From Opitutaceae bacterium (GTDB taxonomy: Bacteria; Verrucomicrobiota; Verrucomicrobiia; Opitutales; Opitutaceae): DNA of 64,000 nt. Positions 1-64,000 of the stretch are shown piece by piece. Numbering within the stretch: position 1 is the stretch's first letter; every line of letters begins with the position of its first letter. Below the pieces are notes generated by a model, which did no database searches, was not told the DNA's origin, and saw nothing but the letters and a program-made list of their open reading frames with translations. The position numbers were made by a program, and so were the translations under genes. The stretch is from assembly GCA_018402455.1 (NCBI GenBank), contig JAGYIG010000007.1, positions 51,328-115,327 of the forward strand, read 5' to 3'.

Positions 1-933
1 CTGGAGCAGCTCACCGGAAACCTCGAGGAAACGATCTCCACGATCCTGACCCTCAACACCATCGCCAACACCCTGGGCTCGATCACCATCGGCGGACTGG
101 CCATCGAACTCTATGGGCAAACCGCCCTCGGCATCGTTTCCGCGCTCATGACCCTGGGGATTTTGTTTTTCTCGGAGGTCATTCCCAAAAACCTCGGCGT
201 CGTTTATCGGATCAGTCTGCAGCCCCACGTGGTGTATCCGCTCCTGTGGATGCGCAACGCCCTGCGGCCCGTTACTTATCTTTGCAACGTTCTGGTGCGG
301 ATCGTCATCACCTCCCCGCCCGAGAAAACGGATTCGGACGAGGAGATCATCCTGCTGGCCGAGCGCGGCACTCTGGATGGCTCCATTTCCAAAAACGAAT
401 CCAGTATCATCGCCAACGCGCTCTCGCTCGATGATGTGCGGGTGCATGAGATCATGACCCCCCGGACGGTGGTCACCTCGTTTAGTTGCTCGTCGACGGT
501 CGGCGAGGTCTTCGACGCCTATCCCAACATCCCCTTTGCGCGCATCCCGGTCTACGAAGACAGCCTCGACCACGTGGTGGGCATGGTCCGCCGCCGCGAT
601 TTATTGAAAGCGGTGGCCAACGACCTCGAACAAGATCCGATCACGGCGCACATGCAGGAAATCCATTTCGTGCCCGAGACCGCCACCGCCGCCCAAGCCT
701 TGCAGGAGTTTTTGCGCATCCACCAACAACTCTTTGTGGTAGTGGATGAGTTTGGCTCCACCGCCGGCGTGCTCACGATTGAAGACGTGATGGAGCATTT
801 GATCGGGCGGGAGATTTTTGAAAAAGACGACCTGGCGGTGGACATGCGGGAGTTGGCGCGTGCCCGCCTTAAGAAAACCTTGCGCACCCGCCGACCGAAT
901 CCACCCGCCCCCACTTCTCCTCCGGAAAAGTAG
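1..933 (+). CDS. CNNM/DUF21-CBS domain transporter-like (hemolysin C/CorC family) protein, 5' partial
   Basis: Frame is open from base 1 (LEQLTGNLEETISTILTLNTIANTLGSITIGG...), DUF21 segment ILFFSEVIPKNLGV, then CBS pair (VHEIMTPRTVVTSF; ARIPVYEDSLDHVVGMVRRRDLL; LFVVVDEFGSTAGVLTIEDVMEHLIG). Confidence 0.88.
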   Translation: MEQLTGNLEETISTILTLNTIANTLGSITIGGLAIELYGQTALGIVSALMTLGILFFSEVIPKNLGVVYRISLQPHVVYPLLWMRNALRPVTYLCNVLVRIVITSPPEKTDSDEEIILLAERGTLDGSISKNESSIIANALSLDDVRVHEIMTPRTVVTSFSCSSTVGEVFDAYPNIPFARIPVYEDSLDHVVGMVRRRDLLKAVANDLEQDPITAHMQEIHFVPETATAAQALQEFLRIHQQLFVVVDEFGSTAGVLTIEDVMEHLIGREIFEKDDLAVDMRELARARLKKTLRTRRPNPPAPTSPPEK

Positions 934-945
934 GCGGCCGCCGCT

Positions 946-1773
946 ATGTCCGACCCCGCCACCCCCTCCCATTGGGTGCACGATCTGAGTCCGTTTTTGA
1001 TTCAATTCAATGAGAGCTTCGGGCTGCGCTACTACGGGCTTTCCTACCTGCTGGGTTTCGCGCTCGGAGGTTGGATCCTCTGGGTGGCCGCCCTGCGCGG
1101 GCGCCTCGCCCTGAAGCCCGAAGCCGTGGCCGACCTGATGACCGCCCTCGTGATCGGCGTTATGGTGGGCGGCCGCTTGGGTTATTTCGCACTCTACGAG
1201 CCCCGGACCGTGTTGGAGGACCCGATCCAGTTGATCCGGGTATGGGACGGCGGCATGGCCTCTCACGGCGGTTTCGTGGGCGTGGGCGTAGCGATCGCCT
1301 GGTTCGTGCGAAAGCACCCCATTCGCTTCTTCGCGCTCGCCGATGCCGTGATCGCGGTCGCCCCGCTGGGCGTAGGCCTCGGGCGCGTGGCCAACTTCAT
1401 CAACGGTGAACTCTGGGGCCGCGTCACCGACGTCTCATGGGCGGTGATCTTTCCCGCCAGCGCGATTCCCGGCACGCCTCTGGCGGAAATCCCGGCGCGG
1501 CATCCCTCCCAAATCTACGCCGCGGCGTTGGAGGGATTTCTGATCTTCGCCTACCTGCAATGGCGCTTTTGGAAAACGGCAGCCCCCCTCCGTCAGCCGG
1601 GCCGCATTACCGGAGAGTTTTTGATCATTTATGGTATCGCCCGGGTGATCACCGAAATGTTTCGCGAACCCGACGCGAGTCTGCTGCTGGGCCTCACCCG
1701 GGGCACCCTCTACTCCCTGTTGATGGTCATCGCGGGCACCATCGTGCTGCGACGGACCAAGCCTCTAGGGTGA
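946..1773 (+). CDS. lgt: Prolipoprotein diacylglyceryl transferase
   Basis: Lgt motifs: FGLRYYGLSYLLGF, GGRLGYFALYE, WDGGMASHGGFVGV, GRVANFINGELWGR, RHPSQIYAAALEG. Confidence 0.96.
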   Translation: MSDPATPSHWVHDLSPFLIQFNESFGLRYYGLSYLLGFALGGWILWVAALRGRLALKPEAVADLMTALVIGVMVGGRLGYFALYEPRTVLEDPIQLIRVWDGGMASHGGFVGVGVAIAWFVRKHPIRFFALADAVIAVAPLGVGLGRVANFINGELWGRVTDVSWAVIFPASAIPGTPLAEIPARHPSQIYAAALEGFLIFAYLQWRFWKTAAPLRQPGRITGEFLIIYGIARVITEMFREPDASLLLGLTRGTLYSLLMVIAGTIVLRRTKPLG

Positions 1774-1807
1774 TTCCTCAGGGCGATCTAGGCAATCAAC
1801 CCTAGAG
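1763..1807. repeat. Inverted repeat/hairpin overlapping the lgt stop codon (CTCTAGGGT...ACCCTAGAG)
   Basis: 9-bp perfect arms (1763-1771 and 1799-1807), extended by GATT/AATC with one bulge. No strong U-run follows. Confidence 0.6.
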
Positions 1808-1852
1808 CAAAAAGTTTGGATTCCGAGCAAGGCCCCGCAGCCTTTGGGGGCA

Positions 1853-2347
1853 ATGCGGCACGCGAGGCGAACATTGATCGGAATCCTACTCCTGTGGGTC
1901 AGTGGTCTTCCGCTCGCTGCCAGCACCGATTCGACCCGCAATCCCGTGCAATGGGTGCGTGGTGTATATGTCGCCGAGTCCCCCGCGGCGGCACCGGTGC
2001 CCGCGAGTATTGCCGAATCGGTCGCCCGGACCCGGGCTCGGGAATTGGGCGGGGTGGCCGTCCCCGCGACCGGTCGATCCATGCTGCCGTTGTATCAAAG
2101 CGGCACGATCATGGTCATCGCTCCGGTCGATTATGATGACCTCAAGCGGGGCCAAACCGTCATTTACCAAAACCGCGAAGGCCGTCACGTGGCTCACATT
2201 CTGGTGGCCAAGTGCCGCACCGGCTGGCGCGTGACCGGCCTGAACAACCGACTGCACGACGGCCAAGGCGTCAACCCCTCCAACTTGCGGGGAGTCGTGG
2301 TCGAGGCCTTCCAACCCGTTCGCGGACTGTCCGTCGCCTCCCGCTAA
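1853..2347 (+). CDS. Predicted exported S24/S26 (signal-peptidase-like) protein
   Basis: N-terminal signal-like MRHARRTLIGILLLWVSGLPLAAS; TGRSMLPLYQSG (SMxP); GRHVAHILVAKCRTGWRVTGLNNRLHDG resembles the H...GDNN region of S26B peptidases. Confidence 0.6.
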   Translation: MRHARRTLIGILLLWVSGLPLAASTDSTRNPVQWVRGVYVAESPAAAPVPASIAESVARTRARELGGVAVPATGRSMLPLYQSGTIMVIAPVDYDDLKRGQTVIYQNREGRHVAHILVAKCRTGWRVTGLNNRLHDGQGVNPSNLRGVVVEAFQPVRGLSVASR

Positions 2348-2418
2348 GCGCGATCCGTCGCGTCCTTTACTTGGCTGGTGCGGGTGGTTTGATGGGGTGC
2401 TGATTACCCTGCCCCACC

Positions 2419-3771
2419 ATGAAATCATTCCCCGCTTGTTTTGCGGCCGTTTTTTGCGGCCTAAGTCTTTTTTGCTCCGCGGAAACCACCTCGAACTACG
2501 ATCGCGCGGCCGATGATCATGACTTCACCGTATTCATGCGCGAAAGCGGTTGGTGCTGGTTTCAAGATCCCCGCGCCATCATCGCCGGCGATCACCTGCT
2601 GATCGGTGCGGTGCAGGGCAACGGATCCGGCGCCGCCCACGTCGGGGTCTTTGATCTCAACCAAGGCCAACCCCTCGGCACGGCATTGATGCGCGACGAC
2701 TTCGGGCACGACGACCACAACTCACCGGTATTCTACCGCCGCCCCGACGGCCAGGTCCTCGCGATGTATGCCCTGCACCACGAGGACCTCCTGCACCGCT
2801 GGCGTCTCTCGGATCCGTCTGATCCGCTGCGTTGGTCCCCCGAACGAACCTATACCCACGACTACGCCAACGCGGGCAAGATCACCTACATGAATCTGTT
2901 CGCGTTGGCGGATGAGGGACTGCTCTACAACTTCCATCGCGGCATCGAATTCAATCCCGCGTTCATCATCTCCCGCGATCACGGCGACACCTGGAGCGAC
3001 CCCACCCACTTCATCGCCAGCGAGCTGGACGGCCGTCATCGCCCCTACGCCCGCTACGCGAGCAATGGCACGGATTCCATTCACGTGGGATTCACCGACG
3101 GTCACCCCCGACGCTTTGGCAACAGCATCTACTACACGCGGTTCAGCGATGGCCAATTTCATCGCGCCGACGGCACCGTCATCAAATCCCTCGCCGCCGA
3201 GGGACCCCTCCGTCCCAGCGAGGCGGAACGGGTCTACCAAGGCAGCGAAACCGTCAACGACGACTGGGACTTGAGCGCAGTCGGGGCCGCTTGGACCAGC
3301 GAAACGGCCATCGACGCGGCGGGAAACCCCCACCTCGCCTACACCCTCTACCACGCCAATACCGACAACCGCTACCGACTGGCCTCGTGGGACGGATCGC
3401 GCTGGATCGATCGCGAGGTCGCCTACGCCGGGCACTGCCTGTATGACCGTGAAGCCAGCTACACGGGATTGATCAGCCTGGACCCCATTGATCCCGAAGT
3501 GGTGTTTATTTCCACCAACGTGCACCCCACCACCGGCGAAGATACGGGCGGCTATCATGAGATTTATCGGGCTCGCATCGGTCCCGCGGATGACATCACC
3601 ACCCTCGTATGGACACCAGTGACCACCGACTCTCCGGTGCGAAACCTGCGCCCCCTCATCCTGCGGGAGGGGAGCCGGCGAGTCGTGCTGTGGAATCGGG
3701 GCGACTTCACAACCTACCTCGACTACCAACTCGATGCCGTTGGTTTCGTGGAAACGGTCGCGGCCCCCTGA
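2419..3771 (+). CDS. Secreted BNR/sialidase-like repeat protein
   Basis: Signal peptide; WCWFQDPRAI, HDDHNSPVFYRRPDGQVLAMYALH, ISRDHGDTWSDPTHFI (BNR Asp-box-like). Confidence 0.7.
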   Translation: MKSFPACFAAVFCGLSLFCSAETTSNYDRAADDHDFTVFMRESGWCWFQDPRAIIAGDHLLIGAVQGNGSGAAHVGVFDLNQGQPLGTALMRDDFGHDDHNSPVFYRRPDGQVLAMYALHHEDLLHRWRLSDPSDPLRWSPERTYTHDYANAGKITYMNLFALADEGLLYNFHRGIEFNPAFIISRDHGDTWSDPTHFIASELDGRHRPYARYASNGTDSIHVGFTDGHPRRFGNSIYYTRFSDGQFHRADGTVIKSLAAEGPLRPSEAERVYQGSETVNDDWDLSAVGAAWTSETAIDAAGNPHLAYTLYHANTDNRYRLASWDGSRWIDREVAYAGHCLYDREASYTGLISLDPIDPEVVFISTNVHPTTGEDTGGYHEIYRARIGPADDITTLVWTPVTTDSPVRNLRPLILREGSRRVVLWNRGDFTTYLDYQLDAVGFVETVAAP

Positions 3772-3876
3772 GGACGTTTTCTGGGAAATGACGGATCAGC
3801 TAAACGGCGGGGGGGGATTGACGATCACCGGCTGCGGCGGTCGCGTGGTGGTGAGCAACCGGATGAAACCGATGGA

Positions 3877-3919
3877 CCGTCAGCCTGCAGCGGCGGTCAC
3901 GGCGAGACGCGCCCTACCT
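3877..3919. repeat. Dispersed palindromic repeat, other copy at 38868-38910
   Basis: CCGTCAGCCTGCAGCGGCGGTCACGGCGAGACGCGCCCTACCT. Confidence 0.8.
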
Positions 3920-3932
3920 GTTCAATCCCATG

Positions 3933-4556
3933 CTATTCCTCTCGCCCGGCCGAAATCCGCCGATCCCGTTTGGTCCGCACGGCCGTGATGATCGCCGCGC
4001 GCAGCGCGGCCTCCATCGCATCGAGCCCAAATTCCGGTCGGGGCCGCGGCACGTGAATAAACCCACCCCGCGGGCCAGGATAACGCCGTAAATAATGTAT
4101 CAGACAATAGAATACATGATTACAAACATAGGTGCCCGCACTGGTGGACACCTCGACCGGCCACCCCGCCCGGACCAACTTCTGATACATGGCCTTGATC
4201 GGCAAGGTGGAGAGGTAGGCGGTCGCCCCGGTTTTCCGAATGGGGACGTCGACGGGTTTTTGGCCTTGATTGTCCGGGATGCGCGCATCGTCGAGATTGA
4301 GGGCAACCCGCTCCAGCGAAAGGACCTGTCGCCCCGCCGCCAGACCCAGGCAAATGACCATTTCGGGGTGGTGGCGACGAATGGCCCGTTGCAACTCCGT
4401 GGCGGCGACCCCGAAAGCCACCGGGAGATTCTGCCCTCTCACCAAGCGGCCGTGCAGTCGCGCTCCGTCCAACCGCGCCGCCAGTTGCCCGGAGGGATTT
4501 TCGACATCGCCGCCGAAGGGCTCAAACCCGGTGACCAATATTTTGCGTTCCATCAT
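3933..4556 (-). CDS. pcp: Pyroglutamyl-peptidase I (pyrrolidone-carboxylate peptidase)
   Basis: KILVTGFEPFGGDVENPSGQLA; VICLGLAAGRQVLSLERVALNLDDARIPDNQGQKP; STSAGTYVCNHVFYCLIHYL (catalytic Cys region). Start placed at MMERKILV inside the longer ORF. Confidence 0.93.
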   Translation of the reverse strand: MMERKILVTGFEPFGGDVENPSGQLAARLDGARLHGRLVRGQNLPVAFGVAATELQRAIRRHHPEMVICLGLAAGRQVLSLERVALNLDDARIPDNQGQKPVDVPIRKTGATAYLSTLPIKAMYQKLVRAGWPVEVSTSAGTYVCNHVFYCLIHYLRRYPGPRGGFIHVPRPRPEFGLDAMEAALRAAIITAVRTKRDRRISAGREE

Positions 4557-5270
4557 CCCGTCCAACAGTTCGTGACCGTGACCCCAGCGGCTTTGAGCCC
4601 AGCGCGAATTCGCGTGGCGAACGCCACCGCCTGGGGATGATCCCCGTGCAGGCATATTGAGTCAGCCCGCAGGCTCACCCACGCGCCGGAGAGACTCCTG
4701 ACCTGTCCCCGCTCCATCAAATCCAACACCTGAACCAGGGCTGCTTCAGGGGTCGACCACAAGGCGCCGGGCCGTTCGCGCGAAACCAGTTGGCCGTCGG
4801 CATCGTAAGCCCGATCCGCAAACGCCTCTGTTTTGGTATTCACAGGTATTCGCCGCCAATCCCGCAGTGACCAGCGCACCGCTCGCCAACGCCAACAAGC
4901 CCAACCTGGGACGAAGGAGTCGCACCGTGGCTGCCACCACGCTGCCACGTCAGCATCCTGCGCCGCCATGTTAGAGGGTACCGTGCGGTTTGACGTAAGT
5001 GAAGGCCCCATGAGCGCGCAAGGCGGTCAGTTGGTTCCAGACTGCTGGCGCACCTGAGGGCGTCAACCGCTGTTCGTGCCGACCAAAATTCGCGCGATCC
5101 GCGAAACCCGGGATGAAGCACCACGTGATGAGCCGCGGCCAACTGCAAGGTGTGGCGTATCGTGGCATCGTCCCTGGCGCCAGGCCACACTGGCGGAGGT
5201 GACCAGGGCATCAACTGATCTCCCGTCCTCCGCCCTCTCCCACATCGCAGTTCAAATCAATGACGGTCAT
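4553..5270 (-). pseudogene. pxpA: 5-oxoprolinase subunit A (LamB/YcsF, PxpA), interrupted by several frameshifts
   Basis: PxpA-like pieces in different frames in the right order: MTVIDLNCDVGEGGG; VDALVTSASVA; DDATIRHTLQLAAAHHVVLHPGF; FADRANFGRHEQRL; TYVKPHGTL; LVAATVRLLRPRLGLLALASGALV; EAFADRAYDADGQLVSRERPGAL; ADSICLHGDHPQAVAFATRIRAGLKAAGV. May be sequencing error rather than decay. Confidence 0.85.
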
Positions 5271-6926
5271 CGCGGACGAATCAGTCGAAGTAACCGGGCC
5301 GTAAACCCAGATCCCGGCGGCCCGGTGACGGGCTTCCTGAGCCTCGGCCAAATCCACGGCCACAAATCTCACTTCCCCTCCCAACGGAACCGATGCGAGG
5401 ACCGGAATATCGGCGGAGATCACTCCGGCGAAACGCGGGTAACCCCCCAATGATTGACGGTCCGCCATCAGCACCAACGGCTGGCCGCTGGGCGGAATCT
5501 GCACCGTGCCCAAGGCCACGGGCTGAGACACCATTTCGTCGGCAGCGAGCGGGGTGACCTTGGGACCTTCCAAACGAAATCCCATTCGATTGGAGTCCGG
5601 CGAGAGACGATACTCGGCGGCCAGAAATTCCGTCCAAGCGGCGGGACCAAACCCCGCGGCCTCCGGCCCCGGCAAGACGCGAATCTCGGTCAGGGTTTCG
5701 CGCGGCAAACCCCGTAATCCGGACGCCAGACTCCACCCGGTCCGCACCTCCGGAACCGGGCCTGAGCCGGTTGCCAGCCAATCCCCGGTCCGCAACTCGC
5801 GCCCTTGGAATCCGCCGAAACCCGCCGCCACCTGAGTGCTCGCCGAGCCCAGTTTGAGCGGCACATCAATGCCTCCGGCAACCGCCAAATAGCCCCTCCC
5901 TCCCCGCGGTAGCTTACTGAGGTCGAGGACTTCTCCCGCTTGCACGGGAAACGGTAACCCCACCGGTCGGCCGGCCACCTCCGCCCCGGTTATGGCGACC
6001 AAGGAAGCCTCGGAAAAACGGAGCACCGGCCCTTTGAGCGCCCATTCCAGCCCCGGCGCGCCCGCGGGATTGCCCACCAGTAAATTCGCCACGGCCAACG
6101 CCCTCGAATTGAGCGCCCCGCCTTCCGCCACTCCCATTGATTGAAATCCCGGCCGACCCAGATCCTGCACGAGGGTCTGCACCCCTCCGGCCAAGACTTC
6201 GAGTCGCCCGCCCGATGAGGAGGTCGCCTCGCCGGGCACCGTCGGCGCACGGACCGGATCCGAATCCGCGGTGGGCAGGGCAGTCACCGGCTTGAAGCGC
6301 ACCCGATCCCCGACCTGCAGCCAGGAGGGTTCGGCGGCATCGGGATCGAACAGCCGTTGGGCCGTGCGACCGATCAGATTCCAGCCGCCCGGGAGCTCCT
6401 GCGGATACACTCCGGTTTGGGTGCCACCAATTCCCACCGAGCCCGCTGGCACCCGCAGGCGGGGCGTTTCCCGTCGCGGACACGCCAGCACGGGGTCCAG
6501 GCCCGAGAGGTAGGGAAAACCGGGAGCAAACCCGAGGGCGCTGACTTGGTAGGTGACCTTGGCGTGGCGCTTGATGACCTCGCGTTCGGTCAATCCGAGC
6601 CGCGCGGCCATGCTCGCCAAATCCGGACCCGCTTCTCCCCCATAGACCACCGGCAATACCCGACGGCGGGACGACAGGCGCCCGGTGACCCGCTTTGAGC
6701 CGACCCCCAAGACCTCTTCAAGTCGCTCACGAGCCCTAAAAACATCGCTTTCGGGACGCAGATGCAGCGCGACCGCATTTAAGCCCGGCACCACTTCCTG
6801 GGCACCCAACTCCGGATCCCGGCTAAGGAACTGGGCGACCTGACGGACCTTCCGGAGCGTTGTCGGACCGGGAGCAGCGGCCACTTCGATTACTAAAGCC
6901 GTATCGCTGAGGACTTTGATGGTCAT
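5211..6926 (-). CDS. pxpBC: Fused 5-oxoprolinase subunits B and C (PxpB-PxpC; allophanate hydrolase subunit 1/2 family)
   Basis: PxpB part: VTYQVSALGFAPGFPYLSGLD, RVPAGSVGIGGTQTGVYPQELPGGWNLIGRT. PxpC part: VQTLVQDLGRPGFQSMGVAEGGALN, GPEAAGF. ORF reads straight into the PxpA N-terminus without a stop. Confidence 0.9.
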   Translation of the reverse strand: MTIKVLSDTALVIEVAAAPGPTTLRKVRQVAQFLSRDPELGAQEVVPGLNAVALHLRPESDVFRARERLEEVLGVGSKRVTGRLSSRRRVLPVVYGGEAGPDLASMAARLGLTEREVIKRHAKVTYQVSALGFAPGFPYLSGLDPVLACPRRETPRLRVPAGSVGIGGTQTGVYPQELPGGWNLIGRTAQRLFDPDAAEPSWLQVGDRVRFKPVTALPTADSDPVRAPTVPGEATSSSGGRLEVLAGGVQTLVQDLGRPGFQSMGVAEGGALNSRALAVANLLVGNPAGAPGLEWALKGPVLRFSEASLVAITGAEVAGRPVGLPFPVQAGEVLDLSKLPRGGRGYLAVAGGIDVPLKLGSASTQVAAGFGGFQGRELRTGDWLATGSGPVPEVRTGWSLASGLRGLPRETLTEIRVLPGPEAAGFGPAAWTEFLAAEYRLSPDSNRMGFRLEGPKVTPLAADEMVSQPVALGTVQIPPSGQPLVLMADRQSLGGYPRFAGVISADIPVLASVPLGGEVRFVAVDLAEAQEARHRAAGIWVYGPVTSTDSSAMTVIDLNCDVGEGGGREIS

Positions 6927-7056
6927 TCCCCGCAACTCTCCGACGGATTGTCGTCCGAGACAAGCCCACCCCTTGGTTACTTATACCCCTTAGCCTCGAG
7001 CTGATAGTTTACCGGATAGGGTTGAGTTTAGCTCTGGAAGCCGAGTTATTCCCCGG

Positions 7057-7632
7057 ATGCCCGCCCGACCGGCTATCATTGCCATTATCGCCCTAGTGAC
7101 CCTCACCGCCTGCAGCCCGGATGAGGTGAACTCTTATCGCGTGCCCAAAGAGACCTCCCCCACCATGCCAGGGGCCGGTGGCGAGGCCCCGGTGTCAACC
7201 GGCGGAGGGGCCCTCACGTGGCAGGCGCCGGATCACTGGCTGGATCAGGGTGCCAGCGGCATGCGCCGCGGCAGCTTTCAAGTGCCCGGCGAAGGTGAGG
7301 CCGTGGCCGATCTCTCGATCATCGCCTTCCCTGGTGACGTCGGAGGACTCGCCGCCAACGTCAATCGTTGGCGAGGCCAGGTGGGGCTGCCCAACCTGTC
7401 ACCCGCGCAAATCGACGCCGAGGTCGAACACACCGACACCGCCTTTTTCCACGTTGATATCGTGACGATGACCGGAGACGCGGGCGGGATCCCCACCCGT
7501 ATCGATGGGGCGATTTTTAATCACGCCGGCGAATCTTGGTTCATCAAGTTCATGGGGCCGGCCGAGCTGGTCGCCCGGGAAAACGATAATTTCCGCGCGT
7601 TCGTAAACACCGTGGCGCCAGCCAACCGCTGA
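7057..7632 (+). CDS. Hypothetical lipoprotein
   Basis: Lipobox-like LVTLTACSPDE; ORF stops just before resB. Confidence 0.6.
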   Translation: MPARPAIIAIIALVTLTACSPDEVNSYRVPKETSPTMPGAGGEAPVSTGGGALTWQAPDHWLDQGASGMRRGSFQVPGEGEAVADLSIIAFPGDVGGLAANVNRWRGQVGLPNLSPAQIDAEVEHTDTAFFHVDIVTMTGDAGGIPTRIDGAIFNHAGESWFIKFMGPAELVARENDNFRAFVNTVAPANR

Positions 7633-7643
7633 TTTCCTGAACC

Positions 7644-8820
7644 GTGAACGACCTGACCAAAGCCTTTATCGTCTTCTTCAGCTCCCTGCGGCTCACCGTG
7701 GTGCTGATGGCCTTTTCCATGGTGCTCGTGTTTGTGGCCACGCTCGCGCAGGTGGAGCTGGGCATCTACGGCGTGCAGGAGAAATTCTTCCGCAGCTTCT
7801 TCGTGCTGGCCAATATTCCCGGCACGCAAATTCCCTTCCCGGTCATGCCCGGCGGCTATCTGGTCGGTGGCTTCCTGATGATCAACCTCGTGGCCGCCCA
7901 TGCGACCCGGTTTAAGTTCATTTGGGCGAAGGTAGGCATTCACCTGACCCATTTCGGGCTCATGGTGCTACTGGTCGGCGAGCTCGCGATCGGCTTGTTG
8001 CAGGAGGACTTTTCGCTGCGGCTGGGCGAGGGAGAGACCCGGGGGTATTCGGAGAGTTTTCGTCGCAATGAGGTGGTCCTGATCAACAAGAGTGACCCGC
8101 AGGAGGACGAAGTCGTGGCGATTCCGGAATCTTTCATCGCCGATTTGAAGCCCGTACAGCATGGTAACATGCCGTTCCAGGTGATCACCCGCGCGTACTA
8201 TCCCAACGCCAATATCGGCCTATTGAGCTCCCTGCCCGAAGGCATGGATGCGTCGGTCTTCGCCCCAAACTTTTCCACTCATGGAATCGGCCCGCGGTTG
8301 GGCATCTCTCCCCTGCCGATCACTTACAACGATCAGGAACGTAACCTGCCTGCCGCCTTGGTGGAACTGGTGGGCACCAGCGGTTCCCTGGGCACCTGGC
8401 TGGTATCGCCCATGTTGATCGCGCCGCAGCCGTTCGAATACGAAGGCAAGTCCTGGGAAATCGCGTTCCGCTTCGAACGCGAATACAAACCGTTCGCGGT
8501 CGAGCTGATCGAGCTCCGGCACGACATTTATCCCGGCTCGAACATCCCCAAGAATTTTTCTTCGTTGGTCCGGGTGCGCGCGGATGGCAGCGAGGACCGG
8601 GAGTCGCTCATTCATGAACCACCCGCTGCGCTATCGTGGGTATACCTTCACCAATATCAGATGGACAGCCAATGGGTCTCAGCGTTTCTGCAGGTCGTGC
8701 ACAACCCGGCGCGGGCCCTGGCTCTACGTGGCCTTGCGTGCTTATGACGCTGGGGCTGACCTGGTACTTGGTTCCACCTCAGCCGCTTCGCCCAACGCCG
8801 CAAGGCCGCCTGAGCGCGCC
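7644..8820 (+). CDS. ResB/Ccs1-like cytochrome c biogenesis protein, frameshifted near the 3' end
   Basis: SLRLTVVLMAFSMVLVFVATLAQVELGIYGVQEKFFRSFFV; conserved C-terminal strings are split across frames (MNHPLRYRGYTF; QYQMDSQWVSAFLQVVHNP). Confidence 0.78.
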
Positions 8821-8826
8821 TCTCCT

Positions 8827-10708
8827 ATGAAACGTTTTATTCCTCTTCTTGCGCTGGCCGTCGCGCTGGTGGTGGTCGTTCGCGGCGTTCAAATCCGGGC
8901 CCTGACACCCCATTTCGATCTGGTCGCCTGGCGAACTGCTCGTCCTCGCCGACGGCCGGATCGCCGCTTGATACCGTAGGCCGCACCACCCTGATTTTGC
9001 AGGAACGCCAGGCCGTCTACCTTCGAGGATGGAGCAAGCTCACGCCCAACCAATGGCTGCTCGACGCCCTGTTCCGGCCGGAACTGGCCGACACCTACCG
9101 CACGTTCAAGGTGCAGAACTCGAGGCGTTGGCCCTGATCGGCAGACCGATGAGACCTTGAAACGCACCTACGACAGCGCGTTCGCCCGGTTCATGGCCGT
9201 GTTGGGATTTTGCCTTCCGCCACAGCTGCTTCTCCTATGCGCAGCTCGAGCCCCTACTCTCCGAGAGATCGATCGTCAGGGCGAGCTCGCCGCCGAATTT
9301 GAGGCGCCGCAACGCGATCCCTTTCAACGCGCCGTGCTCAAAATCCGCAACCAGGCTGATCATCTATCAACAGCTCAAGCACAGCCTGGCGCCCCCTTAA
9401 AGGACCGGATTTCACCGTCTCCAATCCCTGCAGGACAATTACGCGGGAGGGCACGACGCCGTCCGCGCCCGGTCGCAGGGCGACCCACAACGAAGCGTCG
9501 CTACCGAGATGATCGATGCCGGCCAGCTCTTCTGCGCATGGACCAACTCGCCAGCCTTCCTGCCCTTGCCGCCTCTCGGCGAAGACACTTCGACTACCCA
9601 GTGGCAAAACCGGCGGGCGTTGTTGAGTCCTTCCAAAGTGGCATGGTCAATCCCTACGCGCTCGCCTACGCGGGACTGGACGGGCGGCGCGAGCAATCCC
9701 TCGAGACGTTCAACACCATCATCGAGCCACACGCCCAGTTGAACAGCAAGTTTTCGGAGCAAATGAGCAAAGCGCGCACGGAAAGCGTTTAACCAGCGGC
9801 CCTGTTCACGTCAGCCTCTGTTGTTCTACACCTCGTTTTCTTCCTGGCGATTGCGTCGTGGCTGGTTTGGCCGGAAGCCCTGCAACGGTCGGCCTTTGCT
9901 GTTGAGTCTGGCTTGATCATCACCACCGCCGGCGATCCTCACCCGGATGTGGTTGAGGCGGCCGCCGGTGACCAATCTGTATTCATCCGCTCTTTTTGTC
10001 GGCTGGGGGTGCGTGCTGCTGTGCATTGTGTTGGAGAAGCTCTACCCCAATGCCATCGGCGCCACCGCCGGGGGCATGACGGGCTTCGCCACGATGGTGG
10101 TCGCGCACCAACTGTCCTTGTCCGGCGACACCTTGGAGATGATGCGGGCCGTGCTCGACTCCAACTTCTGGTTGGCGACCCACGTGATCGTGATCACCAT
10201 CGGCTATTCGGCTACCTTCCTCGCCGGTTTTCTCGCCATCATTTACGTCTTCCGTGGGGTGTTCACCAAATCACTGGACCGGGACACGGCGAAAACCATG
10301 GAGCGCATGGTCTACGGTATCGTTTGTTTTGCCACCTTGTTCAGCTTGGTGGGCACGATCCTGGGCGGGATTTGGGCGGACCAGTCCTGGGGACGGTTCT
10401 GGGGCTGGGATCCCAAGGAAAACGGGGCGCTGCTGATTGTATTGTGGAACGCCATCATCCTGCACGCACGTTGGGGCGGACTGGCGCGCACCCGCGGGAT
10501 CATGGCGATGGCGATCTTCGGCAATATCGTGACCAGCTGGAGTTGGTTCGGCACCAACATGCTCGGAGTCGGCCTGCACAGCTACGGTTTCATGGACGCC
10601 GCGTTCAACGCTCTGGTCACCTTCGTGACGGTCAACCTCCTCATTATCGCCCTCGCCTATTTCCCCAGCGGCAAATGGCGCAGCGCATCGAAGCTCAGTC
10701 GGGCTTGA
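8827..10708 (+). CDS. ccsA: CcsA-type cytochrome c assembly protein with N-terminal extension; N-terminal half disrupted by multiple frameshifts
   Basis: MKRFIPLLALAVALVVVV start; fragments LVLADGRIAPLDTVGR-like, EFEAPQRDPFQRAV; intact C-terminal part PVTNLYSSALFVGWG, WGRFWGWDPKENGALLIVLWNAIILHARWGG (WWD motif). Confidence 0.82.
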
Positions 10709-10769
10709 CCCGCCGTTCCCCGGTCGGCTTTCGCCACGATTGAGCGGTCGCACCGCCGGCTCCGCCCGC

Positions 10770-11603
10770 TCAAGCCGATTTCGCCGTCGGGAGAATTTCT
10801 GATGAATCCACGGCGACCTCATCGGATTCTTCCTTGGTCGGCATTGGATAGGATTTCACGAACTCACTGAACTCGATGAGCTCCATGTGGCCGTCGTGGT
10901 CCTCCATGATCGCGGTCAGCGATTCCACCCAGTCACCGGAATTGAGGTAGTGCACCTGCCCCAGCATCTTGTCGGCCGGAGTATGAATGTGGCCGCACAT
11001 GACGCCGGTGCAGCCCCGTTGGTTCGCCAGTTGAGCGATGTGATCCTCGAAGTTCGAGACGTGGTTCACCGCTTCCTTTACGCGGGCTTTGATCGCCTTG
11101 CTCAGCGACCAATATTCCTTACCCCGCCAGGTCCGCCAGGCGTTGTAGACTCGGTTGAGCTTGAGCAAGGCCCGGTAACCCCAATCCCCGAGGTGGGCGA
11201 GAAACACAAAGTTCTTGGTCACGGTGTCGAACACGTCGCCATGGAGCACGAGGTAATTCCCCCGCGGGGTCTGGTGCACGTAGTCTTCCACGACGGACAA
11301 TCGGCCAAACTCCAAGGGCATGAAACTGGCGAGCACGTCGTCATGATTGCCCCGGAGATAGACGACTTCGGTATCCCGCTTCTCCAATTTTTTAAGCACG
11401 ATCCGAACAAAGCGGGTGTGGGCCTTGGTCCACTGGCCGGAACGTTTCAGTTGCCAGCCGTCGATGATGTCGCCGTTGAGGATGAGCTTTTCGCAGCGCA
11501 CCCGGCGCAGGAAGTGGTTCACCTGCTCTATTTTGCAATCCGGGGTGCCCAGGTGCACGTCGGAGATGATGACGGTGCGCACATGCAGGTTTTTTTTATC
11601 CAT
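10770..11603 (-). CDS. PlcP-like / UDP-2,3-diacylglucosamine-hydrolase-like metallophosphoesterase
   Basis: HVRTVIISDVHLGTPDCKIEQVNHFLRR, LNGDIIDGWQLKR, VVYLRGNHDDV, LVLHGDVFDTV, VMCGHIHTPADKML, YLNSGDWVESLTAIMED. Last gene of an overlapping operon with two glycosyltransferases. Confidence 0.85.
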   Translation of the reverse strand: MDKKNLHVRTVIISDVHLGTPDCKIEQVNHFLRRVRCEKLILNGDIIDGWQLKRSGQWTKAHTRFVRIVLKKLEKRDTEVVYLRGNHDDVLASFMPLEFGRLSVVEDYVHQTPRGNYLVLHGDVFDTVTKNFVFLAHLGDWGYRALLKLNRVYNAWRTWRGKEYWSLSKAIKARVKEAVNHVSNFEDHIAQLANQRGCTGVMCGHIHTPADKMLGQVHYLNSGDWVESLTAIMEDHDGHMELIEFSEFVKSYPMPTKEESDEVAVDSSEILPTAKSA

Positions 11604-12756
11604 GACGGGGGATCTCGGGTTGAACGGAAGAGAGTGCGGACGAGTCCGCCGGACCATGTCGACGTAAAACGTATCCGGCAATGGCGGCCGCGGCCGCGGG
11701 TTGGGCCAACGCCTGCAGCCGTTGACGCCAGTCTCGCCAGCCGCGACCACCGTCGGCAAAGGCCGTGCGCAGAATCGCGAGAACCTCCGTCGGCGTGTCC
11801 GCCCGCCCCCCGATCCCGTGCCGACGCAACAGTTCGTAGTTGCCCTCCTCTTGGCCGGGGACGATCTGGTTGACGATCATCGGGCAATGCGCGGCGATCG
11901 CCTCCTGCGTGGTGGCCCCGCCCGCCTTGCTGATCACGGCGTGATGGGTCATCAACAATTCCGGGATGCGATCGGTCCAGCCCAACACTTGAAACGGAGC
12001 GGCGCGCCCTTGCGCCGCGTTTTCAATCCGCCGGCGCAGCGCCACATCCCGCCCCACCGCAAAGGTCAGGTCCCAGTCCGTGGCCTCCAGCAATTGGCGG
12101 GCGGTCTCCAGGGCCCGGTGAGCCCCCGAGGTGATAATGAACAGGACTTTCGGTCGCACCGCCGGACCGAGGGGCTGGGTTGACCACGGCAAATTGGTCT
12201 GGGCAAAAATCGGCGCAACCGGAAACCCTTTCACGTGCAATCGATCAGCCGGACACCCCGCCTCGCGGAGCACTTGGGCGGAGTCTTCGTTGGGCAGGAA
12301 CCAACCGTCACATTCGGCCAGCCACCACATGGAGTTAATGCTGATGGAGTCGGTGACCACGTTGTAGGAGGGCACCCGCCAGCCGCGTTCCCGCCCGAGA
12401 AACTCCAACATGAAGGCAAAGACCGGATACGTGCTGCAAATCGCCAGCGGAGACTTATCCCGCAGCACCCCTTCGAGCCACCGAATCTCCGGTTTCAGCA
12501 TCCAAAGGCAGCCGGGCAAGGGACGGGATCGATCGAGCCAGCCATAGAACGCACTCCACAAGCGGGGCGCCCGGTTGATCACCGTGTAGTAGGCCGACCG
12601 CGCCAACCGATCCCGGCGCGGGGAAAGGGTCGCCCAGGGGTCCATCAATTGGGCGGTTCCCCTCCCGCCCAACTGATCAAAAGCCGCTACCAGACTCCGG
12701 GCCGCCGCGTTGTGCCCTTCCCCGTAACTGGCCGTGAAGATCAGGACCGGCTTCAT
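11596..12756 (-). CDS. MGDG-synthase/MurG-like glycosyltransferase (GT28-type)
   Basis: MKPVLIFTASYGEGHNAAARSLVAAF (MGDG synthase N-terminal motif), VVTDSISINSMWW, VLFIITSGAHRALETARQLL, SKAGGATTQEAIAAHCPMIVNQIVPGQEEGN. Confidence 0.85.
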   Translation of the reverse strand: MKPVLIFTASYGEGHNAAARSLVAAFDQLGGRGTAQLMDPWATLSPRRDRLARSAYYTVINRAPRLWSAFYGWLDRSRPLPGCLWMLKPEIRWLEGVLRDKSPLAICSTYPVFAFMLEFLGRERGWRVPSYNVVTDSISINSMWWLAECDGWFLPNEDSAQVLREAGCPADRLHVKGFPVAPIFAQTNLPWSTQPLGPAVRPKVLFIITSGAHRALETARQLLEATDWDLTFAVGRDVALRRRIENAAQGRAAPFQVLGWTDRIPELLMTHHAVISKAGGATTQEAIAAHCPMIVNQIVPGQEEGNYELLRRHGIGGRADTPTEVLAILRTAFADGGRGWRDWRQRLQALAQPAAAAAIAGYVLRRHGPADSSALSSVQPEIPRHG

Positions 12757-13895
12757 GGTCGGGGCGCATGGCCGGCTTCGACCTTCAGATCAGATTCAAA
12801 GCGGCCGATTACTTTATCCCACGACTGTTCTTCAAATCCATGTCGGGCTTGTTTCCCGAGTTGCACCCGCAACGGATCGTTTTCCACCAGCTGCAGGCTT
12901 ACTCGCTCCAGCGTTTCGGGCTCATCGCAGGGCGCCAAGAGGCCGTTCTCCCCGTGGCGGATAAATTGCCGACCCGCCGCGTAGTCGAAACTGGCGACCG
13001 CCAAGCCGCTGGCCATGGCCTCCGTCACCACATTGCCGAAGGTCTCCGTCAGGCTCGCATGAATGTAGATGTCGGCGGAGGCGTAGTAACGTCCGATTTC
13101 CTCCCGGGAATAGAATCCAGCAAAACGGCATTCGGGGTGATCGGCGACCAGTTGTTCGCGCAGCGGGCCATCGCCCGCGAGGACAAACTTGAGCCGGGGA
13201 TCAGCCGCCCGCATGGCGGCGTAGATCTTAAAGAGCAGATCATAGTTCTTTTCCGGCGCCATCCGGCCCACGTGCAACACCACGCGGTCGCCCGGTTTCA
13301 CCCCCCACTCCGCGCGCAATCCGTCACAGCGTTTGGCCGGAGCAAAACACGCCGTATCGATCCCTCGGGAGAGCAGCGTCATGTGGTCGAATCCTTGTTT
13401 GCTCAATTCGGCGCACAGCTCGTCGGTGGGAGCGAAGGTGCGGGCGGTGCGATTGTGCACGCGCCGGAGCCACCCCAGCACTAACCGTTGGAGCGCCGCA
13501 AAACCGTAATTGCCGGTGTAAGCGTGAAAGTTGGTATGAAAACTGGAAGTCACCGGGATGGCGAGCTGACGGGCTACCGTCACCGCCGAGGCCCCCAACG
13601 GGCCTTCGGTCACCACATGGACCAGATCCGGCCGGTGTTGTCGCCACGCCCGACGCAACTTGCCCCATGCCGGCCACCCCAGGCGGAGAAGCGAATATCC
13701 GGGAATGTTCATCCCGGGCATCGGCACCTGCCGATAGTGCAGTTCCGCCTCCGGCGGCGGCAGGTCAGCCCGCTCCGGTCGGTAGATCGTGACCTCGTGC
13801 CCGCGTCGGCCGAGCTCTCGGGCGATGACTCCAAAGGTCATGGCCACTCCATTGACTTCGGGCGGAAAGGTTTCGGAGACGATGGCTATTTTCAC
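12753..13895 (-). CDS. GT4-family glycosyltransferase
   Basis: VKIAIVSETFPPEVNGVAMTFGVIARELGRRGHEV (GTG start), LLSRGIDTACFAP, VVLHVGRMAPEKNYDLL, IYIHASLTETFGNVVTEAMASGLAVASFDYAAGRQFI. Confidence 0.9.
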   Translation of the reverse strand: MKIAIVSETFPPEVNGVAMTFGVIARELGRRGHEVTIYRPERADLPPPEAELHYRQVPMPGMNIPGYSLLRLGWPAWGKLRRAWRQHRPDLVHVVTEGPLGASAVTVARQLAIPVTSSFHTNFHAYTGNYGFAALQRLVLGWLRRVHNRTARTFAPTDELCAELSKQGFDHMTLLSRGIDTACFAPAKRCDGLRAEWGVKPGDRVVLHVGRMAPEKNYDLLFKIYAAMRAADPRLKFVLAGDGPLREQLVADHPECRFAGFYSREEIGRYYASADIYIHASLTETFGNVVTEAMASGLAVASFDYAAGRQFIRHGENGLLAPCDEPETLERVSLQLVENDPLRVQLGKQARHGFEEQSWDKVIGRFESDLKVEAGHAPRP

Positions 13896-14044
13896 ATCCG
13901 TGGGTTTTCCCCACGGGTGACAAACGAAACCCACGCGCGTTACAGTCTGACGGCAAACGGGCGACAGTTGCGTCAACTCCGTCTCCCGCGGGCCAAGGCG
14001 GCCGATAGCATACCAACCCGCGCCCACTCCTGAGCAAACCGCGC

Positions 14045-14069
14045 GGAGATTTTTGCTGCCAAAATCTCC
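14045..14069. repeat. 9-bp inverted repeat GGAGATTTT-N7-AAAATCTCC in a divergent intergenic region
   Basis: Perfect arms 14045-14053 and 14061-14069 between the divergent GT4 and UroD-like genes. Confidence 0.6.
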
Positions 14070-14135
14070 ACCCTGCAGTTCCCCTCCTGCCCGACTGCTG
14101 GGCCCTTCATCTTACCCTTTTACCCGCTCTCCACC

Positions 14136-15512
14136 ATGAATTCCGACAAAAGCCTGCTCCTTCGTGCCCTCCGGGGTGAACCCGTCAACCGCTCCCCGTG
14201 GGTGCCCTTTGTCGGGGTGCACGGCGGCGCCCTCGTGGGGTGTGACGCGACCACCTATCTGCAGGACGCGGATAAAATCGTGGCCGGTCTCACCGCCGCA
14301 GCGGAGCGCTACCAACCGGACGGACTGTCGGTTGTGTTTGACCTGCAGTTGGAGGCCGAGGTGCTGGGTTGCGAGTTGATGTGGGCCCAGGAAACTCCGC
14401 CATCGGTCGCCACCCATCCACTCAATGATGACTATAACCTCGCGGGTCTGCCCCCCTTTTCCGTCGCCGCCGGCAGACTCCCCATCGTGTGGGATGCGGT
14501 GCGTCGGACCAAAGCCGCGATCGGTGAATCAGTCGCCCTCTACGGTTTGCTGACCGGACCCCTCACCCTCGCCCTTCATCTGCGGGGCGACGAGGTGCTC
14601 CTCGACATGTTCGACGAGGCCGATGCGGTGCCTGAGCTGTTGGCCTATGGTGCCTCCATTGCCTGCCAGATGGTCGATGCCTACCTCGAAGCAGGAGCAG
14701 ATGTGATTGCCGTGGTGGATCCCATGATCAGTCAAATCGGCCCCCACCATTTCAATCAGTTTGTGGCCCCCGTGCTGGATCAGATTTTCGATCACATCCG
14801 CGCCCGGGGCGCGATCTCATCGCTGTTCGTTTGTGGCAATGCCAGTCGTAACCTGGAGCCGATGGCCGCCACGCATTGCGACAATATTTCCGTCGATGAA
14901 AACGTGGACCTGAGCCGACTGGCCGAAGTCGCCCGCGCCAGCAAAAAGTCCTTCGGCGGGAACCTGCAGTTGACCGTGGCCCTGTTGCGCGGAGACGCGG
15001 ACGACGTGCGCCGGGATGTCCTGCGCTGCTGGGATCAAGCCGGCGACGCCCCGGGGTTCATTCTGGCTCCGGGCTGTGACCTGCCGTTTGCCGCGCCGCC
15101 CACCAATCTCGAGACCGTGGCGTCTCTGGTCCACGATGCCTATCAACGGGACGTGGCCCGCCAGTTGCCCGACAAGCAGCATCACGACACCTACGACGAC
15201 ATCGCGATCCCTGACTATGCTCGCGCGGCCGAGGTCATCATTGATGTCGTGACGCTGGACTCCGCCGGCTGCGCCCCCTGCGCCTACTTGCTCAAGTCCG
15301 CCCAAGAAGCGGCGCGACGCTTTGACCGCCCCGTGACGGTGCGTGAGCACAAGATCACGGAGCGCGAGGGGCTCGGCTACATGACCAAACTGGGGGTGTC
15401 GGCGATCCCCAGCATCTGTGTCGATGGCCGCGAGGTGTTTGCCTCCATCATTCCCGATCGATCCGACTTGATCGAGGTGCTCAACCAGGCGGCCGACCAA
15501 AAGGTCCGCTAG
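14136..15512 (+). CDS. Uroporphyrinogen decarboxylase (URO-D/MtaA-like) family protein fused to a C-terminal thioredoxin-like domain
   Basis: LLRALRGEPVNRSPWVPFVGVHGG; LTGPLTLALHLRGDEVLLDM; DVIAVVDPMISQIGPHHFNQFVAPVLDQIFDHI; FVCGNASRNLEPMA; ILAPGCDLPFAAPPTNLETV; C-terminal IIDVVTLDSAGCAPCAYLLKSAQEAARRF (CxxC) ... SAIPSICVDGREVF. Confidence 0.85.
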   Translation: MNSDKSLLLRALRGEPVNRSPWVPFVGVHGGALVGCDATTYLQDADKIVAGLTAAAERYQPDGLSVVFDLQLEAEVLGCELMWAQETPPSVATHPLNDDYNLAGLPPFSVAAGRLPIVWDAVRRTKAAIGESVALYGLLTGPLTLALHLRGDEVLLDMFDEADAVPELLAYGASIACQMVDAYLEAGADVIAVVDPMISQIGPHHFNQFVAPVLDQIFDHIRARGAISSLFVCGNASRNLEPMAATHCDNISVDENVDLSRLAEVARASKKSFGGNLQLTVALLRGDADDVRRDVLRCWDQAGDAPGFILAPGCDLPFAAPPTNLETVASLVHDAYQRDVARQLPDKQHHDTYDDIAIPDYARAAEVIIDVVTLDSAGCAPCAYLLKSAQEAARRFDRPVTVREHKITEREGLGYMTKLGVSAIPSICVDGREVFASIIPDRSDLIEVLNQAADQKVR

Positions 15513-15523
15513 GCCGGCCCGCC

Positions 15524-16450
15524 ATGCCCCCCCTCCCCCGCATTCCCGTCACGCTGGTCACCGGATTTCTCGGCAGCGGAAAAACCACCTTTCTGTTGCG
15601 CTTGGCCGAGCAGCATCCGCAGGAACAGATTCTGTTCCTCGTGAATGAATTCGCCCCGGACAACATGGATGGCCTCACGCTGAGCGCGACCGGTCGCCCG
15701 ACCCATTCCGTGGTGGGCGGCAGTCTGTTCTGTGAGTGCAAGGCCGCGGACTTTGTTCGCCTGATGCGGGAGGAGGTGTGCCAGCTCTATGCCGGACAGG
15801 CGATCACCCAAGTGGTCATCGAAACCAGCGGGATTGCCGATCCCTCCGCCATTGGCCGGTTGATGCAGGATCACGGACTCGACGCCCACTTCTCCATCCG
15901 TCGAATCGTCAACATCGTCTCGCCGCTCCGTTTCCCCCAACTTCACGCCAATCTGGCCTCGGTGCAGGCGCAGGTGCTGGCCTGCGATACGATCATCATC
16001 AATCAAACTGACCTGGCTTCAGTGGCCCAAATTGAGCACTGCCGCCAGCTGTTGGCGGCCGCCAATCCCGCGGCGCGCCTGCTCCGCGCCGAACATTGTC
16101 ACCTGCCATTTGCCTTGAACGAGGCGCCGACGCGCCCACCGTTGCCCGACGCTCCGCTCGCCACCGGCGACTCCAATCCCTTCACCACCGCGACGGCGAA
16201 GTTCGATCAGGTCATTGCGACCACCGCCCTGCAGGCGTGGCTGAATCAGCTCCCGACGACGGTCTTGCGGGTGAAAGGCCACGTGGAGACTTCCGAGGGC
16301 TGGCGCGAGGTGCAGCGCACGGTCGGCGGATCCGCCATCACCCCGACGAATCCTCAATCAGAATCGCGGTTGGTCGTGATCACCCATGAGCGGGATCAAG
16401 CCACCCTCGATCAGGAGGTGCGGCAACTCGCGGCGCTGGGGGTGGCGTAA
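15524..16450 (+). CDS. COG0523/CobW-like P-loop GTPase
   Basis: PVTLVTGFLGSGKTTFLLRL (Walker A), VNEFAPDNMDG, SLFCECKAADFV, VVIETSGIADPSAI, IIINQTDLA. Confidence 0.9.
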   Translation: MPPLPRIPVTLVTGFLGSGKTTFLLRLAEQHPQEQILFLVNEFAPDNMDGLTLSATGRPTHSVVGGSLFCECKAADFVRLMREEVCQLYAGQAITQVVIETSGIADPSAIGRLMQDHGLDAHFSIRRIVNIVSPLRFPQLHANLASVQAQVLACDTIIINQTDLASVAQIEHCRQLLAAANPAARLLRAEHCHLPFALNEAPTRPPLPDAPLATGDSNPFTTATAKFDQVIATTALQAWLNQLPTTVLRVKGHVETSEGWREVQRTVGGSAITPTNPQSESRLVVITHERDQATLDQEVRQLAALGVA

Positions 16451-16477
16451 TATTGCCCTGCGATCAAGGCAATCGCC

Positions 16478-17395
16478 CTATCGATCACGCGGCGGCGGCA
16501 TCATATCGCCCTCGGGCGTGACGGCCCACAGGTTGGCCGGAATCGCGGCATCCACTCGGCGGCCGGTCCAACGAATGCCGCCGGCGAGCATCGCCTGAAA
16601 ATAATCCGCATCCCACACATCCTCCCGGTGGCCCATGGCGTTATACCACACCCGGCCCTTACCGTAGGGCCGCGCCCAAGCCAAGGGGTAGTTGGGACGA
16701 TCGTAGTCACTGCCTTTCATCCCGGCGGTCTCCATGACCAGCAGAACGTGATTGTCGGCCCCAAACTCTTTGAGGGAATACCATTCCTCCATCACTTCGA
16801 GGTGATCACCCCGCCCCCTCATGCCCGGGAAGTCCGGATTGATGATCCGAGCCTTGGCCACCTGCTGGGGCCCATGATTGATGAACTCGCCGCCCAGCAT
16901 CTTGATGTAGGGATCAGAGGCTTCACCCAGCAGCCGGTAACGGTTGCCGCGTTGGTCCTTCGGCGGATTCCCGTCAAAGGCCTCGTAAGTGTGGAAACAA
17001 TCACTGCCCGCATGCACCGCCACGAAGCCCCCGCCCTGCGCGACCCAATCCAGCAGCGCAGCTTTGCCCGCGGCGGACATCGTGGGGTTCCCGTCGGTTC
17101 CCGGCATCTGAAGGTTGCCGCTGGTGTAAAAGAAAACGACGTCGAAGTCGGTCAGATACCTCGCTGAAAATCTGCTGCCATCCTTGCTGAAAGTGAAGGC
17201 CAGGTCGTGCCCTGTGCCCAACCGCGCCAACACCTTCTCCGCATAGCTCATGCCCCCGTCTTCCGCTCGCTTGATCACGTCGTGCTCCCACCCCGATGAC
17301 TTGCTAAAAAACAGCACCCGCAGCGGGGTGGCCCCCATGGCGGCAGCGAGAGCACTAAAAACGAATCCGGCTGCAATCGGTTTCCAAAACTTCAT
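16478..17395 (-). CDS. Secreted ThuA-like domain protein
   Basis: Signal peptide; VLFFSKSSGWEHDVIKRAEDGG; DFDVVFFYTSGNLQMPG; WVAQGGGFVAVHAGSDCFH; LAWARPYGKGRVWYNAMGHRED. Confidence 0.85.
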   Translation of the reverse strand: MKFWKPIAAGFVFSALAAAMGATPLRVLFFSKSSGWEHDVIKRAEDGGMSYAEKVLARLGTGHDLAFTFSKDGSRFSARYLTDFDVVFFYTSGNLQMPGTDGNPTMSAAGKAALLDWVAQGGGFVAVHAGSDCFHTYEAFDGNPPKDQRGNRYRLLGEASDPYIKMLGGEFINHGPQQVAKARIINPDFPGMRGRGDHLEVMEEWYSLKEFGADNHVLLVMETAGMKGSDYDRPNYPLAWARPYGKGRVWYNAMGHREDVWDADYFQAMLAGGIRWTGRRVDAAIPANLWAVTPEGDMMPPPRDR

Positions 17396-17467
17396 CCGCT
17401 GAAACGTGAGGTCACTCCCGGACGCGGCAAGGTCGAAACCGCGGTGCGCCGCTGCGCGACCGGCCGA

Positions 17468-18307
17468 CTAGCGCACCGAAGCATCGTCGGGCAGCCCCAT
17501 GTTTTCGTAGAGGTCGCGCCGCGCCGCCTTGTCGCCGGCGATTATCTTGTGAGCGTAGGCCGCCACCGCGAAAGCGACTTCCCGCGGGACCACCACCACG
17601 CCATCACCATCGGCGACAACGACATCCCCGGGCCGCACCTGCACGTCGCCCAAAACGATCGGCCGGTTGACGGATTCGATTTCATTGCGCCCCGGGCGGA
17701 TGCCCCGACCCGGCCCTTTGTAATAAAGGGGAACCTGTTGGGTAATGATCTCATCCGTATCTCGCGACGTGCTGTCCGTGATCACGCCCACTGCGCCCGC
17801 CCGTTTCCAGATCAGGATATTGGCCGAACCGATCGACCCGACATCGGTGTCCGCGTCATCAATCACCAGCACGCTGCCCTCCCGCAGAAGCTCCAAGAAC
17901 GGCTCGGACGATTTTTCGTTATAGAAGTTTCCCACCCAGGAATCGAACTCCGCCTCCGGCAACACGCCCGGCAGGGGCTCATTGCTGGGGACATAACGCG
18001 CCGTGACCGCTATCCCAATGATGCGATGCCGATACTCCTTGGGGTCCTTCCACAGGGGGTGAATGGCGGGATCCACCAACATGTTGCCCATCATCCCCAC
18101 GGCATCCAAACCATCGCTGACATCCGCTACCCGCAGGCCCGCAAAGGCCGCCAACACCTCGCGATCCTGCTCCAGTGAATAGACTTCCGTCGGAATGAAA
18201 TTCCGGCCCCGCCGCAGGTCTTCGTCTCCCGGTTCGGCTGGCAAACTCACGGCCAGCCCCAATCCACTCAACAACCCATAGCCTAACGCGCGACGCAGTG
18301 TTTTCAT
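17468..18307 (-). CDS. RraA-like family protein with predicted signal peptide
   Basis: LRVADVSDGLDAVG; LVIDDADTDVGSIGSANILIWKRAGAVGVITDSTSRDTDEI; VVVADGDGVVVVPREVAFAV; N-terminal LGYGLLSGLGLAVSLPAEP. Confidence 0.85.
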   Translation of the reverse strand: MKTLRRALGYGLLSGLGLAVSLPAEPGDEDLRRGRNFIPTEVYSLEQDREVLAAFAGLRVADVSDGLDAVGMMGNMLVDPAIHPLWKDPKEYRHRIIGIAVTARYVPSNEPLPGVLPEAEFDSWVGNFYNEKSSEPFLELLREGSVLVIDDADTDVGSIGSANILIWKRAGAVGVITDSTSRDTDEIITQQVPLYYKGPGRGIRPGRNEIESVNRPIVLGDVQVRPGDVVVADGDGVVVVPREVAFAVAAYAHKIIAGDKAARRDLYENMGLPDDASVR

Positions 18308-18380
18308 AAGACTCGCAGCCTAGCGCGACCCGGTCACCTACGGAATCGAAAAGCGCCCGCGTGGAATTGAACGTGAAACG

Positions 18381-20060
18381 TCACGCCTCCGCCACCGGGC
18401 TCGACTCCAGCAGTTCCGTCGCGTGCGCCCGGGCACTGGTCGCTTTGCGATCCCCCAACATGCGGGCGAGCTCGTCCACCCGGAGCTCGGGTTGATCATG
18501 GATGCCCCGGATCGTGACTTCCACCCGATCTTTGGACTGGTCTTTTTCGACCACCAAATGACCGACCCCCTGCGCGGCCACCTGTGGCAAATGCGTCACG
18601 CAAATGACTTGGTGATTGCGCCCGATTGCCGCCATTTTTTCTCCGACCACCCGACCAATTTCGCCCCCGACGTTGGCGTCAACTTCATCAAACACCAACA
18701 CCGGCACGGCATCGATTTCGGCCAGCACGGTCTTGAGTGCCAACATCACTCGCGCCAGCTCGCCACTGGAGGCAATGCGGTTCAGGGGTTGCACGTCCTC
18801 GCCGACATTGGGGGAGAACATGAACTCCACCGTGCAATCTCCCGTCGGTCCCAATTCCGCCAAGGAGTGCAATTCGATGAGGAACTCCGCCTTTTTGAAG
18901 CCTAACTGGGCAATGGAGGTGGCGGTAACCTTGGCCAGCGATTTGGCCGCCTGCTCCCGGGCCTGACGCAGCGCGGCTGCCGCCGTCGCCGCTTTGGCGT
19001 GGGCAGTTTGAATCCGATGATCCAGCTTGGCCAGGGTGCCTTCAATGTCACCTTGCGCGGACAGGCGCAATCGCAGTTCCTCCCGCTCCCGCGCCACCAC
19101 CACCGGGTCCCGGCCAAAACTGCGCTTGGCGTCCATCCACGCATCCATCCGTTGCGAGAGAGACTCCACCTCCTCGGGCTCAAATTGCAGGTCACTCCCG
19201 AGGGTCGCGTATTCCGCGGCCAGATCCGCCACTTCAATGCCCAAGGCGCGCAGGCGCTCCGCCAGCCCCTGCGCCTCTCCGTCGAGTTCCCCCAACTCGC
19301 GCCCACTCCGCAGTAAAAGCGCCAGCTGTTCTCCGACCCCGCCCTCCCCGTTCAATCCCTGCTCCAACTCCGTCGCAAGGCTCAGCATCTCCTGCGCCCG
19401 GCTGATGCGATTGAAGTCCCGCTCCAACGCTTCAATGGCCTCCGGCGTCAGGTCCAACGCATCGAGCTCCGCCAATTGTTGGGTCAGGAAATCAATCTGG
19501 TCCGGCGATAAACGATCCTGGGCCACCAACCGCTCCCGCTCCCGGCCCAGCTCCCGCCACTCCGCATAAGCCCGATCGTAGGCCTCCCGCTCCGCATCGG
19601 ACTGGGCATAGAGGTCCAACAACTCCAATTGACAGGCCGACTTGAGCAACCGCCGCGGTTCGCTGGGGCCATGAAAATCGATCCATTCTTCCCCGATCTG
19701 CTGTAGGGTCGTCAGGGTCGTCAGACTCCCATTCACGCTGATTCGCGGCGCGCGAGTCCGCGACAGTCGGCGCTTCAGCACCATCAAGCCGTCCTCACAC
19801 GGCGGCAGATCGAGTTCATCCAGGAGCCGGTCAACTCGAGTGCTGTCCTTGAACCAGAGCGCCGCCTCAACCTCACAGGCGTCTTCCTTTTGCCGGATGA
19901 TCGTCTTGTCGACCCGGGCTCCCGCCAGCAAACTCAGCGCCCCCAACAACACGCTCTTGCCGGCCCCCGTTTCGCCGGTGACCGCCGTGAATCCGGCCTC
20001 GAACTCCAACGACACCGACTCCAACAGCGCAAGATTTCGAATGGCCAGGGTTTGCAGCAT
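18381..20060 (-). CDS. recN: DNA repair protein RecN
   Basis: MLQTLAIRNLALLESVSLEFEAGFTAVTGETGAGKSVLLGAL; DFHGPSEPRRLL; IASSGELARVMLALKTVLAEIDAVPVLVFDEVDANVGGEIGRVVG. Confidence 0.96.
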   Translation of the reverse strand: MLQTLAIRNLALLESVSLEFEAGFTAVTGETGAGKSVLLGALSLLAGARVDKTIIRQKEDACEVEAALWFKDSTRVDRLLDELDLPPCEDGLMVLKRRLSRTRAPRISVNGSLTTLTTLQQIGEEWIDFHGPSEPRRLLKSACQLELLDLYAQSDAEREAYDRAYAEWRELGRERERLVAQDRLSPDQIDFLTQQLAELDALDLTPEAIEALERDFNRISRAQEMLSLATELEQGLNGEGGVGEQLALLLRSGRELGELDGEAQGLAERLRALGIEVADLAAEYATLGSDLQFEPEEVESLSQRMDAWMDAKRSFGRDPVVVAREREELRLRLSAQGDIEGTLAKLDHRIQTAHAKAATAAAALRQAREQAAKSLAKVTATSIAQLGFKKAEFLIELHSLAELGPTGDCTVEFMFSPNVGEDVQPLNRIASSGELARVMLALKTVLAEIDAVPVLVFDEVDANVGGEIGRVVGEKMAAIGRNHQVICVTHLPQVAAQGVGHLVVEKDQSKDRVEVTIRGIHDQPELRVDELARMLGDRKATSARAHATELLESSPVAEA

Positions 20061-20217
20061 AGGTTGGCGACAGTGAGCGCCAGCGCTGCGACGGGATCAA
20101 GCTGGTTTCAATTTCAATGGAGCCAAAAACCGAACACCAATCCGCCTAAATTCCGCCGTAAATTTTTGTTGCCCCCCCGACAACCGATTCTGCTTACTCT
20201 CCGGCTCTGGTTATTAC

Positions 20218-20294
20218 GGACCCTTAGCTCAGTTGGTTAGAGCGCTTCCTTGACATGGAAGAGGTCACAGATTCGAGTTCTGTAGGGTCCACCA
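20218..20294 (+). tRNA. tRNA-Val (anticodon GAC), CCA encoded
   Basis: GGACCCT...AGGGTCC-A-CCA acceptor; D-arm AGCTCAGTTGGTTAGAGC; anticodon arm CTTCC-TTGACAT-GGAAG; T-arm ACAGATTCGAGTTCTGT. Confidence 0.97.
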
Positions 20295-20394
20295 GTTTTC
20301 CCCAAGGGCATGGCTTACAATCCATTGCGTTGGAGCAGACCGACAAACCCGCCCCGCCCCCAGCACAACGCACGGCAGGGCCGACGGTGAAGCC

Positions 20395-21343
20395 TCACCC
20401 GTCAAACCATAACCGGGCGGCACCCCGGTCCACCGTAATTTGGTCGCGGAGGGCGTCCACCGAATCAAAACGCTTCTCGCTGCGCAGATAGGTGCACCAA
20501 TCCACGTCCAACTCGGCCCCGGCGGTGAAGGTCGGGGTCTCAAACAGGTGCACTTCCAACTGCGGATGAGCGCCGCTTTCCGTTTCCACGGTCGGACGGA
20601 CTCCGTAGTTGGCCACGCCTTCCCATGCTTGGTCCTGTCCTCGCTCCCAAGCCCGCACGGCGTAGACGCCAAACTTCGGCGGACACTCGGGAGCCCACGG
20701 CAGATTGAGCGTCGGAAACCCGAACTGCCGGCCCAAACGCCGACCCGCGACGACCTCGCCCGAGCTCCGGTAGGGGTACCCAACAACGCGTTGGCCCGCT
20801 CAATTTCCCTGCCCGCTCCAGGGTTCCGTCGCTGCTGATTGGTTCCCCGTCCAAATTCACCCGGGGTGCGCTGAACACCTGCAGACCGGCCCGGTGGGCG
20901 CGCTGCATAAGCAGAGCGACATCCCCGCGGCGGCCGCGGCCGAAGCGCCAGTTCTCACCGACGTAAATCGCCGTGAGATTGGGAAGGAAGCCGCGCAGGT
21001 GATCCACAAAGTCATCCGCTTCCACCGCCGCAAATTCCCGGGTAAAAGCTTCGGTGATCACTCCGTCCAAACCCGCCATCAACAACCGCTCCACTTTAGT
21101 GTCGACGGGCTGGATCAAGTTCACCGCTCGCGCGGGATTGAGCAAGCGGCTCGGGTGGGGATCAAAGGTCAGCGCTGCCGCCGCGCCCCCACTCCGCCGG
21201 GCCGATGCGACCGCGGCTTCCAGCACCGCACGATGGCCGAGATGCACGCCATCAAACATGCCCACCGCCAGGTGCAGGGGCCCGCCCGGCAGGTGCTGCG
21301 CGGCAACGGCCAGCTGCGGAAGGTGCTTTCCCGATACCTTCAC
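20395..21343 (-). CDS. ribF: Bifunctional riboflavin kinase/FAD synthetase, apparently frameshifted between its two domains
   Basis: N-terminal [45 protein letters not shown]-terminal kinase domain [30 protein letters not shown]...[12 protein letters not shown] in another frame; break at about 20740-20830. Confidence 0.88.
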
Positions 21344-22065
21344 AGCGCGATCCGAGGCGCCACCTGATGCACCGGCAGGAGCTTGGCGTGGAGCTCCGGC
21401 AACGGCAGACTTAACAACTCTTCCAAGGTCGTGGCTTGTTCAATGCGCAGGTCGCCCGCGGCCGTCCGCCGCAGTTGTTTTAGGTGAGCTCCACAACCCA
21501 GTTTGGTCCCCAAATCGTGCGCGAGGGTGCGCACGTAGGTGCCCTTGCTGCTGCGTACCAAAAAATCCAACTCCGGTGATTCCCATCGGGTCACGTCATA
21601 TTGCATGACCCGAATAAACCGGGGTTCGCGTTCCACCTCCTCGCCTTGGCGGGCCTTTTTGTAGAGGGGCACGCCGTCGATCTTCACCGCCGAATACATC
21701 GGCGGAATTTGATACTGGTCCCCCTTGAATCCCAGCACAGCCTCCTCGATCTGGTCGCGGGAAAGCGGCGGCACCGGTCGGGTTTCCAGCACCTCGCCAT
21801 CGGCATCCTGGGTGTTGGTGACCTCGCCCAGTTTGATGGTGCCCGTATATTCCTTTTCGGTGCTCATCAGGTATTGCGACACCTTGGTGGCCTTGCCGAC
21901 GAGCATGACGAGCAGCCCGGTGGCCGAGGGATCCAGCGTGCCGGCATGGCCGATCCGCTTCATCTTCAGTTTGCCCCGCAACCGCGCGACCACGTCGTGC
22001 GAGGTGTGATCGGTGGGTTTGTCCACCAACAGGACGCCCTCTACTTCCTTACGTTGTGCCAGCAT
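21340..22065 (-). CDS. truB: tRNA pseudouridine(55) synthase
   Basis: [52 protein letters not shown]. Confidence 0.97.
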
Positions 22066-22068
22066 GAT

Positions 22069-23082
22069 TCAACTTTTCCGGACGGCATCGACTTCGGCCA
22101 GCCGCTGCTCCAGCGCCTGCACCAGTTTGCACCGGAACTCACTCGCGGCCATTCCCGGAACATTCAAGCCCGCCGCACAGGCGTGCCCCCCGCCCCCGAA
22201 CTGAGCGGCCAATTGGTCCACCCGAAAAACCGGATCATTGGAACGGAGACTCGCCTTGATCCCACCCGGCAGTTCCTCGATCAACCCGCCGATTTCCACG
22301 CCATCGATGGCCCGGGCATAATCGACCAATCCCTCGGTGTCCTCATGCGAAGTTCCCGTTTCGGCAAACACCCCGTCGGCCAGTGTGCCGATGCAGATGC
22401 GGTTGTCGGCGTGCATTTCAAACGAGGCCAGAAAGCGCTGCAGCAGCTGCATCTTCCCCAAGGGCTCCCGCTCGTAGAGCTGAAACCCCGCATCGACCGG
22501 ATTGGCCCCCCGGGCCATCAATTCGGCCGTGATTTGAAAGGTCACTCGTGTGGTCGAGGCAAAGCGGAATTGTCCCGTGTCAGTCACAATGCCCGCATAC
22601 AAGGCCTGCGCAGTGAGCGCATCGATGGGGAGATCTTCATCGAGGAACAGGGCGCCCAGAATTTCGCAGGTGGCAGCCGCGCTGGAGGAGACGCAATTGT
22701 GCCTCGCATAAAGGGAATTGGATACGTGGTGATCAATGTTCCCCAACACGGTGGGAAATCGCTCCCGGAGGCGCGGACCCGGCCGGTCGTGATCCGCGCA
22801 ATCGACGTAAATCGCCACGCCCTCAAATTCCGCCAGACCATCGACCGTGGTGAAGTCCTCCTCCACGGCCGCAAAGCCCAACCGCCGGGGCACGGGATCA
22901 GCATTCACACAGCGGGCGGTGAAACCTTGCGTGCGGAGCACCCGGGCCAAGGCAACTTGCGAACCGATGCAATCTCCGTCGGGTCGGGCGTGCCCCACCA
23001 CCGCCACGGGCCGCCCGGCGATGGCTTCCAGCAGGCCCCGAAACCCCGCCACCATGGTCGGCGCCGAAAACCGCTCGCTCAC
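22069..23082 (-). CDS. nrnA: DHH/DHHA1 phosphoesterase (NrnA-type oligoribonuclease/pAp phosphatase)
   Basis: VAVVGHARPDGDCIGSQVALARVL; IYVDCADHDRPG; VLGNIDHHVSN; FGGGGHACAAG. Confidence 0.9.
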   Translation of the reverse strand: MSERFSAPTMVAGFRGLLEAIAGRPVAVVGHARPDGDCIGSQVALARVLRTQGFTARCVNADPVPRRLGFAAVEEDFTTVDGLAEFEGVAIYVDCADHDRPGPRLRERFPTVLGNIDHHVSNSLYARHNCVSSSAAATCEILGALFLDEDLPIDALTAQALYAGIVTDTGQFRFASTTRVTFQITAELMARGANPVDAGFQLYEREPLGKMQLLQRFLASFEMHADNRICIGTLADGVFAETGTSHEDTEGLVDYARAIDGVEIGGLIEELPGGIKASLRSNDPVFRVDQLAAQFGGGGHACAAGLNVPGMAASEFRCKLVQALEQRLAEVDAVRKS

Positions 23083-23453
23083 TTGGAGGCCTCCTCCGCC
23101 CCACCGGAGGAACCGGACTCCTGATCAATGCGGTCAAGAATATCCAACACCCGGTTCCCTCGATCCACGGTCTCGTCCATCAAGAACACCCAGTCGGGGG
23201 CGTGTTTGATCTGAATGCGTTGGGCCAACTCGCGGCGGATCTCCCCGCGTTTGCGGCGCAGCCACTGAAAACGATCCTGCACCGTCTCTTCCGGGCCCAA
23301 AATGGAAAAAAAGATTTTACCCGTCTTAAGATCCGGGGCGACGCGCACCCCCGCCACCGTGATGGCCACCGCCTCCTGCTGGTAGCGGGTATGCAGGTAG
23401 GCACCCAGCTCGCGCTGGACCAACTCAGCGATGCGGATCGTGCGGTTTGACAT
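23079..23453 (-). CDS. rbfA: Ribosome-binding factor A
   Basis: RIAELVQRELGAYLHTRYQ...ITVAGVRVAPDLKTGKIFFSILG; located between infB and nrnA. Confidence 0.92.
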   Translation of the reverse strand: MSNRTIRIAELVQRELGAYLHTRYQQEAVAITVAGVRVAPDLKTGKIFFSILGPEETVQDRFQWLRRKRGEIRRELAQRIQIKHAPDWVFLMDETVDRGNRVLDILDRIDQESGSSGGAEEASK

Positions 23454-23473
23454 AGGTCTCCGTCGCGACGCGA

Positions 23474-25876
23474 TCAGAGCGACGCGCGAACTTGTTGCAG
23501 TTCGAAGATCTCGATCACGTCGCCCTTTTCGTAGCCGTTGAAATCATCGATCTTGATGCCGCATTCCAATCCGGCACGGATCTCGTTGGCGTCGTCCTTG
23601 AACCGCTTGAGCGTGTTGACCTTGCCTTCGTAAACCGAGTCCTTGCCGCGCCGCACCCGGGCGGCGGCGTTGCGGATGATCTTGCCTTCGGTGACCAGAC
23701 AGCCGGCGACAAAGCCTTTGGCCAGCGGGAAAACTTCCCGCACCTCAGCGGCGCCGAGTTTAACCTCCTTGGTATCCGGATCGAGCAGGTCGGCCATCAT
23801 CTCCTTCACCCGATCGGTGAGTTGGTAAATGATGGAAAAGGATTCAATATTGACCCCGTGGTGCTTGGCGAGCGGGTTGACCCCGTTTTCCAGCTTGCTG
23901 TTGAAGGCGAGAATGGTGGCACCGGCCGCACTGGCCCGTTGCACGTCGTTCTTGGTCACCAAACCCACATCGTTGGCGACAATCTCCGTGGAAACCTTTT
24001 CGCTCTTGATCCCTTCAATCATGCCGCGCACTGCCTCGGCGGAACCATATACGTCACTCTTGATGATGAGCTTGAGGGTCTTTGCTTGGGTGGCGGCGAT
24101 ATTGGCGAAGAGGGCCTCGACCGAGACCTCCTTGGGTTCAGCCGCTTGGGTCGAAATGGTCTTTTTGAGGGTGTCGGCAACCTCTTCGGCCAGGGTCTCC
24201 GCCTCGCGGGCATTCTTGACTGCTTTGAAGGTCGCACCGCTGTCGGGCGGCCCCGACCAGCCGATCACGCGGACCGGGGTCGACGGCGGCGCCGATTTCA
24301 CGTTCTTGCCTTGGTCATCGAACATGGCGCGGACCTTGGCCCATTGCCTGCCACACACGATGGCGTCGCCGACTTTCAGGGTGCCTCGTTGGACGATAAC
24401 CGTAGCCATCGCTCCGCGCCCCACTTCCATCTGCGACTCGACCACCACGCCGGAGGCCTCGGCCTTGGCATTGGCTTTGAGCTCCAGCACCTCGGACTGC
24501 AACGCGATCATTTCGAGCAACTCATCGATGCCGTCGCCCTTGATGGCTGACACCGGGACGGTGATGGTCTCGCCCCCCCAGTCTTCCGAGGCGATGTCGC
24601 GCTGTTGCATCTGGGTTTTGACCTGATCGAGGTTGGCGCCCGGCACGTCCATCTTGTTGACCGCCACAATCAGGGTGACTCCCGCCTCCTTGATGTATTT
24701 GAGGGCTTCGTCGGTCTGCGGCATGAACCCGTCATCTGCCGCGACCACCAGAATGGCGACGTCGGTGACCTGCGCGCCCCGGGCGCGCATTTTATTGAAG
24801 GCGGAATGACCGGGTGTATCTAGAAACGTGATACGTTGCGCGCCCGACGTGACCTGGTAGGCCCCGATGTGCTGGGTGATGCCCCCCGCTTCGCCGGAGA
24901 CCACATTGGCCTTGCGAATGGTATCGAGCAGGGAGGTTTTACCGTGGTCGACGTGGCCGAGGATACAGACCACCGGCGGGCGCGACTCCAGATTGCGCTC
25001 CTCTTCCTCCGCATCGTGCAGCTCGGCTTCGGCCTTGCGGTCTTCGACCGACTTCACCGCCACCGGTTGAGGGTCCCCCCGGTGTTTGATGTCGAGAATG
25101 ATGTTGTGCTTGGCCGCCAGATCAGAGGCCACCTGCTCTTCGATGGTTTGATTCATCGAAGCAAAGATCCCTTGCTCCATCAGCTCGGAGATGAGCTTGA
25201 AGGGCTTGAGCCCCAGCAGAACCGCGAATTCACGCACGATGATCGGGGGTTTGATTTGGATGGTCCGAATGTCGCCGGTATCCGCCGGGGGAGAGATCGG
25301 AGCCGGAGTCTCCGGGACCGCGGTCGGTCGAGCCGGTCCTTTGGAGGGAGGCGGCGGGGGGGGAGGACTCGAGGGTGGCCGCGGAGCCGGAGCGGGCGCG
25401 GGGCGGAAGCCGGAGGGTTGACGGCATGGTGACCGGCGCGGGAGAGGAACTGGCCGCCGGGGCGGTGGGGCGGCGCGGCGGCGGGAGGCGGTGGCGGCGG
25501 GGCGGAGCCGAGGCCGCCTTGTCGGCGGTGGCGGCGGCGGCTTTTGGGCCGCCAGAGCTGCGGCTTTTTCCGCTTTCTCGCGTTCCAGATCCTGCGTGCT
25601 CTTCACAAAGACTCCCGCCGGCAGATTGACTTGGGGAGGCGTGCCCGGTGCCGCCGGCGGGGCCGGAGCCACCGATTTTTCCGCGGCGACCGGTGCCGCG
25701 GGCTCGACCGGCGCCGGGTCCGGTTGGGCGAACTCATCCTGCAGGGCCTCGGCCGATATGTTATCGATCGTGCTGGACGCCGTCTTCACGTCAAAGTTCC
25801 GCTCCTTGAGGAGGGTGAGCAGGGACTTGTTGTCCATGCCGATTTTCTTGGCGAGTTCGTGAATGCGGATGCTCAT
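23474..25876 (-). CDS. infB: Translation initiation factor IF-2 with Pro-rich linker
   Basis: [83 protein letters not shown]-terminal [18 protein letters not shown]. Confidence 0.97.
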
Positions 25877-25926
25877 CAGGCAGTATTAAGGCAGGCGGTC
25901 AGGTGGCGGGCTGGGCGAATCAGAGG

Positions 25927-27159
25927 TTAGCCGCGAGCGGCAGAAACTTTGGCGAGAATGGCGGCTGACTCCTCCGGCGTAAACCCGGAGTCGACCAAAT
26001 CGTCGGCTTCGACGCCCTCGAAGATCTCGAGAGAAACAAAACCGGCGGTGATCAAACGGCCCGCGAGGGCATCGTCGATCTGCAGCGAGGCCACCAGCCG
26101 CTTGGTGGCTTCGTCTTGGGCGTCCACCGTCTGTTCCTTCCACTCCTCGATGTCGATTTTCCAACCGATAAGGCGGGAGGTGAGGCGCGCGTTTTGCCCT
26201 TTGCGACCAATGGCGATGGCGAGGTCATCCTCGGCCACCAACAGCTGGATACGACGGTTGCGCTGGTCGATGATAACCTCGCGCGGCACGGCCGGCTTGA
26301 GCGCCTCGTAGATCATCTGTTCGGGATCGGCAAAATAGTTGATGATGTCGATTTTTTCGCCGTTGAGTTCCCGCACGATCGACTTTACCCGGGCGCCCCG
26401 GGCGCCGACGCAGGCTCCCACAGGATCAACCTTGGGATCTTTGGAAATCACCGCCATCTTGGTTCGGTAACCCGGCTCCCGCGCGAACGCCTCAATCTGC
26501 ACTGTACCGTCCGCGATTTCCGTCACCTCGAGTTCAAATAACCGGCGCACGAAACGGGGGCTGGATCGGGTCAACAGCAATTCAGGTCCCCGGGGCGTGC
26601 TGGCAATCTCGGACAACAGACAGCGGATGCGATCACCCGGTTGGTATTCCTCTCCCGGGACTTGCTCGCGGCCCATCAGCAGCGCCTCGGCCTTGCCGAT
26701 GTCGACGTAGATGTCGTTACGTTCCCGGCGACGCACCGTGCCGGTCACGATGTTGCCGACCATGTCCTTGAAGTCGTCGTAGATCCGATCCTTCTCGAAC
26801 TGCCGCAATTTTTGCATGATCGCCTGACGGGCGGTTTGCGCGGCGATGCGGCCCAGATAGGCCGGATCAATTTCCTTCTCGATGAACTCACCGAGCATGA
26901 TCCCCGGCTGGAGGACGCCGGCCTTTTCGATGTGGATCTCGGTCTTGGGGTCGCTGACCGAGTCCACCACCTTTAGCAATGACCAGGCGTGGAGTTTCCC
27001 GTTTTTGGGATCGATCTCGATCTTGAGTTCCTGCCCGGAATTCACGCCTTTTTGGGCGGCGGTCTTGATGGCATTGACGATGGTCGAGATCATGTCGGCG
27101 CGTTCAATGCCCTTCTCCTTCTCCATGTATTCGAGGACGGTAAGAATTTCGCTGCTCAT
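25927..27159 (-). CDS. nusA: Transcription termination/antitermination factor NusA
   Basis: [74 protein letters not shown]. Confidence 0.96.
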
Positions 27160-27189
27160 AGGTGGGGGACGGTGCGGAAAAATAGTGGT

Positions 27190-27215
27190 AAAAAAAGGCG
27201 GGCCATAGGCCCACC
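27190..27215 (-). terminator. Intrinsic terminator between DUF2851 gene and nusA, 31 bp upstream of nusA ATG
   Basis: Minus strand GGTGGGCC-TAT-GGCCCGCC-TTTTTTT: 8-bp stem (one G-U), 3-nt loop, T7 tail. Confidence 0.85.
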
Positions 27216-27249
27216 TTCAGACGTGTGAACTGAAAATGTGAAGGGAGAC

Positions 27250-27277
27250 GTTATCGTTCCGCCAAAACCCTTGTCAA
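27250..27277 (-). promoter_or_regulatory. Candidate sigma70-type promoter for the nusA operon, overlapping the 3' end of the upstream gene
   Basis: Minus strand TTGACA (27277-27272), 16-nt spacer, GATAAC (27255-27250). Confidence 0.55.
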
Positions 27278-28497
27278 GTCCCCCTCCCCGACCCGTCTTC
27301 GGCGGCGAGTTGTTGGCCGATCAGGCCCTGCACATGCCCCCACGCCAAGGGATTTTTTCGACCATCCGCGATTCCCGCGACCCGCGCCGCTCGGGACAAA
27401 TTCGCCGCCTGATCCCCCGGCCAACTGCTAAACCACCATAAAAAGGCGGTGGCCTCATCCTCGGTCCCACCGCTGGCCAACAGCGGCAACAACCCGTCGC
27501 CCCAAAGGTTATCGGCCCGCGGTTGCGGCACGGCTCCCACCACCCCCAGCGCTGCCATCACCCGTTGCCAATGAGTTTTCAGGCCGAGACTTCGGCGCAG
27601 GTCGGCGATATCTGACTGCGGAGACAGCCCCGCGGGGAGCGCCGGCCAGGCCCGAGCCACCGCCTCCAGTGTCGTGGGCCAATCGCCACCACGCTGCACC
27701 CACCGGGCGTAGGCCGCCAACCGCCGGCGGGGATGGTCTGCTGGCTGTGCCCTGCCGAGTTGCCACTGCTCGGACTACCTGACTCAGACTGCGTCCAGGC
27801 TGGTGCCGTCCTGTTCCGCCACCTCCGCCAAAGGCCAATGCGTCGCCACCGCCAACATGGGAACACGATTGAACCGGTAGCCCAGAATCTCGAGGGCGGT
27901 GTGGTGGCAGGCAGCCGACCAACCCAATTTTTTGATCCGCTGGGCCGCGTAATAAACCTTGAGCTGCCACCGGCGACGGGCCTCCTCCCCAATCTTTTGC
28001 CGCACCTGTGCGCCACTAAGCTCCCGCCAAATCTGGGCCAAACGATCGGCCGGCCGCTGCGCGATGGACGAGACGGCGGCATCGGCCGCATACTCCTCAA
28101 GGTCATACCATAAGTGAGGGAGCAGCGTCAGCACCGGGATCGGACGGCGCCCGGCTCCCGACGAGGTCGGGCGGGAAGGGGGGAAGAGCACCACGTGCAG
28201 CACCACCCCGTTGAACGCCGGATCCTGGGCGTGCTGGTGCGCCGTCCAATCGGGTTCTCGGAGATGCAACTCGATGTCTCCCTGCCGGAGCTTGCCCCCT
28301 ATCTCCACCGCCGCTTCGCGGAAATCGGGTCCGCCCTGGCGGTTCCAGCGCCCGGGTCGGCTGATCTTGATCCGCTCCCCCTGCTCCGTCCGCAAATCGG
28401 TTCGGCTGAAGGACTGCTCCGCCCAGATCCGTTGCAAGAGCAGCTCGGGGAACTGAAAGGGCCCATAAAGCCCCTGCACTTCTTCAACCTGTGGCAT
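27274..28497 (-). CDS. DUF2851-family protein, frameshifted
   Basis: LYGPFQFPELLLQRIWAEQSF, GGPDFREAAVEIGGKLRQGDIELHLREPDWTAHQHAQDPAFNGVVLHVVLF; C-terminal AAYARWVQRGGDWPTTLEAVARAWPALP continues in another frame after about 27780-27720. Confidence 0.72.
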
Positions 28498-28519
28498 GCG
28501 GATTGACACGCCGACCGGT

Positions 28520-28972
28520 CTAGGGGTTCGCCCGCAACCTTTCAATCCTGCGTTGAGCACTGTCTTCCGCCCGCTGAATCCACTCCCGTAGCGTCTGCGA
28601 GCCAATGGTCTCGGCGCCCATCGCACTCACGGTGTCGCGAAGCGCCCGGTCCGCGGTGACTACGACGCAGTCACCCGCGTTTCGGGAATGACTCACCCAC
28701 TGCTCAATCACGGTGTCCGCCGTCACCCCCGAAGGCGAGTAAGCCACCAGAAAAGTGCTCTCGCCGGCGGGCTTGGAAATACTCAACTCCGCCCCCCGCC
28801 CATCAAACACCACCGAGACCCGCCATGCCATTGCATCATGCCAGATACGGGTGCGTTCCACCACCAAGGCGCGAGCCGCGTCGGCATTCTTACGCCAGAG
28901 TTTGCCCGTGTCGCCCCACGCGCGGCCCACGTTGTTTCCATCGACAATCAGGTGCTTGAGCGAAGTTTCCAT
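28520..28972 (-). CDS. NYN/PIN-like (YacP-type) ribonuclease-like domain protein
   Basis: LIVDGNNVGRAW; VSVVFDGRGAEL; VVVTADRALRDTVSAMGAETIGSQTLREWI. Confidence 0.7.
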   Translation of the reverse strand: METSLKHLIVDGNNVGRAWGDTGKLWRKNADAARALVVERTRIWHDAMAWRVSVVFDGRGAELSISKPAGESTFLVAYSPSGVTADTVIEQWVSHSRNAGDCVVVTADRALRDTVSAMGAETIGSQTLREWIQRAEDSAQRRIERLRANP

Positions 28973-29285
28973 TCTGCGCTAGCACGGGTGGAACGGTGGA
29001 CTGCGGCAATTTCTTTCCGCCCGGTTGGAACGGACACCACATCCGCCGATACCCGCCGCCTCGTCCCTCGATCCGACTATGGGGTGCGTCGTCGGTCGGC
29101 CGATGATCGTCCGCTACTGGCTTAAGTTAGAACACGAACCAATTTGTTCGCCCGGGACATCCCCTGAATTTTGACTCCCGTCTTCGCCTGATCTTCGGAT
29201 GCCCTCCCCTGCGGCGACCCGATCGGGTCGTCCCCCCGCCCGCTGCCTCCCATTCAGGACGTCAGCCCAAAAAACCCACTCCATC

Positions 29286-31607
29286 ATGCGCCTTCGCCTC
29301 ATTCCCTTTTTCAGCCTGTTGGTTGGTTCAGCCGTTCTTTCGGCCACCGAGCCCCCGGTGCTCCACTATGATCGTCCCGCCGCCGAGTGGGTGGAGGCCC
29401 TCCCGGTAGGGAACGGTCGTCTCGGGGCCATGGTCTTCGGCGGGATCCATCAGGAACGCCTGCAACTCAATGAGGACACCCTCTGGGCCGGCGGTCCCTA
29501 TGATCCGGCCAATCCCGATGCCCTCACCCACCTGCCCGAGGTCCGCGCCCTGATCGCGCAAGGCGACTTCGCTGCTGCCCAAAAACTAGCCGACACGACC
29601 CTGCTGGGGCAACCGCGCATCCAGATGCCTTATCAGACGATCGGCGATCTTCTGTTCTCTTTTTCCGGCGGCGACGCCGCCACCGGTTATCGCCGCGAAC
29701 TCAACCTCGATACCGCCGTCGCCACGACCACATACACCATCGGCGGTGGCGACTGGGCCACCCACTACACCCGGGAGGTTTTTGCCAGTCCAGTCGACGA
29801 AGTCATCGTCGTGCGCCTCACCGCCCGTAGCGGAAACAACCCCGGAGAACTCAATTTTGCCCTCGGTTTTCAAAGCCCCCAGATGGCCCCCAGCCACACC
29901 GTCGATGGCCATACGTTGACTTTGACCGGGCGCAATGGCGGCTTCGCCGGGATCCCGGGAGCGCTCACTTTTCAGGCCCGGGCCCGCGTGATGCTGGAAG
30001 GCGGCACCTTGGACGATGACGGTCAGCACCTGCACATCCGCGGCGCGAGTTCGGCCCTCATCCTCATCTCCGCCGCCACGAGCTTCAACCACTACGACGA
30101 CGTGAGTGGGGACCCCGTCGCGCGCAGTGCCGCCACCTTGGACGATGCTTCCGCCAAATCCTACGCCGACCTCCTCGCCGCTCACACGGCCGAACACCAG
30201 CGTCTGTTTCGGCGCGTTTCGATCGACCTCGGCCGCACGCCCGCCGCCGACCTGACCACCGACGAACGCGTGCGGCGCTTCGCCTCCGGCAACGATCCCG
30301 CCCTGGCCGCCCTGTACCTTCAATACGGTCGTTATCTGCTCATCAGCAGTTCCCGTCCCCACAGCCAGCCCGCCAACCTGCAAGGGATCTGGAACGACAG
30401 CCTCAACCCGCCGTGGCAGAGCAAATACACCCTCAACATCAATGCGCAGATGAACTACTGGCCGGCTGAGCTCACTCACCTGCCCGAACTGAGTGAGCCC
30501 TTGTTCGACCTGATCGAAGACCTCAGTGTCACGGGCGCCAAGATGGCTGGTGATCACTACGGCGCCTCCGGTTGGGTGGTCCACCACAACACCGATCTTT
30601 GGCGCGCCACCGCGCCCGTCGACGGTGCGCATTGGGGCATGTGGCCCACCGCCGGGGCGTGGCTTTGCCAACACCTGTGGGAACACTACCAGTACTCGCT
30701 CGACCGCGACTTCCTCGCCCGCGCCTATCCACTGATGCGGGGCTCCGCCCAGTTTTTCCTCGATACCCTGGTCGAAGAGCCCACCCACGGCTGGTTGGTC
30801 ACCAGTCCCTCGATCTCACCCGAAAACGCCCACCAGCCCGGCGTCTCCATCGTCGCCGGTCCGGCCATGGACACGCAATTACTCCGCGACCTCTTCGACG
30901 CCTGCATCGCTGCGGCCGAGATTCTGGAGCAAGACGCGGACCTTCGCGACCGACTCGCCGCCGCGCGTGATCGCCTGCCTCCCCACCAAATTGGGGCGCA
31001 AGGCCAATTGCAGGAATGGCTGGAGGACTGGGACGATCAGGCCCCCGAACCCCATCATCGCCATGTTTCCCACCTCTATGGACTTTACCCCAGCGACCAA
31101 ATCGACGTGCTCACCACCCCCGACCTTGCCCAGGCCGCCGGCCGTTCGCTGGAACTGCGCGGGGACGACGCCACCGGCTGGGCCATCGGATGGCGCCTGA
31201 ACCTCTGGGCCCGCCTGCACGAGCCCGAGCGCGCCATGGACATCCTCAAACTGCTGCTCCGACCGGAGCGCTCGTATCCAAATCTTTTTGACGCCCACCC
31301 TCCTTTTCAAATCGACGGCAACTTCGGCGGCACGGCCGGTATTGCCGAAATGCTGCTGCAATCCCATGGAGGTCGCATCCAACTCCTGCCCGCCCTTCCC
31401 GCCGCCTGGCCGACCGGCTCGGTCCGCGGGCTGCGCGCTCGCGGCGGCCTCACCGTCGATCTGACCTGGCAGGACGGTCGCCTCACCCAAGCATGGTTCA
31501 CCGCGATTCGCAGCGGTCAGTTCGTGGTTCGCACGCCCGACGGCCGCACCACCGAACTCACGCTCAGTGCCGGGCAACGCACGGCGTTTCCCACCCCCTC
31601 AAACTAA
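29286..31607 (+). CDS. GH95-family glycoside hydrolase (alpha-L-fucosidase/galactosidase type), secreted
   Basis: LHYDRPAAEWVEALPVGNGRLGAMVFGGIHQERLQLNEDTLWAGGPYDPANPDAL; NLQGIWNDSLNPPWQSKYTLNINAQMNYWPAE; RHVSHLYGLYPSDQI; DGNFGGTAGIAEMLLQSHGG. Confidence 0.96.
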   Translation: MRLRLIPFFSLLVGSAVLSATEPPVLHYDRPAAEWVEALPVGNGRLGAMVFGGIHQERLQLNEDTLWAGGPYDPANPDALTHLPEVRALIAQGDFAAAQKLADTTLLGQPRIQMPYQTIGDLLFSFSGGDAATGYRRELNLDTAVATTTYTIGGGDWATHYTREVFASPVDEVIVVRLTARSGNNPGELNFALGFQSPQMAPSHTVDGHTLTLTGRNGGFAGIPGALTFQARARVMLEGGTLDDDGQHLHIRGASSALILISAATSFNHYDDVSGDPVARSAATLDDASAKSYADLLAAHTAEHQRLFRRVSIDLGRTPAADLTTDERVRRFASGNDPALAALYLQYGRYLLISSSRPHSQPANLQGIWNDSLNPPWQSKYTLNINAQMNYWPAELTHLPELSEPLFDLIEDLSVTGAKMAGDHYGASGWVVHHNTDLWRATAPVDGAHWGMWPTAGAWLCQHLWEHYQYSLDRDFLARAYPLMRGSAQFFLDTLVEEPTHGWLVTSPSISPENAHQPGVSIVAGPAMDTQLLRDLFDACIAAAEILEQDADLRDRLAAARDRLPPHQIGAQGQLQEWLEDWDDQAPEPHHRHVSHLYGLYPSDQIDVLTTPDLAQAAGRSLELRGDDATGWAIGWRLNLWARLHEPERAMDILKLLLRPERSYPNLFDAHPPFQIDGNFGGTAGIAEMLLQSHGGRIQLLPALPAAWPTGSVRGLRARGGLTVDLTWQDGRLTQAWFTAIRSGQFVVRTPDGRTTELTLSAGQRTAFPTPSN

Positions 31608-31637
31608 ACCCCCGTCGGTGCACAGTCTCCTCATAAG

Positions 31638-32549
31638 ATGACCCCATCCCGCTTCACGCTCACCCTCTTCGCCTTGCTCACCGCCGCGTTGCCCGCCCAA
31701 GAGGATCCCGCCGACGTCACCCCCGAGCGCGCCCGCGCCAACTTTGCCCGCCCCATCGAGTTGGCCCCTGACGACGTGCGCGCATTTCCTGAGCCCCCGC
31801 CCGGCTACCGCGAGTTGCCCGCGACCGGACTGCGCGGCACGCTCGAACTATTCGAATACGATTCCAACATCACTGGCACCACCCGATCGGCCCACGTTTA
31901 CCTGCCGCCCGGTTACCCCACCGATCAGACCTACCCGGTCACTTACATTCTGCACGGTATCGGCGGCGATCATCATGAATGGACCGGCTACGTGAAGGGA
32001 CACGTCATTCTCGACAACCTCATCGCGGCCGGCGACGCCGTGCCGATGATTGCGGTCTTCCCCAACGGTCGCGCCATGGCCGATGACTCCATCCCGGACA
32101 ACCCCTTCAATCCGACGGCTGCGGCCGCGTTTGCCGCCTTCGAATACGACCTCATCTACCACCTGATTCCCGCCATCGAGGACCACTACGCGGCGCGACG
32201 CGACGCCCCCCATCGAGCCCTCGTCGGCTTGTCGATGGGAGGAGGCCAGACGCTCAACTTCGGTCTCGCCCACCTCGATATTTTCCCGTGGATCGGCGCC
32301 TTCTCCTCCGCTCCGAACACCAAGGCTCCCGCTGACCTGGTGCCCGACCCTGCGGCCACCCGGGAGCAACTCAAGTTGCTCTACCTCTCCTGTGGCAATC
32401 AGGATGGCCTCATTAACGTCTCGCAGCGCGTCCACCGCTACCTGCAGGAAAACGGAGTGCCGCACATTTGGAATATCGATGACCACGGCCACGACGGCGA
32501 CACTTGGGGCAGTAACCTCTACCACTTCGCCCAACGCGTCTTTCGCTGA
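31638..32549 (+). CDS. Secreted alpha/beta-hydrolase esterase (CE1/feruloyl-esterase-like)
   Basis: YPVTYILHGIGGDHHEWTGYVKGHVILDNLIAAGDAVPMIAVFPNGRA; RALVGLSMGGGQTLNFGLAHLDIFPWIGAFS; GHDGDTW. Confidence 0.9.
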   Translation: MTPSRFTLTLFALLTAALPAQEDPADVTPERARANFARPIELAPDDVRAFPEPPPGYRELPATGLRGTLELFEYDSNITGTTRSAHVYLPPGYPTDQTYPVTYILHGIGGDHHEWTGYVKGHVILDNLIAAGDAVPMIAVFPNGRAMADDSIPDNPFNPTAAAAFAAFEYDLIYHLIPAIEDHYAARRDAPHRALVGLSMGGGQTLNFGLAHLDIFPWIGAFSSAPNTKAPADLVPDPAATREQLKLLYLSCGNQDGLINVSQRVHRYLQENGVPHIWNIDDHGHDGDTWGSNLYHFAQRVFR

Positions 32550-32711
32550 CCCGGCTTCCCCCCCCTGAGCCGAAGCCCCGCCCCGCCCCTCTCAGGCACC
32601 GCGTCCCATACATCAGCCGGGACTTCGAAGACCCCGGCATTCTTTTCCGGAGTAACGCCGACTTAAACCACACCGCCCAAAAATCCACGCTAACTTTCGC
32701 CTGGGCCGCTT

Positions 32712-32744
32712 AAGCCAAAGTAACCTAATAGGTTACTTTGGCTT
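32712..32744. repeat. Perfect 14-bp inverted repeat with 5-nt loop (AAGCCAAAGTAACC-TAATA-GGTTACTTTGGCTT)
   Basis: Read directly; lies between the esterase gene and tRNA-Ser; no flanking T-run on either strand. Confidence 0.9.
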
Positions 32745-32857
32745 CAACTGCTCACCGGGCGCTGTCGGCGGACGCAATTTCCTGTCAGCCCTACCGGCAC
32801 CCTCACAGAAATACTCGACAAGCTCTGTGGAGGCCGAAAGGTGGGACGCCTGCAACC

Positions 32858-32945
32858 GGAGAGGTGGCAGAGTGGTCGATTGCGGCGGTCTTGAAAACCG
32901 CTGAGCCGCAAGGTTCCGGGGGTTCGAATCCCTCCCTCTCCGCCA
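32858..32945 (+). tRNA. tRNA-Ser (anticodon TGA), CCA encoded
   Basis: GGAGAGG...CCTCTCC-G-CCA acceptor; anticodon arm GCGGT-CTTGAAA-ACCGC; long variable arm; T-arm GGGGGTTCGAATCCCTC. Confidence 0.97.
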
Positions 32946-33022
32946 GTTCGAATTCAGAATCACGATTTACGAATTACGATTGGGGTTGAGAAAACAGATG
33001 GCGCGGGCGTACAGAGGGATGA
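32929..33022 (+). repeat. Direct repeat copy 1: last 17 nt of tRNA-Ser plus about 77 bp downstream
   Basis: TCCCTCCCTCTCCGCCAGTTCGAATTCAGAATCACGATTTACGA... is repeated 178 bp downstream; copy 1 has a 7-bp insertion relative to copy 2. Confidence 0.9.
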
Positions 33023-33106
33023 GAACCCTCAGGGTTCGACGAAGCGAAGCGAAGAAGGGGCGCCTGCAGGGCGAGTGCGCAGCACTGGACCGCCAGGTCC
33101 ACCAAC

Positions 33107-33193
33107 TCCCTCCCTCTCCGCCAGTTCGAATTCAGAATCACGATTTACGATTGGGGTTGAGAAAACAGATGGCGCGGGCGCACCGAGGGATGA
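33107..33193 (+). repeat. Direct repeat copy 2 of the tRNA-Ser 3' end plus flank
   Basis: See copy 1; includes ATTGGGGTTGAGAAAACAGATGGCGCGGGCG in both. Confidence 0.9.
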
Positions 33194-33273
33194 AGCGAGC
33201 TCGAAACCGGTCCCGCGCGGGAAGTTTTTTTAGCGTTTCAGATTGGGAAGGGAGGGGCTAGGGTTTGTCGTTT

Positions 33274-34125
33274 ATGCCCTACGTCGGTGAAACCAATCTC
33301 CTAACCATCCTCCACAAGGCTTCGCCTGGCATTTATCTCGATGGCGAAGATATGGGCCAAATCCTTCTGCCCAACCAATACTGCACGCCCCTCATGGTGC
33401 CGGGCGGCGTGATTGATGCCTTCGTCTATCGCGACTCGGAGGATCGTTTGGTCGCCACCACCAAACGGCCGTTGGCCCAGGTGGGCGATTTCGCAGCGTT
33501 GGAGGTGGTGAGCATCAATCCGCGCATGGGGGCGTTTTTGGACTGGGGGCTGGACAAAGACTTGCTGCTCCCCAACCGCGAGTGGGCTGGCGAGGTTGCC
33601 GTGGGGGCGAAGGTGGTGGTGCTGGTGCGGCTCGACGAGCGCACGGACCGGGTCGTGGCCACCGCCCGTATCGATCGCCACCTCGACGGCACCGAGCCGG
33701 AGTTTGCTTCCGGGCAGGCCGTGAATTTGCTGGTTTTTGGGGAAACTCCGCTGGGTTACAAAGCGATCGTCGATCAAACCCACACGGGCCTGCTCTACCG
33801 TTCCGATCTGCCGGAGCCGCTCACCATCGGCGATCAACTACGAGGTTTCATCGGTCGGGAGCGTTTCGATGGAAAGATTGATCTGACCGTGCACGAGGCG
33901 GGCTACCAGCGCATCGAACCGCTCGCCGATCGGATCCACCAATTGCTCAAACGCAGCGCCGATGGCTTCCTGCCCTATCATGACAAGAGCCCGCCCGCCG
34001 AGATTCAGCGGGAATTCGGAGTCAGCAAAAAGGCGTTCAAACAGGCCATCGGCGGCCTATTTCGCGAACGCAAAATCCGCATTGAGGCCGACGGGATTCG
34101 ACTCAGCAGTCGTCAGGCCGACTAG
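33274..34125 (+). CDS. CvfB/YitL-like S1-domain RNA-binding protein
   Basis: GIYLDGEDMGQILLPNQYCTPLMVPGGVIDAFVYRDSEDRLVATTKRPLAQVGDFAALEVVSINPRMGAFLDWGLDKDLLLPNREW; winged-helix-like C-terminus PPAEIQREFGVSKKAFKQAIGGLFRERKIRI. Confidence 0.85.
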   Translation: MPYVGETNLLTILHKASPGIYLDGEDMGQILLPNQYCTPLMVPGGVIDAFVYRDSEDRLVATTKRPLAQVGDFAALEVVSINPRMGAFLDWGLDKDLLLPNREWAGEVAVGAKVVVLVRLDERTDRVVATARIDRHLDGTEPEFASGQAVNLLVFGETPLGYKAIVDQTHTGLLYRSDLPEPLTIGDQLRGFIGRERFDGKIDLTVHEAGYQRIEPLADRIHQLLKRSADGFLPYHDKSPPAEIQREFGVSKKAFKQAIGGLFRERKIRIEADGIRLSSRQAD

Positions 34126-34183
34126 GTTGGATTTCCCAGACGGCGCCGAACGGGTTGAGCCTGTAGGTGAAGGACGTTGGCCA

Positions 34184-34225
34184 GGTAGGGGCTTCGCTCG
34201 ACATAGCCCGGTTTCATCCTACCGG
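34184..34225. repeat. Solo diverged copy of the hairpin repeat found in tandem at 38222-38830
   Basis: GGTAGGGGCTTCGCTCGACATAGCCCGGTTTCATCCTACCGG versus array unit ATAGGGGCTTCGCTTGACGAAGCCTGTTTCAGCCTGTCCGG. Confidence 0.6.
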
Positions 34226-34283
34226 CGACTGACCTCGAACCCCACACAGGGTCTGCCGGGTCCTATTCTTTCCCCAACCCTTC

Positions 34284-34949
34284 CTAGCGATCGAACATGC
34301 CTTTGACGTTGTTGATGACTTCCGTCGCCTTGGCGTCGATGCCGTAGTTCGCCAGCACCCCGTTGATCAACTCCACTTGCTGGTCGGTGAGATTGCCGGT
34401 GCCAATGAGCGCGGAGGCCTGCGCGGCCAGTCGCCCGAAGTCGGCCGCCTGCAGCGAGCCCAGCAGCGGGCCGATGGTGGCGGGATCAAATCCTTGTTTC
34501 AGCGCCCAGGCCGTGACCATCTGTTGGGTGGAAGCGACGGCCGCATCCGCCCCGGGGATTTGCCGGGCCGCCGCGGTAAGAGTCTTCAACTGCGCAAGGG
34601 CGGCCAAGGCATTTCCCTTGGTGAGCGAGCTTTTCAAGGCGGCGAGTTGCGGGTCGAGGGACACGTCGGAACTCGACGCCATCGCGCCGAGTTGGGTGAG
34701 CGCACCGGTGCTGATGTCGGCCAACTTCTCGGGCGAAATCTCGATCAAATCGGGCACTTGAATGGGCGTCGCCGCAAGTTTCGCCATGGCTGGAGCGGCG
34801 GTAGGCGTTTCCGGAGCGGCCACGGTGGTCGCCACCGCGGACGGGGCAGCCGCCGGGGTTGGCTGCGCCGGTTGCGGTTCTGATTTGGAGCAGCCGGACA
34901 GCCACCCTATTGCCAGAGCTAGAATAAGAAATGCGGATCGGAATGTCAT
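34284..34949 (-). CDS. Hypothetical lipoprotein, Ala-rich
   Basis: Lipobox LAIGWLSGCSKSEP; no recognised domain. Confidence 0.6.
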   Translation of the reverse strand: MTFRSAFLILALAIGWLSGCSKSEPQPAQPTPAAAPSAVATTVAAPETPTAAPAMAKLAATPIQVPDLIEISPEKLADISTGALTQLGAMASSSDVSLDPQLAALKSSLTKGNALAALAQLKTLTAAARQIPGADAAVASTQQMVTAWALKQGFDPATIGPLLGSLQAADFGRLAAQASALIGTGNLTDQQVELINGVLANYGIDAKATEVINNVKGMFDR

Positions 34950-35031
34950 GAGGCCATACTTTGGGCCGGATGGTCGCGGAATGCAACGGCCACGGGACGG
35001 CGAGGCCGCCAAACCAGGCTGGTCGATTGAG

Positions 35032-36699
35032 CTAAGTGGTCGCGTCGCGATTGCGGTTCCGCACGTAGCCCACGAGTCCGATCAGGGCCAGAAGCACGAG
35101 GCCACCCATCCCAATGCTGCCCCAAGGCGCGGGCTTGGAGGTCAGAGCCCAAATGCTGGCGAGGGTGGCCAGCGCGGTGGCGATGAGCAGGAGGACATTC
35201 CAGATCAACCGGGCCACGCCTTCCGGGCGATTTGCGCCCAGGGCACCCTTGCTGTTGATCAAGAGCAGGAACGTGAAGTAGGCGATGGGCCCGAGCGTCA
35301 CCGCCGTGACACTGGCGGGAATCGCGAGCGCTGCCCGCGACGCACCGGTCCAGATCACCGGCGCAAAGATGCCGGTAATAAGCGGCATCATCGCACCGAT
35401 CAGGAAGATCTTGGGGTCCTCCAGACGTTTCAACAACGCGCCGAGCGCCGCGGCATTCATCAGGGCCAGCATAATGATGGTCGAGACCGCCATGGCAAAA
35501 ACGCCGATGCCAAAGATCAGGTTGGCCCCCGCCGCACCCAGCACCGGTTGCAAGGTGCGGGCGAGTTGGCCCGCGTCGCGGGACGACAGCATGGCGGCCA
35601 ACTGGCGGTCGGGTTCGGCCAAGGTCTCGACCGTGAGCGGGGTCGCCTCCTCGCCCATCAGGGCCGCGCGCTGAGCGACAAACCCACCGGCTGACGCCCG
35701 ATAGGATCCGGCCATGTTGGCGATGACCGTGCCGTCTTTGGCGAGCACATCATCGGTACGGTTGTAGAACTGACTTCCGGCTGCGATCACCAGGCAGCTT
35801 GTCGCGATCACGAACGGAATGAGCAAACCGAGCGAAAGGTCAAAAATCGCCACCCCCCGGTGCCGCCGTCCCCACTTCCGTTTGAGCAGGGTGTAAGGCA
35901 GGAGGAAGGTCATGTTGATCCCCACCGCCGCTCCGGCGGCGGCCAACATGCGATCGCGTTGTTGGTCGGCGATGATCGCCCGCCAAATTCTCTCGTGTTC
36001 CCCCGTCGCGGCGGCGGCGGCCGCCAGCGCCGAGGTGGGTTCGGTGAACTGTGAGATGCTGGGCACAAATCCGGCCAGCACGGCCTTCAGGTTGAGTTGA
36101 CCACTGGTGAGCAACAAAACCACGACCGCCAGAAACGAGAGCACGACCACCCCCACCAGTATTTTGAGCACCAACTCAAACAGGTGAATCCCCTTGCTGC
36201 CGGCGCCGTAACTCCGGACCACGATGAAACCCACGATAGCGAGGACCACGCCAATGCCCCACGGCGCGGAGGTGCTCGTATGCAGTGAGGGGATGAGGTT
36301 CTGCGTCACGGTCGCCGTCGCCAACGCAAACTGCGGCACGCAGAACACGATATTGGCGACCATGGTGCCGAGGATCCAGGCGTAGGCGAGCACGGGACTG
36401 AGGTTCTGACTGATCGTCGCCACCGGCTGCCGTTCCGTTGACAGGGTCACGTAGGTGATCGCCGCCAACAAGGTGATGCCACAGGCCACCGCCAAGGGTT
36501 GTAACCACAAGAGATGCGGGCCGGCCAGCACCCCGAGAAACAGCGCCCCCGCCAGACTGCCGCCCCCCAAGGTGACGGCCCCCTGCAACCAGCCGGGACC
36601 GGACAACTTGGCATAGATGGCAAAACGGCGGCCTAGGCCGCTGGATTCCGCTTCAGCGAGAAGCGCATCTTCCGTGCGCACTTGAGGGGCTTGGGGCAT
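35032..36699 (-). CDS. NRAMP-related divalent-metal-transporter-like membrane protein
   Basis: LSGPGWLQGAVTLGGGSLAGALFLG (TM1-like), GINMTFLLPYTLLKRKWG (TM6-like), multiple TM segments. Confidence 0.7.
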   Translation of the reverse strand: MPQAPQVRTEDALLAEAESSGLGRRFAIYAKLSGPGWLQGAVTLGGGSLAGALFLGVLAGPHLLWLQPLAVACGITLLAAITYVTLSTERQPVATISQNLSPVLAYAWILGTMVANIVFCVPQFALATATVTQNLIPSLHTSTSAPWGIGVVLAIVGFIVVRSYGAGSKGIHLFELVLKILVGVVVLSFLAVVVLLLTSGQLNLKAVLAGFVPSISQFTEPTSALAAAAAATGEHERIWRAIIADQQRDRMLAAAGAAVGINMTFLLPYTLLKRKWGRRHRGVAIFDLSLGLLIPFVIATSCLVIAAGSQFYNRTDDVLAKDGTVIANMAGSYRASAGGFVAQRAALMGEEATPLTVETLAEPDRQLAAMLSSRDAGQLARTLQPVLGAAGANLIFGIGVFAMAVSTIIMLALMNAAALGALLKRLEDPKIFLIGAMMPLITGIFAPVIWTGASRAALAIPASVTAVTLGPIAYFTFLLLINSKGALGANRPEGVARLIWNVLLLIATALATLASIWALTSKPAPWGSIGMGGLVLLALIGLVGYVRNRNRDATT

Positions 36700-36924
36700 T
36701 GGATGAGGAGGGGGTGGAGGTGGAAACCAAGAAACCTGCGGATAATTGGGCTGTCGCCGGAGGGCGCAAGCCTGTTGCTCACGTCAACGCCGGCGGCCCG
36801 CGCAACCAACAACTTCGCAGGGGGCTCCTAGCCCCGGGTAGCTGGCGCGGGTGACGCTAATAATTGAGATCCCGTCAATCTTAGGCTTGGCGCGGATGCC
36901 GCAGCCCCTAGTTGAACACTGCAT

Positions 36925-38190
36925 ATGAATGATTCGCGCTCCCCCCGTCCGCCCCGCGCCATCGTGGTGCCCGTTTCGTGGCGAGCGTTTGGACTTATCG
37001 GCCTGATTTGGGCGATGCCGTGGCTGGTATTTTTCTGGGGCAGCCGTCCGCCGGCTGATCCGTCTCCCGTCGTCCCCGCTGAGCCGAAGGCCGCTCCCCC
37101 CGCCCCCGTCGATTCGCAATCGGGACCTTGGGGCACGCTGGAGACCACCACGGTGGTGATCGAACCGCCGGACGATCTGCTGTCACTCGATGCCTCGCCC
37201 GTGACCCACAGTGTCTGGCGTTTCGTAAACCACGACCGCCAGCAGCTCAGCGAACTCCTCGCCGCGGTCGACTTGAACCCGACCGCGGCTGCCTTCCTGG
37301 GAGACGTAAGCAAGTGGACCTTCGCCCCGAGGTGGATTGAGCTGCGCGTGCCGAAAAACGTGGTGCTGGAGCTGTCGCCCGAGACCCGTCGATCGCTGTA
37401 TCGCGTGATGGCGGGCTACAGTGAAAACACCCAACACTTTGCCCCGTTCAGTTTTCGGGCGGAGACGACGGCCGAGTGGTTTGGCGAATCCGACCTGACG
37501 CCCGAAACCATCGCCCTTGTCGAACCCTTGCTCTACCGTCGTGGCGAGTCCCTCCTGTTTTCCGATTTACCTCTCATTTTGTCCGACGTGAGACCGGCGC
37601 AACAGCGTTTGGAACTACTGCGGGCACTGTCCCGCTCCAGCACGCAATTGGTCAAGCTCCGCATCACCCCCGACAGTGACATCAAAGCCATCGCCGCCTA
37701 TTGGTCACCGGGGCAACGCAAGCGGGACATCGAACCCCTGTTGCGGTCCCTGCCCCTGACGGAAGCGGGAGTCACGATTGATGTCATTCATCTGCTGCCG
37801 CGACTCGCCCGGCGTCTGCTTTACACGTTCCCTGCGCCGGCCAAACCGGGAGAGAGCTTGTTTCGGGACTGCCACTGGACGTCATTGAATTTCCACAAGG
37901 ACGAGATCGACGACAGCTTTGCGGACCTCGACTTGGTGCGGGAGGCCTATCAGCGCGATTTCCGCGAAGTGGCCGGCGAACCGCAGTTCGGCGATATCAT
38001 CATCTTCGTCCGCCAAGACGGAACCGCCCTGCACGCCTGCATCTATGTGGCTGGCGACATCGTGTTCACCAAAAATGGAGTCGGTGCTTCTTCACCTTGG
38101 ATTCTGATGAAGATGCCGCATTTGCAGGAACGCTATCCGGCCGATATCCCGCTCGAAATCATGGTGCGACGGCCGCGGACCGCGCCCTAG
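36925..38190 (+). CDS. Membrane-anchored protein with NlpC/P60-like C-terminal domain
   Basis: N-terminal TM FGLIGLIWAMPWLVFFWG; C-terminal ESLFRDCHWTSLNF (Cys), FGDIIIFVRQDGTALHACIYVAGDIVFTKNGVGASSPWILM (His region). Confidence 0.55.
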   Translation: MNDSRSPRPPRAIVVPVSWRAFGLIGLIWAMPWLVFFWGSRPPADPSPVVPAEPKAAPPAPVDSQSGPWGTLETTTVVIEPPDDLLSLDASPVTHSVWRFVNHDRQQLSELLAAVDLNPTAAAFLGDVSKWTFAPRWIELRVPKNVVLELSPETRRSLYRVMAGYSENTQHFAPFSFRAETTAEWFGESDLTPETIALVEPLLYRRGESLLFSDLPLILSDVRPAQQRLELLRALSRSSTQLVKLRITPDSDIKAIAAYWSPGQRKRDIEPLLRSLPLTEAGVTIDVIHLLPRLARRLLYTFPAPAKPGESLFRDCHWTSLNFHKDEIDDSFADLDLVREAYQRDFREVAGEPQFGDIIIFVRQDGTALHACIYVAGDIVFTKNGVGASSPWILMKMPHLQERYPADIPLEIMVRRPRTAP

Positions 38191-38221
38191 GCGGGCGGAG
38201 AATAAACAGAGCAGGCGAAAT

Positions 38222-38830
38222 GGCTTTGCTTGACGAAGCCCGTTTCAGCCCTGTCCGACACTCCCACCGCAACGGGCGGCGTGCGGCGCCGCCCTACACC
38301 TCCGCCGCAGCTCGGCACGCCGGAGGGGCTTCGCTTGACGAAGCCTGTTTCAGCCTGTCCGGCCCACTCCGCCGCAACGGGCGGCGTCAAGCACCGCCCC
38401 TACCCACGCCACCGCAGCTCGGCACGCCATAGGGGCTTCGCTTGACGAAGCCTGTTTCAGCCTGTCCGGCCCACCGCCGCAACGGGCGGCGTCAAGCGCC
38501 GCCCTACCCATACGCAGCTCGGCACGCCGTAGGGCAGGTATGTAACCGGCCCGTTGGCCTGTCCGGCCCACTCCGCCGCAGCGGGCGGCGTCAAGCACCG
38601 CTACCGCACGCAGCTCGACACGCCGTAGGGGCGGGGCTTCACTTTACGAAGCCCGTTTCAGTCTGTCCGGCCCACTCCACCGCAACGGGCGGCGTCAAGC
38701 ATCGCCCCTACCCACGCAACCGCAGCTCGGCACACCGGAGGGGCTTCGCTTGACGAAGCCTGTTTCAGTCTGTCCGGCCCACTCCACCGCAACGGGCGGC
38801 GTCAAGCATCGCCCCTACCCACGCAACCGC
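38222..38830. repeat. Six-unit tandem array of about 100-107-bp GC-rich repeats, each carrying hairpins
   Basis: Units start near 38222, 38327, 38434, 38535 (degenerate), 38635, 38742; core GGCTTCG-CTTGA-CGAAGCC hairpin and CGCCGC-AACGG-GCGGCG hairpin plus conserved GCAGCTCGGCACGCC. Confidence 0.92.
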
Positions 38831-38867
38831 CGGTGGGGCCGCCGAGACCGAGGACGCAGACAGTGGG

Positions 38868-38910
38868 CCATCAGCCTGAAACGGCGGTCTCGGCGAGACG
38901 CGCCCTACCT
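38868..38910. repeat. Dispersed palindromic repeat (TCAGCCTG...CGGCGGTCTCGGCGAGACGCGCCCTACCT), second copy at 3877-3919
   Basis: Near-identical 43-bp segment; GTCTC-GGC-GAGAC hairpin; an inverted partial partner CGCCGAGACCG lies at 38840-38850. Confidence 0.8.
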
Positions 38911-38933
38911 TGCCGGTGCCGATCCCGCGCGAC

Positions 38934-41255
38934 CTACCCGAGATTCACGGGGTCCACGTCCAGCACCTGAATCATGTCGTCGGGCCAAGCGAACGCGTTG
39001 CGCAGTTGGTTGAGTTCACCAATCACCCGCGTGACCCCGGAGGTGAAATACCAAACCTGATACCGGTAATGATCCTTCACCTTTTCGATGGGTGAAGGAG
39101 CGGGACCGCGCACTTCGATCCGGTCGCCAAATACGGCTTCGACTTTCCGCGCCCATTGCTCGGCGAAGAAGGCCAGTTTCTCCGGGTTTGGTCCGCGAAA
39201 CTGGTGGTGAATGAGGTGCCGATAAGGCGGGTAACGAAAGTCTCGGCGCGACTTTAGTTCGGCGGCCGCGAAACCGTCGAAATCGGCTTGGCGGGAAAAC
39301 TGGATCGCCTCGGCCTGCGGGGTGAAGGTCTGCACAACCACGACGCCGGAGCGGTCGCCCCGCCCCGCCCGACCCGCCACTTGCACCAGGAGTTGAAACG
39401 TGCGCTCATGGGCCCGGAAGTCCGGCATGTGCATTGAGAGGTCGGCGTCGACCAAACCCACCAAGGTCACGTTGGGGAAATCAAGTCCCTTGCCGATCAT
39501 CTGGGTGCCCACGAGCACATCGATCTTGCCGGCGCGAAACTCGCTGAGCACCTGCCGGAACCGGTTTTTTTTGGACATGGTGTCGGCATCCATCCGTTCG
39601 ATCCGCGCCCGGGGGAGCACTCGCCGCACCGCCTCTTCGACCCGTTGGGTGCCGGTGCCTTTCCAGCGAATGTCCGGTGCTTCACATTTGGGACAACGCA
39701 CGGGGGCCGTCCGCTCGTGGCCGCACAGGTGGCACCGCAGCGACTCATCGGTGCGATGGTAGGTCATCGTGATACTGCAATGCGGGCATTCCTCCACGTG
39801 ACCACAGCTGCGGCACAGCATGGAGGAGGAGTAACCCCGCCGATTGAGGAACAGGATGGTCTGTTCGCGTTTCTCGAAACGGTCCCGCATCTCTCCAACC
39901 AATTTTTGGGACAGGGTGGTCAATCCGCGGGCGCGCATGATCTCGACCCGCATGTCCACGACATCGATGAACGGAAGTTGGCGGTCGTCGATGCGCTGAC
40001 GCATGTGGAGGTGTTGGTAGCGGCCGGCCTGCGCGTTGGCGTAGCTTTCCAGCGAAGGCGTGGCCGACCCCAGCAGACAATGCGCGTGGTTGAGTTTGGC
40101 GCGCATCACCGCCACGTCCCGGCCGTGGTAGCGCGGGGTTTCATCCTGTTTGTAGGCCGGCTCGTGTTCCTCATCGACCACCACCAGGCGCAAGTTTTGC
40201 ACCGGGGCAAAGATGGCGGAACGCGCCCCCACCACGATGCGGGCCGCGCCCGTGGCCAGTTCATGCCAGCCATCGACCCGTTCGCCCTCACTCAAATGAC
40301 TGTGCCACACCACCGCGGCGTGGTCCGGCGCGATGGCTTCCAAGCGGCTGCGCAGACGGGCCACGGTCTGCGGGGTCAAAGCCACTTCGGGCACCAGAAA
40401 CACCACTCCGCCGCCCCCATCCAACGCCTCCTGAATGGCGCGCAGATAAACTTCCGTTTTGCCGGAACCCGTCACGCCCTGCAACAGCGTGACGCCAAAT
40501 TCGCGCCGTTGCACCGCGGTTTTGATCTCGGCAAAAACGGCCGCCTGCTCGGCATTGAGTTCGTGAGGCAGTGCCGCCACCAATTCACCCGCGGCGAAGT
40601 CATCCGCATACGCGACGCGCCGGACCCGCTGACTCACCTCGCGCACCGCTCCCCGCTTGATCAGGGACACCGCCGAAGACGGTCCGACCCCCAGTCGCTT
40701 CAGCACCAATCCTTTCGGCACGGGCTGAAATTGGCTCAGGAGAAACTCGTAAAGCTTGGCCTGCTGCGGGGCTCGTTTGCGCAGCGCCGCGAGGTCCGGT
40801 TCGCTCAGGCGATCGGCGACCGCCAGCAGTTTCTCCGACTTCAGGCCGGCGGCCCGACGGACCGCGGTGGGCAGCATGGTTTCGATGATGCCATCCAGCG
40901 GGGCGGCATAATAAACCGCCATCCACTTGGCCAAAGCCAACAGATCGGGCGGAAGCGCCGTGAAATCATAGACCACCTCGGCCAGCTGTTTGAGCCGCTC
41001 CACCGGAAAGTCATCCGGGGCCCCTTCGACGCCGACGATGCCCAGGACGTAGCGGCGTCCGATGGGGATCCGCACCAGCGATCCCACCCCCACCTTGTCC
41101 GCATGCACCGCCGGCACCTTATAGTGCAGCAGTTTGTCGAAACCAGCCAGCGGATGGACACCTACGATCTTCAAGCCGACCTTTGTGCAAGGCCGAAAGC
41201 CCGGGGGCAAGTGCGCCGACGAACGATTGACAGCACGAGCCTCGCCCGCCGACAT
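38934..41255 (-). CDS. priA: Primosomal protein N' (replication restart helicase PriA)
   Basis: [46 protein letters not shown]; Zn-binding [67 protein letters not shown]. Start codon uncertain. Confidence 0.95.
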
Positions 41256-41263
41256 TCGACAAC

Positions 41264-41728
41264 GTGAGCAACGACGCCGCGCGCGAAAAATTCAAATCCT
41301 ACCTTGGCACCAAGGGCCACCGAGTCACCAACCAGCGCTTGGCGATATTTGAAGCCGCCTTTGCCCAGCAAGAACACTTTACGGCCGAAGACCTGCTCGA
41401 TCTGGCGCGGGAAATCGACGACTCGGTGTCCCGCGCCACGGTTTACCGCACCCTGCCCATCATGGTGGAGAGCGCCCTGCTGCGCGAAATCGATATCGGC
41501 AAGAATCTCAAATACTACCTCCCCAACGTGGAGGGCGGCACGGAGGTGGCCCAGGTGATCTGCCTCGACTGCGATCATATTTTCGAAATCGATGCGCCGT
41601 TCATGGAGTGGTATGGCAACTCCGTGGCTTCCAAGGTCGGCCTGCGCCCCGTTTCCCAACGCCTGCAGGTCTCCGCCCGTTGCAACCGGTTACGGGACGA
41701 GGGCGTTTGCAAACATCGCTCGGCGTGA
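41264..41728 (+). CDS. Fur-family transcriptional regulator
   Basis: [73 protein letters not shown]. Confidence 0.92.
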
Positions 41729-41740
41729 GAAGGTTGTCCC

Positions 41741-42106
41741 GTGGCACGTAAAACAGACCCGGAGTGGGAAATCGGATTTTTTGAATCCATCTACCGGCGC
41801 GACCCTCACTATGAGGATGTGGTGGCCATCCTCGGTGGGCTCTACACCAGGACGGGGCGCATCGCGGATGGCCTCAAAATGGACCGGCGGATGGTGCGGA
41901 TTTGCCCGCGAGACGCGACCGCCCATTACAATCTGGCCTGCTCGTTGGCGCTGAGTGAGCGTTACCGGGATGCCCTCAAATCCCTGCATCAGGCGGTCGA
42001 GTTAGGTTATGCCGACTACGATTGGATGGAGAATGACCCCGATCTCAATTGCCTGCATGACTATCCCGAGTTTAGCGATTTGGTGCAGACGATGCAGCAT
42101 CCCTAG
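41741..42106 (+). CDS. TPR-like small protein
   Basis: TARIADGLKMDRRMVRICPRDATAHYNLACSLALSERYRDALKSLHQAVELGY-type helical repeat. Confidence 0.7.
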   Translation: MARKTDPEWEIGFFESIYRRDPHYEDVVAILGGLYTRTGRIADGLKMDRRMVRICPRDATAHYNLACSLALSERYRDALKSLHQAVELGYADYDWMENDPDLNCLHDYPEFSDLVQTMQHP

Positions 42107-42154
42107 CTCCCTTCCCGGCCCCACCGTTGCCTGCCGCCTTCGTCGCCTGATTTC

Positions 42155-43138
42155 ATGCCCGCCGTCCTCAATTACGAACCCTTCATCGTCGCCCCCCGCG
42201 CCGAGCCCGCGGTCCTGACGCCGATGCAGGAGGAAATCCTTGCGTTAAAGCAGGAGCGCAACGCCGTCATTCTGGCCCATAATTACCAGATTGAATCCAT
42301 TCAGCAGGTGGCCGATTTCGTGGGTGATTCGCTCGGGTTGTCTTATCAGGCTCAGGCGGCCCAAGCCGACGTCATTTTGTTTTGCGGCGTCCACTTCATG
42401 GCCGAGACGGCCAAAATCGTGAACCCGCAACGCACGGTGCTCCTGCCGGACATGGCCGCCGGCTGTTCCTTGTCGGATTCGTGCCCCGCGGACCGACTGG
42501 CTGCCTACAAGGCGCAGCACCCCGACATTTACGTCGTCGCCTACATCAACTGTTCAGCCGGGGTCAAGGCGCTGAGCGATGTGATCTGCACCAGTGGCAA
42601 CGCCAAGAAAATCGTGTCGCGGGTGCCGGCGGATCGCGAGATTCTCTTCGTGCCCGACCAGAATCTGGGGCAGTGGGTGAGCCAGCAGACGGGTCGCGAA
42701 ATGAAACTGTGGCCGGGCAGCTGCTACGCCCACGTGCAGTTCACCACGGCCGCGATCGAAAAAATTCGGTTGGAGTTTCCCGACGCCCCAGTGGTGGCGC
42801 ATCCCGAGTGTGTGCAGGCGGTGCGGGACATCGCGGATGAAGTCTGCTCCACGGAACTCATGGTGAAGTTCGCCAAGGAGTCGCCGGCCGAGCGCATCAT
42901 TGTGGTCACGGAAAGCGGCATGCTGCATCGTCTGCACCAAGATGTGCCGCACAAAACCTTCATCGCCGGTCCCACCAACACCTGCGCCTGCAACGACTGC
43001 CGTTTCATGAAGATGAACACGATCGAGAAGGTCCGCGACGCCCTGAAGAACATGAGTCCCGCCATTGAAATGGACGAGACCGTGCGCGCGGCCGCGCTGA
43101 CCCCGCTCCAGCGCATGCTGGATTGGAGTAAGGCGTAG
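42155..43138 (+). CDS. nadA: Quinolinate synthase
   Basis: ILAHNYQIESIQQVADFVGDSLGLSYQAQ; DMAAGCSLSDSCPAD; VAYINCSAGVKALSDVICTSGNA; WPGSCYAHVQFT; AGPTNTCACNDCRFMKMNT. Confidence 0.97.
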   Translation: MPAVLNYEPFIVAPRAEPAVLTPMQEEILALKQERNAVILAHNYQIESIQQVADFVGDSLGLSYQAQAAQADVILFCGVHFMAETAKIVNPQRTVLLPDMAAGCSLSDSCPADRLAAYKAQHPDIYVVAYINCSAGVKALSDVICTSGNAKKIVSRVPADREILFVPDQNLGQWVSQQTGREMKLWPGSCYAHVQFTTAAIEKIRLEFPDAPVVAHPECVQAVRDIADEVCSTELMVKFAKESPAERIIVVTESGMLHRLHQDVPHKTFIAGPTNTCACNDCRFMKMNTIEKVRDALKNMSPAIEMDETVRAAALTPLQRMLDWSKA

Positions 43139-43250
43139 CGGCGGATTCCAAGGCCTGAAGAGGAGACCGCCATTGGTCGGCCTCTTGCTTGAACGGCGGC
43201 CAGGACTGGCTGGTCCGATGAGGACTCGGCGCTGCCACCACTCCGCCGCT

Positions 43251-43374
43251 CCGGGCTCAACGAGCCCGGCTACAACCCACCCCCCGCATCATTTGCTGTA
43301 GCCGGGGTCGCTGACCCCGGTTCATCTGCCTCGGAGCCTGATCCACTCCGCCGCTCCGGGCTCGGCGAGCCCGG
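43251..43374. repeat. Three REP-like hairpins upstream of the RAYT gene (43251-43269, 43302-43320 inverted, 43356-43374)
   Basis: CCGGGCTC-AAC-GAGCCCGG; CCGGGGTC-GCT-GACCCCGG; CCGGGCTC-GGC-GAGCCCGG, each flanked by GGCTACAA or its complement TGTAGCC. Confidence 0.92.
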
Positions 43375-43454
43375 CTACAACTCATCCGCTGAAACCATTA
43401 AAATTGCAGCCAGGACCGTTGACCTGGGTGGCACCGTCAGGTGGATTGGAACTG

Positions 43455-43919
43455 ATGGCCGAATCGCATCACCTTAAGCGGCTAGAGCGCGTATGGGTTG
43501 AGAACGCGGTTTATTTCGTGACGACTTGCGTTGATGGGCGACGAGGGATTCTCGCGGAGGCTTTCGTCCACGAAATCATCATCAATGAGTTTCACAATCT
43601 GAGGGACAAACACGGCTGGGCCATCGGTCGATTCGTTATCATGCCAGATCATGTGCATTTTTTTACCAAACCGATTCCGGGACATGCAAAGTCCTTGAGC
43701 AAGGCCATGGGGCACTGGAAACAATGGACGGCTAAACGCATTTTGAAAACAACCGGTGAGCGCGCGCCCCTGTGGCAGTCCGGGTTCTTCGATCACGTCG
43801 TGAGGTCAGGTGAATCACGTGCGGAAAAATGGCGCTATATCGTTGAGAATCCCGTTCGCGCGGGGTTGGTCGAGAGCGCCCAAGACTGGCCCTTCGCGGG
43901 CCACGTTGATTTTAGGTAA
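43455..43919 (+). mobile_element. REP-associated tyrosine transposase (RAYT, Y1/HUH family)
   Basis: YFVTTCVDGRRGIL; GRFVIMPDHVHFFTKP (HUH motif HVH); LWQSGFFDHVVRSGESRAEKWRYIVENPVRAGLVE (Y1_Tnp C-terminal motif). Confidence 0.93.
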
Positions 43920-43964
43920 GAGGGAGAGCTGTCTGGGCGCGTTTAAGTCCTCCACTCCACCGGA

Positions 43965-43983
43965 CCGGGGTCAACGACCCCGG
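43965..43983. repeat. REP-like hairpin downstream of the RAYT gene
   Basis: CCGGGGTC-AAC-GACCCCGG followed by CTTCA. Confidence 0.9.
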
Positions 43984-44023
43984 CTTCAGCCACTACGTCG
44001 CTCCGGCGTCGGGGTGAGCACTT

Positions 44024-45046
44024 CTACTTCCGCAGGCCAAACAGTAATTGGAGATTCGTCTGCAGGTCGCTGCCCGGCACTTCACGACCGGCGCTGCCCT
44101 TGACCAAATCCTTGCAGGTGGTCTGAGCCTCGCGGTCAAACCGCACCACGCGCACCTCGTTGCGTTGGTAGTCCTCGACTGCATCGGACAACAACGGGCG
44201 CCATTCGATGGGCACGCCGTAGGGGTCGAAGTCCACCTCCCATCCCGCGAGCCCGCGCAACGGCATCGGCGCCGGCCGCAACGCCGGATAGCGTTTCAAA
44301 AAATCCGGAATCTTGGTGGTGGCAATTCGCACGGTGACCGCCGGTTGCAGTCGTTGCCAAAAATCCAGAAAAGAGTCCACCTCTTCGGCCCGAAACGCAT
44401 CATAGAAAGCCAGCGGATCGACCCCCACCAAGTTCATGCCATTCCAGACGCCGTGGGTGTTTTTGCTGCCAAACCCCTTCCACCGATACCAGGACGCAAA
44501 ACTATCCGTCAGCCGCAGTCCAATCTCGAGGTGCAGGTGGGCGCGTTCCGGCGGCAGGGCCCGGGCGCCGGCGCTCCGTCCCATGATGCCCAACGTCTCA
44601 CCAATCTGCACCCGGGTGCCGGAGCGGATCCCCGGCGCGATGCTGGCCAGGTGCGCATACAAGGTCATGACCGGCAACGCCGCGTCGACATGTTCCACCA
44701 CCACGTAGCGGCCATAACTGCTCGCGCCGGGCTGGCGGCTGACGTGCCGCACGATGCCGTCGGCGATCGCGAACACCTCGTCGAGTGGCTCTCCCTGGGC
44801 ATCCCGCGAGATCGGGAACAAGTCCAAGGCTTCATGGAACTGCCTCCCGCTCGAACGCACGCAACCGAACAATCCCGACTCCACCCGCCCGGAAACCGTC
44901 GGTTGAATGAACGCCTCCACCGGCTCACCCCGAGCATAGGCGGGGTTGGGGGTTGGCCAGGCCAAACGCATGCGTTCGGCCGCGAGCGGTAGCGCCGCGG
45001 CGGAGCCCACGAGGAGGAGGAGCAATCGACTGGAACTTAAAAGCAT
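44024..45046 (-). CDS. Secreted M23-family metallopeptidase
   Basis: RQFHEALDLFP (HxxxD), GRYVVVEHVDAALPVMTLYAHLASIAPGIRSGTRVQIGETLGIMG, ERAHLHLEIGLRL (HxH). Confidence 0.9.
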   Translation of the reverse strand: MLLSSSRLLLLLVGSAAALPLAAERMRLAWPTPNPAYARGEPVEAFIQPTVSGRVESGLFGCVRSSGRQFHEALDLFPISRDAQGEPLDEVFAIADGIVRHVSRQPGASSYGRYVVVEHVDAALPVMTLYAHLASIAPGIRSGTRVQIGETLGIMGRSAGARALPPERAHLHLEIGLRLTDSFASWYRWKGFGSKNTHGVWNGMNLVGVDPLAFYDAFRAEEVDSFLDFWQRLQPAVTVRIATTKIPDFLKRYPALRPAPMPLRGLAGWEVDFDPYGVPIEWRPLLSDAVEDYQRNEVRVVRFDREAQTTCKDLVKGSAGREVPGSDLQTNLQLLFGLRK

Positions 45047-45182
45047 GCGCGGTGGACCCAAACCCAGTCGCGCAAACGGCTCAACTCCAGACCGCATATC
45101 GTTGACCGGGCTCGCGCTTGCCAAAGCCGCCGGAGTGCCTCATCCCCGCTTCGCCTCACTCGAAGCCGTCTCCTCCTACCCT

Positions 45183-46496
45183 ATGTCTTCTACCCCCTCC
45201 CCCCAGATTCCTCACCCGGTAGTCTGGGTCCCCTCCCTCTACTTCGCCATGGGCATCCCGTTTGCGATCGTCGCCTGGGTGGCGGGGACCATGTTCAAGG
45301 ACCTCGGTCATTCCGACGGCCAGATTACGGTGGCGACAGCCTCCATCGGCATCATGTGGTCGCTTAAACCCCTGTGGGCCGCGTTTCTCGACATGTATCG
45401 CACCAAGCGGTTTTGGGTGCTGTCGATGGAAGTCGCCCTCACCGGCATGCTCATTCTCATCGCGCTGGCCCTGCCCTTGCCCAACTACTTCCAGGTCATC
45501 ATCGCGTTGATGTGGGTGTTGGCGTTCTGCTCGTCGACGCAGGACATCACGGCCGATGGCATCTACATCACTTCGCTGGACCGGAAAAAGCAGGCGGCGT
45601 TCATTGGCGTGCAAGGGGTGTTTTGGAACGTCGGGCGGCTCTTCGCCGTGGCCGCCATTGTCTGGTTTGCCGGCAACCTGCAGGAGTCCCACGGCCACGA
45701 CCCGAAATCCGCCTGGGCCTGGGCGATCGGCCTCAGCGGCGCCACCATGGCCCTGTTGGCCCTCTACCATTGGTTCGTGCTGCCGCAGGGCTCTACCGGG
45801 ACCCGGGCCACTTCCGCCGCCAACGCCCTCCAGACGTTTTGGACCTCGCTGGTGGCCTTTTTCCAAAAGGAAAAAATCTGGGGAATGCTCGCCTTTGTCT
45901 TTCTGTTTCGCAGCGCGGAGGGGCTGCTCCTGATGGAGGCGCCGTTGTTCATGCAGGCGGATCTCGCGGAGGGTGGCCTCGGGTTGACCCTCAAACAAAA
46001 GGGCGTGATCGACGGCCTCATCAGCATCACGGTGAGCCTGGCGGGAGGCCTGCTCGGCGGGGTGTTCATCGCCAGATTTGGGCTCAAAAAATCCCTTTTC
46101 TTCATGGCCCTGTGCGTGAACGTGCCCAACTTGTGCTTCGTGTATCTGAGCCAGGCCGTGAGCCCCGAGGCGCCGCTCTCGCTCTACACCATCGGCACTC
46201 TGGTCACGATCGAGAAGTTTGGCTACAGCTTCGGCTTCGTGGCCAACATGCTCTACATGATGCAGCAGATGTCGCCCGGGAAGTATCACATGACGCACTA
46301 CGCGTTTTGCACGGCCATCATGAATCTGGTGATCGTGCCGCTGCAGGCCGTTTCCGGCCCCCTCGCCGACCATGTGGGCTACAAGCTGTTTTTCATCATC
46401 GTCTGCTTCGCCGCCATTCCGTCGCTGATCGCCGCTTGGCTGGCACCGTTCCCGCAAGGGGATCAAAATCGGGCACCCGACCCAAAATCGACGTAA
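45183..46496 (+). CDS. AmpG-like MFS transporter
   Basis: VPSLYFAMGIPFAIVAWVAGTMFKDLGHSDGQITVATASIGIMWSLKPLWAAFLD; CSSTQDITADGIYITSL. Confidence 0.82.
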   Translation: MSSTPSPQIPHPVVWVPSLYFAMGIPFAIVAWVAGTMFKDLGHSDGQITVATASIGIMWSLKPLWAAFLDMYRTKRFWVLSMEVALTGMLILIALALPLPNYFQVIIALMWVLAFCSSTQDITADGIYITSLDRKKQAAFIGVQGVFWNVGRLFAVAAIVWFAGNLQESHGHDPKSAWAWAIGLSGATMALLALYHWFVLPQGSTGTRATSAANALQTFWTSLVAFFQKEKIWGMLAFVFLFRSAEGLLLMEAPLFMQADLAEGGLGLTLKQKGVIDGLISITVSLAGGLLGGVFIARFGLKKSLFFMALCVNVPNLCFVYLSQAVSPEAPLSLYTIGTLVTIEKFGYSFGFVANMLYMMQQMSPGKYHMTHYAFCTAIMNLVIVPLQAVSGPLADHVGYKLFFIIVCFAAIPSLIAAWLAPFPQGDQNRAPDPKST

Positions 46497-46536
46497 TATT
46501 TGCAACCTTGGTCCGATCCGTTTGTCTCCGTTTGCC

Positions 46537-47088
46537 ATGAAACCAACTCGTTTTCTTTCCGTCCTTGCCAGCCTCGGCGTCGTGGCGCTGTGCACTCAAC
46601 CGGTCGCCGCTGACCAACCCATCCCGATCGACCCCAACGAGACCCTCCAGGTGGTCGTCCACGACAATGTCATGCGCAAGTCGCGGGACTACTGGACGAG
46701 CGACCGCATGGAAACCGAGCGGTATAACATCATGCGTGATGCCCTCCACCGCGCGGCCAAGAAAATCGACTACCCGGGCGAAATCAAAGTTGAGCGCTTC
46801 GCCGGCGGCCTGAAAGAGACCCCGCAACGCCTCGCCCTCTACGTCTACCGTTGGGAAGAGGGACTCGAGTCGTTCGGCCAGTCCATCACGGTGGAATTCG
46901 CCATGGATGCCGTGCTCACGATCGGCGAGGAGGAGTGGGACATGGGGGCGTTCACCGCCCGTAGCTCCCACTTTGCGGTCGGAGGGCCTTCCAGTGAGGA
47001 TTTCCGCCCCGCCGCCGAGCGAGCCCTCGAGCAGATGATCGAGCTCTACCGCTCGGCCATCAAAGCGGCCGCCAGCACGGGGAATTAA
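46537..47088 (+). CDS. Hypothetical secreted protein
   Basis: Signal peptide MKPTRFLSVLASLGVVALCTQPVAAD; followed by a terminator. Confidence 0.6.
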   Translation: MKPTRFLSVLASLGVVALCTQPVAADQPIPIDPNETLQVVVHDNVMRKSRDYWTSDRMETERYNIMRDALHRAAKKIDYPGEIKVERFAGGLKETPQRLALYVYRWEEGLESFGQSITVEFAMDAVLTIGEEEWDMGAFTARSSHFAVGGPSSEDFRPAAERALEQMIELYRSAIKAAASTGN

Positions 47089-47110
47089 CCTCCCCCTTAC
47101 TTTAGTAACG

Positions 47111-47140
47111 ACGGCGCTCATCCGAGCGCCGTTTTCTTTT
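47111..47140 (+). terminator. Intrinsic terminator
   Basis: ACGGCGCTC-ATCC-GAGCGCCGT then TTTCTTTT; 9-bp perfect stem. Confidence 0.93.
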
Positions 47141-47149
47141 AAGGGGGCA

Positions 47150-48331
47150 TCAACCCGGATCCATGGCGGTCAGAATCGCCTCCCCCACTGCGTCGGCCAG
47201 CAGGCGTCCCGCTGTGGTGAGTCGGAAAAGGGGCCCGGATTTTTCCGCCCAGCCTTCGGCCTCTAAATCGGCGAGCACGCCGCGGGCCCGGTCCCATTGC
47301 GCCGAGGGAAACCGCCGCGCCAGCGCCACCGGATTCACTCCTGCCGTGAGCCGTAGCCCAAAAATCAGCGCATCCTGCGCCAGCAGCTCAGGGGTCAGCT
47401 CCACTCGATCCTCCGTGACCCGGCGGCCTTGACCGACGTTTTCGAACCACTGGTTGAGATCGGCGGTGTTGGCGGCGCGCAGCCCGGCATACTGCGAGGC
47501 CGCGGCCGGGCCCAAACCGATCCACTCGTGCATGTGCCACGTATTGAGATTGTGGAGGCACGGGTGCCCCGGCCGCGCGAAGTTGGCTACCTCGTATTGC
47601 GGATACCCTGCTGCCGTCAAATGCTCCCACGTGCGCTCGTAGAGGCGGTCCTCGTTTTCGGGGTCGAGCTTGACCCGTCCCTCCGAGAGCTTCACCCAAA
47701 GCTTTGTATCTTCCTCGAAGGTCAAACAATAGGTTGATAAATGGTCCGGAGCCAGCGCCACCGCTTGATCGAGGTCGGACATCCACTCCGCTTCAGTCTG
47801 CCCCGGCAGCGCGAACATCAGATCCAGATTGACGCTGGGAAACTCCGCCGCCCGCACCCGATCGTAGGCGCGCAGCACCTGCTCCCGGGTGTGTTGTCGA
47901 CCCAAGGCAGCGAGCAGTTCGGGCGAAAAACTCTGCGCTCCCATCGAAATTCGCGTCACCCCGACGTCCCGCAACGCCTCGAGTCGTGCCCTGGTCACCG
48001 AGGCCGGGGCCATCTCCACCGTCCATTCCACCAACTGGTCCCCCACGTAGGCCCGCACCAGCTCGCCGAGTCGCCGCAGCGCCGAGGGCGCCAGCAATCC
48101 GGGAGTGCCCCCGCCCCAAAAAACCGTCGTGACGGGACGGTCAGGGGGAAACAGACGCATCTCCGCCGCAATGCCCTCCAGGTAACGGGCGATTCCCTCC
48201 GCGGTGGGACGGGTTTGGTAGAAGGCGCAGAAATCACAGGTGGTCGCACAAAACGGGACATGCACATACAAACCCAAGGGCCCGGGAACGGGCTCAGCGG
48301 GAGCGGAGGACATCGGAAGCATTTCGCTCAT
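47150..48331 (-). CDS. hemW: HemW-like radical SAM protein
   Basis: LGLYVHVPFCATTCDFCAFYQ (CxxxCxxC), TVFWGGGTPGLL, SMGAQSFSPELLAALGRQHT, NLDLMFALPGQTEAEW. Confidence 0.92.
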   Translation of the reverse strand: MSEMLPMSSAPAEPVPGPLGLYVHVPFCATTCDFCAFYQTRPTAEGIARYLEGIAAEMRLFPPDRPVTTVFWGGGTPGLLAPSALRRLGELVRAYVGDQLVEWTVEMAPASVTRARLEALRDVGVTRISMGAQSFSPELLAALGRQHTREQVLRAYDRVRAAEFPSVNLDLMFALPGQTEAEWMSDLDQAVALAPDHLSTYCLTFEEDTKLWVKLSEGRVKLDPENEDRLYERTWEHLTAAGYPQYEVANFARPGHPCLHNLNTWHMHEWIGLGPAAASQYAGLRAANTADLNQWFENVGQGRRVTEDRVELTPELLAQDALIFGLRLTAGVNPVALARRFPSAQWDRARGVLADLEAEGWAEKSGPLFRLTTAGRLLADAVGEAILTAMDPG

Positions 48332-48374
48332 TGCCAACATCCAGTGATTGTGTTGCGTTCCGACCACGATCTAA

Positions 48375-49304
48375 ATGCGAAAGCTCATGGAAAAGAACCG
48401 CATCCTTCACGCGAGACGAATCTGGCTCTGGTTGGCCGCCGCCTTGGCGATCACGCTCTTCACCGGCTGTGACGACGTCAAAATCACCAACCTCACCCCG
48501 TCCTCGCTCCCGGCCAACCCCTCCCAAATCTACACGTTCTCGGCCAAATTCGACGTCAAGTCGCGTGGCTACGTCGAAGGCTCCCTGCAACCGCAGATCG
48601 TGATCGACGGGCGGATTCACAACCTGGCTCCCAGTCCGGTGGGCCCGAATATCTATGAATTTGATTACCAAATTCCGGGCAATCGCTCCGAGGTGACCTA
48701 CTACTTCCTCGCCACGTTCGATGTCTCGTTCAGCGGCAAGAGCAGCCTGCGTGAAGCCTATTCGCCCGTCACTTCGGCCACCTTGACCAGCCGTCAGGTG
48801 CTTTCGATGATCTCCAATCGAGGCCCCGTAGGGGCCCGCATCGGCATCGTCGGCCAAGGCTTCACCGATCAGGACGTGGTGAACCTCAACGGGCAACCGA
48901 CCCGCACCGTCTTCGAGTCGAGCAACTCCCTCAGCTTTTTTGTCCCCGCCGTGCCGCCGGCCCGCAATTACCAAGTCAGGGTGGAGGGTCCCAATGGCGC
49001 TCAGGTCGTAGGCGCCTTCCGGGTCGACCCCTTGGGCATCGATGTCTTCCCTAGCTCGCTCAACCTGTCTGAAGGTCAGACCCAACAGGTTACGTTCACC
49101 CTGCCCCAGAACGCACCCAGCGGAGGATTGCTGTTGGACATCACCACCGATGCGCCCGACAGCGTGATCATGCCGGAGGTCGTGATCCCCGCGGGCAGCA
49201 ATGCGGTCACGGTGCCCGTGACCGGCGGACTCCCGGGCAGTGGCAACCTTTATCTGACCGGATTCGGCGGCGGCGAGGTCGTCATTCCGATTTCGGTCCG
49301 CTAA
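48375..49304 (+). CDS. IPT/TIG-like domain surface lipoprotein
   Basis: Lipobox-like ITLFTGCDDV; VLSMISNRGPVGARIGIVGQGFTDQDVVNLNGQPTRTVFESSNSLSFFVPAVPPARNYQVRVEGPNG. Confidence 0.65.
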   Translation: MRKLMEKNRILHARRIWLWLAAALAITLFTGCDDVKITNLTPSSLPANPSQIYTFSAKFDVKSRGYVEGSLQPQIVIDGRIHNLAPSPVGPNIYEFDYQIPGNRSEVTYYFLATFDVSFSGKSSLREAYSPVTSATLTSRQVLSMISNRGPVGARIGIVGQGFTDQDVVNLNGQPTRTVFESSNSLSFFVPAVPPARNYQVRVEGPNGAQVVGAFRVDPLGIDVFPSSLNLSEGQTQQVTFTLPQNAPSGGLLLDITTDAPDSVIMPEVVIPAGSNAVTVPVTGGLPGSGNLYLTGFGGGEVVIPISVR

Positions 49305-49334
49305 TCCCCCCGCGGCTCCGGCCCGCCCTTTGCC

Positions 49335-49365
49335 CGCCGACCCCTCAAGGGTCGGCGTTATTTTT
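49335..49365 (+). terminator. Intrinsic terminator
   Basis: CGCCGACCC-CTCAA-GGGTCGGCG then TTATTTTT; 9-bp perfect stem. Confidence 0.9.
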
Positions 49366-49396
49366 GGCCAGCTGGCCGCTCACGCCCAAACGCTGC

Positions 49397-51436
49397 CTAG
49401 CCGAACTGAATTTCCTCGCCTTCGATGCGGACGCGCTGACCGCCAATGGTGACGGTAAAGCCGGCGTCCTCAGCTCCTCCCGTCACGCGCGGCAGATCCC
49501 CCCGGTTGGCGGCCAAGGCCATGATCGTCACCAACGTGAGGTCGGTGGTGGGCTCGCTCTTGACGTCCACAAACGGGTGGATCCTCGCTTGCTCGCCGAG
49601 AACATCCATTTCACCGGTTTTGCAGGTGATCGGAGTTGAGGAAAAAACCCGTGCCTGGAGCACGGCCCCCGGCCGTCGGATCATGAATCCCCCCTCATCG
49701 GCGGACAAGTCGAGGGCACCGTCCCAATTGTAACCGAAGAACCGCGCTTGCACCGTGGAAGCGCCCTGCCACTTGGTCACCCGATCAACGACGATCACCG
49801 CGGGCAGGTGGTAGAGCACGCCGACCGAGCGGCGTACCAGTTCAATATCCGTGTCAACCAGTCGGTAGGGTTGGGTGGCGTCACTCACCACCCGGGCAAA
49901 CGTGTCGTTGCTCTCGTGCGACACGACGCGGGCAAATGAGCGCGAAGCGTTGGTGCCCTCTACGCCGTTGTGATGTTCGTGACCGCGGCCATCGATTAAC
50001 ACGGCGCTATGCCCCTCGGTGAGCCGCATGCGCCACGCCGGATCACTGTAACTGTAGGCCGGGCGCAGCGGGTCGGTGATGAGCTCCTGGCCATAACACT
50101 TGACGATGAGGCTGTTGCGGTCGGCGTGTTCGTGGTTGGCCGGGGGACCGCTGCGCAGCGCGACCACCAGATGCTCGGCTTCGTAACCCGTCCGCGCCAC
50201 CACCCGATCGAGATCGGAAACCCACAGCTCGTGGCGATTGGGCGGCAACTCAGCTGGCACCCGCTCATCAAACCACATGGCAGACCAAAGATCGCGTTGG
50301 CCGCCATGCTTCCGGGCAAATCCTTGGGCGAGGACATTGCCCGTTTCACCGGCAATCCAGGTGGCCAAGCCCGTGCGCTTTGCGGTGTGGACCGTATCGG
50401 GAGTCAACCCACTGTCGCCCCAGTTGATGACGCCATACGGATCCGCCTCGGTCCGCATGGTCATGTGGTAGAGGAAGTCGGTGAAGGCGTCCCAGTCGAT
50501 CAGATCAGTCAGATCCGTATCGCTGTGCCGTCGCATCGCAATGACCGCCTGCACCAAATGGGTGGCGGTGTAGTTCGCGTAGTTCACTTCCTCCTCGTAG
50601 GAACCATCGTCTTGGAAGAAATCCCGGAAGGCGTCCATGCCCCAAACCCCCATCTCGCGGTAGCGCCGAGTGGTCTCATTGGCGCCAAACTCCAATTCAT
50701 AGGCAAGGGTGCCAATCATCAAGGCCGACGCCGGCACGGCGCGCAGATTGGTGTTAAAGGTGATCTCGGGGCGGCGGTTTTGGTCCGTGCGACTACCCGG
50801 ACGATACTCGAAGAACGTGCTCTCGGGATCGAAGCGCCAACCCTTCACCGTTTGGGGGTGGCGGATGTCTTCGACGGTGCGGAAGCAGGGGGTCGTCCCT
50901 CGCTCCCACATGATTTTGATCCACTGGCGGCGTTCATCGGCGGAAACCCGATCGCCCAATAAATCGATGACCAGCGCGACGGAGACCGTGGCATGGGAGG
51001 CCCGTTGGACCGCGATGGGATCGTCGCCATCGAGAAAAAAATCCCACCGGTCGAACTTCATGATCTCCCGCACGGCCCGTTTGGCGAGGCGCTCCGCCTG
51101 CGGTTCACCGGTCATCAACGCGATGAACGCGAGGTCCTCGGCCAACATCCGCAGGGGTCGCATCGTCATCAGTTGGTCGTTATGACGAATCGTATCCATC
51201 CACGCCGCTTGCCCGGCATAATCGAACTCGACGTGCGACTGACGAAACTCCGCGAATTCGGGATGGTGCTGGTAGTTGTGCCGGATCCGGGCCAAGTCGG
51301 CCGGATCGAAAAACAATCCGGGCCCCATGCCGTCGCCTGGGGGCGCCATGGCCCGCAGTGCGCGGGGCAGCAGAGCGGTGGAGGCGGAGGAAGCGAGAAC
51401 CAAGGATAACCAACTACGGCGATTCATGGTCCGCAA
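49397..51436 (-). CDS. Secreted heparinase II/III-like protein (polysaccharide lyase-like)
   Basis: NRRSWLSLVLASSASTALL signal; LAFIALMTGEPQAERLAKRAVREIMKF; DDGSYEEEVNYANYTATHLVQAV; VVALRSGPPANHEHADRNSLIVKCYGQELITDP. Confidence 0.8.
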   Translation of the reverse strand: MRTMNRRSWLSLVLASSASTALLPRALRAMAPPGDGMGPGLFFDPADLARIRHNYQHHPEFAEFRQSHVEFDYAGQAAWMDTIRHNDQLMTMRPLRMLAEDLAFIALMTGEPQAERLAKRAVREIMKFDRWDFFLDGDDPIAVQRASHATVSVALVIDLLGDRVSADERRQWIKIMWERGTTPCFRTVEDIRHPQTVKGWRFDPESTFFEYRPGSRTDQNRRPEITFNTNLRAVPASALMIGTLAYELEFGANETTRRYREMGVWGMDAFRDFFQDDGSYEEEVNYANYTATHLVQAVIAMRRHSDTDLTDLIDWDAFTDFLYHMTMRTEADPYGVINWGDSGLTPDTVHTAKRTGLATWIAGETGNVLAQGFARKHGGQRDLWSAMWFDERVPAELPPNRHELWVSDLDRVVARTGYEAEHLVVALRSGPPANHEHADRNSLIVKCYGQELITDPLRPAYSYSDPAWRMRLTEGHSAVLIDGRGHEHHNGVEGTNASRSFARVVSHESNDTFARVVSDATQPYRLVDTDIELVRRSVGVLYHLPAVIVVDRVTKWQGASTVQARFFGYNWDGALDLSADEGGFMIRRPGAVLQARVFSSTPITCKTGEMDVLGEQARIHPFVDVKSEPTTDLTLVTIMALAANRGDLPRVTGGAEDAGFTVTIGGQRVRIEGEEIQFG

Positions 51437-51528
51437 CGTGAGTGAACCTCAGCAAAATTCAACGCTCGGTGTTCGATTGACCAGGAAATGATAACGTCCG
51501 GTTGCCAGTTCGATGAAATTTCAGCTCG

Positions 51529-52092
51529 ATGCTTCCCATGCCTTCCACTGTTCCTTCGGCGGGCCGCCGCGGTGCCTCCGCGCGCTTGCGCTTCGAACCA
51601 CTGGCCGCGGCACACATCCCGCGCCTGATCGATGCGCTGCTCGATCCTGCCGTTTACGCGTGGATCGCTCCCCACCGGGACGAGCCATCGTTTCGCGCGT
51701 TCTGCGCCGCGGTCATCGCCGGTCCCGGCGACCGCTTTCCCGATCAAACCTGGTGGAATCACGCCATTTGGGAGCGCTCGACCGGAGAGGGGGTCGGTCG
51801 ATTGGAAACCACCTTCATCGGCCGCCAAGTGGAGATTGCCTACCTCCTCGGTTCGCTCTGGTGGCATCGGGGACTCGGCAGTGAAGCCCTCCAATGGCTG
51901 GTTTCAGAAATCCAAACCGCGGTGCCTGACGCGGTAATCTGGGCGACGGTTCACCCCCAAAACCTCCCCTCTCAACGGGGGTTGCTGCGCAATGGCTTCG
52001 GCCGGACCATTGCCTTCCCGGAAACCTTGCGGAGCTACGATTCCGGGGATTTCGTTTATCGGCTGCTCGAGAACTCCGACGCCCAAACTTAA
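51529..52092 (+). CDS. GNAT N-acetyltransferase
   Basis: RLRFEPLAAAHIPRLIDALLD; EIAYLLGSLWWHRGLGSEALQWLVSE; SQRGLLRNGF. Confidence 0.85.
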   Translation: MLPMPSTVPSAGRRGASARLRFEPLAAAHIPRLIDALLDPAVYAWIAPHRDEPSFRAFCAAVIAGPGDRFPDQTWWNHAIWERSTGEGVGRLETTFIGRQVEIAYLLGSLWWHRGLGSEALQWLVSEIQTAVPDAVIWATVHPQNLPSQRGLLRNGFGRTIAFPETLRSYDSGDFVYRLLENSDAQT

Positions 52093-52112
52093 CCCTCCTC
52101 CCCCCCATCCTG

Positions 52113-52478
52113 ATGTCTTCCTCCGATACTGTTGTTTCCATCCACCCCTATTTTCGCGTTCCCGCCGCTCTGATCGAACAAACCCGCGCGGGCTGCGCAA
52201 AATTCATCGAGCAGACTCAGGTGGAGCCCGGTTGCCTCTACTACGGGTTTAGTTTCGCCGACGAGGTGATGCATTGCCGGGAAGGGTATGCCGATGCCGA
52301 AGCGCTCCTGACGCATCTGCAAAATGTCGGTGGCCTGATTGAAGCACTGCTGGGCACCGGCGTGACGATCGAACGGCTGGAAGTTCACGGCCCCGCCGAG
52401 GAGTTGGAAAAGCTCCGCGGTCCCATGGCCGATTTATCCCCCCAGTTCTTCGTTTTGGACAGCGGCTTCCGGCGCTAG
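52113..52478 (+). CDS. ABM-like (dimeric alpha/beta barrel) small protein
   Basis: FIEQTQVEPGCLYYGFSFADEVMHCREGYADAEALLTHLQNVGGLIEALL. Confidence 0.6.
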   Translation: MSSSDTVVSIHPYFRVPAALIEQTRAGCAKFIEQTQVEPGCLYYGFSFADEVMHCREGYADAEALLTHLQNVGGLIEALLGTGVTIERLEVHGPAEELEKLRGPMADLSPQFFVLDSGFRR

Positions 52479-52526
52479 CCCGGGTTGGCGGAATAGCCCG
52501 CGGCGAAGGAAACACGGCGAGGCCGG

Positions 52527-53285
52527 TCAAAGGTCTCTGAAGGTGTTCGCCGCGTCCGCGAGGGCGTTTTTCCAACTCCGGAACTCGCCGGCAATCACCA
52601 TCATTTGCGCGCCCTGCACTTTGCGCTTGGCGGCTTCCGCCGGCGTGAAGGTGGGGCCACCGAAGGCTTTGCCGTGACGCTGACACGCCTCGGCGACCCG
52701 CTGCCACGCGTCGTCGAGCGACAGGTCGGTGCGGTCCCTCAGGCGGAGCCCCAAGTCGCCCGGGCCCACGAAGACCAGGTCCACCCCGGGCACGGCCGCA
52801 ATAGCGTCGATGTTATCAATGGCCTCCGGGGTTTCGACCTGCACTGCCAGAAAGGTCTCGCGCTGCGCCCACGCGATGTAGTCCTCGATCGCGTGTCCGC
52901 CAAAGTCGGAATCAAAACCCACCCCATCCAATCCGCGATTCCCTGCAGGCGGGAATTTTACCGCTTGGACCAGTCGGGCGGCCTCGCCCGCCGTATCGAC
53001 AAACGGCACCAGCACACCGGCGGCCCCGTCCTCTAAAAATCGGTAAAGCCCCGTGGCTTCCCGCGTAGGCGGTCGCACCATGATGTCGATATCGTAGACG
53101 TGGCCAAGTGCCAACATCGCCTGCACTTCCCGGGGGGGCATCGCGCGATGCTCCAGATCCAACCAGATGCAGTCGTAGCCGCTCCGCGCGGCGTTCGCCA
53201 CGAAGCCGGGAATGAAATGCCCGCAGTTGCAGGTCCGAATCACTTCACCGGCGCGGATCCTGGCCAAGGTCTTGCTGTTTCTCAT
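52527..53285 (-). CDS. HpcH/HpaI-family aldolase
   Basis: YDCIWLDLEHRAMPPREVQAML; VLVPFVDTAGEAARLVQAVKFPPAGNRG; AVQVETPEAIDNIDAIAAVPGVDLVFVGPGDLGLRL. Confidence 0.92.
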   Translation of the reverse strand: MRNSKTLARIRAGEVIRTCNCGHFIPGFVANAARSGYDCIWLDLEHRAMPPREVQAMLALGHVYDIDIMVRPPTREATGLYRFLEDGAAGVLVPFVDTAGEAARLVQAVKFPPAGNRGLDGVGFDSDFGGHAIEDYIAWAQRETFLAVQVETPEAIDNIDAIAAVPGVDLVFVGPGDLGLRLRDRTDLSLDDAWQRVAEACQRHGKAFGGPTFTPAEAAKRKVQGAQMMVIAGEFRSWKNALADAANTFRDL

Positions 53286-53542
53286 AAATTCACGGCTCCC
53301 AGATTGATCAAGGCGTCAGCGGGACGGTCAGATGCTTGCTGCTTGGCTTCACCGGCAAACACCGCAGCGTAAATTCGCTCCGGGACATCGGGGAATTGGA
53401 GATCCTCCAGCAGGGCCTTCCGGCACGGCTCGCGCGCCAATCGCGCCATCGCGTGCGTGAAAAAAAGCCGCGGACGCTCCCGTTCCCACCGCGCATCTCG
53501 CACCGCCAAACGGTCAATATCCGAGCCACCGCCAACCCCCAT
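53282..53542 (-). CDS. Small ORF of unknown function coupled to the aldolase start
   Basis: Stop overlaps the aldolase ATG (ATGA); MGVGGGSDIDRLAVRDARWERERPRLFFTHAMARLAREPCRKALLEDLQFPDVPERIYAAVFAGEAKQQ reads like coding sequence, but reading frame and start are uncertain. Confidence 0.4.
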   Translation of the reverse strand: MGVGGGSDIDRLAVRDARWERERPRLFFTHAMARLAREPCRKALLEDLQFPDVPERIYAAVFAGEAKQQASDRPADALINLGAVNL

Positions 53543-53558
53543 ATTAATCCCAGGCGCT

Positions 53559-55052
53559 TCATGATTTTTCCCGCGGGCTAAAAATCCAACACGCCACCAA
53601 CCCCACCGATGCCCCACTCACCAACGCGGCCGGCGAGATCCATTGGAAGCTCACCGGATCCAATCCGGTAACGGGATCCACCCCGAACAAGACGCCCGAA
53701 AAGGAAACCGAACCCGCCGTCGCCACACTCGCCAGAGTTCCCCACCAGACTCCGCGGGCATTCGCAAAGGGCACAAACAACGCAAAGAAGAACAGCAGCG
53801 CGATGGGCACGGTGAACAGATTCACAATCTTGTTGGTGACGGCCATGAAATTACCGGGAATCTGATCCATCACCCCACTGCCCAGCACCACGATAACACC
53901 GATGATTACCGCCATCCAGCGCGCGAAATAAACTTGCCGCGTTGCCTCGAGATTACGCCCCTTCACCCGGCCCACCAACTCGGCCGTGACGACGGCCGTG
54001 ATGGAATTCACGCCCGAATCGATACTCGACATCGCCGCCGCAAACAGTCCTGCCACCACCAAACCGGCAATCACCGGCGGCAATTCAAACGCGATGAAAT
54101 GGGGGAACAGGGCGTCCGCCTGCCCCGCCACCCCACCCGGCTGCGGCAACAACGCGGGAAAGGCCTCGAAATAGCCCAGCAACGCGAGCCCCACCAGCCC
54201 CAGGGTCACCCCCACGATACAGCTGACCGAGAGCTGCATGGCCAGGGCCCGACGGGCCGTCCCGGCATCCTTGGTGGCCATGAACCGCTGCACCGAAACC
54301 TGATCCCCCGCCATGGTGGCGATCATCCACAGGAAGACCGACAGCATGGAACCGAATACGGTGACGCGCGTGGAGGGGTCCAAACTAAACAGGGGCTGTT
54401 CATCCCAATTGGTCGGCCAACTCGTGGGAAACCAACCGAAGCCCCCCATCTTCCAAGTGATCGTGCCGATCACCAACAGGGCGCCGCCATAGAGCAAAAG
54501 GGTCTGCATCAAATCGGTGATGACCACCGCCCGCAGCCCCCCCAGCGAGGTGTAAATAACCGCAAAAAAACCGGTGACGATGACAATCAACGGAATGGCG
54601 CCTTCATCCGCGCCGATCATGATGGCGATGGCCTTGGCGGTCAGATAGACAAGGAGCGCCATCCAAACCAGGCGCAGCATTAAAAACATGGTGGCCCCCA
54701 GCAGGCGCACGCTGACCCCCAGTTTTTCCTCCAGCAACTCATAGGCACTGGTGACCCGCTGGCGCATGTAGACCGGCAGGATGACAAACCCGAGGATCAG
54801 AAAGACCAGCGGATAGGACAGGTAATTCGTCAGGTAAATCGGGCCCTTGCCCGAGATCTCCCCCGGGATCGCCAAGTAGGTAATGGTGCTCAACAAAGTG
54901 GCGAACAACGACACCCCGATCAGCAACGGGTTCATTGCGCCCGAACCAATGAAATAGTCCTTGGTGGACTGCGATTGCCTCCCGCAATAGGCCCCCAGTG
55001 CCAGGGTGGAAAACGCATAAATCGCGACAATAATCCAGTCGATGACAGCCAT
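53559..55052 (-). CDS. Sodium:solute symporter family (SSS) transporter
   Basis: YCGRQSQSTKDYFIGSGAMNPLLIGVSLFATLLSTITYLAIPGEI; GGLRAVVITDLMQTLLLYGGALLVI; AAAMSSIDSGVNSITAVVTAELV. Confidence 0.93.
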   Translation of the reverse strand: MAVIDWIIVAIYAFSTLALGAYCGRQSQSTKDYFIGSGAMNPLLIGVSLFATLLSTITYLAIPGEISGKGPIYLTNYLSYPLVFLILGFVILPVYMRQRVTSAYELLEEKLGVSVRLLGATMFLMLRLVWMALLVYLTAKAIAIMIGADEGAIPLIVIVTGFFAVIYTSLGGLRAVVITDLMQTLLLYGGALLVIGTITWKMGGFGWFPTSWPTNWDEQPLFSLDPSTRVTVFGSMLSVFLWMIATMAGDQVSVQRFMATKDAGTARRALAMQLSVSCIVGVTLGLVGLALLGYFEAFPALLPQPGGVAGQADALFPHFIAFELPPVIAGLVVAGLFAAAMSSIDSGVNSITAVVTAELVGRVKGRNLEATRQVYFARWMAVIIGVIVVLGSGVMDQIPGNFMAVTNKIVNLFTVPIALLFFFALFVPFANARGVWWGTLASVATAGSVSFSGVLFGVDPVTGLDPVSFQWISPAALVSGASVGLVACWIFSPREKS

Positions 55053-55114
55053 GTTTGGCCGCCAACGTGAGCGCGCCCCCCTCTCCTGTCTAGCTCACAT
55101 CGCAGGCTGAAATT

Positions 55115-56029
55115 TCATTCCGGCGGAGCAGTCAAGGCCGGCACGTCGAACGTGACCACCACCGGCCGATGATCGCTGGCCCGCCGCACCAGCGGTCCAT
55201 CGGGAATGTGGCCGCGCCCGGCCCGCACCCATGGGATCAACGGAGCCGATACCATGACAAAATCCACCCGCGAATATTCATCATTGCGGCGGTAATGGTA
55301 CGTCCAGGTTTCACCGCGGGAATCTGCGGCGGGCACCAAGGCGCTGATGGCGCGCTCGCCGATGCGGGAAAAGGCGCGGACGGGGCGGTGCAGTGGACCT
55401 TCGTTGAAATCACCCGCAATGATAAACCGGGCCTCCGCTGGGTCGGGGAACAAAGCCAGCACGCGCCCCCGCGCGGCCGTGGCCTCGCGGCCGCGGCGTT
55501 CCCGGGCTTCCGGATCGTCCCGCCGTTCGGTCCAGCGGCTTTTGAGATGCACCACAAAAAGCGCCACCTCACCGGCCCGGGTATCGAAACGCACCTCCAG
55601 CATGCCTCGTTTCACCGACTCACGTCCGGTGAAGTATTTGAAATCCAGGTCGGTATGCCGGCCCACGTGGGTGAGCGGCCGCCGACTGAGGACGCCAATT
55701 TTGCGGTGGGGATCGACCGCATCGAGCACCACCGCCTCCGCATAGACCAACCCCTCCCGCCGCAGGTCGCGTTGCAACTCACGAAGGAATTCGTCACCGC
55801 CGATTTCCTGCAGGGCCAAGATATCGGCATCGAGGTCATGTAGCACCCGTCGCAAGGCGGTTTTTTCGTTCTCCGGCTTCGGGTAGGCGGCGAGAAACGC
55901 GCCCTCAATCTGGCGGTTCGTCAGGGTGTAATTGGCCAGATTATAGGTCGCCAGCGTGAAGCTCTCGGCGCCGAGCCCGCCGACGCCCAGCACCAGCCCC
56001 AAGCTCAAGCTCAGACGCCTCAACTTCAT
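55115..56029 (-). CDS. Endonuclease/exonuclease/phosphatase-family protein, secreted
   Basis: FTLATYNLANYTLTNRQIEG; DADILALQEIGGDEFLREL; FIIAGDFNEGPLHRPVRAF; RASDHRPVVVTFDV. Confidence 0.88.
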   Translation of the reverse strand: MKLRRLSLSLGLVLGVGGLGAESFTLATYNLANYTLTNRQIEGAFLAAYPKPENEKTALRRVLHDLDADILALQEIGGDEFLRELQRDLRREGLVYAEAVVLDAVDPHRKIGVLSRRPLTHVGRHTDLDFKYFTGRESVKRGMLEVRFDTRAGEVALFVVHLKSRWTERRDDPEARERRGREATAARGRVLALFPDPAEARFIIAGDFNEGPLHRPVRAFSRIGERAISALVPAADSRGETWTYHYRRNDEYSRVDFVMVSAPLIPWVRAGRGHIPDGPLVRRASDHRPVVVTFDVPALTAPPE

Positions 56030-57276
56030 CCGGTCGCCGCATCGGTTGCCCGCATGGCGCGCTCGCGCTCCACCAGCGTGGGATGGGAGTAATACACCCC
56101 GCTGAACCAGGGATGCGGGGTCATATTGCTGAGGTTCTTGCTCGCAAGCTTGCGTAAGGCGCCCACCAGCGGGGTGGACCCGCCCATGGCCGCCCGGGCA
56201 AATTCGTCGGCCTCGTATTCGTGTTTGCGCGACATCACGTTGCTCAAGGGCGAGAACCAGAAAGTCACCAGTCCGCTGAGCAGACCGAACAGGAGTAAGG
56301 CCGGGGCGAGTTGACCGGCGGGGAACCCAAAGCCGCCCAGAAACCAGTCCGCCTGCAGCAGCCAGGCGATCGCCGCCAACGCGCCCAACTGCATCGTCGC
56401 CGCCACCGCAAGCATCTTGGGAATGTGGCCCTTTTGGTAGTGCCCCACCTCGTGGGCCAATACCGCCTCGAGCTCCTCCTCCGTCAACTGTTCGATCAAC
56501 GTATCAAACAAAACGATACGCCGCCACCGGCCAAACCCGGTGAAAAAGGCGTTGGAGTGGCCGGACCGCTTGCTCCCGTCGATTACCTCGATAGTCGCCG
56601 CCTTGAACCCGGTTCGCTCCCCCAGCGCCATCAGTCGGTCGCGCAGCGGTCCGGCCGGCAAAGGGGTCAGCTTGTTGAAGAGCGGCAGGATTAGCTTCGG
56701 GTAAAGCACCATCATCATCAGTTGAAAGCCAAACAGCAGTCCAAAGGCCCAGAGCCACCATCCGGGGCCGACCCAACTCACCAGCGCCAGCAGCCCCCAC
56801 AGCAACGGGAAGCCGATCACAAAGGTCAGCGCCAGCCCCTTGAGTTTGTCCGCAATCCACAACCCCGGAGTGCTTTTGTTGAAACCAAACTGTGCCTCCA
56901 AGCGAAACTGGGACCACCAGTCAAACGGCAGGCCCGGGATCGAAAGCAAGACGCCCACGGAGAGGATGAACAGCGCGTCATCCCAGTTCGCGGCGGGCGC
57001 CCAGGCCGCGATGTCCGCAAACAGCTGCGGCAGGATGCCACTGATCAACACCAGGGCCAGCACCCCGGCATCAAAGATCAAGTTCAGTCGACTGAACCGA
57101 ATCTTGGCCAACGTGTAGGCCACCGATCGTTGGTAGGTGGCGTCATCCATCATCACGGCGACCGCAGCGGGCGCTTTCGTGGCATGGCGGCAGACTTCCC
57201 GCCGGTTGAGTTCGGCCAGCAGCCACTCGGCCAGGAGCCGCGCGGCGATCAGTGCCAGTGCAATCGTGATTACCAT
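56026..57276 (-). CDS. M48-family metallopeptidase (Ste24-like)
   Basis: LEAVLAHEVGHYQKGHIPKML (HExxH); NVMSRKHEYEADEFARAAMG; RSGHSNAFFTGFGRWRRIVLFDTLI. Confidence 0.94.
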   Translation of the reverse strand: MVITIALALIAARLLAEWLLAELNRREVCRHATKAPAAVAVMMDDATYQRSVAYTLAKIRFSRLNLIFDAGVLALVLISGILPQLFADIAAWAPAANWDDALFILSVGVLLSIPGLPFDWWSQFRLEAQFGFNKSTPGLWIADKLKGLALTFVIGFPLLWGLLALVSWVGPGWWLWAFGLLFGFQLMMMVLYPKLILPLFNKLTPLPAGPLRDRLMALGERTGFKAATIEVIDGSKRSGHSNAFFTGFGRWRRIVLFDTLIEQLTEEELEAVLAHEVGHYQKGHIPKMLAVAATMQLGALAAIAWLLQADWFLGGFGFPAGQLAPALLLFGLLSGLVTFWFSPLSNVMSRKHEYEADEFARAAMGGSTPLVGALRKLASKNLSNMTPHPWFSGVYYSHPTLVERERAMRATDAATG

Positions 57277-57768
57277 AGGCCCACTGAACCCAGCCTAGCC
57301 CCCGGGGAAACCAAAATCGGAGATTCGATGAGCCGCCCCCGGGGTAACGAGAGTAAATCAGCCGCACTGCCCTCGACGGACCAGGCCGCCGCCAAAGCTT
57401 GCATCACCTTCAATCTTTAACATCCCGCATATTTGTGGCTCTGCCACCGGTCCGGCAGATTATGTTTGAGTGGTGCAGGCGCATTGTCACCCGCGTTGCC
57501 CAAAATCATGAACCAATGGACTGGCAGCGGTAGCAAGCCCATCGGGGGCTCCTTTTGCGGCAAAGGGGATCCCCTGCGCGGCATGAGACAGGTGAAGGGA
57601 AAGGGATGGAGGCATCCGAAAATCGGAAAAATAGGCCCAGTTGTATCGATTTCATGACGATTTAAACACATTCCAATCAGCGAATTATATAATATCTTAA
57701 TCTGATATTGAGACTCTATCTCGTATTTATGCTTGAATTGCGAACAGGTCTCATTCAATTTGGACGTT

Positions 57769-59970
57769 ATGTCCTTCGACCGTTCTCGTCTTTTTCTTGT
57801 TAAACAGCGGGTCGCCTGCGCGCTGCTAGCCATCGTTACGAGCGGCCTACCAGCCACACTCGCAGCGCAAGGCACTCTCGCCGCAACTCCGGTTGACCCA
57901 GTCGGTGAAACCGCCGGCGATGTCGTTACGTTACCGCCGCTAAACGTGCAGGGAGAAACTCAGGGCGACCGCTTGATCCAAGGGCCTTTCCTGCCCGAGG
58001 TCGTCGGTACCGCGATCCATGCAGGTAAGAAAACTTCTGTGGTGGACTTCGACGCGATGCCCCAGATCCAGACCGACAATTATCGACAGGCGTTTGCCAA
58101 GACTCCAGGTCTGTTGACCAGCGAGCTGAGTAATTCCTCCCTACTCTCGCTGAGTTACCGCGGCATCGGAGATCCGCATGAATCGCAGAATCTCATGGTG
58201 CTCAAGGACGGCATCCCTTTCGTGCTGGATCCGCTCGGCTATTCAACGGTGTATTTCGCCCCGCCCTTTGAAGGTCTCGATCGTTTGGAATTCGTCTCGG
58301 GTGGAGCTGCGTTGCTTCACGGCGCTCAGCCTTCCGGTGCCTTAAATTACATCACCCATGTGCCCGACCGCACGCAGCAGTGGGGAATTCATACGCAACA
58401 CGTCGTGGGAAGCGACGGTCTTTATTCGACTTTCAGCACGCTGGAGGGCGGCGATCATCGCGTAGGCTATCTGGCCAACTTCGACCATCGGTCGGGCGAT
58501 TCATTTCGCACGCGCAACAGCGACTTTGACCTTAATGGTGGTGAGGTTGCCCTCTTCCTCGACCGCGACTCCAACCGACGCGTCATTGTCCGGGTCGAGT
58601 CTTACCGCGCCGATCACGGCGAGCCCGGCGGGCGCAGCCCGACCGATTACGTCTTGGATCGGGACCGCAATCTCGTGGATAACGACCGCATACGTCTAGA
58701 TCGCGACTTTGGCTTGGTGGGATACGATGTCGTTGGTGATGATTTTCTTTGGCAGACTCGTCTATGGGGTTCTGAGGTGGTCCGTTTCAGTAAGCGCCAG
58801 ACGGGCCAAGGCTTCGGCACGGTGAACGGAAACCAGCTCGCGATCAACCAGCACACCTACGAGACAGTCGCGATCGATAGTCGGCTCCGGGTGGACTACG
58901 ATTTTGCCGGCAGCACCTCGACTGTCACGTTTGGCCTCACGGGCATGGATATCCGGTCGCCGATCTTTACCGAGCGCACTGCGCCAGGAGATCTCGTTTC
59001 CGATCGTGGTGCCAGCCTGCGCTTCGACGCGTTACGCACCTCCCGCTACGCCGCCATATTTGCGGAGAATCTCTTCCGGTTTGATCGTCTCATCCTCGCC
59101 CCGGCCGCCCGTCTCGAACTCAACGAGCAATCGATGATTGAGCGCGTCAACGTCGCCAAACCTCTCGCCAATTTGATTCGCAACGACCGCTCCGAACTCG
59201 TACCTCTCGGCGGTCTCGGCGCGACCTATGCCGTCACGCGCGCCACCGAGGCCTACACCAATATCTCTACGTCCTACAAGCCGCCCACTTATGGTGATGC
59301 ATTCCCTAGCGGCGGGGCGGACAGCGTGAGCTCCAATCTCGAAGCAGGTCGCGCGATGAGTTTCGAACTTGGCTTTCGCGGCCACCCGACTACGTGGGCG
59401 TCCTTTGACGCGAGTCTCTTCCGCGTCGATTACGATGATCGTTTCGGTCGCGTTGGTTCCAATATTCAGAATGTTGGCCGCTCGGTAAACCAGGGCCTCA
59501 GTCTCGCCGGCGAGCTTGATCTCTACGACTTGATCAACGGCCCTGCCGAACTCTCCGTGACGTGGTATGGCGCGTATCAATACCTTGACGCCGAATTTGT
59601 GCGCGGTCCCTTGCGGGGCAAGGCCCCTCAATACGCACCGAGGCACATGCTGCGCACCGGGTTGGTGATGCGACATGGGCGGGAGTGGAAATTTGCCGCC
59701 CTCTTCACCCATCTTTCCAATCATTGGGCCGATGATGCCAACACTTTGACGGCGACCCAGGATTGGCGTATTCCCGAATACATCGTGCTCGATCTCACGG
59801 CCGAGGGACGGGTTTGGGCTGGCCAGGTCGCCGGGCGCGATGCCGAGCTTTGGCTGCTGGCAGGCATTAACAACGCCCTGGACGAAACCTATTATAGCCG
59901 AGTCCGATCCAACGGCATCGACCCTGCCGCCGGTCGCAATTCCTACTTCGGCGTGCGGGTCGAGTTTTGA
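57769..59970 (+). CDS. TonB-dependent receptor
   Basis: Plug LLTSELSNSSLLSLSYRGIGDPHESQNLMVLKDGIPFVLDPLGYSTVYFAPPFEGLDRLEFVSGGAALLHGAQPSGALNYITH; C-terminal beta-strand end NSYFGVRVEF. Confidence 0.93.
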   Translation: MSFDRSRLFLVKQRVACALLAIVTSGLPATLAAQGTLAATPVDPVGETAGDVVTLPPLNVQGETQGDRLIQGPFLPEVVGTAIHAGKKTSVVDFDAMPQIQTDNYRQAFAKTPGLLTSELSNSSLLSLSYRGIGDPHESQNLMVLKDGIPFVLDPLGYSTVYFAPPFEGLDRLEFVSGGAALLHGAQPSGALNYITHVPDRTQQWGIHTQHVVGSDGLYSTFSTLEGGDHRVGYLANFDHRSGDSFRTRNSDFDLNGGEVALFLDRDSNRRVIVRVESYRADHGEPGGRSPTDYVLDRDRNLVDNDRIRLDRDFGLVGYDVVGDDFLWQTRLWGSEVVRFSKRQTGQGFGTVNGNQLAINQHTYETVAIDSRLRVDYDFAGSTSTVTFGLTGMDIRSPIFTERTAPGDLVSDRGASLRFDALRTSRYAAIFAENLFRFDRLILAPAARLELNEQSMIERVNVAKPLANLIRNDRSELVPLGGLGATYAVTRATEAYTNISTSYKPPTYGDAFPSGGADSVSSNLEAGRAMSFELGFRGHPTTWASFDASLFRVDYDDRFGRVGSNIQNVGRSVNQGLSLAGELDLYDLINGPAELSVTWYGAYQYLDAEFVRGPLRGKAPQYAPRHMLRTGLVMRHGREWKFAALFTHLSNHWADDANTLTATQDWRIPEYIVLDLTAEGRVWAGQVAGRDAELWLLAGINNALDETYYSRVRSNGIDPAAGRNSYFGVRVEF

Positions 59971-60261
59971 CCCTCACAAGCGACGTCCCTTGGACCGAAT
60001 GAGTGAGGCGCCATCCGATGGGGCTTACTTCGCGCCGTCCGCATTTGGCTCAGGCTTCTTCGGACGGGGTTAACCAACACGTTCCGGGCGACGGGTCAGG
60101 CACGGTTTGGCCGAAGTGCTGACCGAATCTTGAATAACCGGGGAGCAGTCCCCCTCGGACTGCTTCGCAGTAAGGTCGGCGGTCGGTGCTGGTGCAACAA
60201 ACCCCCAGTCGAGACTTTCCATTCGACGGTGGTCTTGTCTTTCTTAGCGCTCCTTACACCT

Positions 60262-61581
60262 GTGACCGGACCCAAACCCAAGCGCCCACTCTCACTGGGG
60301 GTCATCTTTTTGACCCTATACATCGATTTGATCGGTTTCTCGATCATCTTCCCGCTGGTTCCGGATATTCTGGACCACTACCTGACCACGGAAGGCGGCG
60401 GTGGACTGCTTGGCGGCTTGATGACCGTGACGAACGGGCTGGCCACGGTCTTTGGTAAGGATTCCAATTTCGCGGCCGTATTGCTCGGGGGTTTCCTGAG
60501 CAGCCTCTATGCGCTGCTCCAGTTTGTCTTCGCGCCGTTTTGGGGCGCCACCAGCGATCAACGCGGACGCCGACACGTGCTCACCCTCACCGTAGCGGGC
60601 ACGGCCTTCAGCTACCTGCTGTGGGTCCTGAGCGGATCTTTCTGGCTGTTCGTGGCCGCCCGCCTCCTCGGCGGAGTTTTCGGGGGCAATATTTCCGTAG
60701 CCACGGCCGCGGTAGCGGATGTGACGAGCCGGACGGAGCGCGCCAAGGCCATGGGGCTGGTGGGAGCCGCTTTCGGACTGGGCTTGGTGACCGGACCGGG
60801 CATCGGCGCGCTGACTGCCCAGATCAATTTGCTCGAGACCCACCCCGATTGGGCGGCCTGGGGAATTCATCCCTTTTCGGTTCCGGCGTTGGTCGCGCTG
60901 CTCATGAGCGTGATCAACCTGATTTGGATCCGGGTGCGATTCGACGAAACGCTGGCGGAGGAAAATCGCACCGACGGCAGGGAGCGCCTGCGCTTGCGAC
61001 ATCCGCTGCGCGCGGCCCGCGAGATCTCCTCACCCACCATTCAGCTGGTGAACTTAATCGGGTTCTGCTTCGCCCTGGCTTTCTGTGCCATGGAGTTCTC
61101 GCTCACGTTTCTGGGGCAGGATCGGTTCGGGTTCAGCGCCAAAGAAAACGGTATCATGCTGGCCTATCTGGGGGTCTGTTCGATCCTGACCCAAGGCTTG
61201 ATTGTGCGTCGGGTATTACGAAAGCGCAGTGAAATCAGTGTACTCCTCACCGGGCTGTTGGCGGCCACGGCAGGGTTCATCCTCATCGGGATCGCGCCCA
61301 ACGTAGCCACCCTCTACGTCGGCTTGGGGGTCCTGGCGTTGGGGGCGGGCTTCGTCAACCCCGCCACTTCCGGCCTCATTTCGCTCTACGCTGGCGACCA
61401 CGAACAGGGACGTATTCTGGGGGTATTCCGCTCGCTCGGGTCGCTGGCCCGCGCCATTACCCCGATTATGGCGGGAGTGGTCTTTTGGATGATGGGCGGG
61501 CCGACGGTGTTTGCTGCCGCGGCGGCCTTGAGTCTGGGTAGTTGGTGGATGGCCCGAAAACTCCCGCCCCCGGAAAAATAA
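60262..61581 (+). CDS. MFS transporter (TCR/Tet-like), GTG start
   Basis: LTLYIDLIGFSIIFPLVPDIL; YALLQFVFAPFWGATSDQRGRRHVLTLTVAGTAFSYLLWVLS; VAARLLGGVFGGNISVATAAVADVTSRTERAKAMGLVGAAFGLGLVTGPGIG. Confidence 0.9.
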   Translation: MTGPKPKRPLSLGVIFLTLYIDLIGFSIIFPLVPDILDHYLTTEGGGGLLGGLMTVTNGLATVFGKDSNFAAVLLGGFLSSLYALLQFVFAPFWGATSDQRGRRHVLTLTVAGTAFSYLLWVLSGSFWLFVAARLLGGVFGGNISVATAAVADVTSRTERAKAMGLVGAAFGLGLVTGPGIGALTAQINLLETHPDWAAWGIHPFSVPALVALLMSVINLIWIRVRFDETLAEENRTDGRERLRLRHPLRAAREISSPTIQLVNLIGFCFALAFCAMEFSLTFLGQDRFGFSAKENGIMLAYLGVCSILTQGLIVRRVLRKRSEISVLLTGLLAATAGFILIGIAPNVATLYVGLGVLALGAGFVNPATSGLISLYAGDHEQGRILGVFRSLGSLARAITPIMAGVVFWMMGGPTVFAAAAALSLGSWWMARKLPPPEK

Positions 61582-62813
61582 TGACCCTGCCTCGCCTACT
61601 CCCGGTTTGTTTGATCGGCGCCCTGGGGATGCTGATGGGAGGGGGGTGTCAGTCCGTGGTTCCCCCGGGCAGCGAGCACGACGAGTCGACCATTTACCTC
61701 TCCCCGCTTCCGGTGGTGGCCGAACCGGAGCAGGCTCGGCCCACGCGGGCCGAGTTTCCCATGAAACGGATTGGCGGGTTGGTTGTGGTGCAGGCGAATG
61801 ATGCCGGTGGGCCTTGGAATTTCCTGATCGATACCGGTTCTTCCGCCACCCTGGTCTCGCCCGAGTTTGCCATCCGCCGGCGCAGTCGGCGGGCCAACCC
61901 AGATCCCGGTACCGTTTGGCTGCGGGATGCCGCTGGGATCGCCATCCCGGTGGAGTCGGTCTTTCTGGACAAGGTCGATTTTGGTCCGGCCCACTTCCGC
62001 GACGTCCGGGCACTCGTCTTCGATTGCAGTGTGATTTCCGATCACCTCGGTATCCGCATTGACGGCGTGTTGGGCTTCAACCTGTTCGCCAATGCCCGGC
62101 TGACGCTGGACTATCCCGGCCGCCGGATTGTGATGTCCGCGATGAACGATGAAGCCCCGCTGCGCGGGAATGTGCTGCCGTTCACCACGCAAAACGGCGT
62201 GCCGTTTGTCGAAGCCACCCTCGGGGACCAATCCCTGCTGGCGCTGATCGACAGCGGCAGCGATGGCAGCCTGAACCTGGACCCCGCCGGGTTGGACCTG
62301 CGCTTCGCCGTGCCGCCCCGCCGCGGCACCATGATCGGCACGTTGCATGGAAACCATCGCCAAATTCTGGGCCGACTTTCCGATCCCTTGCAGCTGGGTG
62401 AATTTCGGATTGAACAACCCATTATCGACTTGAGCGGCCAATTGACCGCGCTGGGAGGGGAGATCCTCCACCATTTCGAAATCACCTTCGATCAATCCAC
62501 CAATGAGGTCGCGTTTTACCGGCCCGAGGGCGCCGCCGCCATCCCCTCCCCTGCCAAGATGAGCTCGGGGGTCAGCTTCAGCAAGGTTCGGGCCTATTGG
62601 CGCATCACGGCGGTGGCACCGGAATCCCCCGCCGCGCAGGCGAGATTTCAAGAGGGCGATCTCGTGATCCGCATCAACGGGGAGGCGGTGGAAGGATGGG
62701 ACCTCAACCGCTTTAACGAGCTGATCGAGAGTGGGGGGCTGGTGGACTACACCTTTCTCCAAGGCCGCGATGAGGTGACCAAAAGCGCCGAGGCCTTTGC
62801 GCTCGTGCCTTGA
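61581..62813 (+). CDS. Lipoprotein with two retropepsin-like aspartyl protease motifs and a C-terminal PDZ domain
   Basis: Lipobox-like LGMLMGGGCQSV; WNFLIDTGSSATLVSPEFA; SLLALIDSGSDGSLNLD; PDZ-like APESPAAQARFQEGDLVIRINGEAVEGWDLNRFNELIESGG. TAATG overlap with the MFS stop. Confidence 0.82.
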   Translation: MTLPRLLPVCLIGALGMLMGGGCQSVVPPGSEHDESTIYLSPLPVVAEPEQARPTRAEFPMKRIGGLVVVQANDAGGPWNFLIDTGSSATLVSPEFAIRRRSRRANPDPGTVWLRDAAGIAIPVESVFLDKVDFGPAHFRDVRALVFDCSVISDHLGIRIDGVLGFNLFANARLTLDYPGRRIVMSAMNDEAPLRGNVLPFTTQNGVPFVEATLGDQSLLALIDSGSDGSLNLDPAGLDLRFAVPPRRGTMIGTLHGNHRQILGRLSDPLQLGEFRIEQPIIDLSGQLTALGGEILHHFEITFDQSTNEVAFYRPEGAAAIPSPAKMSSGVSFSKVRAYWRITAVAPESPAAQARFQEGDLVIRINGEAVEGWDLNRFNELIESGGLVDYTFLQGRDEVTKSAEAFALVP

Positions 62814-62826
62814 AGGGTCGGGCAAC

Positions 62827-63996
62827 TCACGGGGACGGCAAACGTCGCAGTAGAAATGCGGCCGCGCCGTCCTGACCAGTTTCCCACGGCAGACTGAGCC
62901 GCGAATCCTCCAAGGCAAACGCGCCCCTTTGGCGCCGGATAAACGCTTTCACAATCGGTTTGTTTTCCTCCCGATCGACACTGCACGTGCTGTAGACCAG
63001 CCGCCCGCCCGGGGCAACCCGATCCGCCGCCGCCATCAACAGGTCGAGCTGCTGCCGGGCGTGCTGGCGAAAACTACCCAAATCCAAACGCCATTTGACA
63101 TCCACCCGGTGGCGCATGACGCCGGTGTTGGAACAGGGAACATCCACCAGCACTCCGGGGTAGACGTCCGGCAAATTCCGGGCGGCGAGCGCGCGTCCCA
63201 AGCCGTGCCGCAAATCGGCCGCCACCGCGATTCCCTCGACCCCTGCCGGTAGTTGCGCCAGATTCTCGTGCAGTCGGGGCTCGCGGCGGCCGGGCAAATC
63301 CACTGCCACAATTTTTCCCGCCTGCAGACGATCCCCCATCGCCAGCGTCTTACCGCCCGGGGCCGCACACAGGTCCAGCAACGTTTCGCCGGAAACCGGG
63401 GCCAGCAGATCGAGCGCATGACGGGTCGCCGCGTCCTGCACATGAACCCGCCCACCCGCAATCAGTTCGCGCAACTCCGGGCCATGCCCTTTCGCCACGA
63501 TAAAAAACCCCGGCGTGTCCGCCACCGGCGTCAACCAGTCGAGGTGACCGGGCGCTGCGGACGCGTCCCGCCACCGCACCACCACGGAAGCCGCGGTTTG
63601 ATTCCATTCAAGCCAGCGCCGGGCGGTGGCCTGCCCCCAGTGTTCCCAAGCCCGCGCGATGAACCATTCGGGATGAGAATAGTAAAGAGCCCAATCCTTC
63701 AGCGGCGCCCCTTCGACCGGTTCGGCCAGCGGAGCCTGCAGGCAGCGGGCCAGCTTTCGACCCACCGCGTTGGCAAACGCCGCCTCTTTCGCGCTGGCCA
63801 AACGGCGCACCTGCGCAACGAGGTGGTGGCAAACTTTGGCCGCCTGCCCCGGGTCCTCCGTCGGGGTCAGCATCTCAAAGCCCGCCACGCGCAGCGCCGC
63901 CCGCACCACCGGCCGGGGGGGGCGAACGACCAGGGCATTGATCGCGGCATCGATGCGGCCCAAGTGGCGCAGCGAGCCCAACAGCAAGGCCTGCAC
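62827..63996 (-). CDS. rsmB: 16S rRNA m5C methyltransferase (RsmB/NOL1-NOP2-Sun family), probably extending past the window edge
   Basis: LDLCAAPGGKTLAMGDRLQAGKIVAVDLPGRREPRLHENL; LVDVPCSNTGVMRHRVDVKWRL; LVYSTCSVDREENKPIVKAF; NusB-like N-terminal segment. Confidence 0.88.
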   Translation of the reverse strand: MQALLLGSLRHLGRIDAAINALVVRPPRPVVRAALRVAGFEMLTPTEDPGQAAKVCHHLVAQVRRLASAKEAAFANAVGRKLARCLQAPLAEPVEGAPLKDWALYYSHPEWFIARAWEHWGQATARRWLEWNQTAASVVVRWRDASAAPGHLDWLTPVADTPGFFIVAKGHGPELRELIAGGRVHVQDAATRHALDLLAPVSGETLLDLCAAPGGKTLAMGDRLQAGKIVAVDLPGRREPRLHENLAQLPAGVEGIAVAADLRHGLGRALAARNLPDVYPGVLVDVPCSNTGVMRHRVDVKWRLDLGSFRQHARQQLDLLMAAADRVAPGGRLVYSTCSVDREENKPIVKAFIRRQRGAFALEDSRLSLPWETGQDGAAAFLLRRLPSP

Positions 63997-64000
63997 CCGC

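Follow-up and report, generated by a model that had tools for sequence, protein, structure and literature searches.

A conserved Opitutaceae operon, probably of the PlcP/Agt lipid-remodelling kind, with an added PF06925 glycosyltransferase

Introduction

Conversion of phospholipids to glycolipids by the phosphoesterase PlcP and the glycosyltransferase Agt has been demonstrated experimentally in several bacteria, and plcP-agt operons are known from P. aeruginosa (PA3219-PA3218), SAR11 HTCC7211 and Methylosinus (PMC8528852, PMC4796936, PMC9239053). PlcP has already been reported in a marine verrucomicrobium, as has plcP beside other glycosyltransferases (PMC4796936), and the verrucomicrobial methanotrophs are without PlcP (PMC9239053). 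Here we ask whether an operon containing a metallophosphoesterase (MPE) and two glycosyltransferases (GTs) in an Opitutaceae genome is a module of this kind or a part of lipid A, EPS or LPS-core synthesis, and what its second GT might contribute. The locus lies in a stretch of 64,000 nucleotides (the window), from a 3.67 Mb genome that is 91% complete and whose nearest relatives are Opitutaceae MAGs.

Organisation of the locus

An earlier note on this DNA described three overlapping genes on the minus strand; their coordinates and overlaps were confirmed from the sequence and its ORFs (Table 1), and the motifs that it quoted for the MPE are present. Alignments of relatives showed the start residue and motifs to be conserved, which includes support for the GTG start of the GT4 gene. 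The 4-nt GT4/GT28 overlap is found in most Opitutaceae loci, and most loci without an intervening gene have a GT28/MPE overlap of exactly 8 nt, which is identical in L002-L004, L006, L007, L009, L010, L014, L016, L035 and L054. Because gene order and overlap lengths recur across most Opitutaceae loci, the overlaps are not due to chance.

Table 1. Features of the window operon, and phosphate genes found near MPE orthologues elsewhere in the phylum
Feature	Position	Strand	Basis
GT4 glycosyltransferase, Agt-like, 380 aa, first gene of the operon	12753..13895	-	PF13439 and PF00534; start codon GTG at 13895, stop codon ends 12753
PF06925/GT28 glycosyltransferase, UgtP/MGD-like, 386 aa	11596..12756	-	PF06925 E 5e-13; aligns with 9wde and 4wyi; ATG at 12756, end at 11596
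Calcineurin-like metallophosphoesterase (MPE), PlcP-like, 277 aa	10770..11603	-	PF00149; identities; tree; ATG at 11603, end at 10770
ATGA stop-start overlap, GT4/GT28, 4 nt	12753..12756	-	seen in sequence
GT28/MPE overlap, 8 nt	11596..11603	-	seen in sequence
Divergent intergenic region, expected site of the operon promoter	13896..14135	.	sequence; Pho box and promoter scans
pstS-pstC-pstA near MPE orthologue	L121		
phoU/pst near MPE orthologue	L109, L133		
pstS near MPE orthologue	L113		
phoU near MPE orthologue	L142		
Pit transporter with DUF47 near MPE orthologue	L108		

Downstream of the operon a convergent ORF ends at 10708, and its translation suggests a role in cytochrome c biogenesis. 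On the other side, the divergent gene (14136-15512) encodes a protein of the URO-D family whose C-terminal extension (about 100 aa) contains a CAPC motif; it adjoins a gene for a CobW-type GTPase (15524-16450) and is also present in the nearest relative (L117:849-2285).

The metallophosphoesterase is PlcP-like

If the MPE were this lineage's LpxH, the operon would be part of lipid A synthesis. The two proteins share a fold, databases give such MPE genes the LpxH product name, and the best PDB matches of an AlphaFold model of the MPE were LpxH, although this model was of moderate quality (pLDDT 70) and uninformative on function. We compared the MPE with E. coli LpxH and with reference PlcP genes from S. 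meliloti and P. aeruginosa that were picked out by their gene neighbours. The S. meliloti gene adjoins genes for an AHL synthase and a LuxR regulator, and we take it to be SMc00171 (PlcP), beside sinI/sinR. The P. aeruginosa gene, a plasmid-borne copy, is followed by an overlapping GT gene and then a cyclase gene; we infer from these neighbours that the plasmid-borne pair matches PA3219-PA3218, the PlcP-Agt1 pair of P. aeruginosa (PMC8528852).

The MPE was more similar to the PlcP genes (43% identity for S. meliloti, 48% for P. aeruginosa) than to E. coli LpxH (22%). Against the LpxH models the MPE scored 43 bits (NF003743, cut-off 134) and 21 bits (TIGR01854, cut-off 190); the reference PlcPs scored 38-55 bits and E. 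coli LpxH 364-389 bits. The dimetal phosphoesterase residues DxH, GD, GNHD, HGD and GHxH are conserved in the alignment, in which GNHD of the MPE stands opposite GNRD of E. coli LpxH. In the phylogeny of 10770-11603 against PlcP and LpxH that the earlier note had proposed (a maximum-likelihood tree of 62 rows), the MPE did not group with LpxH; six LpxHs separated from it and from all the rest at 100/100. In addition, the window's genome encodes a full-length LpxI (281 aa, PF06230 E 2e-39), and the LpxH step is therefore already covered. On these sequence grounds (identity, tree split, model scores and the genome's LpxI) the MPE is not LpxH, and a place for the operon in lipid A synthesis is hardly credible.

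In the same tree the MPE falls within a 100/100 subclade together with proteins from Opitutales, from Akkermansia-type genomes and from one member of the Bacteroidota (Parabacteroides). This subclade is sister, and adjacent, to the clade holding S. meliloti PlcP, and P. aeruginosa PlcP branches without resolution at the base; to our knowledge the sister subclade has no characterised member. The earlier reading of the MPE as a PlcP stands as regards its greater closeness to PlcP than to LpxH; with its placement beside the S. meliloti PlcP clade, the MPE is a putative PlcP in the strict sense.

Nearly all annotated PlcP-type genes in plasmid records are named 'UDP-2,3-diacylglucosamine diphosphatase', some with lipid A GO terms. 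For these plasmid genes the label is a systematic misnaming.

The two glycosyltransferases

GT28 scored 49.9 bits against PF06925 (gathering score 25) and 140 bits against the diglucosyl-DAG synthase (UgtP) equivalog NF010135, which is under the cut-off of 500 bits; we therefore call it UgtP/MGD-like only. Its alignments to the processive DAG glucosyltransferase 9wde and to MGD1 (4wyi) extend across the GxGH, KAGG and PGQE regions.

The two top NCBIfam models for GT4 were GlcN-PG synthase and MGlcDAG synthase, which are both lipid glycosyltransferases, with scores far below cut-off. The best model was N-acetylglucosaminyl-PG synthase, at 134 bits for GT4 and 147 bits for a GT4-MPE fusion protein from an Akkermansia-type genome (see below). 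These matches raise the alternative that GT4 glycosylates phosphatidylglycerol (i.e. is of the GlcN/GlcNAc-PG type) rather than DAG, in which case the operon would make a glycophospholipid as well as GT28 glycolipids and the MPE would turn over PG-type lipids. However, the cut-off of the best model is 480 bits, and P. aeruginosa Agt1, a DAG glucosyltransferase (PMC8528852) with 31% identity to GT4, has the identical two top models. The match is non-discriminating because Agt1 shares it, and we regard this alternative as improbable.

GT4 enzymes of the EPS/LPS-core kind are common, and the window's genome has 19 PF13439 matches, so that both GTs might instead serve EPS or LPS-core assembly with the MPE as an unrelated neighbour. 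In a tree of 42 rows, however, the window GT4 was apart from E. coli WaaG, WaaB, WcaC and WcaI and from most of the GT4s of its own genome; the grouping with lipid A or EPS enzymes that the earlier note had named as grounds for refutation was not seen for GT4 in this tree. The membership of GT28 in PF06925, the conserved clustering of the genes and the GT4-MPE fusion also argue against such a role, which we consider very improbable. As for the proposal that GT4 is Agt-like, its domains and its linkage to plcP agree with it, but it groups with GT4s linked to plcP, P. aeruginosa Agt1 among them, at only 87/87, which is moderate, with long branches and with one long-branch row (L163) intruding into the plcP-linked group.

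Conservation of the operon and the DAGK-like gene

We examined 80 Opitutaceae loci containing the MPE, several of which are truncated contigs, and found GT28 within 70 of them, GT4 within 69 and a DAGK-like protein within 63. The usual order in the family is GT4-GT28-DAGK-MPE. The DAGK-like gene between GT28 and MPE encodes a YegS/DAGK-type lipid kinase; it is present in most relatives and absent from the window. Where GT28 and MPE are some 940 nt apart, the gene is present (e.g. L025), whereas the two directly adjoin in the window and in the relatives nearest to it (L002-L007, L009, L010, L014, L016, L035, L054 and several more). A cultured member of the family, Geminisphaera colitermitum (L027), has the trio. 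Since ceramide kinases also belong to the DAGK family, a sphingolipid alternative is conceivable.

A census of 100 Opitutaceae genomes gave MPE in 78 and GT28 in 58, with a DAGK gene near the MPE in 38 of the 78. The earlier note had called for a neighbourhood search for triads of GT4, a PF06925 GT and MPE; this search bore out a conserved cluster, GT28 and MPE being at most 2.5 kb apart in 49 of the 56 genomes of the family that have both. The genome of the window has one DAGK_cat protein, unlinked to the operon. Two genomes of the same genus as the window (G020 and G064; loci L115 and L116) have GT4-DAGK-MPE without GT28, so that the position between GT4 and MPE is exchangeable within one genus.

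GT4-MPE fusion and other loci outside the family

In eight of the nine genomes of one Akkermansia-type genus (f7/g57), GT4 and MPE form a single ORF of about 680-700 aa (L107:1118-3154, L125-L130 and L132). The L107 protein (678 aa) contains GT4 at residues 24-390 (39% identical to the GT4 of the window) and MPE at 411-656 (51% identical to the MPE of the window); both sets of Pfam domains score over cut-off. Fusion of this kind strongly indicates that both enzymes serve one pathway. Two further candidates were rejected, L114 with its GT4 in another frame and L131 with no GT4 domain.

Elsewhere, an OlsF-like bifunctional ornithine-lipid synthase (acyltransferase-GNAT) is encoded directly after plcP-GT28 (L110:5876-7693, OlsF match E 2e-115, and L113:380-2260). 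The window's genome has an OlsF-like gene unlinked to the operon (G000 contig C90, L195:1069-2865). A. muciniphila, whose lipidome has been sampled at several phosphate levels, has ornithine lipids at all of them (PMC9981464). In Parabacteroides distasonis (L097:4977-6898) a PlcP-like MPE, 51% identical to that of the window, overlaps a glycosyltransferase of the MJ1255/VC2487 family, i.e. the MPE has a different partner GT in Bacteroidota.

Links to phosphate

Of 38 loci (275 kb) from other Verrucomicrobiota, 6 had pst, phoU or pit genes near the MPE orthologue (Table 1), compared with none of 20 control stretches (400 kb) taken from other parts of genomes in that set, a rough control with hand-picked positions. 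At one of these loci (L121:2434-6434) the PlcP-like gene is directly upstream of pstS-pstC-pstA. Nearly all such neighbours are in the other families of the phylum, and only 2 of the 80 Opitutaceae loci have them; PhoU is encoded in the window's genome. A consensus search found no Pho box in the window or upstream of 67 operons, but it was of little power because three Verrucomicrobiota pst regions also gave no match and the consensus may not apply in this phylum. A promoter and terminator scan gave no excess over shuffles. Judging from the neighbours found across the phylum, phosphate control of the window operon is plausible.

An alternative to phosphate-responsive remodelling is that the operon runs the same chemistry at all phosphate levels and serves constitutively to keep glycolipid and DAG in balance; the DAGK-like enzyme would then recycle DAG in the manner of Gram-positive DgkB. 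The DAGK-like gene in 63 of the 80 Opitutaceae loci would suit such a role, as would the undetected Pho box and the scarcity of phosphate genes around Opitutaceae operons. However, the window itself has no linked DAGK, MPE orthologues stand beside phosphate genes elsewhere in the phylum, and PlcP acts at low phosphate in other bacteria (PMC8528852, PMC4796936). We consider homeostasis less likely than remodelling, though a good deal more likely than the other alternatives.

Proposed pathway

Remodelling remains our preferred reading: the operon is probably a PlcP/Agt-type module for converting phospholipids to glycolipids, to which GT28 has been added. In this pathway the dimetal MPE would remove the phospho-headgroup of PE and/or PG to give diacylglycerol (DAG), and GT4 (Agt-like) and GT28 (UgtP/MGD-like) would use UDP-sugars to glycosylate DAG or monoglycosyl-DAG, the products being phosphorus-free glycolipids. 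Through their overlapping starts and stops the three genes would be coupled in translation, and in most relatives the DAGK-like lipid kinase would phosphorylate surplus DAG to phosphatidic acid. We infer the substrate, the products, the order of the two GTs and induction at low phosphate.

Counting for remodelling are the gene order and overlaps, the protein families, the split from LpxH, the genome's LpxI, the conservation of the cluster, the fusion, the phosphate neighbours and the OlsF-like neighbour. Counting against it are the undetected Pho box, the sister-subclade position of the MPE, the 87/87 support for grouping GT4 with Agt, the scarcity of phosphate genes near Opitutaceae loci (2 of 80) and the DAGK-like gene of most relatives, which would use up DAG made by PlcP. 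This last gene is the main complication, as it is no less compatible with a reversible module, or with DAG homeostasis, than with a one-way switch that saves phosphate. The earlier suggestion of a PlcP/Agt-like locus, as opposed to an LpxH or EPS locus, is upheld by identity, tree, LpxI, neighbourhood and fusion; control by phosphate, the strict identity of the MPE as a PlcP, the lipid products and a split of mono- and processive di-glycosyl-DAG synthesis between the two GTs stay putative.

More tentatively, Verrucomicrobiota and some Bacteroidota may possess a second, uncharacterised PlcP subfamily that is hard-wired to a sugar enzyme. It might take the form of a translationally coupled GT4-GT28-(DAGK)-PlcP operon in Opitutaceae, from which DAG could go into glycolipid or be returned to phosphatidic acid, and of one bifunctional protein of about 680-700 aa in Akkermansia-type genomes, which could convert phospholipid to glycolipid without release of DAG.

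Comparison with known systems

The open-licence literature yielded no description of a GT4-GT28-(DAGK)-PlcP operon, of PlcP with a UgtP/MGDG synthase or with a DAG kinase, or of a GT4-PlcP fusion, in line with the earlier note, whose author had not seen the trio described. The locus is real and conserved and the type of pathway is known; what appears new against the literature searched is the three-gene arrangement with a second GT, together with the GT4-MPE fusion. PlcP/Agt remodelling, worked out mainly in Proteobacteria, would thereby extend to Verrucomicrobiota, where the set of genes differs (PF06925 and GT4, often with a lipid kinase). The results also suggest that the genes to which Verrucomicrobiota annotations routinely give the name 'UDP-2,3-diacylglucosamine diphosphatase' do not encode enzymes of lipid A synthesis. 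Given the fusion in Akkermansia-type genomes, the pathway may be testable in a cultured human-gut bacterium.

The window MPE shares with LpxH the calcineurin-like fold, the metal ligands and the common database name, but differs from it in sequence (22% identity), in having GNHD rather than GNRD, in its 100/100 separation in the tree and in occurring in a genome with LpxI. Like the processive DAG glucosyltransferase UgtP/YpfP and MGD1, the window GT28 spans PF06925 and a C-terminal donor domain with conserved motifs, although it is below the UgtP equivalog cut-off and has other partner genes. In a further set of loci (types 3 and 5) plcP lies beside Pgt-type (GT21) processive glycosyltransferases (PMC4796936); there, and putatively in the window, plcP adjoins a glycosyltransferase of the di-glycosyl kind, but the enzyme is of another family (GT21), and the Pannonibacter-type locus (L106) is without GT4. 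The window differs from the plcP-agt operons in its reversed order, with GT4 first and the phosphoesterase last, in its extra PF06925 GT (and, in relatives, often a DAGK-like gene), in the sister-subclade position of its MPE and in the absence of a detected Pho box. It resembles them in combining a PlcP-type phosphoesterase, 48% identical to the P. aeruginosa protein, and a GT4, 31% identical to Agt1, in one operon.
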